Source: Euonymus europaeus
Taxonomy: Eukaryota > Streptophyta > Magnoliopsida > Celastrales > Celastraceae
Assembly: GCA_963580455.1 (NCBI GenBank)
Contig: OY756960.1
Coordinates: 5,766,001 to 5,830,000, forward strand
DNA: 64,000 nucleotides
Direction: 5' to 3'
In this document: in pieces, positions 1 through 64,000 of the stretch
How the letters are laid out: every line of letters starts with the position of its first letter
How positions within the stretch are numbered: position 1 is the first letter of the stretch
Translations under genes and position numbers: made by a program
Notes under the pieces: model-generated
Databases searched by the model: none
What the model was told of the DNA's origin: nothing
What the model saw: the letters and a program-made list of their open reading frames with translations, nothing else

Positions 1-186
1 TGTTATTGCCCGCCTTTGCTCTTCATCAAGATAATCCATGTACCTAAGCCTACCAGCCATCTTTGGATGAAGTACTCCACCACCAGAGGCCGCAATAAGA
101 TGGTCAGCAAGTGTGGTTTTACCATGGTCGACATGAGCCAGAATACATATGTTTCGAATTTTCCGGGTGTGAAAATCACCACCCAT
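1..186 (-). CDS. EFL1: EFL1-like GTPase, N-terminal part (runs off the window)
   Basis: Reading the minus strand from the ATG at 186 gives a short lead (MGGDFHTRK) followed by [20 protein letters not shown], then GGGVLHP and [13 protein letters not shown] up to the window edge. AHVDHGKT is the G1/P-loop of translational GTPases. The GGGVLHPK...[10 protein letters not shown] stretch is characteristic of elongation factor-like GTPase 1 (yeast Ria1/Efl1), rather than eEF2 or LepA. The family acts in the cytoplasm with SBDS to release eIF6/Tif6 from pre-60S ribosomal subunits. Only about 62 codons are present, so whether the rest is intact cannot be judged. The start at 186 fits the usual very short lead before the G domain. 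The frame stays open upstream to 357, through OEP61-like sequence, so a longer protein is possible. A TGGGCC motif lies about 1.15 kb upstream. Confidence 0.85.
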
Positions 187-216
187 TTCAAGTGAACAAA
201 AATCAACCAGGTCCAA

Positions 217-398
217 ATCAGCACGAACATGCATAGTAGAAATTTCTTCAGGCGACACATCAGCCATTTTCCCACCAATCTCGGACATTTTCTCCAGCCG
301 AGCATACTTTAGCTGTTCTGCAGCATTTTTCAAGTCTTCTGGTCCAATATTCTTCATGCTTTATGAGGCCATTCTCATCAACTCAGGATTGGAAATAT
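217..398 (-). pseudogene. Fragment of an OEP61/TPR7-like exon, with a stop codon
   Basis: Immediately upstream of the EFL1 start, in the same frame, the minus strand reads ISNPELMRMAS, a TAA stop at 361-363, then [34 protein letters not shown] and MHVRAD. This follows the order of the N-terminal region of plant OEP61/TPR7, a TPR protein of the chloroplast envelope or ER that docks Hsp70 (family comparison from memory). The stop sits where the family has Glu. A splice-acceptor-like ...ATTACAG precedes the block at 399-400, so it looks like a displaced exon rather than a processed copy. No TPR repeats follow; the sequence changes to the EFL1 lead after RAD. After the stop, the ATG at 355-357 opens a frame that runs unbroken into EFL1. 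Confidence 0.7.
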
Positions 399-1062
399 CT
401 GTAATACCAGCAATATCATGAACATGAAACAAGATAGTCATTGGAAATGGACTGTAAAATAGGAATCATAAAACGATTTTACGTATCTGTAGAATTATGT
501 ATAAATTATAATTATCAACAATATAATGCAAAAGCAATAAAAATTCCTACAATCGCATATAACAGGTTCAATGACATGTTTCAATATTGGAAGGAAAAAA
601 ACTATAATAACCCCACAATAATATATTAACGTCACTTAAGGACATAAAACAAGTTTGAACATCATATAAACTATGAAACTGGCTTAAGTCTTCAATATTA
701 ACATCCATATCCAATTCATCATCATCTCATCTCCATCATGATTGAATCCTAATTTCGGTAATGACAAAAAAATTCCAGATTTGAAACTAAATTTGGCTTT
801 AACATTAAACTTATTCAAATAACAAAAATATCAACTAGGGAACAGGAAAAAAATTCATACAAAGCAGACGCAATAATATAATATGATGTAACACTCGCAC
901 AAGGTGCGACATGCGACGTCCAGCCTCCTCCTTCAAAAAATTAATCATATTCACATAACTTATAATAAAAAATCCGATCATCCGAAAGGGGAAAAAACAT
1001 TCAACGAAAATAATTAATGGGTTTTGAAGTTTTAAAAAAAATGATTTGATTCATTGATTTAC
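399..1062 (-). other. Probable 5' intron or non-coding leader of the EFL1-like gene
   Basis: This AT-rich sequence has no convincing coding potential. On the minus strand it is bounded by a donor-like CTG|GTAAAT at 1062 and an acceptor-like ACAG at 399, as expected for an intron in the 5' part of the gene. It contains a segment of about 105 bp (567-672) that recurs at 52338-52445. Confidence 0.35.
567..672 (+). repeat. Dispersed repeat, copy 1 (partner at 52338-52445)
   Basis: The segment starts CAATGACATGTTTCAATA and includes CACAATAATATATTAACGT and AACATCATATAA. The same words occur in the same order and orientation near 52.34-52.45 kb with small differences. I do not recognise a family; it could be part of an uncharacterised transposon or a small segmental duplication. 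Confidence 0.6.
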
Positions 1063-1293
1063 CAGATATGCCACGAAGTGGAGCTGAAGAGGTGTAGTCT
1101 GTAGAGCAGTAGCAGACTTCGAGATGGCGTCTGAGACTAGAAAGGCGGAAAGCCCCGCGTAGAGACCGCTGGCGCGAGTTTTCACGAGTCGCACTTCTTC
1201 AATCGTTAGGCTTCCCGCGCCTTCACCGAAAGTCCAAAGGCAAAGTAGGGCAGAGGCAAAGTCGAACAGAAAGAAGGGAGGAAGATTTGCGCC
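1063..1293 (-). other. Candidate first exon (5' UTR or coding) of the EFL1-like gene
   Basis: This is a GC-richer block in an AT-rich setting. On the minus strand it ends at the consensus donor CTG|GTAAAT. One frame is open for about 75 codons and includes SGLYAGLSAFLVSDAISKSA. There is no ATG at its head, and a stop lies just outside (ATT TAG). I do not recognise the translation. The simplest reading is a non-coding first exon of the gene beginning at 186 or 357. An alternative is a coding exon of an unrelated or chimeric gene, because an acceptor-like ATTTAG adjoins its upstream edge. Confidence 0.35.
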
Positions 1294-1299
1294 CTAAAT

Positions 1300-1430
1300 G
1301 CTATCAAAGATTCAAATGAACATATGTAGTTCTACGGCCCACTTCCAGAGCTGCCTTCTTCTTCTGCTTCCAGAAAATCGCAAGTCTAGGGCAAAGCTTT
1401 CTTTTGGGCTGGGTTTCAATCTTGTACTTG
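1300..1430 (-). promoter_or_regulatory. Possible promoter of the EFL1-like gene with TGGGCC/T motifs
   Basis: TGGGCC is present on the minus strand at 1336-1341 and TGGGCT on the plus strand at 1405-1410. TGGGCC/T (site II) motifs are common in plant promoters of ribosome and translation genes, which suits an EFL1-like gene. No clear TATA box is seen. The MULE border at 1431 lies directly upstream. Confidence 0.3.
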
Positions 1431-2800
1431 GTAAATTTGTAAAACCGACCTAATTGAAAAGTCAAATTGGAGAAATAAGTCAGTTATAAATTTTCAAGAA
1501 AAATAATTTAATTCTCTTTAAAAACGATTAAAATTCTCTTAATATTAGAAAGTATGTCATTTCCAACACTCAAACGCTCCATTTTGCTCAACTCACATCC
1601 GACAACTTCCTTTCATACCGATCAAGCTTCTCTGACGACGAAATGACTCCTCCGGCGACTATTTTTACTAGTCGATTCGATCATCTTTGTCTCAATAACT
1701 TGCTTACTTAGATTAGTGGTTGAGCAAATTATTTTTTTTAGTCGAGCAAACTTTTATTTAGTTGAGCAAATCTGCTTTCTGGTTGAGCAAACTTTTAATT
1801 GGTTGAGAAAAAAAAAATTGTCGAGCAAACTTTTACTTGGTGGAGTAAATATGTTTTGTGGTTGAGCAAAAAACAAATTGGTCGAGCAAAGTTTTACTTG
1901 GTTGAGCAAAAAAACATTTGTGGTCGAGCAGACTTTTAATTGGTCGAGCAAAAAAAAAATTTGGTCAAGTAGATTTTTACTTGGTTGAGTAGACTTTTAA
2001 TTGGTTGAGTAGACTTTTAATTGGTCGAACATACTTTTTTTGTGGTCAAGCAAATTTTTACTTGGTTGAGCAAACTTTTTTTTTAATTGGTCGACAAATC
2101 TGTTTTGTGGTCGAGCAAAGTTTTACTTGGTTGAGCAAATCTGTTTTGTAGTCGAGCAAACTTATACTTGGTTGAGCAACTTTTTTGTGGTTGAGCAAAC
2201 TTTTAATTGGTCTAGCAATTTTTATTTTGTTTTTAGTCAAGCTGACTTTTACTTGGTTGAACAAAATTTTAATTGGTTGAACAAAATTTTACTTGGTTGA
2301 GCAAATTTGTTTTGTGGTTGAACAAACTATTTACTAGGTTGAACATATTTTTAATTGATTGAGCAAACTTTTAACTTGATCTAGCATGTTTTTAAAAAAT
2401 TACTCAACCACAAAACAACTTTGCTCGATCAAATAAAAATTTGCACGACCAAGTAAAAATAGGCTCAACCAAATATATTGTGAACACTGAAAGACAAATT
2501 TTACGAAAAATTTAGCCTTCTTTCATAAAAAAAAATGTGATCTCACTTGATTTTTGATGTCTGTAGAGACCCGAAACAAAAATAGCTTCATTTTGAAGAC
2601 AAAATCTGAACAAGAACACAAATAGGCTGCAATATTTGAATGTGTTGATATCAAAAGTGAGGACTGAGGAGTGAGGAATGAGTAGGTTAAGTACAGAGCA
2701 AAAAAGGTTGACGAAGGAGTTTCTTTTTCACCGATTATTTAGGGACAAAGTTATTTTGTCAGTTTAACTTTTTAGCTGGGTCATTTTTACAAATTTCTCC
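1431..2800. mobile_element. Non-autonomous Mutator-like element (MULE)
   Basis: The ends are inverted repeats: the left end reads GTAAATTTGTAAAACCGACC, and the right end read in reverse gives AGAAATTTGTAAAAATGACC, continuing with related AAAAGTTAAACTGAC/AAAAGTCAAATTGG words for about 50 bp. The flanks carry a 9-bp duplication with one mismatch, TTGTACTTG (1422-1430) and TTCTACTTG (2801-2809), as expected for Mutator-like transposition. No transposase is encoded. The interior is almost entirely a degenerate minisatellite (separate entry), plus about 100 bp near 1580-1680 of ordinary composition. It sits just upstream of the EFL1-like gene. Confidence 0.7.
1716..2475. repeat. Degenerate minisatellite (GGTTGAGCAAACTTTTA units) with inverted end
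   Basis: More than 30 imperfect copies of a unit of about 17-22 bp, of the form TTGGTYGAGCAAACTTTTA, run from about 1716 to 2395. From 2402 to 2475 the same motif appears in reverse complement (TTGCTCGATCAAATAAAAA, GCACGACCAAGTAAAAA), so the array ends in an inverted block that could fold back. Repetitive minus-strand open frames (LLNQVKLCST-type peptides) are produced by the repeat and are not genes. Confidence 0.85.
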
Positions 2801-2809
2801 TTCTACTTG

Positions 2810-5104
2810 AGGATCTGGGCAACATGCCAAAGTTCATTTCATGGGTTTCTTCTTGTTTTATTATGTAGGCAAAATTGTATGTAGTTCTATTTTTATGAGA
2901 CTTATTAAAGGTAGGTTCACTCATTTAAATTTATCTATAGTTAGATTTAGTTTTAAATTTTTTTTAATAATTAAGTTAATTTTCTATTGGTAAAATTACA
3001 TAAATGTCATTTAAAATATGAAAAATCATTTCATTATCGTATATAGAAATCAAGTATGCTTAGAATACAAGAGTCTGTCAGTGTTTAACGAATCCGTTAC
3101 AGAATGAAAATTCAATAGACAAACCCGTTACAGTTTAGCTAATGCATTTTCTTTAAGCTTTAACATTTATTATTTAGGTTATAGCATGAAAATCCGATAC
3201 ACGAACCCGTTAGAGTTTAGGGAATTCATTTCCTTTAAAATTTAACACACACTATTTACTCATAAAGTAAACCTATCAAGAAGTACTTTTTATGGAAAAA
3301 AATGAAAGAATTTTCAAAGTCTCTAGTTCGTTACCTTCTACTACCAATCTGCTCCTTTTACCTATTTGAGTAGGCTCCTTAGTAGGAAACCCACCTTCCT
3401 CAGTCGAAAATATGAAATTGTTGGACTGAGGTCTTTAGGAGGGATCTCTAGGCTATTTCCTTAGCTGGCATAAGGAAGTCTGATAAAAAACAAAGTAGCT
3501 GCTGGCCAATAGCTCCTTTCCTAGAAGTAGCTTGTGACTTAACATCAGCGAGAAAGACTTCCATTGAGAGAGGATTAGAAGCGTGAGCTTGATTGGGTGA
3601 AGGCTGTTTTAGTTGTTGTGGACTAGAATCAACATAAGTATTTTGGCTAGACTTCACGCTTAAGAAGTCTTATCTCTTGGACCGGCCTTCAATTGCCCTT
3701 ATTATTTAGGTGGGTTCAGGCTTTTCAGCCCAGTTCTTATGTAACTTTATTTCAAATGTAAGCTTTATTTATTCTTGTCTCAGGCAAGATATTTTAACAA
3801 TATCATTAGGTCCCGTTTGGTTGTTCATGGATTGCGATGATAATTGAAATCCTATTCCATTACAGTGTTGTTTGACTTTTTAACATCTTGCAATTGTAAT
3901 CAGAATACATATTATAATCAGGTATTTCAATTACCTTATTTTATAACATTGAATAGACAATTGTACCCTCAAAAAATATCTAACCTAACGTTATCTCTCT
4001 CTCTCGCGCAATCTAGCTCTCTCTTTTGGTTCATCCATGGCGATTGAAGATTGTCTGTCATTCTCTCTCTCGATCTCACTCTTGTGATCTCTCTCTCGCT
4101 CTATACATGATGATTGAAGATCGTCTCACTTTCTTATTTCCAATCGACTTGTTCTACCTAGCGAGATCGCAAAATACGTATGATTTCTTTAATCCATGTT
4201 ACGTTGTGTCTCACTTATCATCATCTTTTGCTTGATTTTCACTGATTTTTTATTGGATTTATAGATGTTTTTTGTTGTGCAGTTTCTTTTGGTTTTCAAT
4301 TTGGTTATGTTTAGAGTATCTTCTTCTAGTATGAGTTAGAGGTTTACCTTTTGGATTGTAGTACTGGGTTACCGATCAATAGGCATTTTCAATCACTATA
4401 AGTTAGTTAAGAGTGATGGGCTTTCGGTGGTGACATAGGTGTGGAAAAGAAATGAACCATCACAAAAAAAAGGTTTATTGGGCTTTCCTAGTCTTTTTTT
4501 TTACTCTAACCTTAGCCTTTGCTAAGCTTAGTTTGTGGAGGCTCTTTCTCCTAAGGCTTGCCTACTACTAATGCACCTAGCATCTATCATGTATAGGCTA
4601 CTAATGAGACAACTAGCTCATTAGCAATGCAGCTTAGCCTTGAGATTAATTGATTTCTTTCTAACTTGCATAGTACTCATGGTCTTCTTTATTGGAATAA
4701 CTCAAAAGAATAATTACTCTTTGGTTGATCTTGCAATAACTTTTGTACTGCTAGTTGGAGAAATTACAATAAATCTATATGATGCATTACTATTAGTTGT
4801 GGATTCATATTTGTAAGTTAGCTAGCTTACTACTTTGTCTCAATTGAATGGAATGGAGATTATATACAAATCTGGAACGAGTAATAGTTGTGATGTTTTT
4901 CTTTTTTCATGTAATGTTTAGGTGTGTGCCTTTCAATTGATCATTTAAGCATGGATGCTAGAAAGCTACTCAAATGTCTAATGTTGAAGAGGTGCATGAT
5001 AAACCGAATGAAGGAGTATGCCTCAATCTTCAATCTGCAATGGAGCGTCATGCCTCATGCCTCAATCTGCGATGGAGTGTCGTGCCTCAAGCTAGAGAGA
5101 AGAT
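2810..5104. other. Intergenic sequence, no gene recognised
   Basis: There is no convincing coding region. It contains an imperfect direct repeat at 3107-3257 (about 70-bp unit, 81-bp offset, shared ACCCGTTAGAGTTTAG-like words), CT-rich tracts at about 3990-4130, and a GGTCCCGTTTGGTTG word at 3811, a type often found at plant transposon ends, though no partner end was found. Confidence 0.5.
3107..3257. repeat. Imperfect direct repeat, two copies of about 70 bp
   Basis: Copy 1 starts AAAATTCAATAGACAAACCC at 3107. Copy 2 starts AAAATCCGATACACGAACCC at 3188. Both continue with GTTA-AGTTTAG, a CATTT-CTTTAA block and TTTAACA...ATTTA. No function or family is recognised. Confidence 0.6.
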
Positions 5105-5501
5105 GCTCGAGTCTTCTTTGTGCCTTTGACTAAAAGGTCTCTTGGGCTGAGTTCTTTTGCTTGGCTTATTGGGTTGAGTTTATTTAATTTATTTTTTAGG
5201 CCTTACGTTTACATGTGTTTTATTCTTAGTTTAGTGGCCCATCTAGCCCACTGTTTATTTGACCGTTAACAAGTGAAATATGATTAGTTGTCACATATGT
5301 GTGATCGTTAGATTCAAACCTAGTATAAATAACTTATGTATCATTCAAAATAATACAAGTGATTGAATACAATTTCTTTCATTGTCTCTCTTGCTTCTCT
5401 CCCGTAACTCTTTCTTATTTTTCTCTTATCTTTCTTCATCTTATCCATATGAACTACATCTATTTAATCTGCAAAACATCAAACAATTCTACATTATTTC
5501 A
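5105..5501 (+). repeat. Probable 5' LTR (3' portion) of the Ty1/copia element
   Basis: A TATA box (TATAAATA, 5324-5331) is followed by about 170 bp of leader. A primer-binding-site-like sequence begins at 5502 and the gag ATG is at 5516, a typical compact copia arrangement. The left end cannot be fixed because the 3' LTR is missing, so the start given is a guess. Confidence 0.4.
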
Positions 5502-5514
5502 TTGTATCGGAGGC
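5502..5514 (+). other. Degenerate primer-binding site of the copia element (tRNA-iMet type)
   Basis: TTGTATCGGAGGC directly after a terminal CA resembles the usual copia primer-binding site TTGGTATCAGAGC, complementary to initiator tRNA-Met, with about three changes. The gag start codon follows two bases later. Confidence 0.55.
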
Positions 5515-5515
5515 A

Positions 5516-6420
5516 ATGGATCCTCAAGATATTCAACGATCATCAAACACAACAAATATCAACACATCAGATATTACTGTAGTGATTTCTGAAGCAACAA
5601 ACTATATGAGAAATGGCTCTATTTTAACATCAAATGGTGTTCCTTCATCAAGTTTTTCAGCTGTCCTATCACATATGGAAGCTCAACTTCCTCCGAAAAT
5701 ATCTCAAATTGGAACAACATTTTTCAGCTCTGCCTCTCCTGTCAACTCCACCAGTCTTACCCTCTTTACCTTTCTATTCTTCTCAATCTATTTTGCCACC
5801 CACCAACCCCTTCCTCAAGCCCTATAATGTACTTCCCACTGATTTATCTTCTCACAAACTAATCTCTCTAGAGTTGACAGAAACAAATTATCATATATGG
5901 AGCATTAATATGAAGGATGCACTGGAAGCAAGGAACAAAATGGGTTTGCTTGATGGTTCTCTTCCTATTATGGCACAGTCTGATCCTACTTTTTGACTTT
6001 GGAAACAAAGTAAGTCTCATCAAGACATGAATTACCAATATAGTCTCTGCACAAATCAGAGTCAACGTCACTAATTGGGGTACAGCTCAAGAGTTACGGA
6101 ATGACCTCAAACATAGGTATTCTACAGTCAACAAAGCAAGAATTTCTAAGCTAAAAAGACAAGTTGCAAACTTCAAACAATGTGCATTCATTGTCACTTA
6201 GTACTACTCAAAATTGAAGGTTTTATAGGATGAGTTAAAAGAATATCATAGGCTGCCGCCATGCACTTGTGAACATCTACCATCTCTGGTAGTTAAAGAG
6301 GAAGAAAAAAAGATGGTGCAGTTTCTACTAGACTTAAATGACTCTTACAATCATGTAAGTAGCCAAATTTGTTTGATGTATCCTTTTCCCACAGTTAACA
6401 GAGGATTTCAAAAGGTACTT
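5516..6420 (+). pseudogene. Ty1/copia gag, frameshifted, split by the Athila insertion
   Basis: The N-terminal part begins MDPQDIQ and is low-complexity. After a frameshift around 5800, a second frame gives LTETNYHIWSINMKDALEA and GLLDGSLP, the hallmark of copia gag (UBN2/Retrotran_gag_3). It is broken again by a stop at 5994-5996; downstream the decayed matches LDLNDSYNHV and MYPFPTVNRG remain recognisable as copia gag. The frame is cut at 6420, and its continuation (ERKSKVSQMTREDT..., then a zinc knuckle) resumes at 36662, beyond the Athila element. Stops and frameshifts show this is an old, non-functional copy. Confidence 0.8.
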
Positions 6421-7773
6421 TGTTGGGTTTAAAATACCCTACTAGCAAGTGCACTAGTCGAAGGGATAGCACAAGTAGTCAGTAGAGATCGTATCCACAT
6501 AGACAGAGTTATAATTGATCCAAGTGTTTGTTTGTATATATTTATGGACAATGCAAGAAATTAAAGTTCCGCTCAAGTTGATTGGGTTTGCAATTTAATA
6601 AGAATGCAAGCAAGAAAAGTAAAGTGTTTTTGGAATTTTTGTATTGAAGAATGCAAATGCTAATGCAATTTATCACTTGGAAAGCCATACTAATGCAATG
6701 AATTCAAGTAAAAGAATGAAGCACCAAGACTTCGAAATCCACCAAGGGTCAATGATGTGCAAACACAACCAATTCACTCACACATTTATCAATCCGGGTA
6801 TAATGAATCCGTACCTAAGTCGGTTTAGCGCACTCAAGCCAATTTCCCTCATACCAATCACTAGCCATCTTATTGGTCTAGGTTGGATGTTCCTATCAAC
6901 ATTCTAGCCATCATATTGGTCTAGACATGCATAAGAGTTCATGAAAGCTCAATGGAAATAGGATTCATACAAATTTGTTCCAAACCTAATGGAAACAACA
7001 ATTGCAATCTAAGGTCCCAAGAAGCATGATTAACTAGATATTTCACCATCTACAAAATCCATCAAACAAATCCATTCAAAACCGTAAGTGGTGATTAAGC
7101 ACAAAGAGTAAGAAGAATCCACAATAATCATAGAAACCAAAGATTTATACCCAAAAAGATTCACATATAACCAAATCAATTCATACAACCATCATTCAAC
7201 CCAAGGCTTCATCCTAGCCTTGGTGATAAAGAGTTTAGCTACTCATAGAGAGAGAGAGAGAGAAAAGCAAAGAGAGAGAAACATGTTGGTAGAACCCAAA
7301 ATTGGAAGAAACACAAGTCAAGATGAAGAATCCCTCATTCAAGCCTTGAATCCTCCTTCTTTCCTCTATTTTTTGCTCCCTGGAACGGGGGAGCAACGGC
7401 CGTTCGATAAGTCCGAAAGTGTTTTGTTTTTAGGGCTTTCGCGAAATAAAAGTTACCATTTTCGTGCAGGGGAGCCTAGGCGTGTAGGAAATACGCCTAG
7501 GCGCTGCTCTAGAAAAATAGTTTTTCCTGAATTTTTTTCATTCGATTCTGTTCCGTGCGTTGCCCGTACCGCCTAGGCGTGTATAAATCACGCCCAGGAT
7601 AATTTTCAAGCTTATTCTTGCTCTCATCTTGCCCATATTTGTCACCTTTTTGTTTCGCACCATCAATTGCCTATCAAAGCACAAAACAATAGATAAATGT
7701 ACCGAATTGACAATACCAATGAGATAATAGAGGGTTATTATCACCAAAACAAGAGGTATATTCATACCTATCA
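6421..7773 (-). repeat. 3' LTR of the Athila-type element
   Basis: 1353 bp, TG...CA ends, very similar to the copy at 35305-36656 with scattered substitutions and small indels, so insertion was fairly recent compared with the decayed copia host. It contains GCCTAGGC palindromes at 7474, 7495 and 7571, the last followed by GTGTATAAAT, and a GA-rich microsatellite near 7247. Confidence 0.92.
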
Positions 7774-8884
7774 AACACCCCACACTTAAACCCTACTCGT
7801 CCTCGAGTACAACTAATTTAAAGATGTTCATGAAAAGTAAAATCCTAACTCACTGACGCAGGAATCGCGGTTGCATTTAGCATATGCAACAAGCCGTTAA
7901 ACCCCTAGGTGTCCCTAGTGGTGGAGTGTTGTCTCCTGAGGGCTTACAAGAACGATACCCACAAACATTTCTATCAAATGAGCGCAAACACCCCACACTT
8001 ACATCACACTATATACTCAACGAATAATTTTCATCTACTCAATTGCTCCTTTAATGTGGTGTGATGTGCAAGAGAAAATGTTAACATGTGGCTTCCAAGA
8101 GTTTATATATATGTATTAAAAATAGTCGCATTCCAAGAATCGCAAAAACAACAAAGTAGCAATACCAAGACACATTTATTTATATATATATATATGCTTA
8201 TTTCTTTTTTTTCTTTTTTTTTTGAACTAGGACTGCACAATGCTTACTCCATTAAGCTTTCTACTCAACCCATGTAGCGAATTCTCAACCAATGACTCCC
8301 AACCAGTTGACTTGGGGCATTAGGTGATAAGACACCCCTCAGATCAATTATTCGAATTGAAAAGGCTTCGAAGTTAAGCTAGCCTAGAATGTTCATCATG
8401 ATTGTCTCATCTTTTTACGCGAAACTCGAATTGGTTAGACAAGAGCCCCGGTTACTCAATAAGACGCAAGAGCGGAACAAGTTTTTTTTTCCGGTCCACA
8501 ACATAAATAACTAGTGCCAAACATATCACCAACATGTGTCCAAGCTCATCTTAGGCAGAAACCACAGTTAACACATATATCCGTCCAAGTCATACCCCAC
8601 AACACTTTAGTGCAAGTGAATTCATTTATTATGCAATCTAGTAAACTTCAAAAATTCACTCAAGCATATATGAGGTAAAGACGGGATTAACAGCTCTGAT
8701 CAGAAACAAATATGATAAGTACCAGCAGTCAAATTCAGATCAGACAATATCCAAAATGCGCAATACATACACAATAAAGTACTCCCACCCCCCACTGTAA
8801 AATAAGCTTTGTCCTCAAAGCGTGAAACAGGTATATGATTAAAATGGAGGACAAGCCAAGAAAAACACAACCTGGAGGTGGAGT
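7774..8884 (-). other. Non-coding 3' region of the Athila-type element, with polypurine tract
   Basis: On the minus strand AAGTGTGGGGTGTT (7774-7787) lies directly before the 3' LTR, in the position of the polypurine tract. The remaining 1.1 kb between it and the env-position ORF has no coding potential that I can recognise. A T-rich tract lies near 8203-8223. Confidence 0.6.
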
Positions 8885-10024
8885 CTAGGAGGAGGGACCG
8901 CCAGAGGGTCCGCAACGAGCAAATGTGATATAGCGGTCGCGTCGTAGCTCCGCCAATATGTCGAGCATGGTCTGAGTCTGCTCCGCCTGTACCTGGAACT
9001 GCTGCTGGACATATTCCGTATGGGCCTGGAACTGCTGCTGTAGGGAGCGCTGACCATCCTCAAGCTGTGTAAGCTGAGCTCGTAGCTCATCCATCTGCAT
9101 AGTATGTGCAGCAGCATCAGCAGCCGGCTCATCATCGGCCTCAACAACAACACCTGGGTCATCGCGCGCCGCCCGAGCACGTCTATAGTGAATATCTGTC
9201 ATACAAGATATAATGATGTGCCAATAGCGCATGTCGAATTCTTCCATCAGAAGGGTCTCGGGGCGCATATCGAGAGGGATCGCTCCAAGATGAGCCAATA
9301 ACCGCGTGATAATACGAGGCAAAAAGAGTTTCTTCACACCAACACTCTCATCCTCAACACGCCTCCTAATCTCCAAAAAAGACCGAACATAATAGTAGCC
9401 CAGATCAATCCATATGCCAGCCCATATAAAGTATAAGATCTCTAAAATCTCTCGCCGTCGCTCGCTATGATGCCCTGCTGGCCATAAGTTATGGTGCACG
9501 ATCCGATCTACCAGCCACATAGATTCTAGCAGGCTAGATTTCCTCAAGAAAGTCCCACGTGTGCCACCCAACTACTCCACCATCCTAGAGTGCTGCTGCA
9601 GCTCGGTACTAGATAAAGGCGGTAAGAATCCACTGTCAGCAGGATGAAAAATGGGGTATCCAATGCAAGCACACACATCTGCAGCGGAGAAAGTAACCAC
9701 TCCAGAGGTCAATGTAATATTATAGTGACCGGTGTCGGTTGCCTGGACTATGCGATAGAATGCACGCACTAGCTGTGGATACACCGGTATGTCATGAGCC
9801 ACATCATCCGGAACAGCAAGAAAAGGGCATAATTGGTGGAGCCGGCCTAAAGGCTCACTCGTGGACCCCACACTGGCGTAAAGTGTACCAGATATATAAA
9901 CCTCGGGCACAATGGGAGCTACCTCAAAAAGCCTAGCAGTGGCAGCAGAGGATGATCCCTCAGCTGGTGCGGTGTGAGCAGATGCCCTTAGGCGCTTGGA
10001 TGCGATACCCTTAGTTCTGGGCAT
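8885..10024 (-). pseudogene. Athila third ORF (env-position, plant transposon protein domain)
   Basis: One reading frame of 380 codons starts MPRTKGIASKRLRASAH at 10024 and ends at 8885. It is interrupted by a single TAG at 9572-9574. The centre contains HNLWPAGHHSERRREILEIL, matching the motif of the putative plant transposon protein family (Transposase_32-like) encoded downstream of integrase in Athila elements. The C-terminal 80 residues are Gln-rich heptads (QLEDGQRSLQQQFQAH), a probable coiled coil. I see no signal peptide or fusion-type membrane segment, so 'env' refers only to position. Its function in the family is unknown. Confidence 0.7.
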
Positions 10025-10843
10025 AATTCCTGCAAAATGAAATAATATTATCCCATTAGCATAGCAGGAAATAATATTTTTTATTTATTTTTTATTTTGT
10101 ATTTTTTTATTTTTGCCCGCCTAGGCGTTTTGGGGTCCCGCCTGGGCGACCCCACGCCTAAGCAAGAATGGACCTGGGTCTGGGCGACCCCACGACTAGG
10201 CGGGAATGGACCGGCGCCTAGGCGCGGTCCATCTTCCCCACGCGTGGCTGCCATGGCAGCCACCTCCTTCATTGTTGCTACCATGCTTTCTGTTAGATTC
10301 CATACCCACAGAAATTCCAGCAGTGATTTATCAACAAATCAACAGTAAACAAGCTATGGCAAGCCCTAGATCACTAACACCCAAGAATTTTCACCCCCAA
10401 TTCCATTTACTTCTTTCCCTCTCTTTGTTCAAACTCAAAATAGATCCAAAACCCCAATAAATCGCAAAAACAAAGAAGAGAAAGAAAAGTGACTAACCTC
10501 GAGTGCTTAGATGTCCGCTTAGGCGAAGGTTTTGGTGCGGGCGACTAAAATGAGGAGGTGGGCGTGTGTGTATGTGACAAAGAGTGGTTGTGAGGGTTTT
10601 AAATTTGTTCTACCCGCCTAGGCGTGTAGTACTGACACCTAGGCTTTTTTTTTAGGCGCGGATAACTAGCGCCTAGGCGTGTATAAAAGACACCCGGAAC
10701 AGCGTGCTCCTCTGTATCAGGTATCCAATTCCACAAACTTCCACATACAACCCAGAAAATTCCAGAAAATTGAGAAACACATTAATACCTTCTAAAGAGA
10801 TGAAACAATGAAGCACACAAGGATACAGAAAGAATATCACATC
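10025..10843 (-). other. Spacer upstream of the Athila third ORF, rich in GCCTAGGC palindromes
   Basis: Perfect GCCTAGGC palindromes occur at 10119, 10216, 10616 and 10671, with further one-off variants (CACCTAGGCT, GACTAGGCG). The copy at 10671 is followed by GTGTATAAAA, echoing the LTR copy at 7571 (GTGTATAAAT). No gene is seen. Confidence 0.6.
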
Positions 10844-12083
10844 TAGGGATGGCATCGGATCGGATTTGGATCGGATTTCTCAAAATCCATATCCGATCCT
10901 AAATGAAAATTATGTATCCATATCCATATCCATATACTACGGATAAAAAAAATATAAATTCATATCCTATCCATCGGATTTCAGATTTTCTCTATAGATT
11001 TCGGATTTATCCATTCGACACTATTTTGCTAATCTCTGACAACAAATAAAATTTCATGATTCATGAATCTAATCAAAGTTTAAAGTAAAAATACTATCAA
11101 AAATCATCCAGCAACATAGAAAATTCTCTAGAATCAAAGTCTAAACTCTTAATTATATAAAATATTACAAATCAAAATGTTTGCATCAGCTGAGAAATTC
11201 AAAATGAATATCATCTTCAATCATTTGTCACATGTAATCTCGGATCCTACAATTATCAAAAACAACAGGGTTACGATTTATGGTGTTTGATTAGTGTTGT
11301 GAGTGTTTTAGTTAAAATTTCCAGTATTACAGATTATAATTTGTGGTGTTAGATCAAGGTTTACACTTTACAGTGCTAGGGTTGGGGTTTGTGATGTCTT
11401 ATTAGGATTTTCAGTGTTAGAATTAAAGTTTACAATATTATGGATTATAATTTGTGGTGTTAGGTTAGAGTTAGGGACTTACGGTTTGTGGTGTTATAAG
11501 TTAGAGTTTACGGTGTTGAGGGGTTAGGGTTTGCAGTGTTAGCATGTTACATTAAGGTTTACAAATTACAATTACGACTAGATTTGTATTACAAATTTTA
11601 TTAATTAGAGTTTTACAAATATTAGAGTTTTACAAATATTAAAGTTTTTCAAATATTATTAAATTGAATAATTGAATTAGTAGTATGAGAACATATCACA
11701 TTACATAGTGTTATTAAAAATTACAATTAATTCATATTAAAAAAAACATATATTGACAATTATAATATATATAAATATATTAATGATATTAATTTTCAAT
11801 TACATAATTGCATATGAACTATATATATATATATATATATCTGTGTGTCGGGTAGAATCGGATCGGATATAATCGAATCAGATCGGATATCCGCACGTTC
11901 GGGTCGGATCGGATACGGATTTCGGATTGGATATGCCTGAATCCATATCCAATACATATTCATTCAAAAAATTCGGATTTTATCCATATCCATATCCATT
12001 ATCCAGTCAACGGATTTTTCTACTGTTTGACAGGATCGGATGGGATCGGAAATCCATGGATACGGACACATTTGCCATCTCTA
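10844..12083. mobile_element. Non-autonomous hAT-type element inside the Athila element
   Basis: The ends TAGGGATGGCA and TTTGCCATCTCTA are inverted repeats, flanked by a perfect 8-bp duplication ATCACATC (10836-10843 and 12084-12091), the hAT signature. The terminal 150-250 bp are built of GGATCGGAT and CATATCCATATCC repeats in opposite orientation, so the ends can pair extensively. The middle (11270-11580) repeats GGTTTGTGGTGTTAG-like words. No transposase is encoded. A (TA)n tract lies at about 11820-11840. Confidence 0.85.
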
Positions 12084-12299
12084 ATCACATCTCGGGTTGC
12101 CTCCCAAGCAGCGCTAAGTTTAGGGTCTTCTGCCAGACGTTGCTGCACCTACAAAATAAAAGAGGTCGCATCAAAACTTAACAATTTTAAAACACTACCA
12201 CCCCTCACTTTAAGAACATGCATAGTCCTCAATGCATCAAAACTAGGGATGGGCATAAAGTTAAACACCAATAACAAGGACACGAGACAACCTGGAAAA

Positions 12300-13556
12300 T
12301 CAGTGTGATGGAGATTCTTCAAGGCGAAGCTTATTTTTCTCCATATCAAAGGTGGTCTCAAAATATGGTTTTAGACGGTGACCATTAACCTGTTGCTCAA
12401 AACCAGTACGGGGATCTTTAATACACACAGAGCCATGGGGATGAACGTTTAGGACCTCATAAGGCCCACTCCATCTCGAACAAAGCTTTCCCAGAAACAA
12501 TCGAAGACGAGCAGTAAATAGCAAGACCTTCTGGCCAGGTTCGAAGACTTTCCTAGATATATGCCGATCATGAAATATCTTGGTTTTCTCTTTGTAAATT
12601 CTAGCATTCTCATAGGATTCAGTCTGGAGTTCATTGAGCTCATTGAGTTGGAGCTTCCGCAATTCATCGGCTCCATGAAGGTCAAAATTAAGAGCCTTAA
12701 TGGCCCAATATGCTCTATGTTGCAATTCCACCGAAAGATGACACGGTTTGTCATAGACCAACCGGTAAGGAGACATACCGATGGGAGTCTTGAAGGCTGT
12801 CTGATAGGCCCAAAGCGCATCATTGAGTTTAATGCTCCAATCTTTCCTATTGGAAGAGACAGTCTTTTCAAGAATATGTTTGAGCTCTCGATTCGAAATC
12901 TCTACTTGGCCACTTGTTTGAGGGTGGTAAGGGGTAGCAACCTTGTGAGTGACCCCACACTTTTTCATTAGCTTCTCGAAAGGCTTATTGCAAAAATGGG
13001 ATCCACCATCACTGATAATAACCCTCGGTGTGCCAAACCTTGCAAAGATCATATCCTTCAGAAAATTCAGAACTATTTTATGATCATTGGTTCGACAAGG
13101 GATTGCTTCCACCCATTTACTCACATAGTCAACCGCCACTAGAATATAGAGGTGGCCATAAGAAGGAGGGAAAGGCCCCATGAAATCAATACCCCAAACA
13201 TCAAACAGTTCCACAACCAATATATTTTGCAGAGGCATCTGATCTCTAGAAGAAATATTACTTGTGCGTTGGCAGCGATCACAAGTGGCGCAATAAGCAT
13301 GAGCATCTTTAAATAGGGTTGGCCAAAAGAACCCACACTGAAGGACCTTTGTTGCTGTCTTCTTTCCTCCAAAATGCCCTCCACACACATGAGCATGACA
13401 AAAATGCAAAACACTCTCCATTTCAGGTTCCGACACACATCGTCGAATAATCTGATCAGGGCAAGACTTGAAAAGATATGGTTCATCCCAAAAATAATAT
13501 TTGAGGGTGGAGAAGAACTTATCTGTAGCTTGTTTGGTCATGCCATAAGGTAGTAG
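12300..13556 (-). CDS. Athila integrase (3' part of pol, separated by the Ogre insertion)
   Basis: The frame enters at the Ogre junction (13556) with [19 protein letters not shown] and ends at a stop at 12300. In order: the HHCC zinc domain (HVCGGH...CATCDRCQR), the DDE core with [19 protein letters not shown] and [17 protein letters not shown], and a C-terminal region ending GHRLKPYFE. The three acidic residues appear intact and there is no internal stop. The enzyme would insert element cDNA in the nucleus. The missing N-terminal context (RNase H and linker) is at 32067-32530, on the other side of the Ogre element; removing the insert and one copy of ACGTG restores the frame across the junction. 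Confidence 0.88.
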
Positions 13557-13561
13557 ACGTG

Positions 13562-16500
13562 TGTCGCAACCGGTTTTGTGAAAAATATTTTTTAATAAAA
13601 TATAAGAAGTTGCCACCAATTGAATAGGTGCAATTGGTCACCATGAAAAATATACTTTTTTGTCTACGAAAAATCCAGAAAAAGGGTAAGTGAGTTTGTT
13701 GCGTATGGGGAAGGTGTGAGGCACCCCACAACGCCTGTTTTAAAAAACAGTTGCCAACTTAATTTTTATTATCCCATTAAATGACTTTTACCGAAAATAT
13801 TAATTGTTGCACACGTAAAATGTGATAATTATATATAAGATAAAAATAATATTTAGAGGAATATAGGATAAAATAAAAGTAGACATATGGATATATCAAA
13901 ATAGAATAAATAAACTTATAAAATGTATATAAATTATATATTCGAATATAATAAAATAATTTTATAATATATATAAATACTATATATGTAAGGTGCAATG
14001 ATTTTATAAATTATATGATAAATTATATAAAAATAATATTTAAATAAAGATAATAACTATATAGGAAAAATAATTTAAGTAGATACATGGCTATACTAAA
14101 ATAGAATAAAATGAATCCATAAAATGTATATATATATATATATATATATTTATATAAATAAAATAATTTTATAATATATATAAAAACTATATTAAAAGTC
14201 TTAGTATTGAGGTTCATAGGGTTTTTTCAATCCAATGGTCAAATTTCTCAAGAAACGCTCTCACCTCAAGAATCTACCCAAGGGTGCATCCAATGCATTC
14301 CCCAAATAGATTCCATAGTAGGCAAAGACTTTTAGTATAATTTTTATATAATACATAAGTTTGAAATAAAGTAAAATATAATATAAAATTGTAAATAACA
14401 TAAAGTAAAATAAGGATAAGGATAAGAGTAGAAATAAAGTCAAAATGTAAATATAATATAGAAATTAAAATAACATAAATATTATATAAATACGTAATAA
14501 TGATATAAGGCAAATAATATAATACTAATAATAATAACGAGATACAAAATAATAATAAGAACAATACGAAAATAGAGTGACAAAATACATACATATATAT
14601 TTATAAGATGAAAATAAAATGAGAATGAAAATATAAAACACAATAAGATATAAAAATAACGAAAATAAATAAAGAAGAAAGAAAAAGTAAAATAAAATAA
14701 ATAGTAATGTATAGAATAATAACAATTATTATTATAATAAAAATAACGGAAATAAAATAAAAAAATAAAAACAGAAAAGAAAAATAAATAAAAGATATAA
14801 ATGAAATAGAAAAATAAAGTGAAATAGATATAATAAAGTGAAATAAAAATAGGAATAAGTAATGTAATAAAATGAAAATAAATAGAATAACAAAGGTAAA
14901 AATAAAATTAAACAAAAAATGTTGGGGAACCGAATTTCTTTTATGTGGACTATACGATATTAGATTATCGCAAACCCACCAATCAAACATATTAAAATAT
15001 TAAATCACATAATTAACACTTAAACCAAACAACATCAAACCAATCACATAATTCATATATAAGCACAATTCAAGAAATGATATATTAGCATGTTGAAAGG
15101 AAAAAAAAAATGATGAATGAAATGGGATTTCGGTTCCCCTCTTTTTATTAGCAATCAAATATTTCAATCATATTATTGAATTAACATGATTGAAAAATTA
15201 TAATTAATTGCTTTAATGCCATGAACATATAAAAGTGTCACATAGGATCTTATTTGCAAATTTTTTAATCGACATATTCATGAATCCCAAAACCCAAACG
15301 TTTCATATAATCCAGTCCTATAGCCCAAGCAAATATTCAAATGAATGCTCCTGTTCAAACCTTAATTCTCTACCTAAGGCCCAAAACTTACCAACAGCGA
15401 TCTAGCATGTTCAATTAACCAACAATCAGGCAAGTCCAACCAAGATAGCAAGCTAAAGCTCCAAATTCAAGCACCTAATATATTATCTAGTAAGCAGACA
15501 AGTTTTCAAGTAACAAATTCAAATTCAAATTGAAGGCATGCCATGTCAAACAAACAGATCATACATGGAGTTCTCCATATGTATCAAAAATTTTCCAATG
15601 ATCCAGCAGTAAACATGTATATCTGTAATCCTCAAACATCCAGAACATAAGCAATTCAATGAATCAAGCAACATCAAGACTTCCTCATATTAACCCACAT
15701 ATATCCAGAGTATTCTCAACAAACCAGTAATAGAACATGCACGTATGTGAACATGAAGACATAGCAAAGAACATGAACAAATCAATGAATAGAAGATACT
15801 CAGTTTCAATCGTCCATATAGTTTAAACATACTGTCAATAATCCAAACCACAATTGAAAAAATAGCAAAACACCAACAATCCAGCGCAACTGTAGATCAC
15901 AAAATCAAGGACATACATCACTGTTATTAACCAGAAGCATTATGAGAGATCATAGGTGTTGTTCCTTTGGTTTTCAGGCCATCCAAACCTCACTCAAAAA
16001 ATAACAAAAACAAATTAAAGGATCCAAGAATCTTACCCTTTAATCGCCAGAAGGAATAATTTTGACAGACTACGTTCACTCCTCACAGAGAACTCAAACC
16101 CCAAAGATTCAAGGAAACAAACCGATCCTATATACCAGAATTTTCACCCATAAAATTTGGTCCAGAGAAGAAGAATGAACCCCAGAAAATTCAAAAAAAG
16201 AAAAAAAGAAGAGAAGGAGCACCCCGAAAATCCAAGAATTCCAAGAAAAGCGATTCCCAAAAGAAGAAGAACCAACCCCAGAAAATTCGAAAAGAAGACG
16301 AAGAAGAAGCCCAGAAAACTAGAGAAGAAGAAACTGAAACAGAGAAAATCCGAAACCGAAACCAGAGAAAAATCCCCCAAAGTTCAGAAAAATTCGATTC
16401 CTCTCTCCAAATTCCTCTCCCAATTTTCGGTCCCCATTTTCCTCGACCCTGCCTCCTTTTATAATACCAAATCACCAATCCCTTCTACCCAAGGAATCCC

Positions 16501-17246
16501 TAAAATCATGTAACACTTCTTCAATTTCCCTTGATTTCTTTCCTTCCTCATCTTCCGGAATCTCTCCTAATCCCTCTGGAATTTCTTTTCTTCCCAAAAT
16601 CATGCCTAAAATCGATCCGGAAATCCCACTCTTAAAGCCCTAGAATCTCTTGTTTCTAAAACCAAATGTGAATCCTACGATCTAAGACCCCGAATCAACT
16701 CTAGTGTGAAACGCCCCCTCTTTCTTTCCCTTTTTCAGCGATACGATCTCTCCCCTTCCTTTTTGGTCGCTCTCTCTCCGAACGGCGTCAACGCTCCCCT
16801 GCGTCTCCTTCATCCTCCGCTCTTTCCTTTACGTATTAGGGATATATGATATATGGGTTGGGCTGTCCATTCAACTTGGGGGTAGCGTGTGGGCTTGAAT
16901 GGGCTGACTCCTTTTATTGGGCTGATGCGTTGGGTTTCATTATACAATTGGGCCGACTGCATAGTTAATTATTTTAAGGCTTTGATAATTGGGTCTAATT
17001 TTTGGGTTTATTTCATACTAATTTGTTTTCTTATTGGGTCAGTTATTTGGGCTTGACTGATTTATTGGACCAGCTATTTTTTAAAAGAAATGTGTCAAAC
17101 AACCCTAACCATTTGGACTAAAACTCTCTATATTTGGGCTTAAAATAATAATAACCTTTTTTTTTGAACTTTAATTTAAATTGGGCCTAAACTTAAGTTT
17201 GTTCAAAATTATATCTATATTTTTAAACCAAAAATGGGGTACAACA
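13562..17246 (-). repeat. 3' LTR of the Ogre-type element (3685 bp)
   Basis: TG...CA ends, with about 2-4 percent mismatches to the other LTR in the stretches I compared. It is about 310 bp longer because of an AT-rich segment at about 14385-14700 that the 5' LTR lacks. Purine-rich Arg/Lys-like open frames near 16157-16513 and low-complexity AT-rich frames at 13777-14990 are composition artefacts. Confidence 0.92.
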
Positions 17247-17260
17247 GCTGCCCCCTTTAC
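17247..17260 (-). other. Polypurine tract of the Ogre-type element
   Basis: On the minus strand GTAAAGGGGGCAGC directly abuts the TGTTGTACC start of the 3' LTR, the expected plus-strand primer position. Confidence 0.75.
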
Positions 17261-17399
17261 GGGACTTTACGTAGTAAATGACACGTAAAGGTATTGTATC
17301 CCAATTTTGTCAGTATAAATTTAAGAGTACGTGACACCATTCAAAATACGAGTCTTCTTTTCATTTAACCCGTTTGTATAAGATTTGATCCACGAAATA

Positions 17400-17735
17400 T
17401 TTTAATCAACAGGCTAACTCTTAGTCTGAAGGCCAATTTAATCCACAACTTTGATCCAAAGGCCGACTCTTAATCGGAAGGCTATTTTAATCCAAATGCC
17501 AACTCTTAATCGGAAGGCTATTAATTTAAAGGCCAACTCTTAATCGGAAGGCTATTAACTTAAAGGCCAACTCTTAATCAGAAGGCCAATTTTAATCCAA
17601 ATGCCAACTCTTAATCGGAAGGCTATTAATTCAAAGGCCAACTCTTAATCGGAAGGCTATTTTAATCCAAATGCCAACTCTTAATCGGAAGGCTATTTTA
17701 ATCCAAAGGCCAACTCTTAATCGGAAGGCTATTAC
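17400..17735 (-). repeat. Tandem repeat in the 3' UTR of the Ogre-type element
   Basis: About nine to ten copies of a unit of about 33-36 bp, GGCCAACTCTTAATCGGAAG plus GCTATT and a variable TTAATCCAAAT or TTAATTTAAA link. It lies between the integrase stop (18289) and the LTR. Arrays in this position are a known property of Ogre/Tat elements and have been proposed as seeds of satellite DNA. Confidence 0.88.
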
Positions 17736-18288
17736 TTCTCATAACAAATATCAATGATGAATAGTACTTTAACCCGAAAAATAGGTAGCCTGACATTTAT
17801 TCTCAAAAATTTTAAAAATCCTTTACTATGAAAAAACATGCTACTTTGGGGTCGAAATCATGAAATTGGGTCTGTGAAAATCTCAACACAATTGATGCAT
17901 ATGTATAAAAATATAAAGTTCACTGTCATCCTATACACTTATGCGATCGCCAGTCATGTTTACTGTATCCGCTCCAATCTTTGTCCAATGTACTATTTTT
18001 GATTATTTACGTATATGTTTCATTATATTCTGTTTGAATAAGCTTAGTAATGCGGTCATGCATGAGAAAGATGAGTAATTGAGATAAGAGGTAAATAATG
18101 AATTCCCATATGAGATATTTCGGAAATTTTATTAAGCGAATGCTCGAGTGCTGATTAGCATAACAATACAAGAAGGAATAATTTGAAGAGGACGGAAAGA
18201 ATATCTTAGTCTTGAAAACGAGATAGCTTATGGTCTGCGCTAAAAACTGCCCCAGTTTTTTGCGCATCATATTACCGTTTTTCTTTCA
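17736..18288 (-). other. Remaining 3' UTR of the Ogre-type element
   Basis: This is sequence of ordinary composition between the integrase stop and the tandem array. The only open frame (18007-18270, minus) has no recognisable motif and is probably chance. Confidence 0.5.
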
Positions 18289-19677
18289 TTATGCATAATA
18301 TCTTTTAACAGCATCTGCATTCACTGGGTGAAGCAAGTCGTCACCGTCCATTGTGGTTAATCGCAATGCTCCACCAGAGAAGGCCTTTTTTACAACATAA
18401 GGTCCTTCATAGCTCGGGGTCCAATTTCCTCGATGATCTTTGTGAGGTGGTAATATCATTTTTAACACCAAATCTCATTCTTCAAAACTACGAGGGTGAA
18501 CCCTCTTATTATGTTCTCTCATCATGCGTCTTTGGTATAACTGCCCTTTACAGATAGCTCGCAAACGCCGTTCTTCAATCAAATTCAGCTGCTCATACCT
18601 CGTTTGTATCCATTCTGCTTCTTCCAATTCGGCTTCCAAACAAACTCGAAGTGAAGGAATTTCTACATCGACGGGTAGAACCACTTCTGTACCATAAACC
18701 AATGAGAATGGAGTTTCACAAGTGGATGTGCGTACTGACGTTCGATATCCGTACAAGGCGAAAGGGAGTTTCTCGTGCCAATCCTTGTAGTTAACCGTCA
18801 TCTTTCCGATAATTTTCTTAATATTTTTGTTGGCTGCTTCTACTGCTCCATTCATTTTTGGACGATACGGTTTTGAATTATGATGTCCGATTTTGAATTG
18901 CTCACAAAAATCTTTCACCATTTTGCTGTTAAAGTTCGTCCCATTATCAATAATTATTCTTTCGGGAACTCCATATCGGCACACAATTTCCTTCCTCAAA
19001 AATCTGACCACCACGCTGCTAGTCACATTGGTATATGAAGAAGCTTCTACCCATTTCGTAAAGTAATCAATAGCCACCAAAATAAACCGATGCCCATTGG
19101 AAGCTTTTGGTTCAATTGGTCCAATAACATCTATTCCCCACATTGAGAAAGGCCATGGCGAGGTCAAGACATGCAGTGGGTTGACCGGGACATGCGTCCT
19201 ATCTGCGTAGATCTGACACTTGTGGCACTTCATCGCATAACCGATACAATCTTTCTTCATCGTCAACCAGTAATATCCAGCTCTAATTATCTTTTTTGTC
19301 ATTGCATATCCGCTGGAATGAGTCCCACACAACCCTTCATGGATCTCTACCATAATCTGTTTTGCTTCTAACTCATCAACACAACGTAGTAAAACCATCC
19401 TATGATTCCTCTTATATAACACATTTCCATTCAAGAAGAACGCCCCTGATAGTCTTCTTAGAGTACGTTTGTCATTCTCTGATGCTCCTTCAGGGTACAA
19501 CTTTTCTTTGAGGTACACCTGGATATCGTAATACCATGGTTTGCCATCGGATTCCTTCTCTACATTTGAACAATAGCCTTGTACCTCTCGTTTCTCAATC
19601 TTAATCACTGGGACCTCCCCTTTTGGGTCTACGTCAAACATGGAGGCTAAGGTAGCTAAAGCATCTGCAATCTGATT
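18289..19677 (-). pseudogene. Ogre-type integrase
   Basis: It follows the RNase H in the same frame after a TAA at 19678-19680. Features in order: NADALATLAS-like linker (here ADALATLASM), HHCC domain (H...H...CHKCQIYADRTH), DDE core with WGIDVIGPIEP, IDNGTNFNSKM and KPYRPKMNGAVEAANKNIKK, and a C-terminal stretch ending HPVNADAVKRYYA. A second nonsense codon, TGA at 18475-18477, separates the last 60 residues, just before DLVLK, where the family usually has Gly. Apart from these two stops the frame is intact over 460 codons. The enzyme would join cDNA to the chromosome. Confidence 0.88.
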
Positions 19678-21897
19678 TTATTCTCTTGGAATATGGTCAA
19701 ATTCAATCCATTCAAAAAACTTTGTTAATTTCTTGATGTGCTGATGATAAGGAATAAGCTTTCCGTCTTTTGTCTCCCACTCCTCACTCAACTGTTTAAC
19801 CACCAGCTGCGAGTCACCATAAACCTGTAACTTCTTTATGTTGGTATCTATAGTAGCTTGAATTCCCATTGCACACGCCTCGTATTCTGCCATATTGTTT
19901 GTACATGTGAAATATAACTTTGCAGTAAAAAGAGTAATGTCTCCTTCCGGTGATATCAATACTGCTCCAATCCCATATCCTACCGCATTCGAGGCTCCAT
20001 CAAAACACATTGTCCACTTATTTGGTTCAACTGGCTTTTCATCCTCTTCTGATATAGTCAATACTTCGACATCTGGAAAGCCATGATTCATTGGCCTGAA
20101 ATCATCAATTGCTCTGTCTGCTAAATAATCTGCTATGGCACTGCCCTTTACAGCTTTCTGAGTGACATTTTGGATATCATACTCTGATAGAAGCATCTGC
20201 CATTTTGCAATCCTTCCTGATAGTGATGGCTTTTCAAAAATATACTTTATTGGATCCATTCTAGAAATCAACCATGTGGTATGATATAACATGTATTGTC
20301 GAAGCCCGTGTGCTGCCCATGCTAGTGAACAACAAGTCTTTTCTAACATGGAATAATTCGATTCACAACTTGTGAATTTCTTACTGAGATAGTATATAGT
20401 GTGTTCTATTTTTCCCACCGAATCATGTTGTCCTAGTACACAACCCATTGAATTTTCTGAGACAGTTAAATATAGAATCAAAGGTCTTTCTGCCACCGGG
20501 GGTATCAATACAGGAGGATTCTGCAAATATTGTTTAATCTTCTTGAAAGCAAACTGGCAATCTTCATTCCATTCTTTCGGATTATTCTTGCACAATAGCT
20601 TGAAGATGGGTTCACATGTAGAGGTTAACTGAGAAATAAATCTAGCGATGTAGTTCAACCTTCCTAAAAACCCTCTAACTTCTTTTTCTGTACGGGGAGG
20701 CGACATTTCCAAGATCGCTTTCACCTTATCTGGATCCACTTCAATGCCTCTTCTACTCACGATGAACCCGAGCAACTTCCCCGAAGTTGCCCTAAAGGTG
20801 CATTTTGCTGGATTAAGTTTTAACTGATGCTTTCTCAAACGTTCAAACAACTTCTGCAGATTCTCCAAATGGTTTTCTCCTTCTTTTGATTTGGCTATCA
20901 TGCCATCCACATATACCTCAATTTCTCGATGCATCATGTCATGAAATAAAGTAACCATGGCTCGTTGATAAGTTGCCCTTGCATTCTTTAACCCGAATGG
21001 CATGACTTTGTAACAGAATGTTCCCCAAAGAGTGACAAATGTAGTCTTTTCACGATCCTCTTGCGCCATCTTTATCTGATTATAACCTGAGAACCCATCC
21101 ATGAATGAAAATGTTGAATGCTTGGCCGTATTATCTACCAAGACATCAATGTGTGGGAGAGGGAAATTGTCTTTTGGACTTGCTCGATTCAAATTTCAAT
21201 AATCAACACACATCTTTACCTTGCCATCTTTTTTGGGTACTGGTACAATATTAGCTATCCATTCTGGATAATGTGCTACCTCAAGAAAACCAGCATCAAA
21301 TTGCTTGTTTACCTCATCTCTTATCTTTAGCAGCATATCGGGTTTCAACCTCCTCAACTTTTGCTTTACTGGAGCACACCCCGGTATTAGTGGCAATTTA
21401 TGTTCCACAATATTTTCATCGAGTCCCGGCATATCTTGATATGACCATGAGAAAACATCTTGATATTCATGTAAGAGATCCATTAAGTATTTTCTATCAT
21501 TTCCTTGAAGAGCTTCTCCCATTCTAACCTCCTTTTTGTCTAACTCCGTGCCTAAATTGATTATTTCTGTAACTTCCTGATGTAACTGAACTATTTTTTC
21601 CTCCTGGTTGACTTGTCTTTCTATTTCGGGTGGAATGTCAACCTCTCCTTCACTCTCATCATCAGATTCAACATTGTTAATGAGTATGTCAAAATTCGGT
21701 TCGTTAATTTTGTCTTCTTTGCTATCATCGTTTTCAAGCCTGTTAATGGGATGAGATTGGTATTGGAATCGAAACATAAGGAATTTTAACCAATAAAAGA
21801 AATATGATATATGAAAGCTGAACTTTATTTCATGACTTAAACAATTTTGGAAAAGAAAACATGCGATAACCGCAATAACATAAGTCTTATTAAACAA
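19678..21897 (-). pseudogene. Ogre-type reverse transcriptase, RNase H and archaeal-type RNase H
   Basis: One frame carries an acidic linker (NFDILINNVESDDESEGEVD), RT (KMCVDY, then a TGA at 21193-21195 where the family has Arg, then [35 protein letters not shown]), the first RNase H (LYLTVSENSMGCVLG) and a second, archaeal-type RNase H (CFDGASNAVGYGIGAVL ... NMAEYEACAMG ... VYGDSQLV). Dual RNase H is diagnostic of the Tat lineage. The RT active-site box reads YVDGM instead of YVDDM (codon GGC at 20905-20907 on the minus strand), so a metal-binding Asp is lost. KNAR replaces the usual KNAG. This copy could move only with help from other copies. Confidence 0.9.
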
Positions 21898-21946
21898 AAA
21901 GAAACATGCTCTGGAAATGAAAGTTTTGTTTTAATTGCTTGAAGAT

Positions 21947-23068
21947 TTACTTTTGTAGAGCTCGGGTGGGCACTGGCATCTCTAGGCTGGTCCAATTGTT
22001 GAGTGTGAACCCCGGGGGACGAGAAATGACAAACTTAGGCCTCATTGTTGATCCTTCCCCTTCTTCTACAGCAGCAATCTCACATTCCCCAAACTGGTTG
22101 CACATCCTCTGGAAAGCAAATTTCACCCTGAAGGTTTCTAGTTTTTCTGCCAGTTTATCACAATAAACTGCCCCAGTTTCATCTAAGAAGCCATCTGATG
22201 TGAAGGTATGATAGAGCCATGGAATCTGTTTCCCCTGGTACTCTAAGTCAATCTCCTCACCACAAGCTAATCCTCTCATCTGTCTCTCTCTCCGAGCGCG
22301 GTTTTTATTCTCATGACTTGGCTCATAACCTAGACCCCAACGTTCAACATGCTTCTTTATCTCTATGGGCTGAGTAATCCCCTGATCATTTTTCCCCAAG
22401 CCTTTTCCCGGACGAAATCCATTCTGCAACATTGTAGTCACCACAGATCTTGTAACCCTTGACACTCCTAATTTTTTAATTAAATCCCCTTCTTTGACAA
22501 GACTCGCAGCAGCAATCTCAAATGATTGGAAAGAACTTTCAATTCCATCCACGGGCGCATCAATATGATTAGACAAACTGGCAACCATCCATTCCGTCTG
22601 ACCCTTGACAATATACATTCTTCCTTCATGTGCGAACTTCAGCAATTGATGAAGAGAAGATGGTACAGCTCTCGCATCGTGAATCCATGGTCTTCCCAAC
22701 AGGCAACTATAAGTAGGTAGAATGTCCATGATCACAAGAAGAACATTGAATGTTACATTGGCAATTTCTAATGGCACTTCGATCTCTCCTAAAACTCCCC
22801 TTCGAGTGCCATCAAATGCTCTTACAGTGATTGTTGCCTGTTTCATGTGTGATCGGTCTAGAGGAAGCTTGTCAAATGTCTCCTTTGGCATGATATTCAA
22901 TGATGAACCATTGTCTATTAGGATTCTTGCTATCTCTTGTCCTCGGCACATGGCCGAGATATGTAAAGCCTTGTTGTGTTTTGCTCCCTCTGCTGGGATT
23001 TCTTCATCCGTGAATGATATTAAGTGGGTAGCTAACACATTACCTACGATCCCATCAAATGAATCCAC
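21947..23068 (-). CDS. Ogre-type aspartic protease with G-patch-like region
   Basis: The frame starts DSFDGIVGNVLA, then has the retropepsin-type active site ARILIDNGSSLNIMP (D-N-G in place of D-T/S-G, usual in this lineage) and the second protease motif LLGRPWIHDARAVPSSLHQ. About 70 residues later comes a G-patch-like sequence, NGFRPGKGLGKNDQGI ... ERWGLGY. It would cleave the Gag-Pol polyprotein. It is in a different frame from gag; the linker SEYMVIDQLKKTPAKISILE continues the gag frame past 23206 before a frameshift near 23065. Ogre elements carry an intron between protease and RT. A donor-like AAAA|GTAAAT occurs at about 21950, but I could not fix the acceptor. Confidence 0.85.
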   Translation of the reverse strand: MDSFDGIVGNVLATHLISFTDEEIPAEGAKHNKALHISAMCRGQEIARILIDNGSSLNIMPKETFDKLPLDRSHMKQATITVRAFDGTRRGVLGEIEVPLEIANVTFNVLLVIMDILPTYSCLLGRPWIHDARAVPSSLHQLLKFAHEGRMYIVKGQTEWMVASLSNHIDAPVDGIESSFQSFEIAAASLVKEGDLIKKLGVSRVTRSVVTTMLQNGFRPGKGLGKNDQGITQPIEIKKHVERWGLGYEPSHENKNRARRERQMRGLACGEEIDLEYQGKQIPWLYHTFTSDGFLDETGAVYCDKLAEKLETFRVKFAFQRMCNQFGECEIAAVEEGEGSTMRPKFVISRPPGFTLNNWTSLEMPVPTRALQK

Positions 23069-23205
23069 AGAAATTTTTCTGTTACATAGGCTTGATTGAG
23101 CATCCTTAACAAGACTTGTCGGTGCGGTTCCGAGCTCAAGATTAACTCTAGGATGGATATTTTTGCTGGTGTCTTTTTGAGTTGGTCTATCACCATGTAT
23201 TCGCT

Positions 23206-25252
23206 CTACCGTACTATTTTCAAGAACTCCTGAATCTCATCCTCTGTGATTGCCCTTTTTGTCTCCTCTGAGAAAACTATTGGGTCTTCTTTTGTACCCA
23301 TCTCGTCTGCCCCTATTATCGCTTTTCCTTTTCTCTTCTTCTCTATCTCAACCTCTGTAAGATCAGTTCGAGCAAACACCCTGCCTGACCTAGTAACTCC
23401 ACTTACCCCGGAGATATTGTCCACAAATTCTTCGACCTTACTGTTTCCATAATTCCATGGAACCTCCTTGTTGTTTGTGTATGCTAACTGTGGCACTTGA
23501 CCCTTCTGTCTTTGATCATCTTCCGCATAGTATTGCAACACAATTGATTTTGATGATCCCCCTCTCTTGGGACCTTGATAAAATTCCCCATTGGTCATAT
23601 TCACTTCACTTTGTCCTTTGTGGCTTCTTTCTACCACAATCTTCTTGTCATCTACTAATGCTTGAACCTTTTTCCGAAAACTGAAACATCTCTCAATAGA
23701 GTGACCTTGCACTCCCTTATGGAATCCACAACATTCCTTCTCCTTATATCCCTCGTATCTTAAATCCAACTCCAATTCTTCAGTTTGGATTAGCCCTTCT
23801 TTTAAGAGAACCTCCAACAATACCCTCATTGGTGTTAAAATTTGTCCAACGTCCCTTACTGTAACATTATCTTCATCCACAACATTAACCCCATCCTCAT
23901 GGTTAGGAAGTGGATTATCATTGACACTAGGCTTCTCGATTGCATCAAAATTCAACCAATTTGCCTCTATCATTCCCTGCACTATACGTTTTAGTGGGAA
24001 ACAATCCTCTGTCGAATGCCCTGGCATACTTCCATGATACAAACAAATAGCATCTGGCTTATACCAATGTGGATAAGGTAAAGAGTAAGCCTTTCCGGGA
24101 ATAGGTGTTATAGCTCCCTATTCTTGCAATTTGTTGAAACATTGAGTGTAAGTTATCGGGATAGGATTAAAATGCTCTCTGGGCTTATTAGGTCGAGAGT
24201 TTTGATAATGAGGGCGTGGAGACTGGTATTGGTTAGGAGCTGAGTAATGTGATGTTCTTGGCATGTTGTTTCGGGGTCGAAAATCAGGCACGGGAGAACT
24301 ATATGATGGCTGATTATAACTCAGACTGACATTATGTACTTCGTTCTCTTTTTTCTTCCCTTTTGCCCCTTTCGACGGATCAAACTTGTCGATATTAATG
24401 CTGATACTTCCATTTCTTATGCCTCGCTCTACTCGTTCCCCGGCATGTATGGTATCTGATATCCCTGCATAGCCTCCTCCGACCATCTTTGAAGAGTATG
24501 GCTCCTGAAGTGCGTCCAAGAATGCATCTACCAAATCTCTTTCTGACAATGGTGGGGTTATTTGACTAGCCAAGTCCCTCCAACGATATGCATAGTCTGA
24601 AACTTTCTCCCTCTCTCATCATTGTATTCTGAAGATCAAATAAGGTTAGGATCTTTGCAACATTGTGCTTGTACTGTTTGGTGAACAATTCAGCCAAATC
24701 CTCCCATGTTGTAACCATTGAGGGATTCAAACTATTAAACCATCGTTCAGCGGCACCCGTCAAACTATCCTGAAAAAAGTGTATCAGCATATTGTCGTCA
24801 GCAATGTAGGGGTGCATCCTCCTGCAGTACATGGTTAAATAATCCAGAGGTACCCCTGAACCATTGAAGATGGAAAATGTCGGAAGCTTGAAATCTGGTG
24901 GGATGTGTAAATCCTTTACCAAGCACAGACTCCTTGAACTTAAAGTCCCTGGTGCCTCAAATCCTCTTTCTGATCTCATCCAATGCTCCATCCTCTTGAG
25001 ACGCGCGACATTATCATCCTCAATTCCTTTCCTTGGAGTAACATTCCCTACATTCACCACTTCGACCTTGGAAGGAGAAGAATCAACATTATGAGGCTCC
25101 TTTTTTGCTCGAGATTCTGACCCCTTACTATCCCCCGAGGAATTTTCTTCCATCTTTCCCTTGTCAGCCATCTGCTTCATTAGCATACTGAATTGTTCTT
25201 TTAGTTCTACCACCTCCAGGCTCAACTGATGCTCACGTTCTGATGGTTCCAT
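23206..25252 (-). pseudogene. Ogre-type gag
   Basis: It starts MEPSEREHQLSLEVVELKEQ, a coiled-coil lead. Next is the retrotransposon gag core (PDFKLPTFSIFNGSG, YLTMYCRRM, LTGAAERWFNSL, TWEDLAELFTKQYKHN). A one-base deletion near 24600 shifts the frame within the YAYRWRDLASQ block, and a TAG at 24118-24120 interrupts the tail. Two zinc-knuckle-like C-X2-H...GH...C motifs follow (ICLYHGSMPGHSTEDC and CCGFHKGVQGHSIERC). The frame ends at a TAG at 23206-23208. Gag forms the particle that packages element RNA. Confidence 0.85.
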
Positions 25253-25490
25253 GGTTGTATTGAGTCGCGATTGCGAGCGGGTGTTATAGCGATGGCAGTG
25301 ACTTTTTGTTGATGCAATTTTGTTTGTTTTAAGAAAACCTTGTCAAATGTAAATGAAAATTTATAAGAAATAATATATGCAAATATGATCGTTGATGAAA
25401 TATATGATAAGAATCTTGAACAGTATCGAACTTCGAGATTTTATTCATTAGCCATAGAACTTTAAATATATGAGTCCTGAATACATCATG

Positions 25491-27712
25491 TCAGTTTCGA
25501 CGATTATGAGCAAAATATATAAACTCCTCATGGATTCTCCATAGCATGTCTAACAAGCTGTATGTTGTCACTCTTTTAGACTGGTATGCATTTGTCAACG
25601 CATCAATCTCCACAATCCTTTCCGCTGCTTTATTTTGATAATACCCGAATCTCACACGAGTTTGACCCACCTGTTGGTACATCAACTCTACCTCATTCTC
25701 TAAGCTAGTATGCCTTTTCCGTGCTTCCATATATGCTTCTAAAATTTGATGAAACTCCACCTCCTTTTGCATCAATTTTCGATGACGATGAGTCCAAGCT
25801 TGTATTTCTGACCTCAGAGACTTTTCTTCTTCTAGTAGACGTCCACGTTCGGCTTCAAATGCTACTCTCTGGGTATTATTTGTCTCTAACTGTCTTGCCA
25901 ATTCCTTCTCAAGTTGTTGTATTCTTTGGTCTCGTGTCTCCATTTCTAGCTTTATATTTGCTTCTTCCCATTCAAACACCCTTTTTTTCGTTCTTCTAGC
26001 CCTTTGCTCGGATCTCTCCTTTTGAACTGCTAGTGCCGCGTATGCATCTCTCAACCTCCTATACTCTTTATCATGCTTAGCCTTTACTGCTTCAACTGTA
26101 GCTCGATATTTCAAGATTTCCTCTTCCCTTAGCCCTGTCCTTTGATTCTGCTTGGTCATCTCTAACTCTTTTACTTTTCTTTCAGCTCGTTGGGCTTTCT
26201 CCTCTGCTTTAGCCACCTTTTCTGCCCATTCTTTTCTTTCTATTTCCCACTGTTCTTGGCCCAAAGCCCTTAATCCTTCCTCTAACTGAGCTTTTAACAA
26301 TTTATTCTCCTGTCGAACCTTGGCATTCTCTAACTCATATCTTGCTTGAGCTTCAGCCATATAATCCACCGGTTCATCAAAAGTGTGGACAGGAATTGTA
26401 AAACTTTGGACTACTGGTGCAGTGCATCCCTTCTTTCTGCTTGCTTGCCATACTTGGTATCCTTCGCTAGTATTTCCTCGATAAACTCCTCTTTTAACCC
26501 GTTGAACCTGCTTCCAGGCTTCCAATACTTTTCTGATCTCCTCCATTCTTCCACTTTCATAGTCAAAAGCAAAATTGGCCAACCCATGAGTCATGGGAAT
26601 AAATTGTTTGTGCGTCAACTGTCTTAATGCCAATGTAGGAGCGTATGCAATGGCTCCCCATAATCCCAAGAGAGGGACCCAAGGGTAGCTTCCACAACGA
26701 TAGATGGCTGATCATGTACCCATCCAGGGCGCTTGCCATACGATCTCATCTAGTGATATTAAGAACTTCTTCCATCTTTCCGTGCCGGGTGATCGTTTTG
26801 GCCACTCAGCAGCTGCAAACTCCGCAATGGGGCTACTATATCTCATGTATGCTCTTGAAAACTTGATCGTAGGATAACCAAACTGAGGGAGTGCTGGAAG
26901 ATGCCCATAATCCAGATGGTCAACAATGCTGCACAAGCTCTGAACTGCCCCCTACCTTGTTCTCTGCAATACTTCAACATTCGAAAAGTTTCTGCTAATA
27001 TAGAAGGAACCGGATCAGCTCCATTCAAGTATTGTTAAAAAAAGATAATCACTTGTCCATCCACGTACCCTTTAATCTTTGGAAAAATGACTGTCCCATA
27101 TATCAATAGTGCTAGAGCTGCAAAAACCTTGTCATCACTCAAATGGGTCCGAATGTATTGTATGAGGAAATTGCAGGATATGCACTCACTACCCTTTGCT
27201 CCTTTTTCTCTCATCTCCTTCTCAAACTCGGACTTGTGGATTCCTAGTATTTTGGACAATGCATTTTTAACCCCTGTTCTACGCCCTGGATTATAAATGC
27301 CCTTGATGCCCTCTTTTGGAATTTTCAATAACTCTTCATACTCCTCCAAAGTAGGGGTTAGGTCATAGATCCCCAAAGTAAAACAGTGATATGATGGATC
27401 ATAAAAATTCAACATCGCTTCGAGTAGAGGCACATCAACAGCTACAGCACAAAGATACGCAATGTGACCAAATCTCTCATTGAATACATGATGCCTTTCC
27501 ACAGAAATACTATTCCACAGATCTCTGACTTCCTTGAGATCGCATCTGTCAAACTCTATACTCTTTAGGGGAGGTAATTGTATGTTCTCACTAGCTAGAA
27601 GGCCATCCCCATACTGTCTTTGTCCCCAATGTGACTCTCTGACCACCTCTTCAATATCATGTACTTCATGCTCCATCGTCTCAACTGACACAGCACCGCT
27701 TCCCATGTCCAT
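25491..27712 (-). pseudogene. Ogre ORF1 (DUF7745-like N-terminus, long coiled-coil C-terminus)
   Basis: The first 225 codons include RDLWNSISVERHHVFNERFG, YDPSYHCFTLGIYDLTPTLE and FPKIKGYVDGQV, matching the domain of unknown function (DUF7745) found in plant Ogre ORF1 proteins. Frameshifts near 27035, 26930 and 26700 put ADPVPSILAETFRMLKYCRE, the PTIKFSRAYM segment and SIVVEATLG/GLWGAIAYAP in different frames. The last 390 codons (26669-25491) are open and mostly charged heptads (EAQARYELENAKVRQEN, RELKELEMTKQ-type), a very long coiled coil. Position between the primer-binding site and gag is diagnostic of Ogre. Molecular function is unknown. Confidence 0.8.
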
Positions 27713-27749
27713 GAATTCTGGATAATCTCTCGATTCCGATAGTGTTCAA

Positions 27750-28665
27750 GATTCCTATATATGCAATGCAAGTTTTTTTGTAAAAATGAGCCAAATCAAA
27801 AGTATCTACAAAAATCACATATATACCAAACCACCTATATACAACACATAAATCAAATCACGTATGTACAAGTCACATACATACATGCAATAAAACAAGG
27901 TCTTACTTATATAAATAAAATCACATAATGTACAAGAAAAATACTAGACACATGTATACAACAAACATTATTTATACAACTAAAATCACATATGTACAAG
28001 ACATCAAATATGTACAAGAAAGACAACAATACACATATATACAACAAAACATTATAAAATCACCCATATACAATATAACAAAATAACATCACCTATGTAC
28101 AAGAAGAACAACATTCATATATATATATATATAATACAACAAAACAACATATATACAAATAAAATCACATGAATGACATATACACAATAAGGGTTAGAAA
28201 TAGTTTTCGGTGTCTTATAACCCTAGGGTCATTGGTTATGGATAATCTAGGCTCCCGACTTATTCCCCCGCCAGTGTCCATTGCTGGAATAGCCTGGGTC
28301 CCCCTTAATAGAGGAGTAGGTCGAGTGAGGATTTTTCGTGAGCCTGCACGGGGATTGGAATCCCTCGAAGGTCTCGTTTACTTCATCCTCTCCTAAGGGT
28401 TTTGAGCCCTAGTTGTTGGACTCATAAAAGGGGATAGTGCACAATGTGTGAGGACAAAATATAAAAAGCTCATAAAAACAAATCAATAACATTTTAAACA
28501 ATAAGAATATGTCAAACAAAATTCAATAAAACACCAAATATATTTAATTCATAAATAACAAAGTCAAATGATGGGATAATCAAAATTAAATTTAAAAGGC
28601 CCAACTCACTAGTTTTTATTTTATTTTATTTTATATATATATATATATATTTTAAAAACTAGTTT
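27750..28665 (-). other. 5' leader of the Ogre-type element
   Basis: From 27770 to about 28165 the plus strand is a degenerate array of ACATATATACAA and ATGTACAAGAA words. 28170-28460 is of ordinary composition and has no recognised gene. 28560-28660 is AT-rich with a (TA)n tract. It lies between the primer-binding site and ORF1. Confidence 0.6.
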
Positions 28666-28683
28666 TCCCCAGTGAAGTCGCCA
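28666..28683 (-). other. Primer-binding site of the Ogre-type element
   Basis: On the minus strand TGGCGACTTCACTGGGGA starts two bases after the 5' LTR. It resembles the TGGCGACTCCACTGGGGA site of Ogre/Tat elements, which I recall as matching a tRNA-Arg. Confidence 0.75.
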
Positions 28684-28685
28684 GT

Positions 28686-29251
28686 TGTCACAACCGGTTT
28701 TGTGAAAAAGATTTTTTAATAAAATATAAGAAGTCGCCACCAATTGAATAGGTGCAATTGGTCACCATGAAAAATATACTTTTTGGTCTACGAAAAATCC
28801 AGAAAAAGGGTAAGTGAGTTTGTTGCGTATGGGGAAGGTGTGAGGCACCCCACAACGCCTGTTTTAAAAAACAGTTGCCAACTTAATTTTTATTATCCCA
28901 TTAAATGACTTTTACCGAAAATATTAAATGTTGCACACGTAAAATGTGATAATTATATATAAGATAAAAATAATATTTAGACGAATATAGGATAAAATAA
29001 TTTAAGTAGACATATGGATATATCAAAATAGAATAAATAAACTTATAAAATATATATAAATTATATATTCGAATATAATAAAATAATTTTATAATATATA
29101 AATACTATATATGTAAGGTGCAATGATTTTATAAATTATATGACAAATTATATAAAAATAATATTTAAATAAAGATAATAACTATATAGGAAAAATAATT
29201 TAAGTAGATACATGGCTATACCAAAATAGAATAAAATGAATCCATAAAATG

Positions 29252-29285
<34 letters not shown>

Positions 29286-32061
29286 AATAAAATAATTTTA
29301 TAATATATATAAAAACTATATTAAAAGTCTTAGTATTGAGGTTCATAGGGTTTTTTCCATCCAATGACCAAATTTCCCAAGAAACGCTCTCACCTCAAGA
29401 ATCTACCCAAGGGTGCATCCAATGCATTCCCCAAATAGATTTCATCGTAGGCAAAGACTTTTAGTATAATTTTTATATAATACATAAGTTTGCAATAAAG
29501 TAAAATATAATAAATAATGTATAGAATAATAACAATTATTATTATAATAAAAATAACGAAAATAAAAATAAAATAAATAAAAACAGAAAAGAAAAATAAA
29601 TAAAATATATAAATGAAATAGAAAAATAAAGTAAAATAGATATAATAAAGTGAAATAAAAATAGGAATAAGTAATGTAATAAAATGAAAATAAATAGAAT
29701 AACAAAGGTAAAAATAAAATTAAAGAAAAAATGTTGGGGAAACGAATTTCTTTTATGTGGACTATACGATATTAGATTATCGCAAACCCACCAATCAAAC
29801 ATATTAAAATATTAAATCACATAATTAACACTTAAACCACACAACATCAAACCAATCACATAATTCATATATAAGCACAATTCAAGAAATGATATATTAG
29901 CATGTTGAAAGGAAAAAAAAAATGATGAACGAAATGGGATTTCGGTTCCCCTCTTTTTATTAGCAATCAAATATTTTAATCATATTATTGAATTAACATG
30001 ATTGAAAAATTATAATTAATTGCTTTAATGCCATGAACATATAAAAGTGTCACATAGGATCTTATTTGCAAATTTTTTAATCGACATATTCATGAATCCC
30101 AAAACCCAAACGTTTCATATAATCCAGTCCTATAGCCCAAGCAAATATTCAAATGAATGCTCCTGTTCAAACCCTAATTCTCCACCTAAGGCCCAAAACT
30201 TACCAACAGCGATCTAGCATGTTCAATTAACCAACAATCAGGCAAGTCCAACCAAGATAGCAAGCTAAAGCTCCAAATTCAAGCACCTAATATATTATCT
30301 AGTAAGCAGACAAGTTTTCAAGTAACAAATTCAAATTCAAATTAAAGGCATGCCATGTCAAACAAACAGATCATACATGGAGTTCTCCATATGTATCAAA
30401 ATTTTTCCAATGATCCAGCAGTAAACATGTATATCTGTAATCCTCAAACATCCAGAACATAGGCAATTCAATGAATCAAGCAACATTAAGACTTCCTCAT
30501 ATTAACCCACATATATCCAGAGTATTCTCAACAAACCAGTAGTAGAACATGCACGTATGTGAACACGAAGACATAGCAAAGAACATGAACAAATCAATGA
30601 ATCGAAGATACTCAGTTTCAATCGTCCATATAGTTTAAACATATTGTCAATAATCCAAACCACAATTGAAAAAACAGCAAAACACCAACAATCCAGCGCA
30701 ACTGTAGATCACAAAATCAAGGACATACATCACTGTTATTAACCAGAAGCATTACGAGAGATCATAGGTGTTCTCCCTTTGGTTTTCAGGCCATCCGAAC
30801 CTCACTCAAGAAATAACAAAAACAGATTAAAGGATCCAAGAATCTTACCCTTTAATCGCCAGAAGGAATAATTTTGACAGACTACGTTCAGTCCCCACAG
30901 AGAACTCAAACCCCAAAGATTCAAGGAAACAAACCGATCCTATATACCAGAATTTTCACCCACAAAATTTGGTCCAGAGAAGAAGAAGGAACCCCAGAAA
31001 ATTTGAAAAAAGAAAAAAAGAAGAGAAGGTGCACCCCGAAAATCCAAGAATTCCCAGAAAAGCGATTCCCAAAAGAAGAAGAACCAACCCCAGAAAATTT
31101 GAAAAGAAGAAGAAGAAGAAGAAGCCCAGAAAACTAGAGAAGAAGAAACTAAAATAGAGAAAATCCGAAACCGAAACCAGAGAAAAATCCCCCAAAGTTC
31201 AGAAAAATTCGATTCCTCTCTCCAATTTTCGGTCCCAATTATCGGTCCCCATTTTCCTCGACCCTGCCTGCTTTTATAATACCAAATCACCAATCCCTTC
31301 TACCCAAGGAATCCCTAAAATCATGTAACACTCCTTCAATTTCCCTTGATTTCTTTCCTTCCTCATCTTCCGGCATCTCTCCTAATCCCTCTGAAATTTC
31401 TTTTCTTCCCAAAATCATGCCTAAAACCGATCCGGAAATCCCACTCTTAAAGCCCTAGAATCTCTTGTTTCTAAAACCAAATGTGAATCCTACGATCTAA
31501 GACCCCGAATCAACTCTAGTGTGAAACGCCCCCTCTTTCTTTCCCTTTTTCCGGCGATACAATCTCTCCCCTTCCTTTTTGGTCACTCTCTCTCCGGACG
31601 GCATCAACGCTCCCCTGCGTCTCCTTCATCCTCCGCTCTTTCCTTTACATATTAGGGATATATGATATATGGGTTGGGCTGTCCATTCAACTTGGGGGTA
31701 GCGTGTGGGCTTGAATGGGCTGACTCCTTTTATTGGGCTGATGCGTTGGGTTTCATTATACAATTGGGCCGACTGTATAGTTAATTATTTTAAGGCTTTG
31801 ATAATTGGGTCTAATTTTTGGGTTTATTTCATACTAATTTGTTTTCTTATTGGGTCAGTTATTTGGGCTTGACTGATTTATTGGACCAGCTATTTTTTAA
31901 AAGAAATGTGTCAAACAACCCTAACCATTTGGACTAAAACTCTCTATATTTGGGCTTAAAATAATAATAACCTTTTTTTTTAACTTTAATTTAAATTGGG
32001 CCTAAACTTAAGTTTGTTCAAAATTATATCTATATTTTTAAACCAAAAATCGGGTACAACA
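28686..32061 (-). repeat. 5' LTR of the Ogre-type element (3376 bp)
   Basis: TG...CA ends and colinear with 13562-17246, but lacking about 310 bp of AT-rich sequence at the junction around 29510 (AAAATATAAT followed directly by AAATAATGTATAG). This LTR would drive minus-strand transcription of the element. Confidence 0.92.
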
Positions 32062-32066
32062 ACGTG

Positions 32067-33981
32067 TAGCCAGATAATTTGCAATATCTGCATACCATGG
32101 AGTTTTCTCAACAACAAAAAGCTGCTCATCGAGAAAATTCTCATTAAAGTCCATGTCTTTTGATTCACCCTCTTTGACGGCTAACCGCAAAAGATGATCA
32201 GCCACCACATTCTCACAACCTTTTTTTATCCCGAATCTCCAAATCAAATTCCTGCAGGAGAAGCACCCATCGGATCAATCTGGGTTTAGAGTCTTTCTTG
32301 GTCATTAAATACCGCAAGGCCGCATGATCAGAATATACAATCACCTTGGAACAAGTAAGATAAGAGCGAAATTTATCCAAGGCAAACACGATGGCCAATA
32401 ATTCTTTCTTAGTGGTGGAATAGTTTACTTGAGCATCATTGAGATTCTGGCTGGCATAGTAAATGACATGGGACTTCTTGTCCACCGTTGCCCAAGCACT
32501 GCCCCAATAGTATAATCTGAAGCATCGCACATGATTTCAAAGGGCAAAGAAAAATCCGGAGGCATCATAATGGGAGCAGAAGTGAGCTTTTCCTTCAAGG
32601 TATCAAAGGCCTTTAAACACTCAGCATTAAATTCAAAATTTGCATCTTTCACCAAAAAAGCACATAAGGGTCTTGAAATTTTTGAAAAATCCATAATAAA
32701 CCGCCTATAGAACCCAGCATGGCCTAGGAAAGAACGAATACCTTTCACAGTAGTGGGCGGTGGCAACTTGGAAATGAGATCAATCTTTGCTCTGTCCACC
32801 TCAATGCCATCTTTAGAAATGATATGGCCCAAGACATTACCCTTCTGAACCATAAAGTGACACTTCTCCCAATTCAGTATAAGATTTGTCTCCTTACAGC
32901 GCTGTAGAACTAGAGTCAGATTGTGGAGGCAGTGATCAAAATCAGACCCAAAGACAAAAAAGTCATCCATGAACACTTCAATAAATCTTTCCACCATATC
33001 TGAAAAAATGCTCATTATACATCTCTGAAAAGTAGCTGGAGCATTACATAACCCCAACGGCATCCGTCGATAAGCAAAGGTCCCAAATGGACATGTGAAT
33101 GTCGTCTTCTCCTGATCCTCTGGGGCAATCGCAATTTGATTGTACCCTGAATATTCATCTAAAAAACAGTAATAGCTATGTCCTGCAAGTCGCTCCAACA
33201 TCTGATCAATAAATGAAAGAGGGAAGTGATCTTTCCGTGTAGATGTATTCAACTTACGGTAATCAATGCAGACTCGCCAACCCGTGACCTTCCCAGTAGG
33301 AATAAGCTCATTGTTCTCATTTTTCACAATTGTGATTCCTGACTTCTTCGGAACTACCTGAACAGGGCTCACCCACTTAGAATCGGAAATAGGGTAGATA
33401 ATTCCTACATCAAGCAATTTCAGAATTTCAGTCCGAACCACCTCTTTCATATTCGGATTCAAACAACGCTGACCCTCTCTACTAGGCTTTGCTCCATCAT
33501 CTAATAAAATTCGATGCATGCACATAGATGGACTGATTCCCTTGATATCTGCTATCGTCCAGCCAATTACAGTTTTATGCTCTCTAAGAACACGCAATAA
33601 TTTTTCCTTTTCCACAGGAGTCAAATCAGAAGAAATAATAATAGAAAGAGTGTTAGAATTACCCAAGTAAGCATACTGAATATGCGGAGGAAGTGGCTTC
33701 AACTCTATCTCTGGTGGGCTCTCTATTGACGGTACTAACTTCTTGCTGCTCGGAGAGTCCCTCAGATTCTCAAAAGTGGGCCGCCACTTATGTTGATGAC
33801 AAGGTAAAGCTTCAAACATGTTAAAGACTTCCACAGTGTCATCATTCAACATTCTCTCAGACTCACCCACAAGAAAAGCCTCAAGCGCAGTGGTTCTATC
33901 ATTTCGATATGTTTCCATGTCAGCTCGTCTTTCCACCACATCTAACCAATAGCACTTCTTCGCATCATCAGCCTGCCTCAT
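32067..33981 (-). pseudogene. Athila reverse transcriptase and RNase H
   Basis: The frame opens with a remnant of the protease-RT linker (EAMRQADDAKKCYWLDVVE). RT motifs follow in order: MHRILLDDGAKPSR, WVSPVQVVPKKSG, GWRVCIDYRKLN, DHFPLSFIDQMLERLAG, RRMPLGLCNAPATFQRCM-like and FIEVFMDDFFVFG, whose DD pair is intact. RNase H begins [16 protein letters not shown] frameshift at about 32480-32500 and another near 32225 break it ([42 protein letters not shown]). It stops at the Ogre insertion (32066) within the spacer before integrase; the rest of pol is at 12300-13556. Confidence 0.88.
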
Positions 33982-35000
33982 GGCCTCGGAGAGTCTAAAT
34001 TCAATGGACCTTGGCTGTACTTGTTAGAAGAGCCATAAGACAGATTCAGATGGTTCTTCCAACCCGGATTGTAAGTATGAGAGAAAGGGTCATTCTGCTG
34101 CCAATGATAATTCTGAACAGCATTCACTTCAGCTTCAGAAAAGGTGCCACTTCTAGGACACATATGGGTAGGATGGTCTGTGCCCCCACAAATACCACAT
34201 GGCTCTGCAGCTTTGCTCAATAGACTCATTATAGCATCCAGTTTCCGAGCCATAGAAGCAATTTTTGTGTTGGGAGTACCAGCTTCATATGCAGTTGCTC
34301 TAGACCCACCTGTATCTCTACTATCCCACTGCGAAGAGTTAGCAACTACATTCTCAATAATCACTGTGGCATCAGCTGGTTCTTTAGCCATAATGTTCCC
34401 ACCAGCAGCTGTATCTAGCCTATGCCAACAGTCATCTGAAAAATTCTGATAGAAATACAATATAGTCTGCCATGGCAAGAATTGATGATGTGGGCACCCA
34501 ATCAACAGAGTTTTATACCTCGCCCAAGCTTGATACAGTGGTTCCCCCTTATTCTGCTTGAAATGAAATATCTGATCTCCTAACCGCTGTGTCTTAGATT
34601 GAGTATAGAATTTTTGAATAAACTTGGCTGACAGCTGCTCCCAAGAAGTGATAGAATTAGCAGGCAAGGTCTTGAACCAATTCTTCGCATCACCTTTTAA
34701 AGAGAAAGGAAAAATTTTGAGGCAAATAAATTCTGTTGATATCCCTTGAATCTGTTGTGTGCCACAAATCTCCAAGAAATTATCGATATGATCGCTAGCA
34801 TCCGGATTTTCTTCTCCTGAAAAGGAAGGAAGCAAGTTAATCATATAACCTTTAATCTCATATGACAAATTAGGTGCAATAGTTGGAAAAACAATGCACG
34901 ATTGACGAGTAGTAAATTGAGGCATAGAGAAATCCTGTATAGTGCATGGAGCATTGGGGTTGATGCCATTGTCTTCAACTCCTTCAAAATTTTCTGCCAT
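33978..35000 (-). CDS. Athila gag
   Basis: 340 codons starting MAENFEGVEDNGINPNAPCT. The gag core reads FICLKIFPFSLKGDAKNWFK ... SITSWEQLSAKFIQKFYTQS, followed by a single zinc knuckle CGICGGTDHPTHMC. It ends LNLDSPRP where the next frame (RT) begins, overlapping by four bases. In intact Athila elements gag is followed by several hundred residues with an aspartic protease (DLGAS-type site); none is found here, so the stretch between gag and RT has been deleted. Confidence 0.85.
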   Translation of the reverse strand: MAENFEGVEDNGINPNAPCTIQDFSMPQFTTRQSCIVFPTIAPNLSYEIKGYMINLLPSFSGEENPDASDHIDNFLEICGTQQIQGISTEFICLKIFPFSLKGDAKNWFKTLPANSITSWEQLSAKFIQKFYTQSKTQRLGDQIFHFKQNKGEPLYQAWARYKTLLIGCPHHQFLPWQTILYFYQNFSDDCWHRLDTAAGGNIMAKEPADATVIIENVVANSSQWDSRDTGGSRATAYEAGTPNTKIASMARKLDAIMSLLSKAAEPCGICGGTDHPTHMCPRSGTFSEAEVNAVQNYHWQQNDPFSHTYNPGWKNHLNLSYGSSNKYSQGPLNLDSPRP

Positions 35001-35279
35001 TTTTACTCATTCGGGATTGTCGCCACAAGAGCTCTTACTAGATGAGCTAGATGTAGGAGAACTAGAGTGGGTGGGAGAATGCTCCCCAAGAATTTTCTTG
35101 TCTATCTTGTTGTGGCATAGTCTAAATCAATTGGAAGAATTTGCGTATCTTGCGAACGCCGTCCTTGCATGAACTACAAAGAGAAAGAGAATAATGTGAG
35201 ACAAACAATTATCGAGTATGACCACGCTATGTAAGCAAGTATCTATTCAAACAAAACAATGGATCAAGTATAAGCTACC

Positions 35280-35297
35280 GTCCCCGGCAACGGCGCC
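35280..35297 (-). other. Primer-binding site of the Athila-type element (tRNA-Asp)
   Basis: The minus strand reads TGGCGCCGTTGCCGGGGAC, complementary to the 3' end of plant tRNA-Asp (...CCGGCAACGGCGCCA). It lies seven bases from the 5' LTR. The same site in decayed form recurs at about 42580-42606. Confidence 0.85.
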
Positions 35298-35304
35298 ATA
35301 AACT

Positions 35305-36656
35305 TGTTGGGTTTAAAATACCCTACTAGCAAGTGCACTAGTCGAAGGGATATCACAAGTAGTCAGTAGAGATCGTATCCACAGAGACAGAGTTATAATT
35401 GATCCAAGTGTTTGTTTGTATATATTTATGGACAATGCAAGAAATTAAAGTTCCGCTCAAGTTGATTGGGTTTGCAATTTAATAAGAATACAAGCAAGAA
35501 AAGTAAAGTGTTTTTGAAATTTTTGTATTGAAGAATGCAAATGCTAATGCAATTTATCACTAGGCAAGCTATATTAATGCAATGAATTCAAGTAAAAGAA
35601 TGAAGCACCAAGACTTCGAAATCCACCAAGGATCAATGATGTGCAAACACAACCAATTCACTCACACATTTATCAATCCGGGTATAACGAATCCGTACCT
35701 AAGTCGGTTTTAGCGCACTCAAGCCAATTTCCCTCATATCAATCACTAGCCATCTTATTGGTCTAGGTTGGATGTTCCTATCAACATTCTAGCCATCCTA
35801 TTGGTCTAGACATGCATAAGAATTCATGAAAGCTCAATAGAAATAGGATTCATACAAATTTGTTTCAAACCTAATGGAAACAACAATTGCAATCTAAGGT
35901 CCCAAGAAGCATGATTAACTAGATATTTCACCATCTACAAAATTCATCAAACAAATCCATTCAAAACCCTAAGTGGTAATCAAGCACAAAGAGTAAGAAG
36001 AATCCACAATAATCATAGAAACCAAAGATTTATACCCAAAAAGATTCACATATAACCAAATCAATTCATACAACCATCATTCAACCCAAGGCTTCATCCT
36101 AGCCTTGGTGATAAAGAGTTTAGCTACTCATAGAGAGAGAAAGAGAAAAGCAAAGAGAGAGAAACATGTTGGTAGAATCCAAAATCGGAAGAAACACAAG
36201 CCAAGATGACGAATCCCTCATTCAAGCCTTGAATCCTCCTTCTTTCCTCTACTTTCGCTCCCTGGAACGGCCGTTCGATAAGTCCAAAAGTGTTTTGTTT
36301 TTAGGGCTTTCGCGAAATAAAAGTTGCCATTTTCATGCAGGGGCGCCTAGGCGTGTAGGAAATATGCCTAGGCGCACTCTTAGGCGCTGCTCTAGGAAAA
36401 CAGTTTTTCCTGAATTTTTTTCATTCGACTCTGTTCCGTGCGTGGCCCGTACCGCCTAGGCGTGTATAAATCACGCCCAGGATAATTTTCAAGCTTATTC
36501 TTGCTCTCATCTTGCCCATATTTGCCAACTTTTTGTTCCGCACCATTAATTGCCTATCAAAGCACAAAACAATAGATAAATGTACCGAATTGACAATACC
36601 AATGAGATAATAGAGGGTTATTATCACCAAAACAAGAGGTATATTCATACCTATCA
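35305..36656 (-). repeat. 5' LTR of the Athila-type element
   Basis: 1352 bp with the same TG...CA ends as 6421-7773, and TACTT directly outside at 36657-36661. It differs from the other LTR by scattered substitutions and by small indels in the GCCTAGGC-rich part (36340-36480). Confidence 0.92.
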
Positions 36657-36661
36657 TACTT

Positions 36662-38941
36662 CAAGAAGAAAGAAAGTCAAAAGTTTCTCAAATGACTCGG
36701 GAAGATACCATGGCTCTGGCAATAAAATTTTCAAATTTCCAACAACACAGCAACGATTCTAGAAGAAATAACAACAACAAAAATTTTCAGAAAAGAGACT
36801 CAGATAAGAAGAAGCAAGGTATGTTTTGTAACTATTGCAAAAAGCTTTAATAATACCATTGATAAATGTTACAGGCTTCATGGACCACCCAATCATTCCA
36901 ACAAAAGACCAAGACAAAACAACACTGGAAGATCATATGCTGCAAATCAAGTTGACATCAATCCCCCTACTGATAATAAAACTAATCCTACAGTGGACCT
37001 GACAACAGAGCAATACCAACAAATTATTGCATTTCTAAAAGCAAAAGTCCCATTTGCAGAAACATCTAAGGAGGGACAACAACATTCTAGTATTATTGCC
37101 TCGGTCTTAGGTGACCCTATTTCCAATTGTACTTCAAATAGTTTGCTTATAGACAGTGAGGCAACATACCATGTTGTGTGTCATACATCTTTCTTTCATA
37201 CATTTCATGTCATATATGATTATTTTGTTTATCTACCTAATGGAGAAAAACATAAGATCACTCATATTGGTACTTTACACCTCACACCACAAATTATCCT
37301 AAAAAATGTCTTGTGTGTGCCAACTTTTAACTAAAATCTAATATCTATAAGTAAAGAACAAACTGAAAATATAGTACTTTTCTTAAAATATAGGTATGAA
37401 TTGCAGGGTCTAGGAAGCTAAATCAACTCAGTTTCTTCTTCTAGTTTATGGCATAGAAGGCTTGGACACCCTCAGAAAATGTTGCAAAGCTAATTCCAAG
37501 ATTATGTAGTGGAAAAACAGTTGATTGCATAAAATGTGATCTAGGAAAAATGAAAAGGAAATCATTTTGTACTAGTTTAAACTTATATAATGCCCCTTTT
37601 AACTTAAATACATGTTGACATTTGGGGACCTAGTCCTCTTATTTCATTGGATGGTTTTAGGTATTTCTTACTATTTTAGATGACTATTCTATGATGACAT
37701 GGACTTATCTAATGCAAACAAAAAAGAGACTAGAAAATACATCAAGAGTTTTGTATATTATGCTAAAACACAGTTTATCAAAACTATAAAGACAGTAAAA
37801 TTAGACAATGGAAAGGAATATTTTATGCATGATTTTTACATGTCAAAAGGAATTTTACATCAAAAAAGCCTGTCCATATACACCACAACAGAATGGTGTA
37901 GTGGAAAGGAAGCATCAACATCTCATCAATATAGCTAGGACTCTTAGAATACAAAGTGGATTAGGGAAAACATTTTGGACTTATTATCTACAAACAGTTG
38001 TTTATTTAATAAACAGAATTCCCACCAGAGTTCTTGATAAAAGAACTCCATATGAAATCCTTCACAATAATTCACCCAATTACAATGAATTAAAGGTCTT
38101 TGGATGCTTTTGTCTTGCAAAGGACAACATGCAAAAAATCAAAGTTTGAATATAAAGCAATACCATGTGTTTTCTTAGGATACCCTCTAGGAATAAAAGG
38201 ATATAGATTACTCAATCTCCAAACTCAAGAAATCTTCACACCAAGAGATGTAAAGTTTCATGAGACAGAATTTTCATTCAAAAATAATACATAAAATACT
38301 TTACATAACACATAATTTACATCCTATTCACTAGAAACTTCTACATTATCACACACGTCAGATTCAATAGTTCTTCAAGAACCTCAAACACTCCATTAGA
38401 GATAAACACCAACTCTAGGTTGAGAAAAAGACCCTCATACCTTAATGATTATGAATGTGTTTTAACATCCTCCTATGTAGATTCCATTTGTTATGAGCAT
38501 TTCTTAGCTGCCATCATCAAACACCAAGAACCTACAAAATATACTCAGGCTTTAAAAGACAAATTGATGTGTTGCAATGGATGCAAAGATGACATTTGGA
38601 AACTTACTAAACTACCACCAAATAGAAAACCTATAGGATGCAAATGGATCTTTAAAATTAAATATAATTTAGATGGAAGTATAGAGAGGTACAAGGCTAT
38701 ACTTGTAGCTAAAGGGTATAGTCAAAAAAAGGGTTTTTGATTATAATGAAACATTGCACTATAAGATAACTACTGTTAGAATATTCTTAGCCCTTGCAAC
38801 TATAAAAAAAATTGGACAGTACATCACTTAAATGTACATAATCCCTCCCTAAATAGAGTTTTGGAGGAAGAAGTGTACATGAAAGTACCTCCTAGTCATC
38901 CAAACAATAATTCAGAATTAGTATGCAGATTAAAAAAAATC

Positions 38942-38986
<45 letters not shown>

Positions 38987-39935
38987 TGAAGCAAGTCTCA
39001 AGACAGTGGAACCAAAAATGTAAAGAAGCATTGTTTAAATTTGGTTTCACACAAAGTAAATCTAATTTTTCATTATTTCATTATAACAAAAAGCAAATAG
39101 ATTTTTCTCTTACTTTATGTAGATGACATGACAGTCGGTGGAAATCATTTAGGTTTAATTCAGAATTTTAAAAATTATATCTCTAGTGTTTCAAAATTAA
39201 AGATTTAGGGAATCTTAAATTTTTCTTAGGTCTAGAACTTATAAGAACCAACTTAAGATTTCATATATCTCAAAGAAAATATGCAAATGATTTAATTTTA
39301 GATATCGGTCTCAAGGACTCAAAAATCAGTAAATCTCGCAAAGATACAAATGCAAAGTTGTCTATTAATCAAGGCATTATTCTATCTAATCCTATCCAAT
39401 ATAAGAGACTGATTGGTAAGCTAATGTATCTAATTATAACTAGACTTGATATTACATACTAAGTTAACACTCTTAGTCAATAAATGAAACAACCAAAAAA
39501 ATCCATTTTGCAGCTGCTATTAAAATTTTGAATTATGTAAAAGACACAGTTGGTCAATGTCTGTTGTACCCTACAACTAACAATATGCAGGTTGAAGGCT
39601 TCTGTGACTCAGACTAGGCCGCATGTGTAGATACTAGAAAATTAATAACAGGTTTTTGTAAAAAATTGGGTGACTAACTTGTAGCTTGGAAATCAAAGAA
39701 ACAAAAGGTTTCAAAATCCTCATCAGAGACTGAATATAGGGCCATGGCTTATATCACAAGTGAACTTGCATGGATTCACAATTTATTTCATGAACTGCAA
39801 ATATGTATCAAGAATCTAATGAATTTGTACTGTGACAACCAAGCAGCTATTCACATAGCCACCAATCCAATTTTTCAGGAGTGCACAAAACACATTGAAA
39901 TAGATCTTCATTAATATAATTTTCATATCAAGTTT
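36662..39935 (+). pseudogene. Ty1/copia gag end and pol, decayed and 3'-truncated
   Basis: This continues the copia gag after the Athila insertion. In order: a zinc knuckle broken by stops and a frameshift (CNYCKK...DKCYRLHGPPNH), protease with SLLIDSEATYHV (the usual DSGAT has become DSEAT), pre-integrase LWHRRLGHPQ, integrase (VKLDNGKEYF, YTPQQNGVVERKHQHLINIA, YEILHNNSPNY, VFGCF), RT (IGCKWIFKIKYNLDGSIERY, LVAKGYSQ) and RNase H (SKSSSETEYRAMA, CDNQAAIHIATNP, CTKHIEIDLH). Many stops and frameshifts occur, including a TAG replacing Trp before AACVDTRK. A microsatellite replaces part of the RT. The 3' LTR is missing; sequence similarity ends near 39935 at a LINE fragment. Confidence 0.88.
38942..38987 (+). 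repeat. (CA)n(TA)n microsatellite inside the copia RT
   Basis: About 12 CA and 10 TA repeats sit exactly between the codons for CRLKK and LKQVSRQWNQK. In copia RT these blocks normally flank a short SLYG motif, so the microsatellite has replaced or grown from those codons. Confidence 0.9.
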
Positions 39936-40440
39936 AATCAGTAGAGCCTTCTTCTTCTTCTTCATTTTCTTCTTCCTCGCCAAGTGGACTATCTCATTAA
40001 CAACTAACACATTGACAATGATTTGTCTACCTTTGATAAAGGCTGATTGGGACTCAATGATAAGAAATGGCATGACCTCTTTCAATCTTGCAGCTAATAT
40101 CTTAGATAAGATTTTATATAGGCTACTCACCAAACTTATAAGGCTAAAACCAAATAGTCAAGGACATCACACCTAATGTAAAGAACTTATTCACCAGACC
40201 TTCCAAAATTGACCATGTTCTCTTAATAAAACAAAAATTGAAACCATCTGGCTTGGAGATTTTAAACTTCACAATCCCAAACTGCTTTCTTCACCTCCTT
40301 CATAGTGATTGGCCTTTTCAATGAACATTCTTGTACAATTAAAATGGATTTAAAAGGAAAACCATATAAGTCCTTTTTTGAGCCTATATAAGTCCTCCTA
40401 TGTGCTTTGTGCCAAGAATTCAAAAAAGATTTCGAGTTTA
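39816..40440 (-). pseudogene. LINE (L1-type) reverse transcriptase fragment
   Basis: On the minus strand: KKDLYGFPFKSI, ITMKEVKKAVWDCE, then SPRPDGFNFCFIKRTW-like words, then VSSLYKILSKILAARLKEVM, IIESQSAFIKGRQIIVNVLV and LIKLDMK. These are the N-terminal RT blocks of plant L1-type LINEs (where families have PGPDGF, RPISL..YKI, QSAFI.GR and KLD). There are several stops and frameshifts. It is truncated before the FADD catalytic block, adjoining the copia remnant at about 39935. Confidence 0.75.
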
Positions 40441-42100
40441 ATATGACTGGTCAACATTGTGACAACATTTACTTCTTGGGGGACAAATGAGAGAGAAATG
40501 GCTGAAAAGTTTTTCCCTGTTCCAGAATCTAGAAGGCTTGGTTTGTTCAAGTCTTTCATCATCAAGAAGGAATTTTTGGTTAGTCCAAGCCAAAGGAGAT
40601 ATTTTTACATAACGATTTCCAATGGCTCTATAATGAATGGAGATTTATTTGGTTTGGATTAAAGAAAGGTCAAGATTAAAAGAAGAAGGAAGGGCCAAGA
40701 TCTAGACTTACTTTTCATCCAATGACCAAGATTATTTTGTCTTGAAAAGAAGTGAACGGTTTGGCTTGTGTTGGAAGGTGGAAGAACATTTGCAAAAATT
40801 GGCCAAGTCTTTGAGCTTCAAATCCTCTCAACTTCAAATCTTGATTCAAGCTTCTTCGTAGAGATCTCTTGCTTAAAAGTTGATTATCATCAAGCTATCA
40901 TCTTTCTATTTTAAAGAGAGATCCAAAAATCCATCAAGAACCCATTATTCTTCATTCTACCCGTGGGGTATAATTTTTGGCGTTCTTGAGTGGTGTTTCA
41001 ACAAAGCTTCTCCTAATCTCATATATATCTTTTTGAAAGCTTTGTGTGAATTTGTCATAGAGTGATTGCCACATCTTGAGCCTATTCTTAACCATATTCA
41101 TGAGCACCATCTCTAGTCTTTGTGAGAGTTCCTCAACCACAATAGCATTGAGCTAATCTTGAGAGAACCTTGTGCCTAAACACTTATAAAGTCCTTTTGT
41201 TGGACAAAACCATGTGAGGTTGTGAGATAAGTTAGGGGTACAACTTGAAAATCCTAGTTCTTGGTTATCTTGAAACCTTGGTTGTAAGAGTTTGGGATTA
41301 GTTTGCCTAAAACCCTAAGTTGTTGGTGAACTTGGAAAACCATCATCCATTAGTGGATTTGGAAATCCTAAGCTTGCGGGCTTACGTAGTGGATGTAGGA
41401 GGAAGGACTCTCCAAACCACTATATATCCTTGAGCACTTTATTTTTACTTGATTTAATTGATTTTGTGTGTTGATCATTTTCTTGAGGTTGTTAATTGCA
41501 TTAGAGGAGGTTTCTCTAAACCTTTAGGACACACACTTTTAATTGTTAATTTTTCTAGAACATCAATATGTCCGTGCATAGTTCATATAGATATACTTAT
41601 AATTTTAATCTAAATTTTTGATATAGTGTTTACTAAGGTGTTTTCATATTGCACACCAAATTTCGTTACATTCCGACTTGAATTGATAGGTCAAATAGGT
41701 TTTATCCAGTTGGTGTGCATATTTGATTTGAACACTAATCTGTTCATGTACTGCTCATATAGACCTTGAATTTTGATCTGAATTTTTGATATAGTATTCA
41801 TTAAGGGGTTTTGGTATTTCATATTAAATTTCGCTACATTCCGACTAGATTTACTAGGTTAAATTTCTTTTATCAATTCGGTGTGCAAATTTGTGTTTAT
41901 TGACATTGCGTGGGGAGTTTTGTGCATTTGTGAACTAGATATTCATTATATATTATATCACATATTTCACTTGACTTAAATTTGCTTAGGATAATCATAA
42001 GAGGCCAAAGTTGCATGTTACATGATATTTGATAATTAATTGTTAAATTATAAAAAGGGAGCCTGTGTAATTTGGGAACACAATTCACCCCTCTTGTGTT
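40441..42100 (+). repeat. Insertion splitting the LINE; probable solo LTR of a SIRE/Maximus-type copia element
   Basis: The interval separates two parts of one LINE frame, so it is a later insertion. Its text (GCGGGCTTACGTAGTGGATG, ACCACTATATATCC, and AACACAATTCACCCCTCTTGTG at the right end) is of the kind found in long copia LTRs, with no coding region. I could not identify the exact ends or a target duplication. Confidence 0.4.
41569..41900 (+). repeat. Two tandem copies of about 165 bp within the putative solo LTR
   Basis: Both copies contain GTTCATATAGA/GCTCATATAGA, ATCTRAATTTTTGATATAGT, TTTCGYTACATTCCGACT and GGTGTGCA in the same order, one starting near 41569 and the other near 41745. 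Confidence 0.75.
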
Positions 42101-42349
42101 TTACCTAGGCTTTTCAGCTAACTGATTCATTATTCTAGAGAAACAAGCACATGTGTGAAAGAATCTGATTTTTTTGTCACCTACAGCAAGCCAAGTAGCT
42201 CTTGATTTCTGTTTCCACACGGATTCAAATTTTTTGCTCTCCAGCCATAGATTACTTTTTATTAAGTGGGAGTGAGTAGACTTAGCTTGTGATAGACTCA
42301 TTTGCTCAGCAATTAGATACCATTTATCTAGCTTTTCAATTTTCCTCAT
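42101..42349 (-). pseudogene. LINE fragment upstream of the RT (linker region)
   Basis: 82 codons reading KFESVWKQKSRATWLAVGDK and KIRFFHTCACFSRIMNQLAE. This matches the block between endonuclease and RT in plant L1-type ORF2 (WKQKSR..W...GD.NTKFFH). It lies in the order expected to continue into the RT fragment at 39816-40440, interrupted by the insertion at 40441-42100. No endonuclease is seen upstream. Confidence 0.75.
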
Positions 42350-42359
42350 AAAGTTTCAG

Positions 42360-42613
42360 CTTTTTATCTACATGTCCAAGTCGTAATACCTATCGAGGTG
42401 GATCATCATTCTACTTGACTATTGTCACTTAGAGTATTTTCCAAGTCGTCATGTCTTCCGAGGTGGATCTTCATTATTTTATGTGAGTTCTTCACCAAGG
42501 AAGTTTTCTTTTTTGAGGTGAAATGTTTGCCAAGGTGAACTCAAGCAAAGCACGATTAGTTAATCGAATTGAATTGGACAATCCTCGCCGGCCCGGCAAC
42601 GACGCCTAAAACT
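42360..42613 (-). other. Remnant of a gypsy 5' leader with a decayed tRNA-Asp-type primer-binding site
   Basis: GCCGGCCCGGCAACGACGCC at about 42586-42605 resembles the CCCCGGCAACGGCGCCA primer site of the Athila element with a small insertion and substitutions. It is followed, as there, by AAAACT and TG. The part before it has a 30-bp direct repeat (CAAGTCGT...CGAGGTGGATC). Confidence 0.5.
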
Positions 42614-43445
42614 TGATAGCAATTTTCAATCACTAAAAATAGCAAACAAAAATCCCAAATTAAATAACTCGCAACTGCACAAGACCGTAGTAGAATATGA
42701 TTATGCAAGTATGAGATCCATCCATAAAGACAGGCAAAACTCTCCAAATTCAAGGTCGGTCCTGAGGGCAGGCCAACATGGGCGACCGCCATTTTGGGGG
42801 CCCAAAAAAATAATTTTTTTAAACAATATTTTTTAGGCTTATATATGATGTGAGGGGTAAAGATATGATAATAGGTCTAATATGAATGAAAAACATCAAA
42901 GTGTTCAAAAGAGGCTGCTTGAAATAAACATACCTAACTCACACACATATGTATAAATAATAATATTTTCAAGATTTCCAAGAAGCTTCCTTTAGATAGG
43001 CTAAGACATGTAGTGAGAATAATTCTTGGATTTGAGCTATTAGGTGGCTTGGTAGGACATGAGGTTTTGAATCACTCTTTTTATCTTCTTTTTCATTTTT
43101 TAAAACAAAAATTAAATTCAATCAAAAATGGGGTACTACAATTGTAATGACTGGTTTTAATTTTAATGTAATGAAATTTGAGGTGTGATAACCTAACCTC
43201 CCAAAATTGGGTTCCAGCCATTAAAATTTTTGTTGTTGTTCTATTTGCTTAAATTTTGATTACTGGGCCTGAGCCTCAAATATGCATGGGCCGGCCCTGT
43301 CTCCAAGTAGATTGATTTGTGAAAATTGATTGATTGTGCGAACAAACAACGAAAATAAGGGAATGAATTACAACAAGCAAGAGTCACATCACACGTTAAC
43401 GATACTAAGAATCAAATTAAGAAAGGGATGCTTCTAATTGCACAT
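42614..43445 (-). repeat. Decayed gypsy LTR related in layout to the Athila LTR, cut by a hAT-like element
   Basis: It starts TGATAGCAATTTTCAATCAC after the decayed primer site. GCAACTGCACAAGACCG, GAGATCCATCCATAAAGACA and, beyond 43300, AAGGGAATGAATTACAACAAGC correspond in order to landmarks in the Athila LTR (GCAAGTGCACTAGTCG, GAGATCGTATCCACA). 42751-43299 is an insertion. The far end is not defined; similar-looking sequence resumes at about 45230. Confidence 0.4.
42751..43299. mobile_element. Small hAT-like element (CAGGGCCGGCCC ends)
   Basis: The left end CAAGGTCGGTCCTGAGG and the right end read in reverse, CAGGGCCGGCCCATG, are related inverted ends of a type common in plants. TCTCCAA occurs just left of the element (42741-42747) and directly after it (43300-43306), a likely but imperfectly placed target duplication. 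Confidence 0.5.
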
Positions 43446-43699
43446 AAAATTTACTAACGGTACACAAGCCATTACTATTGACTAATTTGCACAAAAAAAT
43501 GACTCTAACAAAAGCTAGAAAGATTTTTAGGCTTAAGGTCGCTTTGACATTAATTGCTTTTACCTTTGTACTTGTTTGTTGGAAGAAAAAGAAAAAAAAG
43601 TGCTCGAAGTGCTTCATATTAGGCACACAGAACCGGCCTATAGACTACTTTACTAGGCTTCATATTAGGTACACAGAACCCTTACTGACTATTTTTTGG

Positions 43700-44590
43700 G
43701 GATGATTTGAATGAGAATTGTAGAGAATCGAGAAAAGGGCGGGGGTATAGCCTATATACGACTATACCCATTCTTTTTTTCTTCTTACCGTTGGCTATAC
43801 AGGATTACGCGTGCATTATTTTTCTTGACCGTTAGCTATACACTTAAGCGTTGGCTATAAGCCTTCAAGCTATAAATAGAGCACAATGACACACTATTAA
43901 TTCACACTTCTCAACCTCAATTCTCACACACTCTCTCTCTAACTGCTCTTAACCTCTTACTCAATTTTTATCCTTACAGATATGGACCATTTGGAAAAAT
44001 GAGAACTTGGGCCCAAGATCTACGACTGTCAAGTAACAGTTAGTGATCAGGTAAATATAAATTTTGAATATTTTGATTAAAGTCTATATATATTTTACGG
44101 GTGCCCACTTTGTACAAAATATTTGTGTAAAAGAGCTGTTTAACTTTTTTTTAATCTTTGTGCTTAATTTGATCTGAAATCACCTAGACAGCTATAATAT
44201 TCGTTGTCATGTATGTTAAGTTATTTTAATACAAAGCTTAGCGACATGTGTTTAAAGGCTAATTCATTGTGTAGACAAGCTTTTGGTGTTTGTAAAATTA
44301 CGGTCAATTTATTGAGAGATGTGTTTGTAAAGAATGGACAAATTTAGTCTTCCTAATTGGTGCATGTACTTAGAGGATTATTTGAGGGCAATTGCTAAAC
44401 CCCAAAAAGAAAAAGTCTCTCATGCGCACACCTTTAGCCATGAAAAGCAGAGAAAGATACTCGCTGTTGTTCTTGTATCACCTTGTTTGTTTTACTCATC
44501 TTTTTACTGTTCTTATAAGTTGAAACTATAATTTTTTGCTCGAAAAAAAAACTCACATTTGTGCTACTTTCTCATTCACGTTTAATTGGG
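43700..44590 (+). other. Promoter-like segment and non-coding sequence, origin unknown
   Basis: CCGTTGGCTATA/CCGTTAGCTATA words repeat at 43789, 43830 and 43850, followed by a TATA box (CTATAAATAGAGC at 43871) and a CT-rich leader (ACACACTCTCTCTCTAACTG). This looks like the 5' end of a transposon or lost gene. The downstream ATG at 43982 soon meets a stop, and no coding region follows. Confidence 0.35.
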
Positions 44591-44599
44591 ATGAGATGA

Positions 44600-44928
44600 T
44601 GGGTGTCAAAATTATGTCCAATTTGGATAATTAATTTATCGGATTCGGATTAAATCAAATTTAAATATAAATTATTTGTCCAAATATAAAAAATTTATCC
44701 GGTCTAAAATTGGATCTGGATATAAAAATAAAAATAAAAATATTGTATGATTTAATTGTCCGAATCTTAATTTAAATTAGATTATTGTCAAATTTACTTG
44801 TTCGGATTTAAATCAATTCGAATATGGTTAAGTATGTCTGACAATCCAAACTAATATGCATTTGGGTATGTAAATATCTCGTAAATATCCTATGATATCT
44901 GATCTGGACCCGAATTTTTGCCACCCTA
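44600..44928. mobile_element. Small hAT-like MITE
   Basis: The left end TGGGTGTCAAAATTATGTCC pairs with the right end read in reverse, AGGGTGGCAAAAATTCGGGTCC. The interior repeats TTCGGATTTAAAT-like and GTCCAAATATAAA words. No clear 8-bp duplication was found. Confidence 0.5.
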
Positions 44929-45229
44929 GTTGGCATCACCTGGACACGTGGCAGAAATTAATACGTAAGAAAATATAAGCATCATTCCAGGAGAATTATG
45001 AGGGCAAAAATGTTAGTTTAAGTGTTTACAATTTATATCATCGAGAATCGTGCTAGGATGATTTCTATAGAGAATAAGTCAAAGTCTATGGCAGAGATTG
45101 TAAAAAGATGAGGACAAAAAATAGCATTGTCACATTAATGTCATACATATAATAAAAGTGATTGTGACAAAAAATAACACTGTCACATCATGTCATATAG
45201 TAAAAACGATTGTGCATCTAGCAATTACC

Positions 45230-46050
45230 TAAAGAAAACACTAGGACAACAAATCCATTTTCATAATCCACTTTAATTATTTACTAACTCACCTTTAATT
45301 CGCTCAATTAATGTTGCTGGCGAATCCACTAAGACGTGAATTACCTATGATATCTAGACTACATAAAAACCATGTAAAAATACGTACTTATTATGAGGCA
45401 TCCAAGCATTCGAACAAATATATAGCACGGTGATTAAAAATCCAACATCAAAAAGAGTAATTATTAAAGGCGAGATTAATAAGAAAATTAAAGTATCATA
45501 TTAAGACTTCATCAAGCCCTAGCAAGGATTTTTAGTCACACTTTTTTGGTCAACAAAGAAAACCAAAAACTCATGAAAAAGCTAGAAGCAAGCAATGTTG
45601 TAAGAGGAAGCTAGAAAGGAATTCGTGTGTCCTCTATTCAACTCCCAAGCCTCTTATTTATATGTCTCAGCTCTCCTAATTCTCCTCAAATAAAAAACGT
45701 ACGTCATACATTGATTAGGAAACAAATAAAGGGAAACTAGGAAAGTTAACTCCTTTTGCTCTTCTGAATAGAACTGGACAGCAGTGCGGCTTCTTTCTTT
45801 TGGCCATGTTTTTCTCTTTATAAAAATCCCAAAAAATATGCAAATCGAAGCTGTATATCTCAGCTTTCCCGATTTATATTGCTTGCCTCAAACAAAAATC
45901 GAAGGAAACTTTTAGAGAAGTTACAAAACATGTGCGCAGCTCTGACGAATTCACACTTCCAGCTCAAGCTATACTTCTAAACTGGATCAGTCGGCTGCAC
46001 CAAAAAAATCCACAAAAAAATTTATATATTCTTCAATCTCTTGACTTCAT
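45230..46050. repeat. Possible further part of the decayed gypsy LTR
   Basis: Segments such as CTTCATCAAGCCCTAGCAAGG and TTATTTATATGTCTCAGCTC resemble, loosely and in order, the second half of an Athila-like LTR. Evidence is weak and the ends are not defined. No gene is present. Confidence 0.25.
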
Positions 46051-46059
46051 TCTCCACTT

Positions 46060-47900
46060 GGCCAATCACCAAAATATGCAAAATCCATCATTCTATACCA
46101 AAAATGACCCAGACTGTAAAAAAAATTTAGCCAACATTTAAGGACATAGTTTTCATAAGGAAGCTGGAAGATAAACAACCAATTAGGATGGCTACAAATC
46201 CAAGATGACGAAGATATAATTTGAGGCTCATTGAAACATACACATTGTTCCTTCATCTTGTGGCATCAAACACATGTTAATTCAATCCAAGGATAAAACA
46301 GCATCAGAAGATCTCCCCAGTGAGTTTATGAGTTATATGGTTCATGTATATGACAAGTATGCCAAAAGTTTTACTCGGGAAAAAACAAAAAGATAAGGGA
46401 AGTGGGTAACCACCTAGGCGATGAGGAGATTGAATAGCAACTGGGCTGTAAACGTGATGCAACTACAGCAAAGAAGACCCAAGGCAATGGCCTGGCAGAT
46501 GGAAATTCAGCCATAATCTCAAGCAGGCTTCCCTAACTATCAATCACTCATTGTGCATATTCATCCTGCACAAATGCACAACCAGGTTTCAGAATACCTA
46601 ATCTTAAGATATAAACATTTATATGACAACCTTTCCAGCAGGTGATGCAAGATGTCTTAATCGATTGGCTTCAGTCAGGTCAGAAACATGGGCTGCTAGA
46701 GTGAGTACAGCTGACTGGAAGAAAAATGAGTTGAGAAATTATTCATCAGCATGCAAATGCTTCACAAAGAAAGCCAGGAACATCTTAAGTCTCTAGGGGA
46801 AGACCAACCTTTTTGGGCGAACTCAGTTATTCAAAATATCGGCATAGCGAGCAAGAGCTATTTTCAAACTGCAAGGTGGGAAAGGAGGACGCAGCCAACT
46901 TCCACTGAGTGGTGTACCATTATTTTTGTCACTGCTCACTATGAATGGAGAAGTATCTGGAGCCTAACCCAATTTAACGCTTACTCTCAACCAAAACTTT
47001 CACATTTGTATCCTGTTTCTATTACTTCCATCCATGTGATTTTGAATTTCCTCTACTTTTAATTACGATCTCCAACTTATAATTTCTCAATTCTTGTACC
47101 ATAGCACTAACATGAATAACTCATCTGCCGATACCATCTTAGCCGAATTTCTTTTGTCTTAACTTCAATCAAAGGCAAAGCTACCTTTACCTTAGATTAA
47201 ATATTTTTGTTTCTTAACCTATCTTTTCTAGTGTTGTTACACCCCTACCAGGCAACCACTCAGATTCCCGTCTACAATACTTTCATTCTTTGAGCATGTT
47301 TAAGCACCTAAATGTTCTGATAGACAGAGAATGATACATTGCACAAATAACAACATAACAAATTTCACTTAATTAAAAGATGAGACAAATCATATCCAAA
47401 TATGAAATCATACACTTGGCAAGGTTGAAAATCAGGTGAAAAAAATGTGAAAGGCAATAACTGTATCTAAAGTTTATAGTTAAATATCTATATTTTCCAG
47501 ATTGAGATCTAGTTAAAATAGAAACAGACGCACACAGCAACATATTAGGCTAATATAGATGATGCTACTAATGGCAGTTTAATGCAAATACCAAGAATTT
47601 GATACTCCAAATTAAACATTTCCAGTGCATGAACTAGTGTACAGAAACATTTATGGTAAATGAGACATGGATATATAGTCTTTACCGATAATAATAAGAA
47701 AATTTTCAACTCCTATATTGCCACCAGCAACAAATTTGAAACAATTAAGAAAATGGCGGGGAAAAGGGTGATTAAGAGCTGAGACCAATGAAGAAGAGGT
47801 GTACCTCTTGCATCATTTGTATCCTCATTCCTCTTTCATATCAGATGAAACAATAACAATATCAGACCGAGAGCCATTCTCACACATCAATACTCTTTGA
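46060..47900. other. Intergenic sequence downstream of the PPR gene, nothing recognised
   Basis: No coding or repeat feature was recognised. The last few hundred bases before 47913 may hold the 3' UTR of the PPR gene, but I see no decisive polyadenylation signal. Confidence 0.4.
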
Positions 47901-47912
47901 GATCAATAGCCC

Positions 47913-49664
47913 CTATGAGGAACTGTTCTCAGCTGAGAGCCGTTTTTCATTTCCAGTGACCAATAACTCCATGAGAAAAACGTCATTTTGAGAAATTGAG
48001 AATGATGCATCCACGGGTATTCCATAGCCATTCTTGCACATCAATACTCTAACTTGATCTAGTTTGTGCCTTTCACCCCACCTTGAGTAGGCATTACAAA
48101 GAATACAAAATGTTTTTTTCGTGTGGTTCATGTTTACTTTCTGCATCTCCTTTAGGACACTTTCCATTTCTTCCAAACGATGTTGCGCTGAATACATGAC
48201 CATCTTACAGTGATATAGACACCTACAGGTCCTCCACCCAGCATATAGGGAACGAATCCCGAACTTTGCGAGCTTGTCAACTGCATTGCAACGGTAATAA
48301 CTAGCAACAATGCATTGCATCACACCTAACGTCAATACAGTGGTTTTATGCTCAAATGCCTCATTTATCGAGATCTCCATGTCATCTAACCGATCCTCTT
48401 CGGCATAAAGCTTGATCAACAACACGTTCAACCAAGGTCTATAATGCAGCGCTGGAATCAACCTCATCAAAGTTTCAATCTTTCGAACTCTATCTGTAAC
48501 AGAACTCTTATAATATGCACAGATCATTGTGTGAACCAATGGGATATTATCATCAACATGATGTTTTACAAAGTTATAGGTCTCTTCCATCTTCTCTAAA
48601 TTCCCTGAATGTGCATATCCACGAAGCATTAGCGTATAAGTTTTAAGATCAGGCTTAACTGGGCCTGCCTCCATCATCTGAAAAGCATTTTCCATACTAT
48701 TCCAATTCCATGCAGTCAAATAACCACCAATTAAAGCATTATATGTCCTCACATTTGGGGAAAGATTTTGTTCCATTATCTCCTTGTATGTTGCTTCCAT
48801 CTGATCTATGAACATCACCCGTCCAAAGATTGATAGAAGCATGTTGTATGCTGCAATTGAAGGCCTACAACTTCTATCAGTTTTCAGGTCCCGAAACAAT
48901 GACAGACATTTATCAGCATAACCATTGTACATATATGCACCCATTAGAGCATTATAAGTAGACGATGTCTTGAGTCGTTTGTTCACAGCCTCGGTGAACA
49001 GCTCAAGTGCAACATCAGTATTCTTAGTTCTGCCTGCAACTGCAATGCCCTTGACATATTCTTCTGGCATTACAGGAATTTCAGAGTCTGACTGTCTTCT
49101 CCAATTAAAAACCTGAATAAGTAAAGACAGCATTCAGGAATTAGAAAAAATCTATAAGACTTCAGATTTTCTGCATAAGCCTGTGGATGAATTCAAATCC
49201 CCAATGGATTGAAAAGCTATTTCAATAAAGTCTCAGAGTTAAAAGAGCAGATTTGATATCTCTTTGAGATCAAATCGACCACACTATTTCCAAAACCAAC
49301 AAAGAGGTTATTGAAAACCATCCACAAGCAGACGTGGATAACAATGCCAGCAATGAAATATAGAACAGTGCAACCTGCTTTGAAAGTGCATATACTTCAT
49401 AATTTTTGTTGGAAATCCAAAGAAAGAATAACACGTCAAGTTCAGCCAATTCAAAATGAAATGACTAGCTCAATAAACTTCGACGTGAGTAAGTTCCACA
49501 TACTGACATGCGAAACAGGCAGAAAACATCAAAAAATAATAAAAGTTTTTGATAAAATTCGTTAGGAATAAAAGCAGCGCATTCACGAAATTCACATAAC
49601 ATCCCTCAAACCCCTTCCTCCCGGGGGCATCCTACTCGTGTACAAGCATAGAAACAGAAACCCC

Positions 49665-49705
<41 letters not shown>

Positions 49706-50186
49706 CCAAGCATGCGAAGTTAAATTTCCGGATGCAAGGAATATGCAAAGTTGATCCGTCAAGACACACCTCTAGAGCCAATTGCGGCCGCGAACCCAAC
49801 TGCTTCAATAAATCAAGAAAAGCAGAACCTTCTCTGTACCTGTTAAGCAACGAAACACCCTCCTCCTCTAAAATCTCAATGACTTTATCAAAATCCTCCT
49901 CATATCGAACCAATTTTTCCAGCAAAAGCGACACATCTTTGCTCAGCTTCTCCCTGGCCATGACATCAGCGTAAGATAGCTTATCGCTGAAGAGGCCGAT
50001 GATGCTCCGGAATGAGCTGCTCTTCTGCGAGGGGATTTGGTCACAGAATCCACGAGAAAATCTAAAAGTCGGGATTTTTGTGAGGCTGAAAGTGAATGGG
50101 GTTTTGATTCCGGGTGTAATTTTGGATCTGTGGCGGCAAAGCAGCTCTGCTTCGGCTCTATCATAGATTTTAAAAATTCGCTTCAT
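47913..50186 (-). CDS. Pentatricopeptide repeat (PPR) protein, P class, two exons
   Basis: Exon 1 (50186-49770) ends ...RPQLALE at a donor GAG|GTGTGT. Exon 2 (49112-47913) starts at TTATTCAG|GTTTTTAATTGG. The join keeps frame and gives LALEVFNWRR, a common PPR context. The product is 538 residues from [12 protein letters not shown], or 575 from the in-frame ATG at 50297. The N-terminus ([20 protein letters not shown]) looks like an organelle, probably mitochondrial, targeting peptide. About eight 35-residue repeats follow, for example [40 protein letters not shown] and [23 protein letters not shown] proteins bind organellar RNA; the target is not predictable here. No E or DYW domain is present. 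There are no internal stops, so the gene looks functional. A MULE borders its 5' end. The chosen start is uncertain between the two ATGs. Confidence 0.9.
49113..49769 (-). other. Intron of the PPR gene, with a (TA)n microsatellite
   Basis: A 657-bp GT...AG intron. It contains a (TA)19-type tract at 49667-49704 near its 5' end. Confidence 0.88.
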
Positions 50187-50331
50187 TTGAGCTGCGAGTA
50201 GTTGCAGCGACGGCAATGCGTGTGGTTGGGCGCTGCCGAGGTAGTCAAAATGGGATCCTTCGGGCGTGCTTTGGATTTTGACTTGCTGCTGCGACATGAA
50301 GGGTGTCCAACGGTGGGTTTTGATTTATTTA

Positions 50332-51350
50332 GGTACAAAGAATCGGATTAGCCCTTAATTTATATTTTTTGATCATTTCGGTCCCTAAAGTTTTTTCCCA
50401 GGCCAAAAAGGCCCTCGTAGTTTAAAAAACAGACCACATTGGTCATTTTGTTTACTTTCCCATCGAAAATCGCTGACGTGTTATTTTAATTAATTACATG
50501 TCACTTTTTAAAAAACAATTAATATAAAAGACGTGTCAATTACAATGACACACATGTCATTCATATTAAGAAAAATAGAAGATTAGAAAATTGAGCCAAA
50601 AAAAAAGAATCATAATTTAAAAATAAAAAATTTGAGCAAAAATCAAAAAAATTGCAAGTCAACAACGTTCATTTTTGTTCCAATCCATATCAAAATTTGC
50701 ATTCAACGTCCCTCTCTACAAACTCCATCAACGCCGAAAAAGTCATCCTGCTCATATGCCTCAATTCAAAAACAATTATGCGCTCCAAAAAAGCCAAATT
50801 CAAGACAGGTAATTGTTCCGACCAAGCAAACATTGGGAAAGATGCAGCTAACCTCGAGGAACACGTTGACAATGTCAAACTGTCAAAATAATGAGAAAAA
50901 CAACCAAATCGACGGCAAGAAGCTTCCATTTATCGCGAGCTTTTGAGCATGATTTTGGTTGAGATGATGGATGAAATCAAAAAATGGTGGTTGGGTTATG
51001 CTCCATATTACCATGCAGTTCTTTTGAAACCATATCTACTTCAAAACGGTGGCCGAACAATAAGAATTAGTGTTTCGATTAATTTGAGTGTGTGAGGCAG
51101 TAGAAGAGAGAAAGAGCAAGGGGAGAGAGGAGATCTTATATTTTATTTTAAAAAATTATTGTTTCACTTATTTGTCATATTTTACATGTTAGCACATAAC
51201 AGCCACGTCATCAGTTTTGACCCAAAATGGCCAAAAGGTTTAATGTGACCCAAATTGAAAAGTTAAATGCCTTGATTAGCCTGAAAAAAAAGTTGAGTGG
51301 CCGAAATGGCCCAAAAACGTAAGTTCAAAGGTCAATCTGATACTTCTCCC
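50332..51350. mobile_element. Non-autonomous MULE at the 5' end of the PPR gene
   Basis: Perfect 9-bp target duplication ATTTATTTA (50323-50331 and 51351-51359). The inverted ends align over about 80 bp: left GGTACAAAGAATCGGATTAG, right in reverse GGGAGAAGTATCAGATTGAC, both continuing into CATTTCGGYC, a CTTTTTT tract and CAGGC. No transposase is encoded; short open frames at 50632-50946 have no motif. The element begins 35 bp upstream of the ATG at 50297, so it probably sits in the 5' UTR or core promoter of the PPR gene. Confidence 0.85.
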
Positions 51351-51460
51351 ATTTATTTATATTGAGCCCTATTGATTTGAGAGTCTAAAAACATGCATCC
51401 ACTTTATGAGGCTGATTCACACCGAGGCAGTCAAACGTAAAAGATATTTTAACTTGTTAT

Positions 51461-51922
51461 CAGTGTTCTCGAACCAAACCGAACCGGCTTGTTGGACCGA
51501 TTGAACTGGGAACCAGTGCCCTGACCGGTCGATTTGACCTATAAAACCGGATGATGCAGTTTGACATGTTAAACCGGTAACTGTTAGACCCATTGAACCG
51601 GCCGGTTCTAAGATTCCAGTAAAAATTATTTAAAAAAATAAAAATAAGTAATACTAAAACTAATAATAAATAATATATAAGTGAGGATTGTGTTATTTGA
51701 TTATTTTGTATTTGAATTTTGAAGTTTGACACTTTTTTTTACTCATTTTATTGCCCACATACATAGATACTTGAAATTTGTCTTTAAATTGTATAAAATT
51801 AATCATATAAAATATAAATCTAAATATTTTTCTATATTTTCATTTTTATGGTTGAACTAGTGGTTGAACCGGTAACCAGTGCCTTGATCGGTTTGACGAC
51901 CGATTCGGTTTTCAAAACACTG
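51461..51922. mobile_element. hAT-type MITE
   Basis: The ends CAGTGTTCTCGAACCAAACCG and (reverse) CAGTGTTTTGAAAACCGAATCG are inverted repeats. The flanking 8 bp are CTTGTTAT and CTTGTTAC (one mismatch). The interior is rich in GAACCGG/CCGGTT words that lengthen the inverted pairing. No coding region is present. Confidence 0.85.
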
Positions 51923-51930
51923 CTTGTTAC

Positions 51931-52630
51931 ATTGGTTTTCTACATCTCATATTCTGATGTTCATTTAACAAATTATAATAATGCTATGTAAAATTCATTT
52001 TAATTGCCCTTCATTTAAATTATTTAAAATACTTTTATTGGTAAATTGACAGTTTTCACCATAACACTATCAAACACCTACTTAGCTTAAAGTAGTTTAA
52101 TTTGACAAATTATACACTCAACTAAACTACCTTCTAAGAATTTGTATGTTAACTTATACTCTATCAGTCATATACTCACTACTAAACAGATCCATATAAT
52201 TACTAATAATATAATACAAAAAATAATAAAATGTTCAACAATCACGTATAAAATGTTCAATGAGAGTTGGATTTATATGTAATCTCGAATCTTGAGTTCT
52301 AGCTTCACCCCCTTCCCCTTCCCCTTCTTCAAAATGTCCAATGACATGTTTCAATATAAAAAATAAATAAAAACTATAATAATCACACAATAATATATTA
52401 ACGTTCCATGATAACATAAAATAAATTTCAAACATCATATAATCAACATAAAACATTGTTAGGGATTGAACCAATACAAGTAAAGAATATATTAACAATT
52501 ATCCCACTAATTGGGATGCACTAAACACACACCTCCTTACTAATCCCAATTTAAACACCCCCTACCTTTCCATTAATTCAATCACTTCATTTGCAATATT
52601 CACTTCATTTGTATATATGTTTATGTGTAA
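51931..52630. other. Intergenic AT-rich sequence
   Basis: No gene is present. It holds copy 2 of the dispersed repeat (52338-52445). Open frames on the minus strand here have no motif. Confidence 0.5.
52338..52445 (+). repeat. Dispersed repeat, copy 2 (partner at 567-672)
   Basis: It shares CAATGACATGTTTCAATA, AAAACTATAATAA, CACAATAATATATTAACGT and CAAACATCATATAA with 567-672 in order and orientation, with small indels. Confidence 0.6.
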
Positions 52631-53994
52631 TGTCGCAACCGATTTTGCAAAAGAAAATTTTAAAAAAGTCGCCACCAATTGTAATAGGTGCAATTGGTCA
52701 CCATAAAAATAGTTTGGTCTGCGAAAATTCAAAAAACGGGTAAGTGAATTTATTACATATGAGAAATGTGTAAGGCACCCCACAATGTCTGTTTTAAAAA
52801 CAGTTGCTAATTTAACTTTCATTATCCCATTAAATGATTTTTTTTAAAACATTAATTGGGACGAAAATACGTATATAAGGTAAAATAATTATACAAATTA
52901 TATAAAACTACATAGGATAAAATAATCTTAGAAAATATAAAAACTATACCGAAATAGGATAAAATAATTTAAGAAAATATAAAACTATATCAAAATAAGA
53001 TAAAATATTTTTAGAAAATATATAAAACTATATCAAAATAGGATAAAATAATTTAAGAAAATATAAAACTATATCAAAATAGAAAAAATAATTTTAGAAA
53101 ATATATAAAAACTATATCAAAAGTCTAATATTGAGGTTCATGGAATTCTTCCATCTAATGGTTAAATTTTCAAGAAACACTCTCATCTCAAGAATCTTTT
53201 TGAGGGTGCATCCAATGCATTCCCCAAATTAATTTCATCGTAGGTTAAGACTTTCAATATAATTTTTATATATAAATAAATATAAAATATGTAAGTTTAA
53301 AATTAAATAATAATAATAATAAATAAAATAATAATGGATAAAAATATAAAAATTGAAATAAAAATAAAACGAAAATAATAATAATAATAATAATAATAAA
53401 ATGAAAATAAAGTAAAAAAAATAAATGAAAATAAAATGAAAATAAAAATAAGTAAAATAAATAAAAATGAAAATGAAAATAAGTAAAATTAAATTAAATT
53501 AAATTAAATTATAACAAAAATAAAATGTTGGGGAACTAAATTTTTATGGACTATACAATATTGAATTATTGCAAATCCCATTTCAAGCATACTAACACAT
53601 CAAATCAAGTAATCGATACATAAATCAAGTAGCACCAAATCATCATTTGCATAACACATTAACATGTTGAACAATTAATAAACATAATGAATGAGACCTC
53701 GATTCCCCCTTTTTTTATTGGCAATCGATTATCCCAACCATACTATTAAATTAGTATGATTGAAATTTTATAACTAGTTGTCTTATGAAAATTAATATAT
53801 TAAAGACCTCTTAAGGAATTTCATTAAATCCGTTCCATCCAATGCTTGGGAATTCCCTAAATATTTCTCCTCAAGAATCCCTTCAGCATGGCATCTAATG
53901 TAACCCAATTGGTTCCATCGTCGGACATCAAATCACAACTAAAAGCTTAATACATTGATTTTTCATTCACATATATGAGTGATACGTATATATT
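52631..53994 (-). repeat. Truncated Ogre-type LTR (third copy, divergent)
   Basis: It starts TGTCGCAACCGATTTTG and follows the Ogre LTR landmarks in order: GGTGCAATTGGTCACCAT, AAGGCACCCCACAA, GAGGGTGCATCCAATGCATT, AAAATGTTGGGGAAC, CATTAACATGTTGAA, TTTTTATTGGCAATCGAT. It is more diverged than the 13.5/28.7-kb pair and ends abruptly where the Tat element begins at 53995. Confidence 0.85.
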
Positions 53995-54344
53995 TGTAGT
54001 GTCCAAAAAATAACCCAGGTACACACTTAATTTCTTCTCTCAAAATCCAGTCCCCTTTCTCTATTTCATATCTTCTTATTTATAGAGGATTAGATACACA
54101 GTAATTACATCTCCCATCTATGGGATTGGACCCACTATAAATATATAAATTCTTAATTTATTAAAGAGAGATCGACCATCTCCCCTCTTGTACAAAGAAA
54201 TAAGCCAAATGGCATATGGCCGAACTGTAAAGTATATGCGTTCGGCCAACTCCATCTCTTAAAATCTCTCCTCCCTTTTTCCTCTGCAGTTCATTTTCGC
54301 CACATCTTCCTTTGCCACATGGACCTCTGATATATGGCCCCACA
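53995..54344 (-). repeat. 3' LTR of the Tat element
   Basis: 350 bp, TG...CA, differing from the other LTR at only a handful of positions, which indicates a recent insertion. It abuts the truncated Ogre-type LTR. Confidence 0.92.
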
Positions 54345-54359
54345 ATTGCCCCCCAAAGG
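54345..54359 (-). other. Polypurine tract of the Tat element
   Basis: The minus strand reads CCTTTGGGGGGCAAT directly before the TGTGGGGCC start of the LTR. Confidence 0.7.
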
Positions 54360-54458
54360 CAGTCTAGACTAATTATGGACGTGACTTTGCAAAATGTTGA
54401 GCCCTGATTGGGTTGTGTCTCATCAGTTTAATGCGGAGAGAGAATAACTTTCTCTTCT

Positions 54459-54466
54459 TATAAATA
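54459..54466 (+). promoter_or_regulatory. TATA box of the antisense gene
   Basis: TATAAATA on the plus strand, in the context TTCTTATAAATAGGACC, about 200 bp before the first in-frame ATG at 54668. A consensus donor-like TTGTG|GTGAGT at 54580 raises the possibility of a 5' UTR intron. Confidence 0.55.
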
Positions 54467-54667
54467 GGACCTTGGATATTTCTTTCCTCCCTTATCTTGA
54501 GAGCGACTTGTCGTTTAAGCCGTGGTTTGAAGCCGATCTTCGTGTGGAGCTCCATTCATTGTGCCGATCTAGTTTTGTGGTGAGTTTTATTGACTGAATC
54601 TGTTATTTTGCATCGACTGTTACTATCGATCACTTCTTTCTGCTGTCTTTTCGTCCTGGTTCCGTTT

Positions 54668-56881
54668 ATGGGGAAGTACAAGAAAATATCGAGAGATTTT
54701 AATGAACTCCGAGAATGGGGCAGGAAGTTCGGCTTTCCATCGGAATGTGAACTGAGTGTTGCTTCTGAAGCCGATCCCACTGAAGGCCGAGCTAAATTTC
54801 CAATGGTTGCCGTAGTGGAGGGAGGGCTCAGATTTCCCTTATCTGAGTTCTTTAAGGGATGCCTTGATATATTCGGCCTTGCACCTCATCAGTGGAACTC
54901 GAACTTTTACCGGATAGTCAACGGCGTAAATATTTTAAATAAGTTTTACAGGTTTGGCGTTAGACCAAGGGACTTGGAACACAGTTTCTATCCCAAAAAG
55001 TGTGGTCAACAAAACAAGTTTCATCTGTTTCCTAGGTACGGAAACAAACCTCTGATTCATTGCCTGCCTTCTTCCTCCAAGCATGATGAAATTGAATTCT
55101 TTCTAATAGGTGAGTCAGGATGGGAGTTCGATCCTCAAATGGGCGAACGAGGTATCTCGATCCGGAGAAGATCCGGTTCCCTCACCCCGTTCCCTTCAAA
55201 CAAGGAGATTAAAGAGAGAGGCGAGTGTTTGGCCCTAACGCGGCTTATTGACCACCTCGGACCTCTTGGTATTCACCCATTTGGCCGATCTGCTCCCTAT
55301 CTATTGGGGTATTCCCCATCTGTGGCTCCCAGCACTCATCTTCCTCCGAACACTTCTGTGGAGAGGGTGATGATTTTCTTTCGTCAGTTCAACCCAGCCC
55401 ATGGACTTATAAATCAAATCCCAACCTTGGACACCTCAGTTGAGCCGAACTCGTCCTCTGCAAGCTCAATCAGATCCTTAGGGAATCTATCTTTGCCCTC
55501 GGACATAGAAGGTTGGATGGAAGGTCTCCATCCACCCAGTACGTCTGACTGATGTTCGGCCAGCTGTATCTTTTTTCTTTTTTTTTGTGTTTTCTTATTC
55601 ACATCATCGTTTTCTGATATTGAATCAGTAACTAAGACTGATCGGCCAATAAATATTACTTATTTATATATTCATTTATTTATTTTTAGATTCTTCTCAA
55701 GTCGAAGAGGTGATGGCAAGACGTCCCCTTGCTCCATTGTTCGGCTCAGGAAGCAAAACAACAAGCAACTCGTCCGCTCGCCAAAGGCCGGACAGTACCG
55801 CACCAACACGACTCCAATCACTCCCTCCTCCTCCACCTCCTCGTCAAGGGAAGAGGTTACTTTCGGAGACTGAGGAAGGTCGGCCTCGCAAGAAGGCCGC
55901 TCTGGTGAGAAGCTCCCGAAGTTCAGCCTCTCCGAGCCGCCGATCCGAAGAAGGGTCGTTGACCTTTTCACCAACACTTGATGGCCAACCTTTGTCAAGA
56001 GGTTGTTCAGTTATGGATCGAGGGGTCGGCATCTCCCTTCGAGCTGTGGCATCTGTACCAGCTGACTCAGGAAGATGGAGGGACTGTCCTGATGCCGAGC
56101 TCTGTGACTACCTTGGCCGTTTTATGATGCAAGTATGTTCTCCCCTTTTTTTTTTACTATATTGGTGATTTACATAAATATCTAAATTTATACATCATTA
56201 TTACTTTTTGGTTAGGCATGTCAGGTCCAAAATGAGCTAGAAGAGAGAGACAACCGTGACAGGGAGGATCATATCCGCCTCGTTCAGGCACAAGATAGGT
56301 TGAAATCTCAGCTTGCAGGACTGAAGGCCGAACTCAAGGATTCACAATCCGAGGCATCTGCTAAGAACTTTGAGCTCGAACGTTGTAAGGCCGATCTCTC
56401 TCTGGCCAAGGAAAAAATCAAAAAATTGGAAATTGACTTGAAGGATACCCTTTCATCAGTTTCGGCCAGAGAAAAGAAGGCGGCCGATCTTGCTACGGAA
56501 AGGGCAAATGACGAGGCTTTTGAGGAGTACACTGGCTACCTCAGAGAGCAAGGCAACATGGCCTATCTCATGGGGAGGGGCGATCTTCTGAAGGAGATGG
56601 AGATCCCTAAGGAATCCCCTTTTTGGGCCCAGGATAAGATCAAGTTCTCTTCGTTGGAAGCACCCCAGCCGAGCATACTTGATATTTTCTTTCCCACCTC
56701 CGCCGATCTCAACATTGATCCTTCCGCATCCGCACAATCGGTTGGTGTTGATACAACAACGGTTGTGCTTGATGATCCGGTCACTTTAGATCATGAGACG
56801 GAGAATGTTGATGGGGATGAGGACGTAGCCGATCATGGAGGAGAAGACGATGTTTCTGTAATTTTAGGTTTAGCCAGTTAG
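54668..56881 (+). CDS. Antisense three-exon gene in the Tat element (Transposase_28-like protein)
   Basis: Exon 1 54668-55538 (donor A|GTACGT), exon 2 55690-56132 (acceptor TTTTTAG; donor CAA|GTATGT), exon 3 56216-56881 (acceptor GGTTAG). Both joins keep frame and bypass the stop codons after each exon, giving 659 codons. Exon 1 starts MGKYKKISRDFNEL and contains GGLRFPLSEFFKGCLDIFGL, HQWNSNFYRIVNGVNILNKF and YPKKCGQQNKFHLFPR, resembling the 'putative gypsy type transposon' domain (Transposase_28). Exon 2 is Pro/Ser-rich with a basic patch RPRKKAALVRSSRSS (possible nuclear signal). Exon 3 is a coiled coil (LKSQLAGLKAELKDSQSEAS) with an acidic tail. It runs opposite to gag-pol and has its own TATA box. 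Antisense extra ORFs are known in Tat elements; their function is unknown. Confidence 0.8.
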
Positions 56882-57030
56882 CCTTGGTCTTACTTTCTTC
56901 TTTTTCCATATTTGTCACATGTATCAGACCTATCTTTTGAATTCTAATGTTTGTTTGCCCGTTTTGAATTATTTCCATCATTTTTTATTATTATTATTTT
57001 ATTTTTTTTTGAATTCTAATGTTTCTTTGC

Positions 57031-57661
57031 CTGAAGGCCGATCTGACGACCCAAACCTCATTTGTTAGAGAAAACCCTTAAGGTTTTTTAGGAAACCCCT
57101 TGCAGGGAAGTCACTAGGACTTTTTTAGGTCCGCAGCCTGATGGTCGATCTGACGACCCAAATCTCATTTGTTGAGGAAAACCCTTAAGGTTTTTTAGCA
57201 AACTCCTTGCAGGGAAGTCACTAGGACTTTTTTAGGTCCGCAGCCTGATGGCCGATCTGACGACCCAAACCTCATTTGTTGAGGAAAACCCTTAAAGTTT
57301 TTTAGTAAACCCGTTGCAGGGAAGTCACTAGGACTTTTTTAGGTCCGCAGCCTGATGGCCGATCTGACGACCCAAACCTCATTTGTTGAGGAAAACCCTT
57401 AAGGTTTTTTAGCAAACCCCTTGCAGGGAAGTCACTAGGACTTTTTTAGGTCCGCAGCCTGATGGCCGATTTGACGACCCAAACCTCATTTGTTGAGGAA
57501 AACCTTTAAGGTTTTTTAGCAAACCCCTTGCCGGGAAGTCACTAGGACTTTTTTAGGTCCGCAGCCTGATGGCCGATCTGACAACCCAAACCTCATTTGT
57601 TGAGGAAAACCCTTAAGGTTTTTTAGTAAACCCCTTGCAGAGAAGTCACTAGGACTTTTTT
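57031..57661. repeat. Tandem array, six copies of 107 bp
   Basis: CTGATGGCCGATCTGACGAC (or a close variant) recurs at 57031, 57138, 57245, 57352, 57459 and 57566, an exact 107-bp period. Each unit includes CCTCATTTGTTGAGGAAAAC and GGGAAGTCACTAGGAC. It lies in the 3' UTR of gag-pol and just downstream of the antisense gene. Confidence 0.95.
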
Positions 57662-57775
57662 AATTATTTTTTTTTATGAGGAAATTTGTCGACTTGCTTT
57701 ATTCACCCCTCAAGTGGAGTAGGATGGGGTTAACGCTCATATAGGCGTCCCCAATTTATTACAGCAAAAGTCTAG

Positions 57776-58741
57776 TTAAACAAAGAACTTCCTCAAGTTT
57801 GTTGCATTCCAAGGCCTCTGGATTACTTTTCCGGACATATCCTCGATCTTATATGCCCCATGGCCGACTACAGCATTGACTTTGTATGGGCCTTCCTAAT
57901 TTGCCCCCAATTTTCCGTCCTGCGGGTTCTTGGTGTTAAAAAGTACTTTCCTAAGTACCAAGTCTCCAGGTTGGAATCTCCTCATTCGAACGTGTTTTTC
58001 ATGAAGATTTTTTAAACTGTGCTGGTAGGACGACAATTTTAGAGCCGCAAGTTCCCTTTTTTCCTCACTGAGATCTAGGTATAGCGCGACGGATTCATCA
58101 TTTTCACCCATTTCGAAGGCAGTAGTCCTGATGGTTGGGAGACCAATCTCCAATGGGATAACAACCTCCATTCCATAAGTGAGGGAGAAAGGTGTATGTC
58201 CGGTGGACCTTCTTGGGGTAGTTCTCTGAGTCCAGAGTATGCTCGGGAGTTCATCGACCCATCTTCCTTTTGCATGTTCTAGACGTTTCTTTAGTCCGTC
58301 AAGAACGATTTTGTTCGAGGCCTCGGCCTGGCCGTTACCTTGAGGGTAAGCCGGTGTTGAATATTTGTTCTTTATCCCATACCCTGAACAAAAATTTTGG
58401 AACGCCTTGCTATCGAACTGGGTTCCGTTATCAGTAACCAGTGCGTATGGAATACCATATCTTGTTATGACGTATTCCCATATGAATTTTTTTGTCTTTG
58501 TGTCCGTAATTTTTGCTAATGGCTTTGCCTCGATCCACTTTGTGAAGTAATCGGTAGCCGTTATCAAATACCTCCTATCCCCTGTCGCCCTTGGCAACGG
58601 ACCTATGAGGTCTAGTCCCCATTGGGAGAAGGGCCATGGACTTGTCAAAGTGCTTAAGCTCATTGCTGGCTGTCGTGGGATGTTTGCAAATTTTTGGCAC
58701 TGTTCACAACTCCTTGCGTACGCCCTCGAATCTTCATGCAT
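57776..58741 (-). pseudogene. Tat element integrase
   Basis: CEQCQKFANIPRQPAM ends the zinc domain. The DDE core has WGLDLIGPLPRATGD, VTDNGTQFDSKAFQ and TPAYPQGNGQAEASNK. The frame meets a TAG at 57896-57898 where the family has Trp (GAN*EGPYKV), then continues in frame to GHGAYKIEDMSGK and a natural stop at 57776. The 5' boundary is a frameshift: the RNase H/linker frame ends ITRVLVATDA at 58734, whereas GY*WPRMHED is in the integrase frame. Thus there is one deletion plus two nonsense codons in otherwise intact sequence. Confidence 0.88.
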
Positions 58742-60920
58742 CCGTGGCCACTAATACCCGTGTAATAGCTCGCTGAGCCATTGATCGTCCACCAATATGG
58801 ACTCCGCAGCTTCCCTCATGTATTTCATACAATAGCTGATCATTTTTCTCTGGAGGGACACATAATAGGTAAGGCCCTGAAAAGGATCTTCTATACAAAT
58901 TTCCGTCTGGGGAGAGCCAAAATCTTGAGGACTTCATCGTGATCTTTCGTGCCTCTTTCACATCATCCGGAAGTTCTCCTTTTTCGAGATATCGAATCAA
59001 GGGATCCATCCAACTGGGCATCAATTCCGTTTGTTCAATTTCTGGTCCTTCCGCGATTATGCTTGGCTCTTCTAAAATGTCTACGGTTATCGTCCGCCTT
59101 ACAACATTCTGTTCGGCAGAAGCTAGAGTAGCCAAAGCGTCAGCATGAGTGTTCTGTCCTCTTGGGATCTGCTCGATCTCAAAATCTTCGAGTTTCTGCA
59201 ACATTCTCTTGGCTTCGGCTAGATACGCAATCATGGATTTTGTTTTTGCGGAATACTGTCCGGTCAATTGGTTGACTATCAATTGCGAATCCGAATTAAT
59301 TTTCAACTTTTTTACCCCAAGCTTAAGTGCACTTCGAAGTCCACACAAAAGTGCTTCATACTCCGACTCATTGTTTGTTGTTTTGAAACCCAGCCTAATG
59401 GCCTGCTCGATAGTGAGTCCCTCTGGAGAAGTTAGCACTATCCCTGCTCCTGAGCCTCTTCTGTTTGAAGATCCGTCTACCATTAGTTCCCATGTATTGG
59501 GCGGGAGAACTTCTAGGACCCAAAGCATTTCTCGTTCTTCTGGGGGCGGAATGGAAAACTCAACTAAGAAGTCTGCCATGACTTGTCCCTTAACGGCCAT
59601 CCTGGGGACAAATTGTAGTTCATACTGTCCCAGTTCAAGGGCCCACTTTGCAGTCCTTCCCGTTATATCAGCTCTAGAGAGGACACTTTTCAACGGGTAC
59701 GCCGTGACCACTTCAACTGGATGACTTTGGAAGTAATGATTCAACTTTCTCGTGGCTATCACCAGGCTATACAATAACTTCTCGAGAGGAGTGTATCTTG
59801 TCTCAGCACCAAGCAATGTTTTGCTTACATAGTAAATTGGTTGTTCTTTCCTCTCCTCTTCTCTTAAGAGGACTGCACTGACAGCTACTTCGGAAACGGC
59901 CAGGTACACCCTCAACTTTTCTCCGACTTTCGGGGTTGCAAGGAGCGGAGCCCTTTGGAGATAACGTTTTAAATTGTCAAGCGCCAAGACACATTTTTCA
60001 TCTCATTCAAACCGCTTAGCACCTTTAAGGAGTTTGAAAAACGGATGGCACCTGTCAGAAGATCGACTGATGAATCTATTGAGGGCGGCCGCCATACCTG
60101 TCAACCTCTGGACCTCCTTGATAGTGTTCGGCCTCCTCAGGTTTTCTATAGCAACAATCTGGACTGGATCTGCTTCTATCCCTCTTCTTGTCACAAGATG
60201 GCCGAGGAATTTCCCTGAGCTAACCCCAAAAGCGCATTTTGAAGCGTTCAGCTTCAGTCGGTAAGATTTTAACACATCAAAAACTGATTGAAGGTCGGAA
60301 AGATGATCCTCCTCTCGTGTTGACTTAACCACCATATCATCGATGTACACCTCAACCGTTCGTCCTATCATCCGTTCGAACATTTTTGTGACTAGTCGCT
60401 GGTAGGTTGCCCCCGCGTTCTTCAGTCCGAAGGGCATGACCTTGTAACAGTACGTTCCCCTCGGAGTGATGAACGAAGTTTTCTCCTGATCTTCAATCCT
60501 CATTGGTATTTGATGGTATCCCCTATAAGCATCCAGGAAGCTCATCCTCTGGCTCCCCGATGTGGCGTCCACGAGCTGGTCAATTTTCGGGAGAGGGAAC
60601 AAATCTTTTGGGCACGCCTTATTCAAGTCGGTGAAGTCTACACAAACTCTCCAAGTTCCATTCTTCTTCTTGACCACAACTGTGTTTGACAGCCATTCCG
60701 AGTATTCTACTTCTCGAATAGCATCCGCCTCCATAAGCTTTTGTACTTCTTTCACAACGGCCTCCGCATGTGCCAAGGCCGATCTCCTAGCCTTTTGGAT
60801 GACAGGTTTAAATTGTGGTCGAACACTCAAATGATGACTTGCCACCAAGTAATCAATCCCTGGCATCTCCTGTGGAGACCAGGCGAATGCTCCTACATTC
60901 CTTTTCAACAACCCGATCAA
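58734..60920 (-). pseudogene. Tat element reverse transcriptase and dual RNase H
   Basis: RT begins [16 protein letters not shown] and includes [46 protein letters not shown] and [12 protein letters not shown], with the catalytic DD intact. A TGA at 60003-60005 replaces the Trp of the FEWDEKC-type motif. RNase H (LRVYLAVSEVAVSAVLL) and the archaeal-type RNase H (WELMVDGSSNRRGSGAGIVL, TTNNESEYEALLCGL, INSDSQLIVNQL) follow in the same frame, then NTHADALATLAS. Only the one nonsense codon interrupts about 720 codons up to the linker. Confidence 0.9.
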
Positions 60921-61713
60921 GGATTCTCTCTCGTCGGGGGGGGGGGGGGGGGAGATTGGCTCCTATCAGGAAGTATCGCTCCTCGTTTTTTCCATCAATC
61001 CTAATCTTCTCGAGCTTCTCCTTGGATTTTCTCTCCGGATCGGTTCTTGGCTCGGGTTCAACCTCTGACTCTCCGACCATGGTACTGACCTGGTGGGCTT
61101 CCTTCGTCGCACCGGACATTTGGTAAGTCGAGGGGACGGCCTCCATCGCGTGTAGCCATGGTCTGCCCAAAATTGCATTGCTAGCTGTTCTACCTTGGAC
61201 TACCAAGAACTCCATTGATATGATTTTTGGGCCAACACGCACATCTGTTATTACCTTGTCTACCGGGTACACCTGGTGACCATTGAATCCAACCAAGCAG
61301 GCTGATTCCGGCATAAGATTACTTTGGGTAAGACCCAACTTTTCGAACACCGGGTAGTACAGCACATTTACTACGCTACCTTGATCCACTAATACTTGCT
61401 TCACATCTCGTCCGCACACTCGCACTGTCAAACGAAGGGCATCATTATGGGTCGGATCTATTCCAATTAGGTCCCTATCCCCAAATATAATGTCTACCCC
61501 CGTTCTTCTTGCTCTTTTAATTGTTGGCCCTTCATATGGGTTTGGCTGCCGTCGAGACACCGCGCTGTTCACATCAGTCTCCGGACGTGGCCTAACGAGG
61601 TTAATTACCTCTATTGTCTCAATTGGGTCATCATATATCTTTTCCGTTAGGGCTACACCTTTATCATTGGCACGTGGGTTCTCTGCTTCATTATTTCTTA
61701 GAAACTTTGACAA
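60853..61713 (-). CDS. Tat element aspartic protease
   Basis: Contains [20 protein letters not shown], the active-site region [16 protein letters not shown] (D-Q-G where the lineage usually has D-T-G) and [19 protein letters not shown]. Near its end the frame passes through a G17 tract (C17 on the coding strand, encoding Pro) at 60936-60952. Beyond the tract the RT sequence is in another frame, so this ORF's last 28 codons are out-of-frame reading. The protease would process Gag-Pol. Confidence 0.85.
60936..60952 (+). repeat. G17 homopolymer at the protease/RT junction
   Basis: Seventeen consecutive G on the plus strand (C on the coding strand). ANLPPPPP precedes it in the protease frame, and [10 protein letters not shown] follows it in the RT frame, so the reading frame of the polyprotein depends on tract length. 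Confidence 0.95.
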
Positions 61714-61736
61714 CTTGCCCTGTTTGGCCAGATCTT

Positions 61737-63068
61737 CTAAATGGCTCTGAAGATTACGACAATCCCCTGTTCCGTGGCATGGTCTTTATGGAATGCACAA
61801 AGTTTCTTGGGATCTCTTGTTTTAGGATCGGTGAAAAGCTTTGGTGGTCTGATAATGTATGGCTCGCCCTTGATCTCAGCAAAGATCCGATGGATGGGGG
61901 TATTAAATTCCACAGAATTGACCTGCCCCCTATCCGGTCTTCTTTGATATGATTGGTATCCATATGATCGGTCATTACCTCCTGTTCTTCCTTGCTGCGT
62001 TTTGCACTCATCCCTTTTCGGGGAGAGTGGTTTCTTCCCCTTCACAACTTCTTCCTTCGCTTCTACTTTGGAGTATCTTCTCACCCGATCCTGCAATGTC
62101 TTAACCGAGTTTGGCTCATACAGAGTCAGTGATTCTTTCAGTCTACTCCCGCTTGGCAATCCCAATTTGAAAGAGGAGGCTGTCATATGATCGTCACACC
62201 CGTCTACATCGGCGCACAGTTCCAGATATCTGGCTAGGTAGTCGGTCATAGACTCTCCACTATCTGGCTTCATTGTGAGGAGGTTGCTCAAGGTCTTCGG
62301 CTCGTGACTTCCCGCAATAAATCGATTTATAAATTGCTTGGCCAAACCCCTCCAGGTTGTTACTGAGTTCGGCGCCAAACGATGGAACCATCGGGCGGCA
62401 ACAGGCCCCAACGACGAGGGGAAGACCTTGCACAGGATGGCCTCCTCCCCGACCCATAGGATCATTTTTCTCATGTAATGGTCCAAATGGACAACTGGAT
62501 CCGTTCGACCATTGTAATGTTCAAAGGTTGGTACCATCAATCTTCTCGGAACTTCACTTTTTCTAATTTCTCTAGTGAATGGGGATGAAGTAATTTCATC
62601 TAATGCCTTCATGGCTCGCTCTTGAGCTCCATATATAAGGTCAGCTCTTCGTGCGTCAGGCTCCTCGTTCGCTTTTTGGTACTTCGCTTCTCTAGGCCTT
62701 TCATGACCATCTGCACGATTCGAATAACGGTCATCCTCCAAGATCTGTCCGCGTTCACGTTTTTCATACTCCTTCCTGGTGGTGGAGTGTCGATCTGGAG
62801 AGTATCTCCTCCCCATTCGTGGAGCCACTATCTCCATCCCTGTGGATCTTTTCGGAGGACTGCCCATTGGGCGTTTCCCCTTCTGGTTGACGACCGCTAA
62901 ATCTCGTTTCAACGTCTCAAGGTAGCGGGTTGTTCTTTGAATCTCATCCTCCATTTCTTCGGCAGCGGGGCGAATCGCGACATTCTCTCGCTCGTCCCGA
63001 GGTGTTTCCTCCTCCTGAAGGAGGTTTGGGGAATCATTTTCTCCGGCTGCTTCTGACTTGATCGCCGC
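61737..63068 (-). CDS. Tat element gag
   Basis: The start is MAAIKSEAAGENDS at 63068 (the longer open frame to 63152 runs into the LTR). The N-terminal half is charged and Arg-rich. The gag core is at about residues 190-330: RRLMVPTFEHYNGRTDPVVH, VAARWFHRLAPNSVTTW, LAKQFINRFI and LLTMKPDSGESMTDYLARYL. Near the end CAFHKDHATE begins the zinc-knuckle-like H-DTEDC-type motif, but a one-base deletion near 61770 shifts the frame (GDCRNLQSHLEDLAKQ lies in the protease frame). Confidence 0.88.
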   Translation of the reverse strand, partial: AAIKSEAAGENDSPNLLQEEETPRDERENVAIRPAAEEMEDEIQRTTRYLETLKRDLAVVNQKGKRPMGSPPKRSTGMEIVAPRMGRRYSPDRHSTTRKEYEKRERGQILEDDRYSNRADGHERPREAKYQKANEEPDARRADLIYGAQERAMKALDEITSSPFTREIRKSEVPRRLMVPTFEHYNGRTDPVVHLDHYMRKMILWVGEEAILCKVFPSSLGPVAARWFHRLAPNSVTTWRGLAKQFINRFIAGSHEPKTLSNLLTMKPDSGESMTDYLARYLELCADVDGCDDHMTASSFKLGLPSGSRLKESLTLYEPNSVKTLQDRVRRYSKVEAKEEVVKGKKPLSPKRDECKTQQGRTGGNDRSYGYQSYQRRPDRGQVNSVEFNTPIHRIFAEIKGEPYIIRPPKLFTDPKTRDPKKLCAFHKDHATEQGIVVIFRAI

Positions 63069-63101
63069 CATTCTTTCTTTGTAACGTGGGTTTGCTATAT
63101 C

Positions 63102-63120
63102 GCTCCCACTGTGGTCGCCA
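63102..63120 (-). other. Primer-binding site of the Tat element
   Basis: The minus strand reads TGGCGACCACAGTGGGAGC, starting two bases after the 5' LTR. It begins like the Ogre site (TGGCGAC) but differs afterwards; I cannot name the tRNA with certainty. Confidence 0.6.
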
Positions 63121-63122
63121 AA

Positions 63123-63472
63123 TGTAGTGTCCAAAAAATAACCCAGGTACACACTTAATTTCTTCTCTCAAAATCCAGTCCCCTTTCTCTATTTCATATC
63201 TTCTTATTTATAGAGGATTAGATACACAGTAATTACATCTCCCATCTATGGGATTGGACCCACTATAAATGTATAAATTCTTAATTTATTAAAGAGAGAT
63301 CGGCCATCTCCCTTCTTGTACAAAGAAATAAGCCAAATGGCATATGGCCGAACTGTAAAGTATATGTGTTCGGCCAACTCCATCTCTCAGAATCTCTCCT
63401 CCCTTTTTCCTCTGCAGTTCATTTTCGCCACATCTTCCTTTGCCACGTGGACCTCTGATATATGGCCCCACA
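63123..63472 (-). repeat. 5' LTR of the Tat element
   Basis: 350 bp, near-identical to 53995-54344, TG...CA. Confidence 0.92.
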
Positions 63473-63476
63473 ATTA

Positions 63477-63818
63477 CATGGTGTAGTGGTAGTGTCCCTC
63501 TCTCTCTACCCACGGGTCATGGGTTCGAGGCATCCTCTACGCAAAAATGCGACAATGAGGGCTCGGCCGAGGGAGGGAGGGGCACGGAGGTAATTATTGG
63601 TGTGGGGCCAAAGGAGGAGCGTACCCTCACCTCCCACACCAAAAGGTGCCTTTTTGTAGGAGGAATTTTTATTACGCCACGTGCCCCCATTGTCACGGAT
63701 AGCGTAGGGGATGCCACGTGGACTTTATTATTCTCCGCACAATTGTGCAACCTCCCCAGCTCGAACCCGCCCCCTTAAGGACTTAGTAAGGCAAGAGCTG
63801 GTACCACTACACCACTAG
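63477..63818. repeat. tRNA-related inverted repeat (SINE-like heads facing each other)
   Basis: The left end reads ATGGTGTAGTGGTAGTG with GGGTTCGAGGC 53 bp later; these resemble the A box and B box of a tRNA gene. The right end read in reverse is AGTGGTGTAGTGGTACC with GGGTTCGAGCTGG. Two tRNA-like heads therefore point towards each other around a 200-bp centre (containing GTGCCCCCATTGTCACGG). It abuts the Tat LTR. It could be a composite of two SINEs or a foldback element; I do not recognise the family. Confidence 0.55.
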
Positions 63819-63830
63819 TGGAGGTATGTA

Positions 63831-63912
63831 TAAAATTATTATTTCAAAAATATTATCCACTTTAAAATTATTATTTCAAAAATATTATCCACTTTAAAAT
63901 TATTATTTCAAT
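63831..63912. repeat. Short tandem repeat, 32-bp period
   Basis: TAAAATTATTATTTCAAAAA starts at 63831 and 63863, and a partial third copy at 63895. AT-rich, no function apparent. The last 88 bases of the window hold nothing recognised. Confidence 0.9.
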
Positions 63913-64000
63913 AACACCTGGAGTAATCCAACAACCTTTAATCATATCTTTTATTAAAATTAGTATTAATAAATTAAAAGGGAGTTCAACAATGTCTATA

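Follow-up and report, generated by a model that had tools for sequence, protein, structure and literature searches.

A spliced antisense TRP28-type gene under purifying selection in a Retand-type retrotransposon family of Euonymus europaeus

Introduction

When a retrotransposon with a damaged gag-pol carries on its other strand a long reading frame that becomes fully open after removal of two introns, is this frame a gene, and what has kept it? The question is raised by a 9.5-kb Tat/Retand-type LTR retrotransposon on the minus strand of the stretch of Euonymus europaeus DNA analysed here, whose plus strand carries the antisense gene.

Antisense Transposase_28 (TRP28) genes as such are already known in Retand elements. 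One was reported in 97% of Retand clusters, with a proposed DNA-related regulatory role (Vicient 2025, PMC11963269), while a survey of ORFs of at least 250 codons detected the TRP28 domain in 23% of Retand elements (Neumann 2019, PMC6317226). The latter authors asked whether such extra ORFs function at all, given their fast divergence between groups (PMC6317226). In maize, gene23 of Grande is described as an antisense gene with its own promoter and a nuclear product (Vicient and Casacuberta 2020, PMC7264820, on Gomez-Orte 2013).

Materials and Methods

The analysed stretch, called the window below, comprises 64,000 nt of assembly GCA_963580455.1 (contig OY756960.1, positions 5,766,001-5,830,000, forward strand). 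Copies of the antisense gene were collected from the host genome (443 Mb), in which exon 2 gave at least 23 scored matches, the window's own included. Spliced frames of the region were compared with those of its dinucleotide shuffles using the same strong-site rules. Disabling lesions were tallied by hand in copies in which reverse transcriptase (RT), RNase H (RH) and integrase (IN) were all found. Trees were built from 14 copies; L018 and L007 were left out for missing pol pieces, and seven copies lay outside the pol sample. For other TRP28 genes, the host genome was searched with the PF04195 profile, and 150 of 601 candidates were scored, all 150 being over the cut-off. An intron finder, which takes the longest frame without a shuffle control, was applied to 17 other TRP28 loci; only the two families checked in detail (the second and third families below) were counted as evidence for introns elsewhere.

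Results

The features of the element are listed in Table 1. Its 353-nt LTRs are 98.0% identical (7 mismatches), corresponding to an age of about 0.8-1.4 million years with substitution rates of 1.3e-8 and 7e-9. No matching 5-bp repeat was seen by eye at the LTR ends as a target-site duplication, while the stretch at 54348-54360 (minus strand), adjoining the 3' LTR and picked out by eye, is what we take to be the probable polypurine tract. Gag, protease (PR), RT, RNase H and integrase lie in separate minus-strand frames. Comparison of these frames by hand showed that pol is interrupted by an in-frame stop separating RT from RH, and that the reading frame changes at PR/RT and again at RH/IN. Gag and PR do not share a frame either, which could be a lesion but need not be one. 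The domain order on the minus strand (RT, RT_RNaseH, RVT_3/RNase_H, rve) is the Ty3/gypsy order with an additional RNase H before the integrase, a mark common to Ogre and Retand of the Tat clade (PMC6317226). The region between pol and the 3' LTR (about 3.5 kb, 54348-57895), the LTR (353 bp) and the internal region (about 8.8 kb) are all inside the published Retand ranges of 2.9-6.6 kb, 315-1,194 bp and 7.4-12.9 kb, respectively (PMC11963269). Judged by domain order, sizes and the antisense TRP28 ORF, which all fit, the last by a narrow margin, the element is of the Retand type in the Tat clade.

Table 1. Features of the element and of the predicted antisense gene in the window
Feature	Position	Strand	Description
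3' LTR	53995-54347	-	one of 353-nt pair
TATA box TATAAATA	54459-54466	+	upstream of antisense gene, outside LTR
Presumed 5' leader	54467-54667	+	without ATG between TATA box and start codon
Exon 1	54668-55538	+	290 codons plus 1 nt; TRP28 (PF04195) domain at residues 46-92
Intron 1	55539-55689	+	151 nt, GTACGT...TTTTTAG, phase 1
Exon 2	55690-56132	+	proline-rich, basic
Intron 2	56133-56215	+	83 nt, GTATGT...GGTTAG, phase 0
Exon 3	56216-56881	+	coiled-coil-like stretch, acidic tail
107-bp tandem array, 5.9 copies	57029-57662		between antisense gene and pol
Integrase part of pol	57896-58741	-	PF00665 9.7e-14
RNase H then additional RNase H	58734-59987	-	PF17917 residues 23-122, PF13456 residues 170-288
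Reverse transcriptase	60003-60920	-	PF00078 7.6e-35
Aspartic protease	60853-61713	-	PF13650 1.9e-5
gag	61737-63152	-	PF03732 1.5e-9
5' LTR	63123-63475	-	one of 353-nt pair

The three exons, two introns, 659 codons and TATA box proposed by an initial annotation were reproduced from the sequence, as was the intactness of the antisense frame while the gag-pol of the window has the several lesions named above. The joined exons make 1,980 nt (659 codons plus stop) with zero internal stops. Among the 3,080 GT-AG pair combinations leaving an open frame, the reported pair gives the longest. On the real strand the longest spliced frame reached 689 codons, counted from stop to stop, against 112 on the opposite strand; in 200 dinucleotide shuffles of the region its mean was 125 and its maximum 239 codons. 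RNY codon bias was weak and uninformative. The distance from the TATA box to the start codon is 209 nt, with 0 ATG in the window copy; the leader is without ATG in 13 of 23 copies, two of which (L004 and L022) have shortened leaders, and in 4.5% of mononucleotide shuffles. A further intron in the 5' leader (donor GTGAGT at 54580) was considered and dropped, as no acceptor ahead of the ATG was found by eye. The alignment shows two gaps in the window copy, an in-frame one of 45 nt in exon 1, absent from the other 22 copies, and one of 3 nt where exon 2 begins.

The PF04195 assignment held for exon 1 alone (26.5 bits, just above the cut-off of 26.2) and not for the whole spliced product (25.3 bits, just below it); the related copies L014, L016, L017 and L019 scored 30.1. 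At the conserved TRP28 positions G21, P25, L34, P46, N47 and F55 (PMC11963269), an ungapped count by eye gave matches at G21, P25, L34 and N47, with S in place of P46 and V in place of F55. In exon 3 a coiled coil was judged by eye, where Pfam gave matches only below threshold, and most aligned copies end in an LGLAS-type C-terminus. The basic cluster at residues 345-359 (55851-55895, exon 2), present in varied form in the aligned copies, has a pattern that, read by eye, we take to be like a bipartite nuclear localization signal. Structure prediction of exon 1 without an alignment was unusable (mean pLDDT 32.7). No homologue over threshold was found in a large protein collection with the spliced protein or exon 1 as query (7,990 and 532 candidates scored, respectively), and no exon 1 relative was confirmed in viral and prokaryote contigs (2 and 31 pattern matches, respectively); the missing relatives probably reflect the scant plant sequence in these collections.

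At least 22 further copies of the antisense gene were found in the host genome. Conservation of the introns in other copies had been proposed as a check, and their ends are kept while their interiors diverged: intron 1 ends with GT...AG in 23/23 copies, and intron 2 has GT in 22/22 and AG in 19/22 of the copies that keep it, counts that include dead copies, since many copies are decayed. Intron 2 was lost by deletion in L009, and L006, L008 and L020 have other intron 2 ends. Intron lengths across copies were 125-275 nt for intron 1 and 52-129 nt for intron 2, with all three classes modulo 3. Only 8 of the 151 columns of intron 1 are invariant, six of them being +1, +2, +3, +6, -2 and -1, while the 2 invariant columns among the 83 of intron 2 are +1 and +2. 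The alignment has TATAAAT in 18 of 23 copies, and the 107-bp tandem array is present in 21 of 23. The same exon layout was found in L022 and L023, although their exon 1 is just 66-69% identical. In 14 of 15 copies (tblastn; 15 of the 22 other copies sampled), pol lies antisense to and beyond the gene; L007 had no match. The spliced frame is fully open in 2/23 copies and broken in 21/23, so that the window copy may itself be silent.

Between subfamilies, differences accumulate at third codon positions: the window copy differs at positions 1/2/3 by 97/67/242 from L012 and by 108/96/317 from L014. Between subfamilies the third-position excess occurs in each exon (seven pairs compared), and the introns, with small counts, have no comparable excess. 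The dN/dS values (bootstrap intervals in brackets) were 0.15 (0.11-0.19) for window-L012, 0.11 (0.08-0.15) for window-L014 and 0.10 (0.07-0.14) for L012-L014; by exon, these three subfamily pairs gave 0.08-0.12 in exon 1, 0.14-0.18 in exon 2 and 0.08-0.15 in exon 3. dS between subfamilies was 0.8-1.8, the larger values being near saturation, where omega is therefore approximate. The dN/dS comparison across copies, which the initial annotation had suggested with a value near 1 as the outcome against a selected gene, thus gave 0.10-0.15 between subfamilies, far from 1. The signal is weaker in close pairs, in keeping with drift of copies after insertion. Window-L002 had 11/18/25 differences at positions 1/2/3 (p 0.066), with omega 0.38 (0.22-0.71). 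For the closest pair, L011-L012, the counts were 8/10/8, with no periodicity, and its omega of 0.71 (0.30-2.11) was uninformative. In the pol pieces, dN/dS was 0.04-0.12 for window-L014 and L012-L014, and 0.17-0.36 for window-L012, a close pair in pol; the values of the antisense gene for the two diverged pairs (0.10-0.11) are in the range of pol. The antisense protein is under purifying selection between subfamilies. From the conserved exon/intron structure together with this selection, it follows that the lineages that multiplied translate this protein or once did so. Splice sites, third-position excess and dN/dS bear out the earlier view of a genuine spliced antisense gene with a promoter-like box that is selected.

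It had further been suggested that selection keeps the gene independently of gag-pol, or that the gene was acquired recently. Disabling lesions in 13 other copies numbered 27 in the antisense gene (1.05 per kb) and 43 in RT+RH+IN (1.10 per kb), the pol density being a low estimate, since the pol reference pieces were picked between the window's own lesions and pol cover is partial in some copies. Judged by lesion density in these 13 copies, chromosomal copies of the gene are not clearly better preserved than pol. With similar densities and 2/23 open frames, the intactness of the window gene is within chance for a young copy. The suggestion of independent selection drew on a single intact copy beside a broken gag-pol, and it is only partly right, since after insertion gene and pol decay at similar rates. 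The gene is independent in another sense, its phylogeny conflicting with that of pol, as described below. Recent acquisition is contradicted by the exon layout shared at 66-69% exon 1 identity, and by other TRP28 genes of the genome, whose identity is about 24-38% over 39-146 residues.

The antisense gene and pol have different histories. The window and L012 are 96.6% identical in IN and RH and 94.3% in RT, but 79.4% in the antisense exons. For the window and L009 the gene is the more similar part (91.0%, against 84.0% in IN and 82.6% in RH). Among the 14 copies, the trees of the gene and of IN+RH are mutually incompatible (AU test, p 5e-65 and 3.6e-6), from which we conclude that the gene region was exchanged between pol lineages. 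Identity to the window, followed along the copies, changes abruptly close to the edge of the tandem array. A two-rate model placed the step at 56982 (L005 and L009), 57022 (L013), 57093 (L012), 57104 (L011) and 57070 (L014, the weakest), that is within 56982-57104 in 6 of 7 copies tested, with the array starting at 57029; in the seventh, L003, the step is at 56695, inside exon 3. Most of the breakpoints inferred from the sequences are thus at the gene-side edge of the 107-bp array. Unequal rates in gene and array could by themselves also produce such a step, and it is the conflict between the trees that demonstrates exchange. Recombination is not limited to the array edge, as divergence is uneven along pol as well.

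The PF04195 profile gave no match in any of 14 control genomes, and the 30 TRP28 loci examined in the host genome fell into nine groups. L056, a distant member of the window's family, matches all three exons (71-73% identity in exon 1, 51-52% in exons 2 and 3). Where a match was found (L046, L049 and L050), the second family is 24-27% identical to the window protein over about 122 residues. In five of its nine loci, predicted intron 1 has GT...AG in 5/5 and predicted intron 2 in 3/5, and diverged pairs have a third-position excess in all three predicted exons. In the third family (three loci), predicted intron 1 is intact in 2/3 and intron 2 in 3/3; its internal pairs are too close for a third-position excess, which is present against the second family. 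Intron 1 aligns between these two families, and intron 2 does not. In the fourth, abundant family, a candidate in-frame 81-nt intron was seen by eye. The intron finder gave no gain in 4/17 loci (L067, L060, L047 and L042). Pol was antisense in all three other-family loci checked, and a TATA-like box within 450 nt upstream of exon 1 was found in 2/6 loci, L056 and L059. Intron 1 lies about 121-123 residues past the domain start in the second and third families and 245 residues past it in the window's family, so no common ancestry with the window's introns is claimed. The intron positions, the intron 2 that does not align between the two other families, and the TATA-like box in only 2/6 loci do not point to one ancestral promoter and intron pair.

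Discussion

The best explanation of the whole, to which we assign a probability of about 0.85, is a TRP28-type antisense accessory gene of a Tat/Retand element that is spliced and selected, would encode a nuclear regulator, and has been exchanged between pol lineages. Within the element, the gene would behave like a small gene of cellular type. Polymerase II would start at the TATA promoter between the polypurine tract and the ORF, and the transcript would run against gag-pol and lose its two introns. The spliced mRNA would yield a protein of about 660-677 residues with a TRP28 domain, a basic stretch, a coiled-coil-like stretch and an acidic tail, which may enter the nucleus through the basic cluster of exon 2 and associate with itself through exon 3. 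Its target would be the DNA or chromatin of the element itself, whose expression or integration it would most likely promote. The introns may survive in the antisense gene because the reverse-transcribed genomic RNA carries just their complement. That selection is strong although defective copies could be complemented may point to some preference in cis, for the copy making the protein. As to function, a nuclear regulatory protein encoded by the element is the likeliest; the nuclear chromatin or DNA-binding factor suggested by the initial annotation is plausible, given the basic cluster read by eye and the literature on Grande gene23, a different element.

Several alternatives were weighed against this explanation. 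That chance open frames joined by chance splice sites lie on the back of a retrotransposon has a certain basis, as thousands of GT-AG combinations leave some open frame, but no shuffle exceeded 239 codons against 689, and splice sites and reading frame are kept at synonymous divergence of 0.8-1.8, so the comparative data refute chance and leave this reading a negligible probability. Antisense transcripts of retroelements are able to supply silencing pathways or to control sense RNA (PMC7264820), and the transcript might act mainly as RNA, by double-stranded RNA or interference with sense transcription, with the protein being secondary. An RNA role alone, however, predicts no codon bias of substitutions, while the dN/dS of about 0.1-0.15, the third-position excess in all exons and the conserved introns need protein selection, which makes this alternative quite unlikely. 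Still less probable is that a host gene was recently captured by the element, or that an element gene was domesticated by the host at the window locus. The intact frame beside a broken gag-pol would agree with such an origin, but the gene is family-wide, stands beside pol in nearly all copies sampled and has a lesion density similar to that of pol in the other copies; moreover, a 2-kb frame without a hit is unsurprising, with a hand-calculated Poisson probability of about 0.2-0.3 from the window gag-pol density and 0.12 from the antisense density of the other copies.

Under the explanation preferred here, gene and pol would have become discordant through template switching during reverse transcription; the rival process is DNA-level gene conversion between chromosomal copies. 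Both yield mosaics, and most steps adjoin a tandem array, which can also promote conversion. On the other side, L011 and L012 have the same mosaic on different contigs, so the mosaic is older than their spread, and high-frequency recombination between family members in transposition bursts has been documented for Onsen (PMC5668417). Conversion is for these reasons the less favoured process, unlikely though with a greater claim than any of the alternatives above.

The element resembles the Retand elements of Vicient 2025 (PMC11963269) in position, orientation and TRP28 domain of the antisense gene, in the long pol-3'LTR region, in the array beside pol and in sizes; that study counts ORFs of at least 600 bp (shorter ones if TRP28), whereas here three exons are described and constraint and exchange were measured. 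Grande gene23 is similar by description (PMC7264820), being antisense between pol and the 3' LTR with its own upstream promoter, while the nuclear protein is that of gene23. HBZ and APH-2 of HTLV are alike in working, as antisense nuclear regulators inside a retroelement, a likeness of function with no sequence relation claimed (PMC11963269); in HTLV the promoter for antisense transcription lies within the 3' LTR (PMC7264820), unlike the TATA box of the window, which is outside the LTR. Ogre is likewise a Tat-clade element using host splicing, with a spliced gag-pol intron (cited in PMC6317226), but its intron is in the sense RNA, whereas the introns of the window are on the antisense strand and not removable from the genomic RNA. 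In the available text of PMC11963269, where the word 'intron' is absent, and of PMC11728184, PMC3091746 and PMC12786077, no mention of introns of antisense Retand genes was found; Gomez-Orte 2013, Kejnovsky 2006 and Steinbauerova 2011 may report introns. As far as the literature was searched, the conserved introns, the measured constraint, the predicted introns in other TRP28 families and the exchange between pol lineages are new.

A broader reading, which we consider slightly better than an even bet, is that Retand-type elements are two-gene elements, in which an antisense cassette (TATA promoter, three exons and two introns) would code for a selected nuclear regulator and evolve as a module that pol lineages trade with one another at the flanking tandem array. 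The antisense orientation would then be a device keeping a spliced gene through reverse transcription, and surveys of uninterrupted ORFs would cut such genes up and underestimate their frequency and constraint.

The function of the antisense extra ORFs of plant retrotransposons has been in question, one large survey having raised the point and another having proposed a regulatory role. For the window's family, selection on three exons and conserved splice sites argue strongly that the spliced protein is of importance to the element. Surveys restricted to ORFs can break such spliced genes into pieces and count too few of them, and the exchange of a regulator cassette between lineages is a hypothesis testable in any plant genome with many Retand copies.

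Mosaic and altered copies of the antisense gene

Alignment of the copies showed that the antisense protein of L003, a further genomic copy of the TRP28 gene lying opposite pol, has a C-terminal tail like that of the L011-L013 group, while the remainder is like that of the window. A breakpoint thus falls inside the antisense coding region. In the copy L008, another, internally repetitive sequence was seen by eye in the alignment in place of the first ~90 codons, in exon 1.

The 107-bp array was present in 21 of the 23 antisense-gene copies, the exceptions being L018 and L021. In L003, L011, L012 and L013, unit 1 was more diverged than the units after it.

Repeat arrays and mosaic segment
Feature	Position	Location
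Tandem array, 107-bp unit, 5.9 copies	57029-57662	between pol and antisense gene
Long tandem arrays rich in A+T, with periods of 41, 84 and 67	52881-53508	left of element
L003 mosaic		exon 3 and 3' flank of antisense gene

Ends and flanks of the element

Inspection by eye of the LTR ends (53990-53999 versus 63470-63480) showed no matching 5-bp target-site duplication, even though the two LTRs are 98% identical. Possibly the insertion is itself recombinant, or the ends of the element have since been altered. Immediately outside the 5' LTR, the stretch 63476-63830 begins with a sequence that by eye resembles a tRNA-related one (GGTGTAGTGGTAGTG...GGGTTCGAGGC), and is perhaps a SINE.

Another TRP28 family in the genome

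The PF04195 search of the host genome also revealed an abundant TRP28 family, including the loci L059, L060 and L068, with many 486-codon frames. This family reads as one long ORF because its candidate first intron contains no stops and has a length that is a multiple of three.
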